Shown here in pieces: positions 1-39,349 of a DNA stretch of 39,349 bases. The first letter of the stretch is position 1. The number at the start of each line of letters is the position of its first letter. Origin of the DNA: an uncultured beta proteobacterium. GTDB lineage: Bacteria; Pseudomonadota; Gammaproteobacteria; Burkholderiales; Burkholderiaceae. The position numbers were made by a program, and so were the translations under genes. The notes below the pieces were generated by a model. The model was not told the DNA's origin. It made no database searches and was given only the letters and a program-made list of their open reading frames with translations. The stretch spans positions 1 to 39,349 of the forward strand of contig CAIMOW010000004.1 of the NCBI GenBank assembly GCA_903843235.1, given 5' to 3'.

Positions 1-1
1 C

Positions 2-664
2 TCAGAAAATTCTAATCAAGTTAACTTTATTCGTTTTGCCCTAGAGGCAAAGGTTTTGTCGTTTGGGGAGTTTAAAACCAAAGCGGGACGGCTATCTCCT
101 TATTTCTTTAACGCAGGTGGATTTAATGATGGAGCGCGCCTCAGTGCGTTAGGGTGCTATTACGCAAAAGCTCTGCAACAGTCCAAGATTGGGTTCGACA
201 TGCTATTTGGCCCAGCTTATAAGGGTATTACTCTGGCAGCAGCGACTGCGATTGCTTTAGCGGATAGTGGGCGTAATGTGCCTTATGCCTACAACCGCAA
301 AGAAGCTAAAGATCACGGCGAGGGCGGCACCCTCGTTGGCGCACCCGTCAAAGGTAAGGTAGTGATCGTCGATGATGTGATTTCTGCTGGAACGTCAGTG
401 CGAGAGTCGGTGGAGTTGATTCGTGCTGCTGGTGCGCAGCCTGCTGCCGTATTAATTGCCTTAGATCGCATGGAGAGGTCAGGTACCGCTACTGAGATTG
501 GCGATAAGTCGGCAGTGCAAGCGGTTGAGAAAGAATTTGGATTGCCGGTAATTGCGATTGCCAACCTCACAGACTTGATGGCTTTCTTGACTGCATCTAG
601 TGATGCAGGGTTGACGAACTACCTTCCTGCTGTGAAGGCTTATCGCGAGAAGTACGGCATTTAG
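2..664 (+). CDS. pyrE: Orotate phosphoribosyltransferase, 5' end cut by window edge
   Basis: Reading frame is open from base 2 ([41 protein letters not shown]...); PRPP-binding motif [13 protein letters not shown]. The TTG at 56 is internal, not the true start. Confidence 0.95.
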
Positions 665-672
665 CGGACCGC

Positions 673-1575
673 TTAAATTTCTGTTTCACCTTCAAAGACC
701 GTAACAGCAGGGCCCGTCATGATGACTGGCTGAGCCACATCGTTTACTATTCCGCCCCAAGCTATTTGTAAATCACCACCGCGAGTATGTACTTTGACTG
801 GAGAGTCGAGCATGCCGCGACGAATGCCAGAAACCACTGCAGCACAAGCTCCCGTTCCACAGGCAAGCGTTTCACCGGCGCCACGCTCAAATACACGGAG
901 TTTGATTTCATTGCGATTATGGATTTGCATATAGCCTGCATTAACGCGTTTTGGAAATGCAGGATGCTTTTCAATAAAAGGACCCTCTTCAAGTACTGGA
1001 GCGCTGTCAACATCACTCACTACTTGAACTGCATGTGGGTTGCCCATCGATACCACGCCGACCCAGTCGTCATGGCTTGCAGGATGGTCAATCGGCAATG
1101 CATAAAGGATTTCATGAAACTCTTGCATGCTAGCCAAACCATCTGCCTTAAAAGGAATGTGGCTATGCTCGAAGATTGGCGCACCCATATCTACTTCTAC
1201 TTGCCCATCTGGATGAGACTTGAGTATCAAAATAGTATGTGCAACTTCAACCCTTAGTGGGTTTTTGCTGGAGAGACCTTGATCTAATACAAAGCGCACA
1301 AAGCAGCGTGAACCATTGCCACATTGTTCGACCTCTCCGCCGTCGGCATTAAAGATGCGATAGCGAAAATCTGCGTCCGGATGAGTTGCTTTTTCTACTA
1401 ACAATATTTGGTCTGCACCAATACCGAATTGACGATGAGCCAACCGTTGCCATTGCTCTTGAGTGATATCACTCAGATCTTGATCAATCCCATTGAGCAC
1501 AATGAAATCATTGCCCGCACCATGCATTTTAGTGAAGCGTAGTTTGCGTGCAGGCTTATTTGAATTCATGCTCAA
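673..1575 (-). CDS. dapF: Diaminopimelate epimerase
   Basis: [15 protein letters not shown]-terminus; catalytic-Cys contexts [10 protein letters not shown] and [10 protein letters not shown]. Confidence 0.95.
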
Positions 1576-1745
1576 AAGAATGTCCGTGTAGTCGGTTGGT
1601 ATTGTTAGTTATAGAGACTGGGTTCGCTAGCTAGCCCATATTTGAAGGGTTTGTGTCCACAATATTACTCCGCTGGTCTTTCTCCAACAAGCTCTTCAAT
1701 CAGTTGAAAAAGTTTTGTAACTAGGTCGCCTTGGGGGCGAAGAGA

Positions 1746-2606
1746 TTAATTGCTTGGGGGTAGGTCTGCACCGGTAGGATGCTTGTAACGGTTGTAGGCC
1801 CAGAGAAACTGTTCAGGCGCACATAGTATTGCGTTTTCAATAGCCAAATTTAATTCCTGCGCGGCAATTTGAGGCTCTTTAGAAAACGGCTCGATACGTT
1901 TCGCCTGCATTAGCCACCCAGCACCCCATTTTTTTCGTACGGCGGTAAACATCACGACGGGTGTTTGATGGCGGTTTGCGAGACGGGCTGGTAATATGGT
2001 GGTGTAGGCAGGGCGCCCAAAGAAGGGTGACCAAATACCCTCCCCGCCACTAGGCACCTGATCTGGAAGAATGCCAATAGCCTCTCCCCGAGTGAGAGCC
2101 CGAGTCATTTGCCGAACGCCATTTAAATTGGTGGGGACAAAGTGTAAATTGGGGTAGTTTCGGCCCTCTTCAACAATTTCATTAAGCCACTTTTGCCTGG
2201 CTGGGCGATACAAAATAGTGGCCGGATAATGTTGCGCCATGATGCGCGGCATGACCTCAAAGCAACCAAGATGGGGGGTAAGCATGAGCAAACCATGACC
2301 CTCACTAAGAGCCGATTCGACAATATCGAAATGGAGCACTTCGACCAAATCAAGGGATTTTTTTGGGTTTTTCCACACCCACAAGCTATCAGCAAATAGC
2401 ATTCCTGACCCAGCAGCGGCAGACCAAATTTTGACTGGTAGCTGATATTGGGTGGTAACAGCTAAGTAATGCGCTCTAAAGAGCTTACGGTAATGGCTGG
2501 ATATTAGATAGGTAAACACCCCTAAAAAAGCCCCAATTACTTGCACTGCGGCAAGAGGTAATGCCCCGATACCCTTAAACATGAGCTTTATAAATAGGTT
2601 TTGCAC
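1746..2606 (-). CDS. lpxL: Lipid A biosynthesis lauroyl acyltransferase (LpxL/HtrB family)
   Basis: LTPHLGCFEVMPR acyltransferase HX4(D/E) block, ILPDQVPSGGEGIWSPFFGRPAYT. Confidence 0.85.
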   Translation of the reverse strand: MQNLFIKLMFKGIGALPLAAVQVIGAFLGVFTYLISSHYRKLFRAHYLAVTTQYQLPVKIWSAAAGSGMLFADSLWVWKNPKKSLDLVEVLHFDIVESALSEGHGLLMLTPHLGCFEVMPRIMAQHYPATILYRPARQKWLNEIVEEGRNYPNLHFVPTNLNGVRQMTRALTRGEAIGILPDQVPSGGEGIWSPFFGRPAYTTILPARLANRHQTPVVMFTAVRKKWGAGWLMQAKRIEPFSKEPQIAAQELNLAIENAILCAPEQFLWAYNRYKHPTGADLPPSN

Positions 2607-2655
2607 CTTTCAATGATATTCAATGCAGGCTATAAGGACAAATTTAGCATTGGGC

Positions 2656-2683
2656 TTGATGAATTTGCTACTTTTCGTATAGA
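2656..2683 (+). promoter_or_regulatory. Putative sigma70 promoter for metK leader
   Basis: TTGATG - 16 bp - TATAGA; predicted start is close to the first base of the SAM-II-like aptamer. Confidence 0.5.
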
Positions 2684-2690
2684 ATTGACC

Positions 2691-2740
2691 CATCGCCGAG
2701 TTAAGACAACTTGCAGGGCGATTCAAAAATTCTGCTAAAG
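2691..2740 (+). ncRNA. SAM-II (SAM-alpha)-like riboswitch aptamer
   Basis: CAUCGCCGAGUUAAGACAACUUGCAGGGCGAUUCAAAAAUUCUGCUAAAG: P1 AUCGCC/GGCGAU plus GCAG (2713-2716) pairing with downstream CUGC (2732-2735), i.e. an H-type pseudoknot. Resembles the SAM-II metX aptamer (UUGCA...GCUAAA) as recalled from memory. Directly upstream of metK. Confidence 0.8.
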
Positions 2741-2760
2741 CGTCGCCGTTGTGGTTCCTG

Positions 2761-2797
2761 GCACGTCGAGTTGTCCAACAGATCGTGTTAATTTTTT
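2761..2797 (+). terminator. Candidate intrinsic terminator of the metK riboswitch
   Basis: CACG...GTTG-TC-CAAC...CGTG stem-loop followed by TTAATTTTTT, before the metK start. Confidence 0.55.
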
Positions 2798-2810
2798 AAA
2801 GGAATATGCA

Positions 2811-3977
2811 ATGGCAAATGATTACTTCTTTACCTCAGAATCGGTTTCTGAAGGTCACCCGGATAAAGTATCAGACCAAATTTCTGACGCCATCTTGGAT
2901 GCCATTCTGGCCCAAGACCCAACAGCACGCGTTGCTGCAGAAACTTTGTGCAATACCGGCCTAGTGGTATTGGCTGGTGAGATTACTACAAACGCAAATG
3001 TGGACTACATCCAAGTGGCTCGCAATACTTTGCGTGAAATCGGTTACGACAACACTGCCTACGGTATTGACTACAAAGGTTGCGCTGTATTAGTTGCTTA
3101 TGACAAGCAAAGTCCAGATATCGCACAGGGCGTTGATAAGGCGCATGACGATGGCTTAGATCAAGGTGCTGGCGATCAGGGCTTAATGTTTGGTTACGCT
3201 TGCGATGAAACTGCTGAACTGATGCCTTTACCAATTCACTTGTCTCATCGTTTGGTGGAGCGTCAGTCTCAACTGCGCCGCGATGGTCGTTTAACTTGGC
3301 TGCGTCCAGACGCAAAGTCTCAAGTAACCGTGCGCTATGTGGATGGCAAGCCTGACTCTATCGACACCGTTGTGCTGTCTACTCAGCATGATGAAGAAAT
3401 TTCTCTTGAAAAATTGCGTGAAGCAGTCATTGAAGAAATTATCAAACCTGTATTGCCTAAGCATTTGATCAAGGGCGCGATTAAGTTCTTGGTAAACCCA
3501 ACAGGTCGTTTCGTTATTGGTGGTCCACAAGGTGATTGCGGCTTAACTGGCCGTAAGATCATTGTGGATACCTACGGTGGTGCAGCTCCTCATGGCGGTG
3601 GTGCATTCTCAGGGAAAGACCCTTCTAAGGTTGACCGTTCTGCAGCATACGCTGGCCGTTACGTAGCAAAGAACGTGGTTGCCGCTGGTTTGGCAAGCAA
3701 GTGCTTAATTCAGATCTCATATGCGATTGGTGTTGCTAAGCCAACTTCTGTAATGGTGAGCACCTTTGGTACGGGCAAGATCTCTGATGAGAAGATTGCC
3801 CAATTGGTATCCGAGCACTTTGACTTGCGACCAAAAGGTATCGTGAAGATGCTGAATCTCTTGCGCCCAATCTATTGTAAAACTGCTGCTTATGGCCACT
3901 TTGGTCGCGAAGAGCCAGAATTTACTTGGGAACAGTGCGATAAAGCGCCTGCATTACGTGCAGCAGCAGGTCTGTAA
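2811..3977 (+). CDS. metK: S-adenosylmethionine synthetase
   Basis: [31 protein letters not shown]...[27 protein letters not shown] upstream of ATG 2811 (the ORF-track start 2751 lies within the leader). Confidence 0.97.
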
Positions 3978-4015
3978 GCAGACAATAAGTAGCATGTAGT
4001 TGTATTGAAGCGAAA

Positions 4016-4045
4016 TATGGCGAAATTGATTACAATTTCGCCATA
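4016..4045 (+). other. Perfect 13-bp stem hairpin between metK and the SAH riboswitch
   Basis: TATGGCGAAATTG-ATTA-CAATTTCGCCATA; no U-tract. Confidence 0.75.
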
Positions 4046-4143
4046 CCTTCAAGGAGCGTTGCAAGGAATGCTGAGAACCAGCGTTTCCCCAGGCTTGAAG
4101 GGAGTGGACCCCTAAATGGAGTTTACTAATTGCAACCGCGCTC
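4046..4143 (+). ncRNA. SAH (S-adenosylhomocysteine) riboswitch
   Basis: P1 CCTTCAAG(4046-4053)/CTTGAAGG(4094-4101), GGAGCGTTGCAA core, CCCCAGG, and pseudoknot GAGCG(4054-4058)/CGCTC(4139-4143); upstream of ahcY as expected for this class. Confidence 0.9.
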
Positions 4144-4174
4144 GCTAACCCATGATTCGATGGCTAGCGAGTTT
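4141..4174 (+). terminator. Hairpin overlapping the SAH pseudoknot strand (expression-platform candidate)
   Basis: CTCGCTA(4141-4147) / TAGCGAG(4165-4171) with inner CCAT/ATGG, followed by TTT; shares CTC (4141-4143) with the pseudoknot. Confidence 0.55.
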
Positions 4175-4211
4175 CTACTCCAGCATTGGATCGTATTTAG
4201 CTGGAGCATTC

Positions 4212-5663
4212 ATGAGTACCGTTTCTGATTTCAATTTACAAGACTTTGTGGCAACTCGTTGCGCAATTGCGGATATTTCTTTGGCTGATTTTGGCCGCAA
4301 AGAAATCGCTATTGCTGAAACTGAGATGCCAGGCCTCATCGCTATTCGTGATGAGTTCGCTGCAGGGCAACCATTACGTGGCGCACGCATTACTGGTTCA
4401 TTGCACATGACCATCCAAACTGCCGTTTTAATCGAGACCCTCGAGGCACTCGGTGCAGAAGTGCAATGGGCATCATGCAATATTTTCTCTACGCAAGATC
4501 ATGCTGCCGCTGCTATTGCAGCTAATGGCACGCCTGTGTATGCGATTAAGGGCGAGACTCTTGAGCAATATTGGGATTACACCCATCGTATTTTTGAGTG
4601 GGCTGATGGTGGCTTCACCAATATGATTTTGGATGACGGTGGCGATGCTACTTTACTCTTACATCTCGGTGCTCGTGCAGAAAAAGATCAAGCCTGCTTG
4701 AATCACCCAACCAGCGAAGAAGAAACCATTTTGTTTGCGGCTATCAAAAACAAACTGGCGCAAGATCCAACTTGGTACTCCACTCGTTTGGCGCAAGTAA
4801 AAGGCGTTACTGAAGAAACAACGACGGGCGTACATCGCTTGTATCAAATGTTTGCTAAGGGCGATTTAAAGTTCCCGGCAATTAACGTCAATGACTCAGT
4901 GACTAAGAGCAAGTTCGATAATCTCTATGGTTGTCGTGAGTCTTTGGTTGATGCGATTAAGCGTGCAACAGACGTGATGGTTGCCGGTAAAGTTGCAGTC
5001 GTTTGTGGTTACGGCGACGTAGGTAAGGGTTCCGCACAAGCATTGCGTGCTTTATCTGCTCAAGTTTGGGTGACTGAAGTGGATCCAATCTGCGCATTGC
5101 AAGCGGCGATGGAAGGCTACCGTGTTGTCACAATGGACTACGCTGCTGACAAAGCGGACATCTTCGTTTCAGCAACAGGCAACTATCATGTGATTACGCA
5201 TGACCACATGATAAGGATGAAGAATCAAGCCATCGTTTGTAATATTGGCCACTTTGACAATGAGATTGATATTGCTGGTATTGAAAAATACAAGTGGGAA
5301 GAAATCAAACCTCAGGTTGACCATGTGATTTTCCCGGCCGCTAACGGCATGCCTGAGAAGCGCATCATTATTTTGGCTAAAGGTCGTTTAGTAAACCTCG
5401 GTTGTGGTACAGGTCATCCATCTTACGTGATGAGCTCATCATTTGCGAACCAAGTGATTGCGCAAATTGAATTGTGGAATGCAGTTGGCACAAATAAATA
5501 CCCCATCGGTGTTTACACATTGCCTAAGCATTTAGATGAGAAGGTTGCACGCTTGCAGTTGAAGACTCTCAATGCGCAGTTGACTGTGTTGTCTGATCAG
5601 CAAGCATCCTATATCGGCGTTACCAAGGAAGGTCCTTACAAGGCCGACCACTATCGTTATTAA
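4212..5663 (+). CDS. ahcY: Adenosylhomocysteinase
   Basis: [12 protein letters not shown]...; NAD motif [13 protein letters not shown]-terminal [10 protein letters not shown]. Start placed at 4212 rather than 4152, which lies inside the leader hairpin. Confidence 0.97.
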
Positions 5664-5694
5664 TTAAAGCAATAAAAGTCATGGGCCCAAAATC

Positions 5695-6525
5695 ATGGAA
5701 TTGAGCGTCGAATTCTTTCCTCCTAAAACACCTGAAGGTGAGAATAAGCTACATCTGGTGCGCGAGCGTTTGAGTGAAATACTCAAGCCCGCGTTCTATT
5801 CCGTGACTTTTGGTGCTGGTGGCTCTACTCAGTCTGGCACTTTAAAAGTAGTGAGTGATATTCATGCTGCTGGCGAAGCCGTTGCCCCTCACTTATCTTG
5901 CGTTGGTAGTTCTCGCGAGAGCGTGCGTGAGATGCTCAAGCAATATCAGGCGTTAGGCATTAAGCGTATCGTGGCATTGCGTGGAGACCTCCCATCAGGG
6001 ATGGGTCAGTATGGCGAGTTTCATCATGCTAATGAGTTGGTGGAGTTTATTCGTGCGGAGACGGGCGATTGGTTTCATGTTGATGTAGCGGCATATCCAG
6101 AAACGCATCCACAAGCAAAGTCTCCTGCAAGCGATATTGATTTCTTTGTGCAGAAGATGAAAGCTGGCGCCAACTCTGCAGTCACTCAGTATTTTTATAA
6201 TAGTGATGCCTATTTCCGCTTTGCGGATGAGGCCTATGATTTAGGCGTAACTCAGCCGATCATTGCTGGCATCATGCCGATTACCAATAGTAGTCAACTG
6301 CTACGGTTCTCTGATGCTTGTGGCGCCGAGATTCCCCGTTGGATTCGTTTGCGTTTGCAATCTTATGGCGATGACATTGCCTCTATCCGTGCATTTGGAG
6401 AGGATGTGGTTACCGATCTGTGTGATCAGTTGTTAAGTGCTGGCGCCCCAGGTTTACATTTCTACTCGCTCAATCAGGCTGATGCTGTTTTGGCGATTGC
6501 TAATAACTTAGACTTAGCGAAGTAA
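5695..6525 (+). CDS. metF: Methylenetetrahydrofolate reductase
   Basis: MELSVEFFPPKTPEGE...; VALRGDLP; PIIAGIMPI. Confidence 0.95.
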   Translation: MELSVEFFPPKTPEGENKLHLVRERLSEILKPAFYSVTFGAGGSTQSGTLKVVSDIHAAGEAVAPHLSCVGSSRESVREMLKQYQALGIKRIVALRGDLPSGMGQYGEFHHANELVEFIRAETGDWFHVDVAAYPETHPQAKSPASDIDFFVQKMKAGANSAVTQYFYNSDAYFRFADEAYDLGVTQPIIAGIMPITNSSQLLRFSDACGAEIPRWIRLRLQSYGDDIASIRAFGEDVVTDLCDQLLSAGAPGLHFYSLNQADAVLAIANNLDLAK

Positions 6526-6526
6526 T

Positions 6527-7147
6527 TTAGCTTCTTAGAGCAGACTCAGTCAGCATAAAGTCTAAGGGCTCATCGTGTGTTTGAGCCTGCCATTTAGCAT
6601 CATCTAACTGTTGCCAATCAAACCCTATGCCGATACAAAGTAAGCTGGGTTTAGCTTTGCGTAATTGGGCTAGTGTGCGGTCAAAGTAGCCACCCCCATA
6701 GCCAAGGCGCCAATAATGGTTTTTCCCACTCACTTTGGATTGGGACCAGCCTACACAGGGGATGAGAATGCAATCTGGAATGCATTGGCTGCGTTGTATG
6801 TTCTTTGGATCGGGTTCTGGAACATTATGCTTGCTCGGAATGAGTGCATCACCTTCTTCCCAGACATAAAACTCAAGATGTTTATCAGGGCGAGCAAAAG
6901 GAAGTGCTAATTGGCATCCCTTATTGTCAGAAACCCAGGATAAGAGCGTAGGACGCAGATCCGGCTCATTTTGAATGGGTACGTATAGTGCGATAGATGA
7001 TGGGTTTTGTTTACCCAAGAATTGACTAAGCCCTGCAGTAAGGTTTTTAAGACTTTCTGCATAGCTTGCATCTGCAGCAAAATGTGTCCTTTGCGTTAGC
7101 AGATCTTGGCGTAAAGTTTTTAGCGAATTACCGTGCATACCAGGCAT
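6527..7147 (-). CDS. 5-formyltetrahydrofolate cyclo-ligase
   Basis: LPFARPDKHLEFY, DCILIPCVGW, RLGYGGGYFDRTLAQL motifs; start likely at the internal Met (MPGMHGNSLKTLRQ). Confidence 0.9.
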   Translation of the reverse strand: MPGMHGNSLKTLRQDLLTQRTHFAADASYAESLKNLTAGLSQFLGKQNPSSIALYVPIQNEPDLRPTLLSWVSDNKGCQLALPFARPDKHLEFYVWEEGDALIPSKHNVPEPDPKNIQRSQCIPDCILIPCVGWSQSKVSGKNHYWRLGYGGGYFDRTLAQLRKAKPSLLCIGIGFDWQQLDDAKWQAQTHDEPLDFMLTESALRS

Positions 7148-7201
7148 TATCAGGCGAAAATTAATAGATATAGTAAAAGTAATTATGTAGAAGGCTAGAT
7201 A

Positions 7202-9166
7202 GTGAAAAAGAAGTTTGATATTCGGATGACTGGGCGTCACAAGCTAGCTGGAGCATTGCTTTCCGGCTTGATTTTATTTGTGCCCAATACCTTTGCTGAA
7301 AAAGTAAAAAAACCAAATCTTCCGAAGTCTTATGCAAGTAAGTCAGTTCCTCCCGAAATTACTGATAGCGATAGAGCTTTTATTGAGTTGCGCGAAGCGG
7401 CTAAAAAGAATGATGTATTTCGTGCGCAGCAATTAGCATCTAGCTTGCCTAATTATCCTTATGACGACTATGTAGCGTATTTTAGAATTAAGCCTCAGCT
7501 CTTTGATGGTACTGGTGGTGCAAGGGCCGATACCAGTGCCGATGCTCAGGTAAATAGTTTTTTGAGGCAATACGAGGGGTCGGCTTTGGCGGATCGTATG
7601 CGCAATGATTGGTTGCTTGTGTTGGGTAAGCGCAAGGATTGGACTAGTTTTGATTCTGAATACGCTAAGTTCGTATTGGATGATGATACTCAGGTGAAAT
7701 GTTACGCCTTGCAGTCCAAGTTAGCACAGGGCGAAAACCCCACTAAATTAGCAATTGATGCACGAGCAGTGCTCATTAATCCATCCTATTTTGGTTCCGC
7801 TTGCCAAGAGTTAGTTCCTGTATTGGTCGCTGCAGGCGGGATGACGCCAAGTGAGGCCAAAGCCGTAGGGCGCGCTGCTAGCGAAATGGGCTTTGATACG
7901 ATGTCACGCCGACTTGGTGGGGAAGATCCAATCGCTGATATTGTCAGGGGCGCCAAAGCAGACCCCCTTAAGGCATTCAAAGATTTTTCTCAAAACGCTT
8001 CGCGCTACAGCAAAGAGAACCAAGCAGTTGCTTGGGGAGTCATTGGGCAGTTCCTGGGCAAGAAATTAGATTCAAATGCGGACGATGCTTATCGCTTGCA
8101 GCAAGATTTGGGCTACAACGAATTACTTTCTACCGAAAGTCAGGAGTGGAAGGTACGCGCCGGCTTGCGGGCTAAAGATTGGACACTGGTTAAGAACGCC
8201 ATCGAGGGCATGAACCCCGCAGTGCGTAGTCGCGATCCCGCTTGGACCTATTGGTACGGCCGTGCATTCAAGGCAGATGGTCAAGATGCTAAGGCAAGAG
8301 AGAGCTATGAACTCATTGCTGATCAGTACAACTTTTATGGGCAGTTAGCCCGCGAAGAGCTCGGCAAATCTAATCATGCCCCGACACGAACAAAGGTATC
8401 CGAGCAGGATATTGATGCGATGGAAGGTCGGAAAGGCTTCATTAGAGGCGATCGCTTCTATGCCATGAATCTGCGCTTTGAGGGCAATCGCGAGTGGAAC
8501 TGGGAATTACGCAATATGACTGATAAGCAATTACTTGCCGCTGCAGAATATGCCAAACGGATTGGTTTATATGATCGCGTAGTGAATACTGCTGATCGTA
8601 CAAAACAAGAGCATGATTTCAGTTTGCGTTACCCAACGCCTTACCGTGATGAGTTATCACCGATTGCACGCCAGATTGATTTGAACTTGGCTTGGGCGTA
8701 TGGCCTCATTCGTCAAGAGTCCCGCTTTATCATGAATGCTTCTTCGTCGGTTGGCGCATCCGGACTGATGCAGGTGATGCCAAATACAGCTAAGTATGTC
8801 GCTAAGAAAATTGGTATGGTGAACTACACCAACGATAAGTTGAGCGATACCAACACCAACCTTACTTTGGGAAGCAATTATCTCAATATGGTCTTGATAG
8901 ATTTAGATGGGTCTTGGGTGTTGGCTTCTGCAGCATATAACGCAGGCCCATCCCGCTCTAAGGCTTGGCGTGAAAAATTAAGCAGCCCAACTGAAGGGGC
9001 GATTTTTGCTGAGACGATTCCATTTAATGAAACACGTACTTATGTGAAGAACGTTTTATCTAATGCCAATTACTATTCATCAGTCATGCAGGGCCAAGCA
9101 CAATCTTTAAAGCAGCGCTTAGGGGTGATAGCGCCTAAAGCGGCCACTCAATCAGAATTGCCTTAA
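7202..9166 (+). CDS. Soluble lytic murein transglycosylase (SLT domain)
   Basis: Signal peptide; GLIRQESRFIMNASSSVGASGLMQVMPNTAK and AAYNAGP SLT motifs; GTG start. Confidence 0.92.
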   Translation: MKKKFDIRMTGRHKLAGALLSGLILFVPNTFAEKVKKPNLPKSYASKSVPPEITDSDRAFIELREAAKKNDVFRAQQLASSLPNYPYDDYVAYFRIKPQLFDGTGGARADTSADAQVNSFLRQYEGSALADRMRNDWLLVLGKRKDWTSFDSEYAKFVLDDDTQVKCYALQSKLAQGENPTKLAIDARAVLINPSYFGSACQELVPVLVAAGGMTPSEAKAVGRAASEMGFDTMSRRLGGEDPIADIVRGAKADPLKAFKDFSQNASRYSKENQAVAWGVIGQFLGKKLDSNADDAYRLQQDLGYNELLSTESQEWKVRAGLRAKDWTLVKNAIEGMNPAVRSRDPAWTYWYGRAFKADGQDAKARESYELIADQYNFYGQLAREELGKSNHAPTRTKVSEQDIDAMEGRKGFIRGDRFYAMNLRFEGNREWNWELRNMTDKQLLAAAEYAKRIGLYDRVVNTADRTKQEHDFSLRYPTPYRDELSPIARQIDLNLAWAYGLIRQESRFIMNASSSVGASGLMQVMPNTAKYVAKKIGMVNYTNDKLSDTNTNLTLGSNYLNMVLIDLDGSWVLASAAYNAGPSRSKAWREKLSSPTEGAIFAETIPFNETRTYVKNVLSNANYYSSVMQGQAQSLKQRLGVIAPKAATQSELP

Positions 9167-9184
9167 TCACAAAAATCGGACTCT

Positions 9185-10093
9185 ATGAAATATGACATTC
9201 TTCTTATCGGTGGCAATGGATTTGTAGGTAGAACGCTTGCGGCGAAACTGCAAGTGGCAGGGTATTCTGTGTTGCTGCCAACGAGACATCTACCCGCGGC
9301 CCGCGACTTACGCATTTTGCCTAAGGTACGCTTGGAAGATGCAGATGTGCATGAGTTTGATGAATTGCAAAATTTGTGTGCCCGTATCAAGCCAAATGGA
9401 GCCGTCATTAATTTGGTCGGCGTATTGCACGATAAGCCTGCCCAGCTTTATGGCAAGATCTTTGCAACAGCCCACGTAGATCTACCTAAAAATATTATCA
9501 CCGCCATGCAAATGCATGGTCTAAATCGCTATTTACATATGAGCGCATTAGGCGCGGATTCTAACGGCCCTTCTATGTATCAACGCAGCAAGGGTGATGG
9601 TGAGCTTGAAGTTAAAGGAAGCGGTCTTGAGTGGACAATCTTTAGGCCTTCAGTGATCTTTGGTGCGCAAGATCAATTCATTAATCTATTTGCAAAGTTA
9701 ACGAAATGGCTGCCAGTGTTGCCGCTGGCCAATTGTGAGGCTCAGTTCCAGCCAGTCAGCGTAGAAGATGTGGCTGATGCATTTATAAAGTCCATCAAGA
9801 TGCCCCAGACGATTCATCAGTCATACGATTTAGTCGGACCTACCGTGTATACGATGAAAGAGATTGTCACTATTGCAGCCCGCAAAGCACAAACCGCTTG
9901 CACCATCATTCGAGTGCCTGCATTTGTAGGGTATCTGCAAGCTTTAGCATTTGAGTTTTTGCCCGTACCAACATTGATGTCACGAGACAATATTGCTTCT
10001 ATGCAAGTTCCCAACGTATTGCCAGTAAACATTTCTGATGCATTGCCAGAAGTATTTGGTATTAGCCGTCGCTCCCTTGAGGGCATGAGGTAA
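9185..10093 (+). CDS. NAD(P)-binding epimerase-like protein (complex I NDUFA9-like)
   Basis: [17 protein letters not shown] Rossmann motif; [20 protein letters not shown]. Confidence 0.8.
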
Positions 10094-11220
10094 TGAAGAC
10101 CTACGCTGTTGGCGGCGCCATTCGCGATGCGCTCATGGGTTTGCCCATGCACGATATCGACTACGTGGTAGTTGGCTCTAGCGTAGATAAAATGCTTGCC
10201 AAGGGATTTCGCCCAGTCGGTAAAGATTTTCCAGTATTCCTTCACTCCGAAACGCAGGCTGAATATGCTCTAGCTCGGACAGAGCGAAAAACCGGCAAGG
10301 GCTATAAAGGTTTTTTATTTCATGCAGATCCTACCGTCACCTTAGAGGAGGACTTAGAGCGTCGTGATTTAACGATTAATGCCATGGCTCAAGAAGTCTC
10401 CGCTGATGGCAAATTAGTGGGCCCGATTATTGATCCTTATAACGGTCAACGAGATCTTGCTGAGAAAGTATTTCGTCACGTGTCAGATGCTTTTGCCGAA
10501 GACCCGCTACGTTTACTGCGTATCGCTCGCTTTGCCGCTCGCTTCCCTGAATTTACTGTCGCCGAAGAAACCATGACGGCATTAAAGGCGATTGTGGAGT
10601 CAGGGGAATTAAATGCATTATCGCCAGAACGTATTTGGCAAGAGCTTGCAAGAGGTTTAGTTGCTAGCAAGCCTATGCGCATGTTTCAAGTTCTATTGGA
10701 TACTGGCGCTGCCAAAACGATTCTTTCTCCATCAGTAGTGGTGGAGTTGCAGAAAGAACTATGCCGCGAAAACCTCATCGCACATCTGCTTCAAACCCCT
10801 GCTAAATTAGAGAGTCGTTGCGCGGTTGTGTTGATGAATACACCCGCCAGTGAAATTCGTTCCTGGTCTGAGTGTGTCCGTATGCCCATCGAGATACGTG
10901 ACTTTAGCGAAATCTTCAGCGAGTTGAATTTGTTCATCAGTAAAAATCCTCATGGCACTTACCATGAAGTTGATGCGCTCTCTTGGTTCAATCGCGCCGA
11001 CGTATGGCGCAAGCCTGATCGCGCTCAAGCGCTGTTAGATCTTATGAATAGGATTGGTCTGAATGTATTCGGATTAATTAATGCTATGCAACAAGCACAG
11101 GCTTTGAACCCAGTAGAAATTATTGCTGGGCTGACTGCTGAAGACCGTTCTAATGGCGAAAGAATCCGTAGTGCAGTTGAGACCGCAAGACTTGCGGCAA
11201 TTACTTTAGCGCTAAATTAA
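10093..11220 (+). CDS. cca: CCA-adding tRNA nucleotidyltransferase
   Basis: [54 protein letters not shown]. Confidence 0.95.
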
Positions 11221-12404
11221 AGTCTATTTCTGCCTCTAAGGCCTTGAAGATCTTCAAGAACATATCCTGGTAGTAGATCATTTAGCTTCTTTGAAAAAGC
11301 AAACGCTTTAAATAGTTCGCCCATCTCTGCTTCCGAAAGTAATTTCTGCAACGAGTTAGAGATTGGCAGGAAAATTTCTGGATTTCTCGGGTCACCAATT
11401 TCTAGGGCGATATCTCCGATGCCAGCGTCAAGCAAAAAAGCCGCTTGATTGGTCAGGTAGACGTCATCGACATTCTCTGCAAGTGCACTGCGGGCAATTT
11501 GTGCCCACTCTACGTGGGTTGTTAAATCACATAAGCCTGGTAAGTAAAAAGGATCTTGAATAGCATGATGACGATGATGCGCCATCAAAGTGCCTTCAAT
11601 TCTTTGTGGGTGGTAGTACTCTCTCTCTGGAAACCCATAATCAAACGTGAGAAATAAACCGGCATCTAATTGTTTTGCAATCTGCCGAATCCAAGCATTT
11701 GCTTGAGGGTGCAATTCAGTGACATATCCTTCTGAGAAATTTCCAGTCAGAAGACTCTCTGGCAGTAAGACCTGCTCAACGGGCCTACCTACTTTCCAAA
11801 TACATTTTTCATCGGCAAGACTTACCCCATACCAATGCCAAAATCCATTTCGGTAAATGATGGCATCACAGGGAATTGCATCAATCACTTCGTTGGCGAG
11901 AATGACGCCTTTAAAGTTGCTCGGTAGCAAGCTAAGCCAAGAGCATTTTGTGGAGAGCTCGAGCTCTGTCGCAAGCTTATGAAGGCATTCCTGCTGTCTT
12001 TGGGCGAGATCTGGTGAGATCTCAATGATGTCGTAGCTATCTAGCTGGAAACCAAGGTCGTTTAGTCGACTCAGAATCGATTTGGCTAACTTGCCGGTGC
12101 CTGCGCCAAACTCCAGAATCTTGGCTGGAAGGCCTTGAGCTTTGAGCCCCCCCAGGACCGGGAGGATGGTTGAAACAATCGCTGCCCCAAATAGAGGGCT
12201 TAGTTCAGGGGCAGTTGTGAAGTCTCCACCAGCACCTAGTTTATGGGCCCCAGCACTGTAATAGCCCATTCCAGGCTCATATAAGACCATTTCCATATAG
12301 CGAGAAAAGGGAACCCAGCCACCTTGGGAGTCGATTTCAGTGGCAATTTTGCTGCTAAGGAGCTTGCTATGCTCCGTTTCAAGGCTGGTCAAGGTAATAT
12401 CCAT
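11217..12404 (-). CDS. MidA/NDUFAF7-family SAM-dependent methyltransferase
   Basis: [52 protein letters not shown]. Confidence 0.88.
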
Positions 12405-12429
12405 AACTCGCTAGTCTAAGAGAATTTAA

Positions 12430-13245
12430 TTGAACCCTAGTTCAACTTCCCCACCCCAGCAAAATAAAGCGGTTTTAGTGACCGGCGCGGCTAAGCGCCT
12501 GGGTCGTGAAATTGCTTTGCAGTTTGCCCGTCAGGGGTGGGATGTTGCTATTCATTATGGGCGATCTGAGGCTGAAGCCCAGGAGACTGTGGGTCAGATT
12601 AAGAAACTAGGGCGAACTGCCCTGGCATTCCAAGCTGATTTGGCAAATGAAGCAGACGTCAAAGCGCTCTTTGCTGCAGTGGCGACTCAATTTGATAGCC
12701 TGCGTTGCCTAGTGAATAACGCATCTATTTTTGAGTACGACCGCGCTAACTCCGATTCCAAGCTAACTGGTAAAAGTTTGCAAGAACATATGCAAGTGAA
12801 TGTAACCGCACCAATCCTATTGGCCCAGTTGATGTTTGAAGCGCAAAAAAATAGTGTAAAAAATAGCGATGACGAATCACAGCCTTCAGTCATTCAGTTG
12901 CTCGATCAGAAACTTATTAATCTCAATCCTGATTACTTGTCATACACCTTATCTAAGGCCGCATTGCTGACCTCAGTTGAAGTCTTGGCTATGGACTTTG
13001 CACCTTACTTACGTGTAGTCGGTTTAGCCCCAGGAATTTCTCTTCTATCGGGCGATCAAACACAAGCGGGCTTTTCAAAAGCGCATCAGATGACGCCCTT
13101 AGGAAAATCATCCACGCCCGTTGATATTGCAAAGGCCGCTGTATTTCTAGCAGAGGCAAGCGCGATCACCGGCACCACTTTGTATGTCGATGGCGGTCAG
13201 CATCTTTTATCTTCATCACGCGATGTGATGTTTAAAACACATTAA
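12430..13245 (+). CDS. Short-chain dehydrogenase/reductase, pteridine/dihydromonapterin reductase-like
   Basis: VLVTGAAKRLGREIALQFA; SYTLSKAALL; adjacent to folB; likely TTG start. Confidence 0.8.
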   Translation: MNPSSTSPPQQNKAVLVTGAAKRLGREIALQFARQGWDVAIHYGRSEAEAQETVGQIKKLGRTALAFQADLANEADVKALFAAVATQFDSLRCLVNNASIFEYDRANSDSKLTGKSLQEHMQVNVTAPILLAQLMFEAQKNSVKNSDDESQPSVIQLLDQKLINLNPDYLSYTLSKAALLTSVEVLAMDFAPYLRVVGLAPGISLLSGDQTQAGFSKAHQMTPLGKSSTPVDIAKAAVFLAEASAITGTTLYVDGGQHLLSSSRDVMFKTH

Positions 13246-13259
13246 TAAAGTAACTATTT

Positions 13260-13655
13260 ATGCACGCTATTCTTTCTCATCCTGCTTTGGCTGACTGTCG
13301 TCGTTTGTTCTTGCGCGACTATGAGATCTATATCAATATCGGGGTACATGATTTTGAGAAGAAGGCAGAACAACGCGTGATTCTAAATGTAGATTTATAT
13401 ATTCCGCTGGCAATGAATACGCCAACCCATGATCAGCTAGATGAAGTGGTTGATTATGATTTTATGCGGGAAACCATTAAAGCTCGGGCTTCACAGGGGC
13501 ATATTCATTTACAAGAAACATTTTGTGATGACATCGTGATGGCAATGTTGGCCCATCCAAAAGTATTGGCTGCGCGTGTTAGTACTGCTAAGCCTGATGT
13601 ATATCCAGACTGCCATTCGGTGGGTGTTGAAGTATTCCGGATGAAGCAAATTTAA
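13260..13655 (+). CDS. folB: Dihydroneopterin aldolase
   Basis: [44 protein letters not shown]. Confidence 0.88.
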
Positions 13656-13660
13656 GCCTT

Positions 13661-14569
13661 ATGACTGATATTCGTAAAACCGTCTTCGAAGAAAACAAAC
13701 TCGAAAAGAAATTATGTCGTTTGGTCGGCCAGGCGATTGGTGATTTTGGCATGATCGAAGATGGCGACAAAGTAATGGTCTGCGTATCTGGTGGTAAAGA
13801 TAGCTATGCCATGCTTGATATTCTGATGAAGCTGCGTGAACGCGCACCAATCCATTTTGAAATTGTGGTGGTCAACTTAGATCAGAAGCAGCCAAATTTC
13901 CCCGCAGATATTTTGCCGAATTATTTGAAGAACTTGGGTGTTCAGTTTCATATTGAAAACCAAGATACTTACAGCATTGTTAAGCGCGTTATTCCAGAAG
14001 GTAAAACCACTTGTGGATTATGTTCACGTTTGCGTCGTGGCATTTTGTATCGTGTCGCCGATGAGTTGGGCGCTACAAAGATTGCCCTAGGTCATCATCG
14101 CGATGACATCTTGGAGACGCTGTTGTTGAATATGTTCTTTGCAGGCAAGCTTAAAGGCATGCCTCCGAAGTTGCGCTCTGATGACGGTAAACATATCGTC
14201 ATTCGTCCCTTGGCTTATGTACCAGAGAAATTTCTTGAGCGTTATGCTGCTGATATGAGTTTCCCCATCATCCCCTGCGATTTGTGTGGAAGTCAGCCTA
14301 ATTTACAGCGTGGCGCCATGAAGGAAATGCTGCGCGAGTGGGAAAAGAAGTATCCAGGCCGTGTTGAAAATCTCTTTCGCTCTATGCATCACATCGTGCC
14401 ATCACATTTAATGGATGGTGAAGCTTTTGATTTCCAGAATCTAGAAATCTCTACTGAGTTGTCTGGCATTGCTGCTAGATCATCTGGTGACAAGGCAATT
14501 GATGAGGCTGAATTAGATGAATTAGCCTGCGGCACCATGATTCAAGGGATTTATAATTCTTCTTTATGA
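13661..14569 (+). CDS. ttcA: tRNA 2-thiocytidine synthetase
   Basis: [18 protein letters not shown]-loop; [10 protein letters not shown] Cxx[13 protein letters not shown]. Confidence 0.95.
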
Positions 14570-16041
14570 ACATTGTCATTTTAGCTGCTGGGCAAGGAAA
14601 GAGGATGAAATCCGCCTTGCCAAAAGTGCTGCAAACCCTTGCTGGGAAGCCTCTTCTACAGCATGTGCTAACTACCGCATTGTCCTTGCAGGGCAAGCAA
14701 GCTAAAACGGGACCTATCATTGTCGTTGGGCATGGTGCGGCCGATGTAAAAGAATTTCTAGTAAATGCCAGCAAGGAAGATTCTGGATTTAGAAAGGTGA
14801 CGACGGTGCTGCAGGCGGAGCAAAAGGGAACGGGCCATGCTTTATTGCAGGCCTTGTCGAAACTAGATGTACAAGAGCCGACTTTGGTTCTCTATGGCGA
14901 TGTCCCCCTCACGAGCAAAAAGACCTTAGCGAAGCTAGCTAAATTGGCTGATGGTATTCGTGGTCAAGATTCTGCATTGGCCCTACTGACACAAGATCTG
15001 ACTAATCCTACTGGCTATGGCCGCATTGTTCGCGATGCTGATGGCTCGGTACGAGAGATTGTGGAAGAGAAAGATGCAACTTCTGAACAGAAGGCTATTA
15101 AAGAAATTAATACCGGCATCATGGTGCTGCCAACGAATTCATTGAAGAAATGGCTTAAGGCATTAAGTTCCAGTAATTCCCAAAGCGAGTATTACTTAAC
15201 TGATGTCATTGCAATGGCTGTTACAGCTGGCGTACCCATTCGTACGACGCAAGCAGATGAAGAGTTTGAAACTATCGGCGTTAATAGTCGTGATCAACTC
15301 GCTAGCTTGGAGCGCACCCATCAGCTCAGTATTGCTAATCAATTGATGGATGCTGGTGTCTCCCTGGCTGATCCTGCCCGCATCGATGTGCGCGGTACGC
15401 TTGAGTGTGGCACTGATGTCTTTATTGATGTGGGTTGTGTATTCGAAGGTTGCGTAACTTTAGCGGCTGGAACCAAGATTGGTCCTTACTGTGTCATCCG
15501 TAATAGCGTCATTGGTAAAAATGTTTCCATTCATGCGTTTAGTCATATTGACGGCGCCAAGGTTGGCAATCAATCTCTGATTGGTCCTTACGCGCGCTTA
15601 CGTCTAGGCGCTGATTTGGCGAATGATGTGCATATTGGCAACTTCGTAGAAGTGAAGAATAGCAAGATAGCTGCTAATAGCAAAGCGAATCATTTAGCTT
15701 ATGTTGGTGATTCCATCGTGGGCTCCAGAGTCAATATTGGCGCTGGCACGATTACTTGTAATTACGATGGCGTGAATAAGCATCAAACTATTATTGAAGA
15801 TGATGTCTTTATTGGCTCTGATACTCAGCTGGTCGCGCCGGTGCGTGTTGGCCGTGGAGCAACATTGGGGGCAGGTACAACGCTTACCAAAGATGCACCA
15901 CCGAATCAATTGACAGTTTCTAGAGTAAAGCAAATTTCTTTACCGTGGGAGCGCCCTGTGAAGCAAGAGAAAAAAATTGCAGTGAAAAAGACGACAACCA
16001 AGAAAGCCGTAGCCAAGAAGATCATAAAGGGTAAAAAATAA
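14566..16041 (+). CDS. glmU: Bifunctional UDP-GlcNAc pyrophosphorylase / GlcN-1-P acetyltransferase
   Basis: [19 protein letters not shown]; left-handed beta-helix hexapeptides; [17 protein letters not shown]; Lys-rich C-terminal tail. Confidence 0.96.
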
Positions 16042-17873
16042 TGTGCGGAATTGTTGGCGCTATTTCCTATACAAACATTGTTGATGTTTTAGTTGAGGGC
16101 TTACGTCGCCTGGAGTATCGTGGTTATGATTCTTGTGGTTTTGCAGTGATCAATAGCGGCGATGCTCAGCATCGCATTGAAAGAGCTCGCACTACAGCGC
16201 GCGTTGCAGAATTAGCGGAGCAGGGCAAAGATTTTCATGGAACGCTCGGGATTGCTCATACTCGTTGGGCTACACATGGCAAGCCAGATACCCAAAATGC
16301 CCACCCTCATATTTCTAATAGCTTGATTGCAGTTGTTCACAATGGCATCATTGAGAACTACGAATCACTTCGTGCGGAGTTAAAAGCGGCTGGTTATGTG
16401 TTTAGCTCAGAGACTGATACGGAAGTGATTGCCCATTTAGTGCATCAACAATATTTAGCAAGTGGCCAAAAAGATTTGGCGGCATCCGTAAGGGCTGTAC
16501 TGCCTAAGTTGCATGGTGCGTATGCCATTGGGGTGATTGCACAAGACAGACCTGAGTTATTGGTTGGCGCTCGAGCTGGCTCTCCTTTGGTTGTGGCGCT
16601 AGGCGATCAAGAAAACTTTTTAGCTTCAGATGCCTTGGCATTGGCGGGTAGAGCTCACTCTATGATGTATTTGGAGGAAGGCGATGTTGCAACCCTTAAA
16701 GCAGGCGCAGTAGAAATTATTGATCAAGCTGGTAAAACCGTGCAGCGTGAGAGCAAGGCAATGCCTGCTCAATCAGAGGCTGTTGATTTGGGCCCATATC
16801 AGCACTACATGCAAAAAGAAATCTTTGAGCAGCCTAGAGCGATTGGCGATACTCTTGCGAATATTGCGGAATTTGGTCCAGAACTCTTTGATGCCAGCCT
16901 AGAAGATTGGAAGTCTTTTGATCAGATTTTGATTCTGGCTTGCGGTACCAGTTATTACTCTGCTTGTGTTGCCAAGTATTGGTTGGAAGATATTGCCGGC
17001 ATTCCGACACAAGTTGAGATTGCTAGTGAGTACCGTTATCGCAACACTGTTTCAAATCCCAATACCCTCATCGTAGTAGTTTCTCAATCTGGTGAGACTG
17101 CAGATACCTTGGCAGCATTGCGTCATGCCAAGAGCTTGGGTCATCGTTTTACCTTAGCCATTTGCAATGTGGCTAGTAGCGCAATGGTTCGTGAAACTGC
17201 TTGGCACTTTTTGACTAAGGCAGGCGCCGAGATTGGCGTTGCCTCTACAAAAGCATTTACTACTCAATTGCTAGCTCTTTACATATTAGCGGTTTCTATT
17301 GCCAAGCGTGCTGGCAAGATTTCTGCTGAAAAAGAAAAAGAGCTGTTACGCGAGTTGCGCCATCTACCAAAAGCACTTCATGCGGTTTTAGCGCTAGAGC
17401 CACAGATCATTGCTTGGAGTGAGGCATTCTCTAAATGCGAAAACGCTTTGTTCTTGGGGCGTGGATTGCACTACCCAATTGCATTAGAGGGTGCTCTCAA
17501 ACTTAAAGAGATTTCGTATATTCATGCTGAAGCTTATCCTGCTGGAGAGTTAAAGCATGGCCCACTCGCATTGGTGACAGATAAGATGCCGGTGGTTACT
17601 GTTGCTCCAAATGACATCTTATTGGAAAAACTCAAATCCAATATGCAAGAAGTTAAAGCACGTGGCGGCAAGCTTTATGTCTTTGCCGACCAAGATACAG
17701 AGATAGTCAGCAGCGAGGGCATCAACGTGATTCGTTTGCCAGAGCACTATGGTAACCTTTCCCCAATTTTGCACGTGGTTCCGCTGCAACTGTTGGCGTA
17801 TCACACAGCCTGCGCTAGAGGAACTGACGTAGATAAGCCAAGAAATTTGGCGAAGAGCGTTACGGTGGAGTAA
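16041..17873 (+). CDS. glmS: Glutamine-fructose-6-phosphate aminotransferase
   Basis: [23 protein letters not shown]-terminus [13 protein letters not shown]. Confidence 0.98.
17858..17873 (+). repeat. Left att-like direct repeat (3' end of glmS)
   Basis: CGTTACGGTGGAGTAA; 15/16 match to 31649-31664. Confidence 0.8.
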
Positions 17874-17887
17874 TTCCGTTAGGGGGT
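17874..17887 (+). repeat. Left terminal inverted repeat
   Basis: TTCCGTTAGGGGGT; reverse complement ACCCCCTAACGGAA matches 31629-31642 at 13/14. Confidence 0.7.
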
Positions 17888-17941
17888 AGTCTAACTACAA
17901 GGCTTACAGTCCGATTTAAGGTCGTTTTAAGGACTAAATCG

Positions 17942-18190
17942 TTGATGATTGGAGCTTATTCAGATTACCAAATCGAGCTATCAAATAAAGTCCTTTATTT
18001 AAGGGACTCTCTTAAGCTTACTTACAAGGCGATAGCAGAGTTTTTAATTGATAAGGGATATAGGTCGCCCCGAGGATATGATCTAAGCTCTGAGAGCGTA
18101 TTTTCAATCTACAAGAAGCGAAAAATACGAGATGTTAGATTACAGGCTCCGCCACAAATAAGGCTAGAGAATATCAAGATTATTAATTAG
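17942..18190 (+). CDS. Small HTH-like protein resembling the C-terminal DNA-binding part of serine recombinases
   Basis: LTYKAIAEFLIDKGYRSPRGYDLSSESVFSIYKKRK resembles the helix-turn-helix pattern of recombinase-domain proteins. Confidence 0.55.
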   Translation: MMIGAYSDYQIELSNKVLYLRDSLKLTYKAIAEFLIDKGYRSPRGYDLSSESVFSIYKKRKIRDVRLQAPPQIRLENIKIIN

Positions 18191-18193
18191 GCT

Positions 18194-18490
18194 TCACCAG
18201 CCCTTGATAGTAGGAGCTTGTGGGACTTGTCTTGGAGTGTTTAAGGTTGTATTTGGTGTAGTTTGAATAGGAGCTGTTGTCGTTCCTTGATATTGACCCT
18301 GAGGACTATAAAAGTTGGTTTGTCCGTTATCAGTTTGGAATGACTGAGTATTTTGACCATTGGCGTTATAAACATTAGTTACGCCTGAAGGACTAGTTTG
18401 TGAATAGCCTTTATATTCGCCACTAGGTCCATAAATGGCTTGAGAAAAAACACTAGTTGAGAAAAATAACAAAAATAATAGATATTTCAT
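18194..18490 (-). CDS. Small secreted protein with degenerate Y-x-x-x-G-Q/E repeats
   Basis: Signal peptide MKYLLFLLFFSTSVFSQA; YGPSGEYKGYS, VYNANGQNTQS, FYSPQGQYQGT repeats. Confidence 0.6.
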   Translation of the reverse strand: MKYLLFLLFFSTSVFSQAIYGPSGEYKGYSQTSPSGVTNVYNANGQNTQSFQTDNGQTNFYSPQGQYQGTTTAPIQTTPNTTLNTPRQVPQAPTIKGW

Positions 18491-18601
18491 AGCATTTAAG
18501 TATCCACCTTAGCCAATCTAATATCAACGAGAGTTTTAATGCGTTAAATAAGTAGGGTGGATTGCTACAAATCGGCTCATATGTAAGAATAGAGTTGTGC
18601 T

Positions 18602-18975
18602 GTTAAGGCGAGCTGTGTCACCCTTAACGACAGCCAGTAGTGTCAATAGTCGTACTGGCGGCTCACATTCACTTGGCTTTCTTTGTCACAGGAAGTCACA
18701 TTGTTTTGGCGGGAAGCGAGTCGCCTTCCTAAAATCCAGTAGCGTCTGTCCTCGTACTGGAGCCAATTTCTAATGCTAATATGTATATAGCTTCGTAAAC
18801 GGCTGGAGCGAGTCTTACTTAAATGTGAGCTTTCCAGATTGTCCTGCGAGGTTTTTTCATTTGTATTGCTACACAGCAAACTATTGATTACTATGTTTTG
18901 GTAGGCTTGTTCCCGTTTCGCACGTTGGGAAGGGCGGTAAGGAGCAATCCTTTGGCATTCTTCGCTCAAGCCTAC
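18602..18975. other. Noncoding hairpin-rich region (origin or structured-RNA candidate)
   Basis: At least five inverted repeats: 18602-18628, 18633-18659, 18712-18729, 18735-18761, 18901-18975; no convincing ORF. Confidence 0.6.
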
Positions 18976-19020
18976 GCCTCATTAAATCAAAAATTAATCA
19001 CCACAACAGCCTGTTTGCTA

Positions 19021-19209
19021 TTAGGGCTCTGGGAAATAGTGAACTCCTTGATATTCGATTGCTTCAGGGTTTCGATCAGCTTTTCCTTGCTGATAAACAT
19101 TCCCGACTTCTGTGCTTCCTTGATTAGTTGATTTGACATTCTTTTCTTCCTTTTTCTTTTTGGGTTTCTTGGCTTCTTCTTTTAGCCATTCCTTAAAACT
19201 AAGCATCAA
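19021..19209 (-). CDS. Small Lys-rich hypothetical protein
   Basis: 62 aa, start codon overlaps the stop of the RHH ORF; FKEWLKEEAKKPKKKKEEK. Confidence 0.45.
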   Translation of the reverse strand: MMLSFKEWLKEEAKKPKKKKEEKNVKSTNQGSTEVGNVYQQGKADRNPEAIEYQGVHYFPEP

Positions 19210-19400
19210 AACATCTCCTTTCGAGCCTTCTGAAAATTCTCCGAATTATTAAAGTGCTCGTTAAAAAACTTCTTTAAACAGTACCTAATTACTTCAGAGC
19301 GGTTGTAACCCAGTCTTTCACATAAACCATCAAACTTATTGATAAATTCATTAGTAGTTCGTATTCCTAACATTTGATTCCTACCGACCTTGTTGTTCAC
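19206..19400 (-). CDS. Putative ribbon-helix-helix (CopG/Arc-like) DNA-binding protein
   Basis: MLGIRTTNEFINKFDGLCERLGYNRSEVIRYCLKKFFNEHF: beta-strand plus two-helix RHH pattern. Confidence 0.6.
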   Translation of the reverse strand: MNNKVGRNQMLGIRTTNEFINKFDGLCERLGYNRSEVIRYCLKKFFNEHFNNSENFQKARKEMF

Positions 19401-19447
19401 TGAAAACCCCCTTTTTAGTGTTTTTTATATTTAGTCATTTTTTTACG

Positions 19448-20032
19448 TTAGCAAAACGAGAGGTCATTTATGTCCTTCCCCTTGTTCATATAGTTAACCC
19501 AAGAAAAAGCCTCATCAAGCCTGAGTGGTTCAATCTTGTATGTTGAAACTGTTGAAATTGAACGAAGATCTTTTGAAAGCCGTTTATCAAGCTCATTGGA
19601 TTGATGGTTATAGAGGCGATTGGCTAATGGAGCCTGAATAGCTATTAAGCCGTGTATATGATGAGGTGAATTAGAGCTAGGAATGGGCTTAAAGAAGCTC
19701 CCTTGTTCATATTCATATTGAGCGTAAGCGATAGGTAAAACCAAGTTCCATTTTGAACTAGATCTACTAAGCCTTTTCTTGATCTTGACCAGCACTCTTT
19801 TTCGATACTCATAGAGGGTTCTTAAACTCATCCCGTTGCTAGTCTCGTAAGGTATTAGATCTTTAAAAGTAACGGTAGTAGTAAAACAAGCCCACTCAAC
19901 AGAGTTAGTTACCCACTCTAATTCTTTGTAATTAAGATTCTTCTGCTGGTTATTGGATTTGGTAACTATCTCTTGACCATATCTTCTGTTGTATTCGGTA
20001 TTTGGTAAGTCTTCAATTCTTCTTATAAACAT
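19448..20032 (-). CDS. Putative HUH endonuclease / rolling-circle replication initiator
   Basis: Motif I-like FTTTVTF, motif II HHIHGLIAI (HUH), motif III NYMNKGKD (YxxK), in the expected order. Confidence 0.65.
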   Translation of the reverse strand: MFIRRIEDLPNTEYNRRYGQEIVTKSNNQQKNLNYKELEWVTNSVEWACFTTTVTFKDLIPYETSNGMSLRTLYEYRKRVLVKIKKRLSRSSSKWNLVLPIAYAQYEYEQGSFFKPIPSSNSPHHIHGLIAIQAPLANRLYNHQSNELDKRLSKDLRSISTVSTYKIEPLRLDEAFSWVNYMNKGKDINDLSFC

Positions 20033-20164
20033 AGTTCAGCTTTCTATAGGTGTAATGGGGCTTATCACTAATAAGGTCAATAAAAAAGGAGTCACAAACA
20101 AGGCGACTTTCACAGAGTTCACGGAAGGGTGAGACCACGCTTAGCGTTCGTAAAACTATTTAGT

Positions 20165-20191
20165 CAAAAAAAGACCTCCAACAGGAGGTCT
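20165..20191 (-). terminator. Intrinsic terminator downstream of the clamp operon
   Basis: Minus strand AGACCTCC-TGTT-GGAGGTCT-TTTTTT; perfect 8-bp stem and U-tract. Confidence 0.85.
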
Positions 20192-20209
20192 CATAAAATA
20201 TATTTCTAG

Positions 20210-20905
20210 TTAAATAGGGTTTTCAACAGCTACGAAATAGGTAGCCTTTTTCTTCTTACAAGAAAACTTAGATAACTTCTTGGTAGAAAAATAAACCATA
20301 TAGTCATCTTTAAGCAGGTTGAGCTTTTCAAGATTAATCATAAATTTGAAGACCTGAGATGAATCCCCAATCCTTACCCTTAAGACATTGTTTGCTAGGG
20401 TTCTAGATTCCTGAACTTGAGCAATGATTTCCTGACCGTTACCCTCAAAAACAAGATAGTTAAAGGAGGTAGTTTTAGCCTTTGTCTTGCTAGCCTTGTG
20501 ATCGGTCTTATTCATCACTTTGAAATACTTAATAATCTGCTCAAATTTTTCTGAGCTTAGTTCAAAAGAATATTCATATTCAGGTTGGACTAAAGGACGC
20601 TCAGGGACCTTCAATAAAGACTTATCAGTAAAAGCGAAGATCATTTCTGAATCTTGACCAATAATTGATAGGCTATTTTCAGCAAAGGTAATGGAGGGCT
20701 CCTTTAAGGAATTCATTCCGTTAACTACCTTAGATAAGTCGTAGATTCCTGCTTCCATTGGAATTTCATTGTCAAAGACTACTTCAGCCATTCTTGATTT
20801 ACTTTCATCAAAGGTACGCTGAATTGTTCCCTTATTAAATAGAAAGTTCTTGTTAATGACGGACATATTTTCAAGTAATTCAGTTGTTTGTTTTGTGATT
20901 TTCAT
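20210..20905 (-). CDS. Phage T4 gp45-like DNA polymerase sliding clamp
   Basis: MKITKQTTELLENMSVINKNFLFNKGTIQRT parallels T4 gp45 MKLSKDTTALLKNFATINSGIMLKSGQFIMTR (from memory); C-terminal FKFMINLEKLNLLKDDYMVYFSTKK...YFVAVE parallels FNFIINMANMKMQPGNYKLLLWAKGK...YVVALE. Confidence 0.8.
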   Translation of the reverse strand: MKITKQTTELLENMSVINKNFLFNKGTIQRTFDESKSRMAEVVFDNEIPMEAGIYDLSKVVNGMNSLKEPSITFAENSLSIIGQDSEMIFAFTDKSLLKVPERPLVQPEYEYSFELSSEKFEQIIKYFKVMNKTDHKASKTKAKTTSFNYLVFEGNGQEIIAQVQESRTLANNVLRVRIGDSSQVFKFMINLEKLNLLKDDYMVYFSTKKLSKFSCKKKKATYFVAVENPI

Positions 20906-20916
20906 AATTAAGTTCC

Positions 20917-21531
20917 TTAGTTCATTAGTTCAAGTTGAAGTGTTTTAACCATCCGTCGTAAGTCAGGAAAGGTCTTTTGGATAATGCTATTAATGATGCT
21001 TTTATCGGGATTGGTATACCCCTCAGCCTCACATATAAAACAGAGACGCTCGGCTATTACCTGAATCATTTCTTCCGAATAGGTCATATCAAAACTTATA
21101 GGAATAAATCTTGATCTGACTGCTTCAGATAAACAGTTAGGATCATTAGCCGTTAGAACAAAGTCGTTATAAAGCGATAATTCTTCTGATACCCCTCTGA
21201 TTGCTGCTTGAGCGTCTACTGATAAGTTGTCCGCTTCATCCAGCAAAAGAAGCCTTCGCCCACCAGTTACCATTCCTGAAGCAAATTCGCTTTCAATCCA
21301 TCGGATAGTGTCTATTGAATTGTTTGTAGAGCAATTAATAAACACCGTATTCTCAGGATTGATCAACTTAGCAACAGTTGTCTTCCCACACCCAGGACGC
21401 CCATAAAAAAGGAGAGAAATACCCCCTCTTTGATTGACAACTTGATTCAGTTTGTTTTTCAAGCCCGAAGACAAGATCACATCCTGAATGGTTGATGGTC
21501 TATATCGCTGACCCCAATCGAGTTCTCTCAT
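20917..21531 (-). CDS. T4 gp44-like AAA+ clamp-loader subunit lacking the collar domain
   Basis: QRYRPSTIQDVIL (gp44 QKYRPSTIDECIL), Walker A GRPGCGKTTVAK, Walker B LLLLDEAD, sensor LTAND, AVRSRF, ends at FPDLRRMVKTLQLELMN (gp44 FPDFRKTIGELDS). SD AAGGAG 6 nt before ATG at 21531. Confidence 0.82.
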   Translation of the reverse strand: MRELDWGQRYRPSTIQDVILSSGLKNKLNQVVNQRGGISLLFYGRPGCGKTTVAKLINPENTVFINCSTNNSIDTIRWIESEFASGMVTGGRRLLLLDEADNLSVDAQAAIRGVSEELSLYNDFVLTANDPNCLSEAVRSRFIPISFDMTYSEEMIQVIAERLCFICEAEGYTNPDKSIINSIIQKTFPDLRRMVKTLQLELMN

Positions 21532-21541
21532 ATTCATCTCC

Positions 21542-22177
21542 TTAAGCAGCAAGAGCCATCGGTGGCTTAATAGCCTCAACAAGATCAGGAGACATAACCA
21601 CCCTCACATTGAGTGCTTTAAGACTGTCGATAATTGATTGAATATGAGACTTACGACTAAGGTCATTGAGCTGACCAACATCACACACAAAGCAAAGACC
21701 ATTAAGCGTTCCAGATGGAACCTCGGTCTTTATCTCTGAGCTGATTTTTTCCTCAACAGGACTATCTGATTGAGGCTTTAAAAGGGATTCAATTTGAGAC
21801 CCTAAAACATTTTGATGAATTAAGCCCTGTTTGATGAACTCTGCTAATTGCTCATTGGTTAATCGAGCGATTTGATAAAGCGTTGTCCAGTTATTAGGGA
21901 GGTATTGAGCCTGAGTCTTTAAAGCCAAATAGGATTTACCTATCCGGGCTAGCTTCTTAATAGAGCTTGACTTAGGTTTAAACCCAATCCCTTCACAGAA
22001 ACTTTCAAAGTCTTTGGGGCTCTCTTTGCTCTTACTTTTCGTTTCACAGACGACTCGACCCATTTCTAGGATGTTTTCCGCTGTTTTTCGAGCGTAAGCC
22101 TTAAATTCAGCTACCGAGCTATCTACAAAAGATACGGAGTAATCATTTGATAAACTGTTAACATCTAAGCTATTCAT
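21542..22177 (-). CDS. Hypothetical protein, first gene of the clamp/loader operon
   Basis: Stop abuts the SD of the loader gene; helical sequence (FCEGIGFKPKSSSIKKLARIGKSYLAL...LTNEQLAEFIKQG). Confidence 0.6.
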   Translation of the reverse strand: MNSLDVNSLSNDYSVSFVDSSVAEFKAYARKTAENILEMGRVVCETKSKSKESPKDFESFCEGIGFKPKSSSIKKLARIGKSYLALKTQAQYLPNNWTTLYQIARLTNEQLAEFIKQGLIHQNVLGSQIESLLKPQSDSPVEEKISSEIKTEVPSGTLNGLCFVCDVGQLNDLSRKSHIQSIIDSLKALNVRVVMSPDLVEAIKPPMALAA

Positions 22178-22320
22178 ATAAAACCTTTCAAATTAAAATA
22201 TTAGTAAAATGATCAAATTAAGGTGTTTAAATGTACTTAATTGATACTTCTAGTTTAAAGAAAAGGGCTATTAAAGTAGACTCTAGGTTTAATTAGAATA
22301 TTTAAATTGTTAACATTTTT

Positions 22321-23043
22321 ATGAAAAAAATTAGAAAAGACCCTCCAAGACACTTTCCTTATCAACATCCCACCTTTGGGACGGACAAGAAACCTAAAGC
22401 CTCTTTTTATTGGAAGGAGACGGTCTATTACTTTTGGTGGGAGTACTTAAGGCGTAACGAGGATTACCTAAAAACTTGTGAAAGTAATGGGGCTGGAAAG
22501 TACGCCGATCTTTATAAAGATTTCGGTGATGTAAGAGACCCAGACTTTAAAGTTTGGTGGAGCCAAGGAAATAGGGGGGCTTTGCTATTTTCAAATCCCA
22601 TAACCGAAGACCAAGTTACAGAGCTGAGTGATGGTGAAAAAGCATTTGTGGATGAAGATAGGCTAGTAATTAGCGTTCCGCTTAACCTCCCTCAAAAATT
22701 TCTCATTCAAAAAATCAGAAAGTTGATAGAGGCGAAGCATAAGGGCGACAAAGGAAGACAGTACGCCAAGGTAAGTAAGGCTAAGTATCGCTTTAAGGGT
22801 CAACCAAATATCAAAGCCTTAAAACTAGGTCTGGATGTATACGACAAAATCAAAAATAACCCAAACAAAAAACTTTGGGAAATAGGAATGACATTACCCC
22901 AGTTCCATTTGGAACTCGAAGAGTATCAAAGAGGTATTGAACCCGAGTTCACTCAAAGAAGGGTTATGGCTTCTACTGTCAGTAGATATGAAAAAAGAGT
23001 TCGAGATTCAATAAAAAATACGACTCTCGGATTATTCCCTTGA
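22321..23043 (+). CDS. Conserved mobile-element hypothetical protein
   Basis: Divergent to the clamp operon; YYFWWEYLRRNEDYLKTCE, FGDVRDPDFKVWW, KGDKGRQYAKVSKAKY blocks resemble a family I recall from proteobacterial islands; no assigned function. Confidence 0.6.
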   Translation: MKKIRKDPPRHFPYQHPTFGTDKKPKASFYWKETVYYFWWEYLRRNEDYLKTCESNGAGKYADLYKDFGDVRDPDFKVWWSQGNRGALLFSNPITEDQVTELSDGEKAFVDEDRLVISVPLNLPQKFLIQKIRKLIEAKHKGDKGRQYAKVSKAKYRFKGQPNIKALKLGLDVYDKIKNNPNKKLWEIGMTLPQFHLELEEYQRGIEPEFTQRRVMASTVSRYEKRVRDSIKNTTLGLFP

Positions 23044-23478
23044 TGATTTTTGCTGAAACTCTTTAATCATCGAGAGATAAAGTAGCGAGTTATAGACAAC
23101 TTCTGAGCTATGTTTACCCAACATCGTGACAATTAGTGGTATATTGATTCCACCCTGAAACTCCCAATAATCCCAATGGAAAAATTGGTCATCAGACACT
23201 TCATCAAAGTAATCATTAAAACGCCATCCTTGTCCTCTCAGCTTGAGAGTCTTTCCCGACTTTATTTTTCCCCAATTTGATGGAGAAATTCGAATGGTAG
23301 GTAAACCCCATTCATAGGAATGATCAGCACTAACAAAGGCTCCAGTCGGGACTGGTTTGGATTTATGTAAAAGTTGTTTTCTAATCTTAACGATTTCAAC
23401 TTGATTCTTTAGGGCGATCTTGTGAACAGCATTCACTTTCTCAAGCAAGACTTTTAGTAGCTTATTTGTTGTTTCCAT
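23032..23478 (-). CDS. Hypothetical protein translationally overlapping the type III res gene
   Basis: 148 aa, start lies inside res; N-terminal coiled-coil-like segment. Confidence 0.55.
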   Translation of the reverse strand: METTNKLLKVLLEKVNAVHKIALKNQVEIVKIRKQLLHKSKPVPTGAFVSADHSYEWGLPTIRISPSNWGKIKSGKTLKLRGQGWRFNDYFDEVSDDQFFHWDYWEFQGGINIPLIVTMLGKHSSEVVYNSLLYLSMIKEFQQKSSRE

Positions 23479-26119
23479 CTGAAGTAGGATTTAGTAGCTC
23501 ATTAAACCCAGATTCAAATTCAGACATTCTGAGTTCACTATTAAAGAATGGAAGACCCCAAACAACATACTGTTTATTTTGAAAAAGCTGCTCTATCTTG
23601 AAGTTATCTTTAATGCTGGTGAGGAAATGCTCCTTCCATTCATCAGCCTTCAACAGATGTTGACCTTTCGGCTCAATGAAGACTTGGTAATGAATGGTAT
23701 CAGAATCATTTTTCCCAATTAGGTATAGAACAAAATCTGGCTCTAGAGGTCTACCATCTGAAAAATTATATAGTTGAAAGTGCTTTTCATTTCTAAAGAG
23801 GTATACATCAGAATAGTTCTCTTTTAAAACATCATACTTTTTGTCAATAAACTTTATTAAAAGTTTTTCCTCGGAAGTACCGAAGCAGTCATTAAAAATA
23901 TACCATTCTTTAGAATTCAAATTTAGATGATAGAGGTTAGTAGCCTCAATTGGGTCATTCATTGAGCGACTAAATTGCTTATCTTCGCCTTCACCAACTG
24001 TAAAGTTCATAGTCTTATCAGTAAATACTGACTTGATCATATGAGGAAAAAATTCTTTCGTACCCTTAAATTCAATTTTTTCAGAAGCGATTATTGAAGA
24101 TAAATCCAAAAGAACTTTTGAAGAAATGTAGAGCTTTTGATCAGGAGTCAGGTTATTAACTTCGGAGGCTAATCCCGTAACTTCAATTTTGATATTTAAA
24201 AGATAGTTTGGTGAAGTTAAGAGTTCCTCAACAGAGCTTAAGTTAGGAAGATGTTTCTTAAGGTTACTAAACTCGTAAAAGCTAATTTTATGAATTGATT
24301 TACGAATAACAGCAGAGCCAAAATCCATTAAGTTGTAATCTTGAGACTTCCTTTCAATTCCAGCGGAACTTACTTTATTAGTTTCAAACGCTGATGAGGT
24401 GTTAATGTAGCCAGTCGATAGATCAATTTTATGGCGTTGGTTTATGAGGCTGCTATCAATACCTTGAATATCTGATCGGTCATATTTAATTCTTGAATTT
24501 AAGAAAATATGACCAACTTTGTATAGTTCTGTCGATTTAAAGCTGTCCTTAATAAGCAATTCCTTTTGAATGCTTGTTTTGGGGACGATACCAATATCTT
24601 GTAGAGCCATACTTAATTCTTGTATGTATTTCGGATTATGAGCACTGTGATAGTAAAGCTCTTCACATACTTTCATATCGTGCTCTACATCCGAATCAAA
24701 TTTTCTTTGTGATCTAGGCTGATCAGCGCTTAGTTGAAATGGACAATATCTTGCTCCACGCCCGATAAGTTGAGCTTCACTGATAGTGGTTTTACCTGCT
24801 TTATTTGACTTGGCGTCTCTAGTGTCATAAAGCCTAACAATGTCAAATAGATTGAGAACATCCCAACCTTCATTAAGTTTATCAACAGCAAAAACAGCAC
24901 GATAGTGGTTGTCCTCATCTTCTAGACTATTAACAGCCAGTTGCTTGAGGTCGCTCTCTTCTTTACTATTAACTGAGAGTAAGTTATCTATTGAAAAATC
25001 TACTGTAATTTCCGAAATAAGATTTTCATAAGAAATATTATTTAAGTCTAGATAGTTGAAAAGTTTGATAAAGATTGGATCTAATGTCGACGATCTCAGT
25101 AGGCTAATATCATTGGGAGTTAAGCCCTTCAGCCGATTGGTAAATTCTTCAAAGAAGCTTTTGCTTTCAGCAATCGTTTTAGATTTGAAGAGTACGACAG
25201 GTTTAATTGGTAGCCTATTCTTTTCAAATATTTTTCTTCTATATTGACTCAGAAGAATAGCAAGCAAAGATCTGTCGAATGGTGGTAGATCTGCTTGAAG
25301 TACCTTCACCTCTTTGGAGTATCCATCCTTCCTAAATTCTTTGAGAGGGTAATCAAAGAGAAGTCTAGGTTTATATTTTTCCGCCAAGAAGGTATCTTGA
25401 AGGTCTACCGTAGCTGTGTATTCTAAAAGAATATTTTCAGGATTTGCTTTGAAAATTTTCTCAACAGTTCCCTCCCAGCTTATAACTTCAAATAGTTCAT
25501 CTTGAGATAAATTCTTTGTACCCTTTTTTGTTTCTGAGTTAATGTGATGAGCTTCATCAGAAATTAGAACTATCTTAGTATTTTCAAAATCATCATAAGT
25601 TAAGGAATTTTCTTTTGGGTTATTCAGGGTCATATGAAGACCTTGAATAGTTGAAAAAACCAAATTTATATCATCTGGATTTGATGACTGAAAATTTTCA
25701 ACCTCATTTATTTTTATTCGTTTGTCGTTTAGAGATACTGATTCAGCAAATAGGAACTTAGATGAAATGGAGTTAAGAAAGTTTTCTCTAGTTTTATCAA
25801 TAATGTTTGTGCTGTTTACAAAAAATAAAAAATTTCTATAACCTAATTTATAGAGATATAGAATTGTCCCAGCCATTATTAGAGTCTTACCGCTACCAGT
25901 AGCCATATGAAAAAGTAACTGATGATTCTGACGAGGCTTTCCATCAAAGCTTTCCTCAAAATAATTAACTAGATACTGGAAAGCCTTTTCTTGATATGGT
26001 CTTATCGGAAGCTTTGGATTTAGATTGCTTGAAAGCACGACTGGAAGAGGCGTGTTTTCTATTTTTCTCTTTCCCAACTCCTCAATCAATAATTGGAATA
26101 ACGGTTTGATATCACTCAT
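23462..26119 (-). CDS. res: Type III restriction endonuclease subunit
   Basis: Walker A MATGSGKTLIMAG, ISDEAHHIN, IGRGARYCPF, C-terminal PD-ExK-like EPDFVLYLIGK...FIEPKGQ. Confidence 0.92.
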   Translation of the reverse strand: MSDIKPLFQLLIEELGKRKIENTPLPVVLSSNLNPKLPIRPYQEKAFQYLVNYFEESFDGKPRQNHQLLFHMATGSGKTLIMAGTILYLYKLGYRNFLFFVNSTNIIDKTRENFLNSISSKFLFAESVSLNDKRIKINEVENFQSSNPDDINLVFSTIQGLHMTLNNPKENSLTYDDFENTKIVLISDEAHHINSETKKGTKNLSQDELFEVISWEGTVEKIFKANPENILLEYTATVDLQDTFLAEKYKPRLLFDYPLKEFRKDGYSKEVKVLQADLPPFDRSLLAILLSQYRRKIFEKNRLPIKPVVLFKSKTIAESKSFFEEFTNRLKGLTPNDISLLRSSTLDPIFIKLFNYLDLNNISYENLISEITVDFSIDNLLSVNSKEESDLKQLAVNSLEDEDNHYRAVFAVDKLNEGWDVLNLFDIVRLYDTRDAKSNKAGKTTISEAQLIGRGARYCPFQLSADQPRSQRKFDSDVEHDMKVCEELYYHSAHNPKYIQELSMALQDIGIVPKTSIQKELLIKDSFKSTELYKVGHIFLNSRIKYDRSDIQGIDSSLINQRHKIDLSTGYINTSSAFETNKVSSAGIERKSQDYNLMDFGSAVIRKSIHKISFYEFSNLKKHLPNLSSVEELLTSPNYLLNIKIEVTGLASEVNNLTPDQKLYISSKVLLDLSSIIASEKIEFKGTKEFFPHMIKSVFTDKTMNFTVGEGEDKQFSRSMNDPIEATNLYHLNLNSKEWYIFNDCFGTSEEKLLIKFIDKKYDVLKENYSDVYLFRNEKHFQLYNFSDGRPLEPDFVLYLIGKNDSDTIHYQVFIEPKGQHLLKADEWKEHFLTSIKDNFKIEQLFQNKQYVVWGLPFFNSELRMSEFESGFNELLNPTSDGNNK

Positions 26120-28083
26120 TTGTTTAAGCCGAAAAATTCGGTATTAAGCTTTTTGTCTTCCTGACTTACTTTAAAGGATTGATCTTCTATTTCAGATAGG
26201 GGGACATAGAGCATATTCTTATCAAGAACCTCTATGAGAAACTTTTTTTGATCTTCAAATTGGAGTTTTTCAAATTGATCTATATTTTGATCAAAATTTT
26301 GTGGAATTATTTTGTAAGAAATAAAGGCTTTTTCTTGAATTTCATTCCAGATACCAATGAGTTCTTTTGTAGATGTGCTTAGTATGATTTTTTCAACATA
26401 GATCTCATTAAGCTTTAATAGCTCACACGCTATGAAACTTCCACCTCTATCCCACTCAAGATTTTTGGAAACCCCAGTTTGATCACCTGAGACTACATTT
26501 TTTAATCTTTCAAGAGCATCATTCTTACCGTAATCCAATTGCTCAATACCAATGTAGCGTCTTCCCATCTTATGGGCTACAGCAGCAGTCGTTCCACTTC
26601 CAAGATGAAAGTCTAAAACTGTATCGCCTTCAGTAGAGCCAAGCTCTATGATTCTGTGTATAAACTTTTCAGGTTTTTTACCCTTCCGTAGGGTAACTCC
26701 ACCTTCATTGTGAATATCGTTGGGTAAAACATCATCCCAGATATCTGAAATCATTTCACCGAAAACATCTTTACCATCAACTTGAATCAGCCTATCTTTA
26801 AAGAAGAGAATGGCGTCACCCTTGTAAAGGTAGTAGGTTGATTTACCTTCTCTTTCTAAGATGTATGTTTTAGTGTTGTCTTCCTTTGAAATTTTCTTAA
26901 GTTGTTTTATTTTATCCGACACGCTACTTTCGTCTAGACCAGCAAAACGAATAATTTTCTCTTTGTTTTCGAAATAAAACTTCTCAAGCTCAAGCTCGTA
27001 AGACTCTCCGAAATGTTTTTTTATTTGAGATTTTTTCATTCCCAAGTGTTCTGAGAATGCTTCTAGAGCAGGTATGTATTCCCAGTTCTCCGGATTAGAG
27101 TCGATATTTTTGATGTAATTGTTATATCGTGTATCCCTATCTTTTTCCCTATAAGTTTTATTGGGTTTCCATTGGTTAGAATTCTTGGAATAAATTAGAA
27201 GGAACTCAGAAACATTGACAACACCTGGATTAATTACTTTGGCTCCTGATACGGAGCTTCTTTTTACGGTAACAATATTTTTTTGATTTTCTTGACCGAA
27301 AATTTCATTCATTAAAACAATCAAGTGTCCAATTTCATTCTGATCAATAGAAATAAAAATTGATCCATCTTCCCTCAAAAGCTCTTTGGCTACTGACAAT
27401 CTATTTTTCATAAATGTCAGCCAAGTTGATTGATTAAAGCTATCGTTGTAGCCGAACCCATCGTTACCAGTATTGTAGGGGGGGTCGATGTAAATAAGTT
27501 TGATGCTCTTTTTAAGTTTTTTATTCAGAGTATGAAGGACTAATAAATTATTTCCTCTGATTAGTAAATTGTCTGAGTCTGAAATCGAGGTAACTTTTTC
27601 TTCACCATTTTCAGAAAATTTACGAAAATGACTTAACACCTTAGGCGATAGGAGGCGATCAATTTGATCGGGGGCTAAGGTTTCATTCCAAAAGATTTCA
27701 GTTCGCTTAGCATCTTCTTTTGACTGTCCACCTTCCAAAACACAGTCTTTATAAGCCCAAGACAGAACTACGCTCTCTGATTTAGATATAAATCCTGATT
27801 CATCGGTTAATCCGATTTTGTTATTAAATTCGGTATAGCTATCGGGTAGGAACTGCTTATTGCTAATAAAACGCTGAAATTTAATCTTGTCAAAAACAAG
27901 TGTTGTGTCGACCTTTTGAAAGAAGGTATTTTTGATTTCTTCATTATTTAAAAGAAGCTTTAAAAAAATCGGATCAAGAGAAAGGGCTGCTTCTACGATT
28001 ACATTTTTTAGCAAATGTCCGTCTGATACATATCTTTCTTCTTTCGAAAGTATGTCAATTAAGTTATCTAATATATTTTTCAT
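26116..28083 (-). CDS. mod: Type III modification DNA methyltransferase, beta-class N6-adenine
   Basis: IYIDPPYNTGNDGFGYNDSF (DPPY motif IV) followed later by LDFHLGSGTTAAVAHKMGRRYIGIE (motif I). Confidence 0.93.
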   Translation of the reverse strand: MKNILDNLIDILSKEERYVSDGHLLKNVIVEAALSLDPIFLKLLLNNEEIKNTFFQKVDTTLVFDKIKFQRFISNKQFLPDSYTEFNNKIGLTDESGFISKSESVVLSWAYKDCVLEGGQSKEDAKRTEIFWNETLAPDQIDRLLSPKVLSHFRKFSENGEEKVTSISDSDNLLIRGNNLLVLHTLNKKLKKSIKLIYIDPPYNTGNDGFGYNDSFNQSTWLTFMKNRLSVAKELLREDGSIFISIDQNEIGHLIVLMNEIFGQENQKNIVTVKRSSVSGAKVINPGVVNVSEFLLIYSKNSNQWKPNKTYREKDRDTRYNNYIKNIDSNPENWEYIPALEAFSEHLGMKKSQIKKHFGESYELELEKFYFENKEKIIRFAGLDESSVSDKIKQLKKISKEDNTKTYILEREGKSTYYLYKGDAILFFKDRLIQVDGKDVFGEMISDIWDDVLPNDIHNEGGVTLRKGKKPEKFIHRIIELGSTEGDTVLDFHLGSGTTAAVAHKMGRRYIGIEQLDYGKNDALERLKNVVSGDQTGVSKNLEWDRGGSFIACELLKLNEIYVEKIILSTSTKELIGIWNEIQEKAFISYKIIPQNFDQNIDQFEKLQFEDQKKFLIEVLDKNMLYVPLSEIEDQSFKVSQEDKKLNTEFFGLNK

Positions 28084-28140
28084 TTAACCCATTTTTATTT
28101 TTTTTACTGATTTTTACCAGTGTAAGGTATGGGGGTCGTA

Positions 28141-28205
28141 AAGAGCGTTACAGCGAGTCGAACGAGCGTAAATTACGCCTCAAGACAAGTCTTACGAAAT
28201 AAGAC
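28141..28205. repeat. Palindrome-dense recombination-site candidate with glmS-end-like sequence
   Basis: AAGAGCGTTAC (28141-28151) identical to the glmS end at 17853-17863; GCGTAA-A-TTACGC (28166-28178); AAGAC-AA-GTCTT (28182-28193); GTCTTA-CGAAA-TAAGAC (28189-28205). Confidence 0.55.
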
Positions 28206-28283
28206 CTAAGTCATTGATTTCGCTTTACTTTAATTCAAGTAATAAGTAAAATATCCATATAAATCATACACTTAGGAGGATTT

Positions 28284-28937
28284 ATGGGAATTTACGGCTA
28301 TGTGAGGGTCAGCACTCTTCAACAAGCAAATGAAGGCGAGAGTCTAGACACTCAGCTTAGACAAATTCAGTCTTACTCGGTACTAAAGGGGTACGACATT
28401 CCTCTAGAGAATTACATCACCGAAAGGGGTGTTAGCGGAAGCCTAGAGTTTGAGAAGCGTCCTGAAGGCGGAAAACTCTTTGAGCAGCTTGTTTCAGGGG
28501 ATGTATTGATTTTTTCCAAGCTAGATAGAGCCTTTAGGAATACCCGAAACGCTTTAAACACTCTCCACGAGTTAAAACTAAGAGGCGTATCTGTTCATTT
28601 CATAGATTTAGGTGGTGATGTAACTAATGACGGAATCGGATCCGTGATCTTTACGATCCTTTCAGCCTTCGCTACCTTTGAGCGTGAGCGTATAGCGACT
28701 CGTATTCGGGAGGTTAAGCAGGTTCAAAAGTGTGATGGAAAGTTTTTAGGTGGATTCACTAGGTTTGGCTATAAGGTAGAAGACGCTCGCTTAATCCCAA
28801 AACCTGAAGAGCAATTGATCATTAGGGAAATGAAAGATATGAAAAGGCGAGGTATGAGCTTAAGAAGGATCTCAGCTTGGCTTAATAAAGCTCACGGAGT
28901 CCAAATGTCCCACTCAACCGTATCGACATTTATCTAG
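28284..28937 (+). CDS. Serine recombinase (resolvase/invertase family)
   Basis: YGYVRVSTLQQANEGESLDTQ, SKLDRAFRNTRNAL, ATFERERIATRIREV, C-terminal HTH; SD AGGAGG. Confidence 0.9.
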   Translation: MGIYGYVRVSTLQQANEGESLDTQLRQIQSYSVLKGYDIPLENYITERGVSGSLEFEKRPEGGKLFEQLVSGDVLIFSKLDRAFRNTRNALNTLHELKLRGVSVHFIDLGGDVTNDGIGSVIFTILSAFATFERERIATRIREVKQVQKCDGKFLGGFTRFGYKVEDARLIPKPEEQLIIREMKDMKRRGMSLRRISAWLNKAHGVQMSHSTVSTFI

Positions 28938-28945
28938 AGGAGAAA

Positions 28946-29197
28946 ATGAACCTAACCCCCTATACGAAAAAGATTGAGATAGACGCTGGCTATAAAGGCT
29001 TTTATAAGCTCGGAATTGAGAAATTCACTGTGATAGTGAACGAGAATGGAATAAAACTGACGGTAGACAACAGGACTGGAGTTCCAAATGGAACTGGGGA
29101 GCTAAAGGAGCTATTTAAGCCCACCCTCGGTATGTATCAAGCTAAAAAAATAGCCGAACAGATGAATGAAATAACCTATGAAGAGGCTATTAATTAG
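28946..29197 (+). CDS. Hypothetical protein
   Basis: 83 aa with strong SD (GAGGAG), 8 nt after the recombinase stop. Confidence 0.5.
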   Translation: MNLTPYTKKIEIDAGYKGFYKLGIEKFTVIVNENGIKLTVDNRTGVPNGTGELKELFKPTLGMYQAKKIAEQMNEITYEEAIN

Positions 29198-29225
29198 GGA
29201 TTTGTGCTTACTGGCGTTGTTAGGG

Positions 29226-29873
29226 TCAATTAGTGAGCTTAGGAGCAAAGCGATCAATCAAGGATACAAATAGCTGTTCAGCTTCCTCGAAAGTTTTGAA
29301 TTCAACCCCACCTTTTGAAAGACCAATTTCCTCGTCTTTTTCAAGATGCTCTCTAAGTTCTGAAATATGAACAAAATTATCAATAGCCGTTTCAGGGGCG
29401 AAGACTTGGTAGCGAACGGTATCAACATCCCTATCGTGATAAATGATGCTAATTAAAGCAAATACATCGTCTTTTAGCCGATACGATATATACCTATCGA
29501 AAGCAACTAACCCATTTTTTTGTGCTCCACCAGTCTTAGCTCCACCAGATTTAGATAGCAAAGAATGTGGTTTGAAGCGTTTCGTACCTTCCGATAACTG
29601 CTTGGCTGTTGTTGGAGATAAGTCATATATGTCTAATAAGCGACGACCTAATTTTTCCATCTTGTTACAAACTTCTTTTTCTAGCTTTCTAACCAAGCTA
29701 GATTTAACTGGTTTTGGCGGAGGTGGCGGTGGACGCTTTTCTAGTTCGGAGTTGACGAGATCAAGTAGATCAAACACTTCATTTCTAGTAGCTTTCTCCT
29801 TCATATCAACTAGCTGTGAGTATGAAAAAGCAATTACTTGCTCAGGAGTGTAAGGATTCTTAAATTTACCCAT
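29226..29873 (-). CDS. Hypothetical protein with polyproline linker, divergent to large recombinase
   Basis: MGKFKNPYTPEQVIAFSYSQLVDMKEKATRNEVFDLLDLVNSELEKRPPPPPPKP...; upstream Met choice avoids overlap with the recombinase start. Confidence 0.5.
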   Translation of the reverse strand: MGKFKNPYTPEQVIAFSYSQLVDMKEKATRNEVFDLLDLVNSELEKRPPPPPPKPVKSSLVRKLEKEVCNKMEKLGRRLLDIYDLSPTTAKQLSEGTKRFKPHSLLSKSGGAKTGGAQKNGLVAFDRYISYRLKDDVFALISIIYHDRDVDTVRYQVFAPETAIDNFVHISELREHLEKDEEIGLSKGGVEFKTFEEAEQLFVSLIDRFAPKLTN

Positions 29874-29937
29874 TGATTTTAAAAAATATTGATAAAGAAT
29901 AAGATAACAATAACCGAAAAAATACGTAATTAGAATA

Positions 29938-31629
29938 GTGGTAATGGCTTTAAGAAAAATAACTAAATCTGACCCAAACAAGACCCTTCACATTTACACA
30001 AGGGTCTCTACTGCTGCTCAAGCAGATAAAGGGACTTCGCTTGATACCCAACTTCAATGGGGTATTAAAAGAGCGAAACAGCTTAAATTTGGATATAAAC
30101 ATTGGGATGAAGGCGGAAAGAGTTCACACCACGAAGATATACAAGGTCGCCCAGTTTTATTTGAGCTTTTTCAGGGAATAAAAGCTGGAGATATAAAGCA
30201 CTTATGGATATACGATCAGTCACGACTATCAAGAAATGATCAGGTAGCTTCGCTGTTCCGTTACGAGTGTAATAAACAAGGTGTGACGCTTTATACGAAA
30301 GATGGTCAATTAGACTTGTCAAATCCATCGGATATGTTTCTAAAACAAATCTTTGATGCTGTTGCTGGATTGGATAATGCTACTAGAGCAGAAAGAACTC
30401 GATTAGGAAAATTAAATCGAGTGGCTCAAGGATTTTGGAGTGGAGGTCCACCACCTTTTGGATATAAGCTGGTTGCTAAAAAATTAGTGCTAGAAAAAAG
30501 CGAATCAGCTTGGGTTAAAAAGATATTCACTATGTCTGTAAAGGGCGTAAGCACAGTAGAGATCAAAAAAACTCTTGATTCAAAAGGCGTGATTCCAAGA
30601 AGGGGTAGGGGTCTTTGGACTTTAGGTTCAATACAGGCTTTACTTAAAAACACACATTACAAAGGCTCTTATAGCTACCAAGATAAAAAAAGTAAAAAGA
30701 AAATAGAAATCAAATGTCCAGCAATCGTTGATGAAACAACTTGGATGGCTGTTCAAAAAATCAAGACCAGAAAAACAAGTCGTGTATCTCAGCAAAACAG
30801 AACAAGCCACTTTTACTTGTTAAGAGATTTAATGGTGTGTGGACATTGTGGACGATTTATGTCGGGTAGACGGAATGTAAATAAAAATGAAGCCCTTTAT
30901 TACTGTCCAAATAAAGAGCGTAATTGGGTAAATGAAGGTGGGACAAAAACCCCTTGGAAAAGAGGCGAAGGTTGTGGAATGGAAAGGTCACTTAACATTC
31001 CCGAAACGGATCAACTTGTATTTCAAACTGTTACAGACATTCATAAAGAATCAAGCACGCTCAAAGAAGAGGTTAAATGGAAGATTCTTAAAGAGAACAA
31101 TGCTCCTTTAGCTAAAACTGAGGAAGATATAAAGTTGCTTGAGAGAACGCTAAAAAAACAACATAAAGAATTGGATAACGCTAAGCAAGCTCAAGCCGAT
31201 TTAGTTCTCAGCCATCACTCAGGTGAAATCAAGGCTGATATCTATAAAAGAGCGTTTCAGAACTCAAAAGATAGGGTTAATGAGCTTGAAATATTGATAG
31301 CCAATACACAGCTTCAACTCAAAGGAAATGTAGATAACAAAAAGTGGGTTGATTGGGTAAGGCTATATGGTCAGCAAATTAACAATAAAAAAGAGCTTTC
31401 GGACGAAGAAAAGAAGACTTACTTGGCTGGATTGATAGAAACGATCTCTGTTAAGTACATTAAGGATCAGGGTGAGCACGAGCTAACAATCCAATTTAAT
31501 TTACCAATTGTTAAAGACTCGGTGAAATGGAATGACCCCGAAAACAGGCGAAAAGGCTATAAGGTAATAAAGGGTAAAAGAACGACTACGGTTCAGGTCA
31601 AAAAAAAGATCCTCGCTGGACAAAGGTGA
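29938..31629 (+). CDS. Large serine recombinase / integrase with zinc-ribbon and coiled coil
   Basis: IYTRVSTAAQADKGTSLDTQ, DQSRLSRNDQ, recombinase domain PPFGYKL..., zinc ribbon CGHCGRFMSG...YYCPNK...GCGM, coiled coil; stop codon touches the right inverted repeat. Confidence 0.92.
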   Translation: MVMALRKITKSDPNKTLHIYTRVSTAAQADKGTSLDTQLQWGIKRAKQLKFGYKHWDEGGKSSHHEDIQGRPVLFELFQGIKAGDIKHLWIYDQSRLSRNDQVASLFRYECNKQGVTLYTKDGQLDLSNPSDMFLKQIFDAVAGLDNATRAERTRLGKLNRVAQGFWSGGPPPFGYKLVAKKLVLEKSESAWVKKIFTMSVKGVSTVEIKKTLDSKGVIPRRGRGLWTLGSIQALLKNTHYKGSYSYQDKKSKKKIEIKCPAIVDETTWMAVQKIKTRKTSRVSQQNRTSHFYLLRDLMVCGHCGRFMSGRRNVNKNEALYYCPNKERNWVNEGGTKTPWKRGEGCGMERSLNIPETDQLVFQTVTDIHKESSTLKEEVKWKILKENNAPLAKTEEDIKLLERTLKKQHKELDNAKQAQADLVLSHHSGEIKADIYKRAFQNSKDRVNELEILIANTQLQLKGNVDNKKWVDWVRLYGQQINNKKELSDEEKKTYLAGLIETISVKYIKDQGEHELTIQFNLPIVKDSVKWNDPENRRKGYKVIKGKRTTTVQVKKKILAGQR

Positions 31630-31642
31630 CCCCCGAACGGAA
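31629..31642 (-). repeat. Right terminal inverted repeat
   Basis: ACCCCCGAACGGAA; 13/14 to reverse complement of 17874-17887. Confidence 0.7.
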
Positions 31643-31648
31643 AAACTC

Positions 31649-31664
31649 CGTTACGGTCGAGTAA
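31649..31664 (+). repeat. Right att-like direct repeat, duplicate of the glmS 3' end
   Basis: CGTTACGGTCGAGTAA; TCC GTT ACG GTC GAG TAA encodes S-V-T-V-E-stop. Confidence 0.8.
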
Positions 31665-31797
31665 ATCTTCATTTTTCAAGTTGACTTCTCAAACAAGTTG
31701 TGGATAAATTTAGATAGATAAATCAGGGCTTTACGAAACCCCCGCCTTAATTTTGTGTTCAAATATCTTTTGTAAAAGAGGATATTTGTTGCAATTC

Positions 31798-33333
31798 ATG
31801 TTTCCCCAAAATGTTCTATCGAAATCTCGCTGGCTTGCATTGGTTTTTGCAGGCTGCCTTTCAGCATGCGCAGTCGGGCCAGATTTCAAGCAGCCTGAGG
31901 CTCCCAAGACCACTTCTTACACAGAAACTACTTTATCTAAAAAGCTCACCACCGCTCTTGGCGTACCTGGCGGAACGGAACAGGAGTTTATTGAAGGCGC
32001 TGATATTGAAGCTGGATGGTGGGAGCTGTATAAATCTCCCGAGCTCGATGCGCTCATTAAAAAGGCCCTACAGCAAAATCCAAATTTAGGCGCTGCTGAT
32101 GCCGCATTGCGTGCCGCTCAGGAGAATGTAAGTGCACAGGTTGGTGGCCAATATTTCCCAGCTATTAGTGCTGGAGGTGGCTTTACACGGCAGCTTGAGC
32201 CCTCGGCAATCTATGGCCTTCCGTATGGCTCAGATACATATAACTTATATAACGCCTCAGTAAATGTCACTTATAAGCTGGATGTGTTTGGCGGGGCGCG
32301 TCGTGCGGTTGAGGGTGCTAGAGCACAAGCTGAAGTGGCGCAGTTCCAACTAGAGGGTGCATATCTATCCTTAACATCCAATGTTGTTACTGGTGCCATT
32401 CAGGAGGCTGCGCTCAGAGAGCAGATGCAGGCTACCGGAGAAATCTTGAAAGCCCAAACCAATTTGGCAGAGGTCACTGAAAAGCAGTTGGCGATTGGTA
32501 CTGTTTCAAAGGTTGACGTTACTTCACAGCGAACTTTGGTTTCCAATTCTCAAGTTGATCTATTCAATTACGAGAGAAACTTAGCTTTTGCGCGCAATCA
32601 GTTAGCCGTCCTCACTGGTGAAGTGCCAAGTAACGCTAGCATTACCAAGTTTGATTTAAGCAAATTACACTTACCGGAAAAATTGCCACTCTCGGTGCCA
32701 TCAAACTTAATCCGTCAGCGCCCAGATGTACGTGCCGCAGAAGCTCAACTCAAGGCGCAGAATGCTTTTGTGGGTGTTGCCACTGCCAACTTATTGCCGC
32801 AATTCAACATCACCGGTTCAATTGGCTCGGCCGCTCTAACGGCTGCGAATTTGTTTGGCCCAAATTCTTCTTTATGGTCTATCGGCGGCGGTATATTGCA
32901 ACCCCTATTCCAAGGCGGTCAGTTATTAGCCCAACGTCGTGGAGCAATTGCCAATTATGAGCAGGCAGCTTTTCAGTATCAAGCTACCGTGCTTAAGGCC
33001 TTTCAGGAAGTTGCTAATGCGCTCCGAGCCTTAGAGACTGGTGCCCAAGCCTTAAAAGCAGCATCGGATGCTGAGCGTTATGCCTACGAAACCTTGGACT
33101 TAGTTCAGCAGCAATATAAGTTGGGTACAGCCAGCTATCTCGCAGTTTTGTATTACCAAAATCAATATCAACTTGCTAAGGTCAAATCAGTCTCGGCTCA
33201 AGCGACTCGATTTTCTGATACAGCAGCTTTATTTGTAGCATTAGGTGGCGGTTGGTGGAATCGTACTGGCCCTGCTTTTCAACCAAAAGACATAGCGAAC
33301 AAAGATCAAAATGAAACTTCTGGAAACAATTAA
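31798..33333 (+). CDS. RND efflux outer-membrane lipoprotein (NodT/OprM family)
   Basis: Lipobox CLSACAVGPDFKQP; INLIRQRPDVRAAEAQL-type motif; exact start uncertain (31753, TTG or 31798). Confidence 0.9.
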   Translation: MFPQNVLSKSRWLALVFAGCLSACAVGPDFKQPEAPKTTSYTETTLSKKLTTALGVPGGTEQEFIEGADIEAGWWELYKSPELDALIKKALQQNPNLGAADAALRAAQENVSAQVGGQYFPAISAGGGFTRQLEPSAIYGLPYGSDTYNLYNASVNVTYKLDVFGGARRAVEGARAQAEVAQFQLEGAYLSLTSNVVTGAIQEAALREQMQATGEILKAQTNLAEVTEKQLAIGTVSKVDVTSQRTLVSNSQVDLFNYERNLAFARNQLAVLTGEVPSNASITKFDLSKLHLPEKLPLSVPSNLIRQRPDVRAAEAQLKAQNAFVGVATANLLPQFNITGSIGSAALTAANLFGPNSSLWSIGGGILQPLFQGGQLLAQRRGAIANYEQAAFQYQATVLKAFQEVANALRALETGAQALKAASDAERYAYETLDLVQQQYKLGTASYLAVLYYQNQYQLAKVKSVSAQATRFSDTAALFVALGGGWWNRTGPAFQPKDIANKDQNETSGNN

Positions 33334-34642
33334 GACTAAGGCCATGACTGCAGCATGTGCAGTGTGGGCCTGGATGCTCGCCAAGGCGGAAGCGTGGAAG
33401 CTGCGCGAGAAGTGCATCGCTTTTTGGGAAAAAGCAAAAGCCTTCTGGGCTCGACTTGACCAAAAGTGGCGCAATACTAAAGCCCATGAAAAGCTAATGG
33501 CTATGGAGCCTTTGCAGCGTCGCATGATCATCATGTTATGTGGAGTGTTTTTGTTGCTTGGTCTGATCTTTGCTTTCAATCAGTTCAAGACTTTCATGAT
33601 TAAGCATTTTATTTCAGGCATGGGTTTGCCACCTGCAACCGTTTCAACCATGGTGATTGCTGCTGAACCATGGCAACCAAAGCTAACGAGTGTTGGAAAT
33701 GTTCGCGCTTTTAGGGGTGTTGATCTCAGTACTGAGATTGGTGGCTTAGTACTAACCGTGCCGATTAAGTCTGGCATGGATGTCAAAGAGGGCGATCTAC
33801 TCATCAAGCTGAATGATGCTTCTGATGTAGCCCAATTAAATTCATTGAAAGCCATGGCAGATCTTGCTCAAGTCATTAATGAGCGTGATAAACAGCAGCT
33901 AGCGATTCAGGCGATTAGTAAGAATGTATTTGATACCAGTAAAGCCGATGCCAAATCTAAGCAAGCACAAGTAGAGGCCCAAATCGCTTTGGTAGCCAAG
34001 AAGAATCTCAAAGCACCATTTAGTGGGCGTGTGGGTATCGTTTCAATTAACCCAGGACAGTTCGTTAATCCCGGGGATAAGTTGCTGACTTTGCAAACCC
34101 TCGACCCTATTTTTGTTGATTTTAATTTGCCACAAAGTAATGCAGAGCAAATTCAAGTAGGCCAAGAAATTGTTGTCACTACTGACGCATTTAAGGATGC
34201 GAGATTCACTGGCAAGATCACCGCGGTAAGTCCTAAGGTCGATACCAATACGCGCAATATTCAGGTTGAGGCACAAATTGCTAATCCTGATAAGAAGATT
34301 TTGCCTGGCATGTTTGCCAATGTGAATATCAAACTTGGTGATGAAGTGAAGTTATTAACCTTGCCACAAACTGCTGTGACCTATAACCCTTATGGCTCCA
34401 CAGTATTTGTTGCCAAACCTACTGGCAAGAAAGATAAACAAGGTAATCCTGCCTTAGAGGCTCAGCAAGTCTTTGTTACTACTGGCTCTGCTCGTGGCGA
34501 TCAGGTCTCAATTCTAAAAGGTGTTGATGAAGGTGCAACGGTTGTGACCAGCGGTCAGTTGAAGCTAAAGAATGGTACGCCGCTCATTATTAACAATAAG
34601 GTGCAGCCATCAAACTCACCAGATCCTAAGCCGCAGGAATAA
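33311..34642 (+). CDS. RND efflux periplasmic adaptor (MexA/AcrA family)
   Basis: GNVRAFRGVDLSTEIGGLV; APFSGRVGIVSINPGQFVNPGDKLLTLQ; LPGMFANVNI. Confidence 0.9.
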   Translation: MKLLETIKTKAMTAACAVWAWMLAKAEAWKLREKCIAFWEKAKAFWARLDQKWRNTKAHEKLMAMEPLQRRMIIMLCGVFLLLGLIFAFNQFKTFMIKHFISGMGLPPATVSTMVIAAEPWQPKLTSVGNVRAFRGVDLSTEIGGLVLTVPIKSGMDVKEGDLLIKLNDASDVAQLNSLKAMADLAQVINERDKQQLAIQAISKNVFDTSKADAKSKQAQVEAQIALVAKKNLKAPFSGRVGIVSINPGQFVNPGDKLLTLQTLDPIFVDFNLPQSNAEQIQVGQEIVVTTDAFKDARFTGKITAVSPKVDTNTRNIQVEAQIANPDKKILPGMFANVNIKLGDEVKLLTLPQTAVTYNPYGSTVFVAKPTGKKDKQGNPALEAQQVFVTTGSARGDQVSILKGVDEGATVVTSGQLKLKNGTPLIINNKVQPSNSPDPKPQE

Positions 34643-34649
34643 GCATTAG

Positions 34650-37600
34650 ATGAATTGGACTGACATATTCATCCGCAGACCAGTGTTATCACTGGTAGTG
34701 AGCGCACTCGTATTGGTGTTTGGCTTGAAAGCTCTAGGTTCTTTGCCGGTGAATCAGTATCCCCAAACGCAGAATGCGATTGTGACGATCACAACTGCAT
34801 ACTACGGAGCAGATCCTGAAACTATTGCTGGCTTTATTACTCAGCCGCTAGAAGCTTCGGTTGCTCAGGCACAGGGCATTGATTACTTGTCATCTACTAG
34901 TGTGAGCGGCGTTTCAACCATAATTGCTACTTTGAAGTTGAACTACGACTCCAATGCGGCACTTACGCAAATCCAAACCCAAATCAGCGCTGTTAAGAAT
35001 CAACTACCACCACAGGCTCAGCAGCCCGTATTGACTGTGCAGGTGGGTCAGTCCACTGCAGCTATGTATATGGGTTTTTATAGTGACGATATTCCCAATA
35101 ATGCAATCACTGATTATTTGCTGAGGGTGGTTAAGCCTAAGTTGGATTCGGTTGAAGGTGTGCAGAACGCCGAAATTACTGGCGGTAGGAAATTTGCCTT
35201 ACGCGCTTGGTTAGATCGCGAAAAGATGGCCGGACTTGGTGTTGGTGCGGATGATGTCTATAGCGCAATGTCTGCTAATAACTATTTATCAGCGGTAGGT
35301 AGCACTAAGGGTGACATGGTCGCAGTCGACTTGGTTGCTGGTACTGACTTACATACCTTAGATGAGTTCCGCAAGCTGGTTATTAAAAAAGACGGCGTGA
35401 ATATTGTTTACCTAGACCAAGTAGCCATAGTCACTTTGGGCTCTGAGGACTACAACACTAATGTGGCGTTTAGTGGCAAGAAATCTGTCTTTATTGCGAT
35501 TAAGGTAGCCCCTCAAGCTAATCTCTTGGATGTTGCTCAGCGCGTGCGAGATGCGGTTCCTGATATTCAAAAGCAACTGCCGGTTGGGATGACTGGCAAG
35601 GTTGTTTATGACTCAACCATGTTTATTACCAGCTCTATTGAAGAAGTAGTGTCGACCTTATTGGAAGCCCTCTTGATTGTGACCGTAGTGATCTACTTAT
35701 TCTTGGGTAGTTATCGTGCTGTTGCGGTTCCGGTGATTGCAATGCCCCTTTCGCTCATCGGCACTTTCTTCTTAATGCAGGTCTTGGGCTATTCGATTAA
35801 TCTTCTCACTCTATTGGCATTAGTTTTGGCGATTGGATTGGTAGTAGATGACGCCATTATTGTGGTGGAGAATGTCGATCGTCACATGAAAGAAGGCAAG
35901 TCGCCGCTTGAGGCCTCTTTAATTGCTGCGCGTGAATTGGGCGGACCGATTCTAGCGATGACGGTGGTATTGATTGCGGTGTATATCCCCATTGGCTTCC
36001 AGGGTGGTTTAACGGGCGCGCTCTTTACCGAGTTTGCATTTACTCTGGCAAGTGCGGTTGCAGTCTCTGGTTTAATTGCTTTAACGCTATCGCCAATGAT
36101 GTGCTCTCGGATCTTTACTGAAGAGCAAGAAGCGTCTCCGTTTGTTCAGAAAATAGATCGCATCTTTGATAAGGTGCATCACGGCTATCAAAGTACCTTG
36201 CGCAGTCTTCTCAGTACATGGCAGGTCATCATTGTGATGGGAGCTATTCTTTTAGGCGGTGTCGCTTACCTATATGCAACGGCTCGCGCTGAATTGGCCC
36301 CCACTGAAGACCAAGGCATTGTCTTGATGCAAGCTTCTGGACCGCCTAATAGTACGGTCAATCAGATGCAGACTTATGCTGATCAGATCTATCAAATTTC
36401 TAGTACAGAACCTGAATATGAACAAATGTTCCAGATCACCAGCCCAACCAGTAGTTTTGGTGGTGTTCTCTTAAAAGATTGGAATCAGCGCAGTCGTAAT
36501 GCCACCAAATTTCAAGAAGATATGCAGAACAAGTGGAATACGATTGCCGGTGCTCGTGTTGCTGCTTTCCAGTTCCCAGCCTTGCCTGGTGCGCAGGGTC
36601 TGCCAGTCCAGGTAGTCATTACGACTACTGAGTCCTATGAACAGCTTAATGAGGTTTCTCAAGCGGTGTTAGACAAAGCGCGACGTAGTGGTAATTTCTT
36701 CTTTGTTGATTCTGATCTCAAGATCGATAAGCCTCAGGACGTATTGGTAATTGATAGAGAAAAAGTGGCTGCTTTGGGGATGACGCAGCAACAAGTTGGC
36801 GCCGCCTTATCGGCAGCTCTGGGTGGCGGCTATGTCAATTACTTCTCAGTATCGGGGCGCTCCTACAAAGTCATCCCGCAAGTAAAGCAAATGGATCGAC
36901 TTAATCCTGAGCAGATTTTGGATTACTACATTCGCACACCAAGTGGTGCCATGATTCAGGCGCGCACCATTGCATCGATCAAACAAAAGGTAGTTCCTCA
37001 ATCAATTAATCACTTTCAGCAACTGAATTCAGCCACCATCTCTGGTGTGAGTACACCATTTATTTCTCAAGCTGATTTACTAGAGTACATGCGTCAGGCC
37101 TTAAAAGAGGTTGCACCTAGCGGATACAGCATGGATTACGCAGGCCCTTCACGTCAATTTATGGCGGAGTCTGGCGGCTTCTTGGTGACAATGTTCTTCG
37201 CAATTTTGATCGTATTCTTAGTGCTGGCCGCTCAATTTGAAAGCTTCCGCGATCCGATTGTGATTCTAGTTTCAGTGCCGCTGGCTTTGTTTGGCGCATT
37301 AATCTTTATTAATCTTGGTTTTACAACGCTCAACGTTTATACGCAAGTGGGCTTAGTAACGCTCATGGGGCTTATTAGTAAACACGGGATTTTGATCGTG
37401 GAATTTGCCAATGAATTACAGGCCACTGGACTTAGCAAACTCGATGCAATTATTGAGGCAAGCAGCGTTCGTCTCAGACCAATTCTGATGACGACGGCTG
37501 CAATGGTTTTGGGTGTGGTGCCGCTGGTGATTGCATCAGGTGCGGGTGCTGCCGGGCGTCAATCAATGGGCATCGTCATTTTTACAGGCCTGTCAATTGG

Positions 37601-37685
37601 CACGCTCTTTACATTATTTGTTGTACCTGCCATGTATCTCTTCATAGGGGCAGATCATCATGCGAAGAAATTTATCCAGCAGTAA
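34650..37685 (+). CDS. RND efflux inner-membrane permease (MexB/AcrB-like)
   Basis: IFIRRPVLSLVVSALVLVFG; GLVVDDAIIVVENVDRHM; TLMGLISKHGILIVEFANELQ. Confidence 0.95.
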   Translation: MNWTDIFIRRPVLSLVVSALVLVFGLKALGSLPVNQYPQTQNAIVTITTAYYGADPETIAGFITQPLEASVAQAQGIDYLSSTSVSGVSTIIATLKLNYDSNAALTQIQTQISAVKNQLPPQAQQPVLTVQVGQSTAAMYMGFYSDDIPNNAITDYLLRVVKPKLDSVEGVQNAEITGGRKFALRAWLDREKMAGLGVGADDVYSAMSANNYLSAVGSTKGDMVAVDLVAGTDLHTLDEFRKLVIKKDGVNIVYLDQVAIVTLGSEDYNTNVAFSGKKSVFIAIKVAPQANLLDVAQRVRDAVPDIQKQLPVGMTGKVVYDSTMFITSSIEEVVSTLLEALLIVTVVIYLFLGSYRAVAVPVIAMPLSLIGTFFLMQVLGYSINLLTLLALVLAIGLVVDDAIIVVENVDRHMKEGKSPLEASLIAARELGGPILAMTVVLIAVYIPIGFQGGLTGALFTEFAFTLASAVAVSGLIALTLSPMMCSRIFTEEQEASPFVQKIDRIFDKVHHGYQSTLRSLLSTWQVIIVMGAILLGGVAYLYATARAELAPTEDQGIVLMQASGPPNSTVNQMQTYADQIYQISSTEPEYEQMFQITSPTSSFGGVLLKDWNQRSRNATKFQEDMQNKWNTIAGARVAAFQFPALPGAQGLPVQVVITTTESYEQLNEVSQAVLDKARRSGNFFFVDSDLKIDKPQDVLVIDREKVAALGMTQQQVGAALSAALGGGYVNYFSVSGRSYKVIPQVKQMDRLNPEQILDYYIRTPSGAMIQARTIASIKQKVVPQSINHFQQLNSATISGVSTPFISQADLLEYMRQALKEVAPSGYSMDYAGPSRQFMAESGGFLVTMFFAILIVFLVLAAQFESFRDPIVILVSVPLALFGALIFINLGFTTLNVYTQVGLVTLMGLISKHGILIVEFANELQATGLSKLDAIIEASSVRLRPILMTTAAMVLGVVPLVIASGAGAAGRQSMGIVIFTGLSIGTLFTLFVVPAMYLFIGADHHAKKFIQQ

Positions 37686-37713
37686 GTAAGGTAATGGTTT
37701 TGGCTGAAAAATA

Positions 37714-37743
37714 AAAAAGGATGAATATCTGTTCATCCTTTTT
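37714..37743. terminator. Bidirectional intrinsic terminator
   Basis: AAAAAGGATGAA...TTCATCCTTTTT. Confidence 0.85.
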
Positions 37744-37744
37744 A

Positions 37745-37772
37745 ATCAGCAATATTGCTAAATATTGCTGAT
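37745..37772. other. Perfect 12-bp stem hairpin adjacent to terminator
   Basis: ATCAGCAATATT-GCTA-AATATTGCTGAT. Confidence 0.8.
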
Positions 37773-37773
37773 A

Positions 37774-38436
37774 TTACTTAACGATGTTCAGTTCTTTTTC
37801 GGCAATCTCACTGTATTTAGTTTCATTTTCTAAGCGTTTTATCCAAGTAGCGACATTCTTGAGATCAGCACGTGGCCCCGTTTTTTCGGAGAAGGCTTCA
37901 TGCAGAAGATTCCAGCGACCTACGCAAAGTGCTAGCGCAATATCGCCAATATGAAATTGATTCCCTGAGCAGTATTTTTGGTTAGCTAAGGTCTGGTCCA
38001 GAAGGCTAAGTAAATTATTGGTATCTTGATATGACTTGCGAATCGCATCGTAATTGCGCTCTGCTTCAGGTATGCGAGTTAGCCCTAAGAACGGGGTACG
38101 CAGTGCCGGCCACATCGTGCCTACTTGCCAATCTAGCCACTTTTCAGAGCCGTACTGACTGGCAATATCGTCAGGAAAGTGTTTTTGCTTATCGTACTGG
38201 CGCGCTAGGTAACGCATGATGGTGTTTGATTCCCAAAGGGTGAGATCGCCATCTTTTAGGGTTGGCACAAGGCCATTAGGGTTGAGCTCTAAAAACTCGG
38301 GAGTGCGATTAAGGCCAAAGTGAAGGCCTGCATCAATGCGCTCAAAGTCCTTGCCTTCCTCGAGGCCTAACTCAGAAAGGCACCATAAAACTTTTTGCAC
38401 GTTGATGGAACTTTTTCTACCCCACAAACGCATCAT
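37774..38436 (-). CDS. Glutathione S-transferase family protein
   Basis: MMRLWGRKSSINVQKVLWCLSELGL; PNGLVPTLKDGDLTLWESNTIMRYLA. Confidence 0.9.
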   Translation of the reverse strand: MMRLWGRKSSINVQKVLWCLSELGLEEGKDFERIDAGLHFGLNRTPEFLELNPNGLVPTLKDGDLTLWESNTIMRYLARQYDKQKHFPDDIASQYGSEKWLDWQVGTMWPALRTPFLGLTRIPEAERNYDAIRKSYQDTNNLLSLLDQTLANQKYCSGNQFHIGDIALALCVGRWNLLHEAFSEKTGPRADLKNVATWIKRLENETKYSEIAEKELNIVK

Positions 38437-38461
38437 ATTATTTCCTTCGTTTTAAGGCGAG

Positions 38462-38965
38462 TTAAACAGTTTTGATTTCGGCCACTTCCAGCCCCATGAA
38501 TTTACTGCGCGCAAAAATCAATGGCTCAAGGGCGGGGTTGTTTTTTAAGCCTAAGACTTTTGCAACGATGATGTTATGGTCGCCGCCTACATGAACGGAG
38601 ACCGTTTCGCATTCATAGTAAGTAACGCAACCGTTGATCTGCTCAAGCCCGTTGCCGGTAGTTTGGTGAGAGATGCTATCAAATTGGTGCTCTTTTACTT
38701 TGGCAAAGTGCATTGCTAAGTCTTCTTGAGAGCGTTCAAGTACATGAATCAGTTGCTTGTGGCCTACTTCAAAATGCGGCATTAGGCGAGAATGTTTATT
38801 TAGGCTCCACAAAATGAGTGGCGGCTCTAAAGAGACGGTATTAAATGAGCTAATCGTGATGCCGTGGGCTTGTCCATCAGCATCTAGGCAGGTGATGACT
38901 GTAACCCCAGTTGCAAACGATGCAAATCCAGTGCGGAGTTCTTGCGAGGTAAACGGGGCCATCAA
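38462..38965 (-). CDS. Flavin reductase family protein
   Basis: FASFATGVTVITCLDADGQAHGITISSFNTVSLEPPLILWSLNK. Confidence 0.9.
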   Translation of the reverse strand: MMAPFTSQELRTGFASFATGVTVITCLDADGQAHGITISSFNTVSLEPPLILWSLNKHSRLMPHFEVGHKQLIHVLERSQEDLAMHFAKVKEHQFDSISHQTTGNGLEQINGCVTYYECETVSVHVGGDHNIIVAKVLGLKNNPALEPLIFARSKFMGLEVAEIKTV

Positions 38966-38973
38966 TCTTTTGC

Positions 38974-39270
38974 TTATTTAGCGTCAGCTTTTTTTTCAGA
39001 CGCAATCGTTGTGCCTGGAATTGGAGTTAACACCTCATTCTCTGCCGCTTTTACGCATTTGAAGCGATATTCAGTGCCCGCCTTGGATAGGAAGCTAGCC
39101 CCTTCGTAAAAGTCACCTTTACAGGTCTTGGTTGCAAAGTCCATTACCTCTTGAGGATCGGCGCTAGAGCTGATGAGGCGCATATTCCCCATGGACATAT
39201 GAATCTGCGTGGAATAGCAGCCAGAGAGCAGTGAGCCAGAAAGTGCGGTTAATAGTAGAATTTTTTTCAT
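38974..39270 (-). CDS. Small lipoprotein
   Basis: MKKILLLTALSGSLLSGC lipobox; SD GGAGG before this Met. Confidence 0.75.
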   Translation of the reverse strand: MKKILLLTALSGSLLSGCYSTQIHMSMGNMRLISSSADPQEVMDFATKTCKGDFYEGASFLSKAGTEYRFKCVKAAENEVLTPIPGTTIASEKKADAK

Positions 39271-39349
39271 GGAAACCTCCATAATCAACAATGCTCGTTA
39301 GGATAAACCCTTTGGGGATTTGTTGTGGGGAATTACTCCGCTTGAAAAG

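Follow-up and report, generated by a model that had tools for sequence, protein, structure and literature searches.

The window, a 39,349-nucleotide stretch of DNA from an uncultured freshwater betaproteobacterium, is chromosomal, with glmS on its left and an efflux operon on its right. Between them lies a 13.8-kb island. At each of its ends stands a 16-nt sequence from the 3′ end of glmS, and the two copies differ at one position. In a sister genome (G015) the site is empty, and its matches to the two flanks overlap by 19 nt. Related islands show the same pattern of attachment repeats, and in three of them the integrase open reading frame (ORF) ends in VTVE, as glmS does. The repeats and the empty site show the island to be a serine-integrase element, inserted precisely into the 3′ end of glmS, and not a prophage remnant. 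Its features, in coordinates of the window, are as follows.

17858–17873, no strand: left attachment repeat at the glmS 3′ end, CGTTACGGTGGAGTAA, repeated at both ends
17942–18190, plus: 82-aa ORF immediately within the left end and retained by several glmS islands
19206–19400, minus: 64-aa ribbon–helix–helix (RHH) protein that may repress the HUH gene (matches to RHH-type profiles at E = 1e-5 or worse)
19448–20032, minus: P0004, with Rep-like HUH motifs, a putative replication initiator or nickase (three conserved motifs, ferredoxin-like model)
20145–20162, minus: island-specific motif TAAATAGTTTTACGAACG upstream of the HUH gene; candidate origin site or RHH operator
20171–20192, minus: intrinsic terminator closing the P0003–loader–clamp operon (9-pair stem, then a T run)
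20210–20905, minus: P0001, gp45-type sliding clamp, 231 aa (profile matches, PDB match, AlphaFold model, Foldseek)
20917–21531, minus: P0002, gp44-type AAA+ ATPase without a collar, 204 aa (PHROG 168, T4 gp44 match, collar count)
21542–22177, minus: P0003, first gene of the operon, occurring with every listed loader
22321–23043, plus: 240-aa backbone protein, pointing away from the operon; it weakly resembles a proteobacterial regulator domain
23032–23478, minus: 148-aa protein, common to the G064 island
23462–26119, minus: type III restriction enzyme, cargo (PADLOC REase_III, E = 4e-125)
26116–28083, minus: type III methyltransferase, cargo (PADLOC MTase_III, E = 7e-180)
28284–28937, plus: small serine resolvase (PF00239, E = 1.5e-30), in most related islands
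29226–29981, minus: 251-aa conserved backbone protein
29938–31629, plus: large serine integrase (PF00239, PF07508, PF13408; PHROG 95, E = 2e-73)
31649–31664, no strand: right attachment repeat, CGTTACGGTCGAGTAA, repeated at both ends

The 82-aa ORF weakly resembles the DNA-binding portion of serine recombinases. In the gene-poor left part of the island, two 25-nt near-repeats (18634–18760; 80% identical, 102 bp apart) each have inverted CCAGTA/TACTGG ends. Near its 3′ end (31590–31629) the integrase ORF departs from the frame of its relatives at an A run and ends in KKKILAGQR, where the relatives continue into the attachment repeat; the change is either a genuine frameshift or an assembly error at the homopolymer.

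The operon runs P0003–loader–clamp with gaps of 10 bp and 11 bp; the loader SD, TTAAGGAGATGAATATG, overlaps the P0003 stop and the clamp SD, CTAAGGAACTTAATTATG, overlaps the loader stop. An earlier note, made from the sequence alone, had described a T4-like clamp and minimal clamp loader in a bacterial integrative island. Both ORFs lie where it placed them on the minus strand, the SD/stop overlaps that it reported are present in the sequence, and the integrase, attachment repeats and empty site in G015 bear out the island. Its two coupled genes are indeed coupled, but the operon has a third gene, P0003. Profile searches (including Pfam and PHROGs) recognised no gp62, gp43, primase or replicative helicase in the island, in agreement with the note, and Rfam gave no RNA family within it. 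No family-B polymerase was found in the five host genomes searched. The window's own genome is a 162-contig, 86%-complete assembly; G064, a Polynucleobacter genome with the same gene pair, is a single contig.

P0001 matches PHROG 223 over the full length of the profile (positions 1–218 of 222, E = 1.9e-36), scores 32.7 bits against Pfam gp45-slide_C (PF09116; cut-off 25) and matches T4/RB69 gp45 of the PDB by sequence (E ~1e-8). AlphaFold, supplied with relatives from islands and phages, predicts a two-domain clamp fold (pLDDT 86, pTM 0.82): the best PDB match of the model in Foldseek is T4 gp45 (E = 1.6e-17, TM 0.85), followed by PCNA rings. By sequence and predicted fold, P0001 is a member of the gp45 family. 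The clamp assignment in the earlier note, which came with structure prediction as its proposed check, holds. The E-values and the fold rule out chance similarity. At about residues 132–147 (20465–20510), P0001 has a lysine-rich, low-confidence insertion behind the central helix that is missing from the G064 clamp and from the aligned phage clamps.

P0002 matches PHROG 168 (E = 2.7e-46) and T4 gp44 (E = 9e-20), but over the AAA+ part only; the gp44 alignment stops at residue ~210 of 319. Beyond the AAA+ core there are 0–3 residues in all five listed island loaders, against 96–111 in 86 complete viral ORFs. The C-terminal domains of clamp loaders form a tight pentameric collar that keeps the subunits as a ring (PMC3331839); this collar domain is absent from P0002 and the other listed island loaders (five copies compared), and its absence from five genomes rules out a truncation in one assembly. 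P0002 keeps Walker A, Walker B, sensor 1, the SRF arginine finger and sensor 2 in the alignment, and its Q108 is conserved and aligns with T4 gp44 Q118, the residue highlighted by deep mutagenesis of T4 (PMC8121543). Judged by these motifs, the ATPase looks competent. By sequence it is related to gp44; we do not class it with the standard gp44/62 loaders because it lacks two defining features, the collar and gp62, of which no A-subunit-like counterpart was recognised among the island ORFs (Pfam, PHROGs). The gp44-like part of the minimal loader claimed earlier thus stands through the AAA+ match, but ‘minimal’ understates a protein without a collar.

Downstream of the operon, the P0004 family carries the motifs F-x-x-T-x-x-F, P-H-[HN]-[IV]-H-like (in nearly all rows) and W-x-x-Y-x-x-K. 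The Rep-type motifs 1, 2 (HUH) and 3 (Tyr with Lys) are conserved columns in ten sequences, and the copy in L103, a Polynucleobacter island without the loader, has them too. Profile searches matched the family to no known family model. The predicted structure is ferredoxin-like; against a viral library its matches include CRESS and microvirus Rep with weak scores, and against the PDB they are other proteins. P0004 is thus a likely Rep-type HUH nuclease. No HUH relatives were found in the phages or viral contigs searched. The RHH gene follows the HUH gene in four of the five listed loader islands (window, G064, Zwartia and Rhodoferax) and in L103. The C-terminal tails of the HUH proteins in the clamp-bearing islands read DINDLSFC, NPETDWFV and SLSELTV (about 19448–19475 in the window), and four HUH-only islands have short HUH ends, KGKS[IV]. 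It is conceivable that the tails are clamp-binding peptides; they differ between islands and the cases are few.

Between the operon terminator and the HUH gene sits the motif TAAATAGTTTTACGAACG. Its pattern, TAAATAGTTNTACGNNCG, has four matches in 186 genomes, every one upstream of the HUH genes of these islands, and a looser form, TAAATAGTNNNACG, lies upstream of the HUH gene in eight islands. Because the core, ACTAAATAGT, is a palindrome except at its centre and recurs in full or in part ahead of the RHH gene in several islands, the motif may be an RHH operator, a replication site or both. A T4-late promoter, TATAAATA, is not favoured as the conserved signal upstream of the HUH gene, since what stays constant is TAAATAGTNNNACG, and TATAAATA is missing from this position in the clamp islands.

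Relatives came from a search with the loader alignment; a search of genome contigs with the clamp alone gave none. Among the matches listed, at least five loader-bearing islands lie at glmS, counting that of the window: the others are in G064, Zwartia panacis (L006), a Rhodoferax MAG (L007) and Polynucleobacter 30F-ANTBAC (L008, the same contig as G112). These five share one architecture and one integration site, and T4 structural genes were not seen in them. In each, the loader module sits between the 240-aa gene and the HUH gene, P0003 is present and a HUH-motif protein follows the operon. The clamp is present in three (window, Zwartia and G064) and absent from both the island and the rest of the genome in Rhodoferax and 30F-ANTBAC. 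The cargo of the relatives comprises type ISP/IIG restriction, Zorya or other defence-like genes. Six further islands, all from Polynucleobacter, carry the HUH gene but lack P0003, the loader and the clamp, which argues that the HUH gene is the older core and the module an addition. This wider HUH-gene family (L103–L108, from Polynucleobacter G154, G086, G069, G120, G007 and G045) occurs at glmS and elsewhere, in most cases accompanied by the 240-aa protein or the resolvase, and its defence cargo is varied (Zorya in L103). A 136–143-aa protein follows the loader in G064 (L004:18362–18793), alongside the clamp, and in 30F-ANTBAC (L008:10614–11024), alone; the two copies are 51% identical.

Genes of the gp45 family occur in 2 of 186 genomes of the genus, and samples of 399 genomes of the family and 369 of the class held only that of the window itself; they are very rare in bacterial genomes. 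A plasmid search gave no relatives of the clamp or the HUH protein, and plasmid matches to the loader were RFC or DnaX-like proteins instead. The gene pair for which the earlier note had suggested a neighbourhood search is also in the G064 and Zwartia islands. The polymerase and gp62 remnants that, by its account, would mark a decayed T4-like prophage were looked for in the island and not found, and such a prophage is ruled out: there are no other T4 genes, and several islands are conserved.

In a tree that includes archaeal RFC, the island loaders cluster with phage gp44 (100/99) as a single clade (100/100), and the listed loaders stay together in a bigger tree that contains 94 viral rows; the three island clamps are likewise one clade (98/90). 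This phylogeny, another of the proposed checks, does not fix the exact phage sister of the island loaders, because their branches are long and the program warns that these meet. Within the loader tree the window pairs with Zwartia and G064 with 30F-ANTBAC, a pairing that makes two losses of the clamp more probable than three gains. Between islands the clamps are 27–32% identical and the loaders 51–66%. Lower conservation of the clamp is also usual among phages at equal loader distance, and the island pairs are low yet within the phage range (33–108 of 745–797 matched phage pairs are as low), so accelerated clamp evolution is unsupported. The clamp shows no signs of decay and no clear acceleration; judged from these identities, its rate is roughly phage-like.

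These data suggest that a mobile element took over part of a viral DNA-copying machine. We put at roughly one in two the probability that the island is a glmS-targeting integrative element with its own replication or maintenance module, to which a T4-type loader and clamp have been recruited. In support are the operon structure, the sequence and fold of the clamp, its phage-like divergence, the kept ATPase motifs and the position of the module, together with the HUH motifs, the RHH partner, the island-specific motif, and the insertion with its empty site. Against it are the two of five listed relatives without a clamp, a HUH assignment made from motifs and weak fold matches, and a search for a partner polymerase that found none. 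Of the ideas in the earlier note, recruitment of a polymerase to replicate the element agrees best with the anatomy.

On this preferred reading the element would excise, and the HUH protein would nick an origin near the island-specific motif, giving rolling-circle-type synthesis. The RHH protein may repress the HUH gene, much as CopG represses RepB in small plasmids. The ATPase, for which P0003 might do the assembling that a collar does elsewhere, would load the clamp at the primer junctions of the element, and the clamp would tether a host enzyme or an element protein, aiding copying or second-strand synthesis. As two relatives have no clamp, the ATPase and P0003 must be useful without it, perhaps on the host clamp. 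With no family-B polymerase in the five host genomes, the clamp's partners would be host enzymes or the polymerase of an incoming phage, or the clamp would serve as a platform.

That clamp is of the type used by gp43, which raises the alternative of a phage satellite: a T4-like phage would trigger the element, whose own initiator, loader and clamp would draw gp43 to its origin. The polymerase missing from the element and not found in the five host genomes would fit, as would the T4-like viral contigs with related clamps and loaders that are plentiful in the viral collection. There is a precedent in kind in PLE, which has its own RepA and redirects the ICP1 machinery (PMC9040626). We nevertheless consider a satellite unlikely, because no capsid-remodelling or packaging genes were recognised in the island, its clamp is only ~30% identical to phage clamps, the T4-late-type TATAAATA is missing upstream of the HUH gene in the clamp islands, and two listed relatives have no clamp. 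The distribution of the clamp (three of the five listed islands, against five of five for P0003 with the ATPase) and the loss of the collar could instead mean that the ATPase was reused, forming with P0003 a switch that sits on DNA and controls the HUH protein or the recombinases, while the clamp became an accessory platform that is being lost. This is a similarly doubtful reading, as the clamp is intact, gene-coupled to the ATPase and predicted to keep the gp45 fold in a lineage that shares ~30% identity with its neighbour.

The same collar-less ATPase could be dominant-negative, and most related islands carry defence systems, so that the operon might be an anti-phage decoy in which clamp and ATPase poison T4-like phages at their replisome or in late transcription. 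The operon lies, however, in the conserved backbone outside the variable defence cargo, the ATPase retains all catalytic motifs and marked acceleration of clamp evolution is not seen; we rate a decoy as less probable than either of the preceding alternatives. Least credible by far is a chance-captured fragment of a T4-like phage without function. The great rarity of gp45-family genes in bacterial genomes would suit such passengers, but the genes are intact and coupled, their order is conserved across several genera, loaders and clamps form one clade each, and there are no other T4 genes.

A bolder version of the preferred reading, possible but on balance to be doubted, is that a non-viral mobile element owns a T4-derived clamp system, in which a collar-less ATPase, assembled by P0003 as a new partner where other loaders have a collar and gp62, loads a gp45-type clamp for HUH-initiated replication by a non-native polymerase. 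If true, this would be a new clamp-loader architecture, and the clamp system would be neither viral nor that of a cell chromosome. A pentameric collar holds the known clamp loaders together, so a natural collar-less loader, with catalytic motifs conserved and retained with a clamp in several lineages, offers a test of the purpose of the collar. Parts of a T4-type replisome in a bacterial mobile element that lacks the polymerase also bear on the transfer of such machines between viruses and mobile elements, and on the question of whether clamps can work with foreign polymerases. A search of openly readable papers turned up no description of an integrative element with a gp45/gp44 pair.

Compared with T4 gp45 (PHROG 223, PF09116), P0001 has a full-length sequence match and the same predicted fold (TM 0.85), but identity is ~20–30% and the island clamp belongs to a bacterial integrative element that has no gp43, gp62, gp33 or gp55. 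The island order is loader then clamp, whereas the phages read here have clamp then loader. With the T4 gp44/gp62 loader (PHROG 168), the island loader shares the AAA+ core and catalytic motifs, and it clusters with phage gp44, not archaeal RFC; it differs in that none of the five listed copies has a collar, gp62 is lacking and the gene is coupled to P0003. The Vibrio PLE satellites are similar by analogy, as integrated elements that have their own initiator and no polymerase, but their proteins are unrelated, and phage dependence would be conjecture for the island. The pMV158 type is a rolling-circle replicon with CopG–RepB copy control. The island recalls it in having a putative HUH initiator beside an RHH protein, with a candidate cis site upstream; it differs in being chromosomal, in a HUH protein without a known family model and in the added clamp and ATPase. 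By this analogy, the element looks like a copy-controlled rolling-circle replicon in integrated form.
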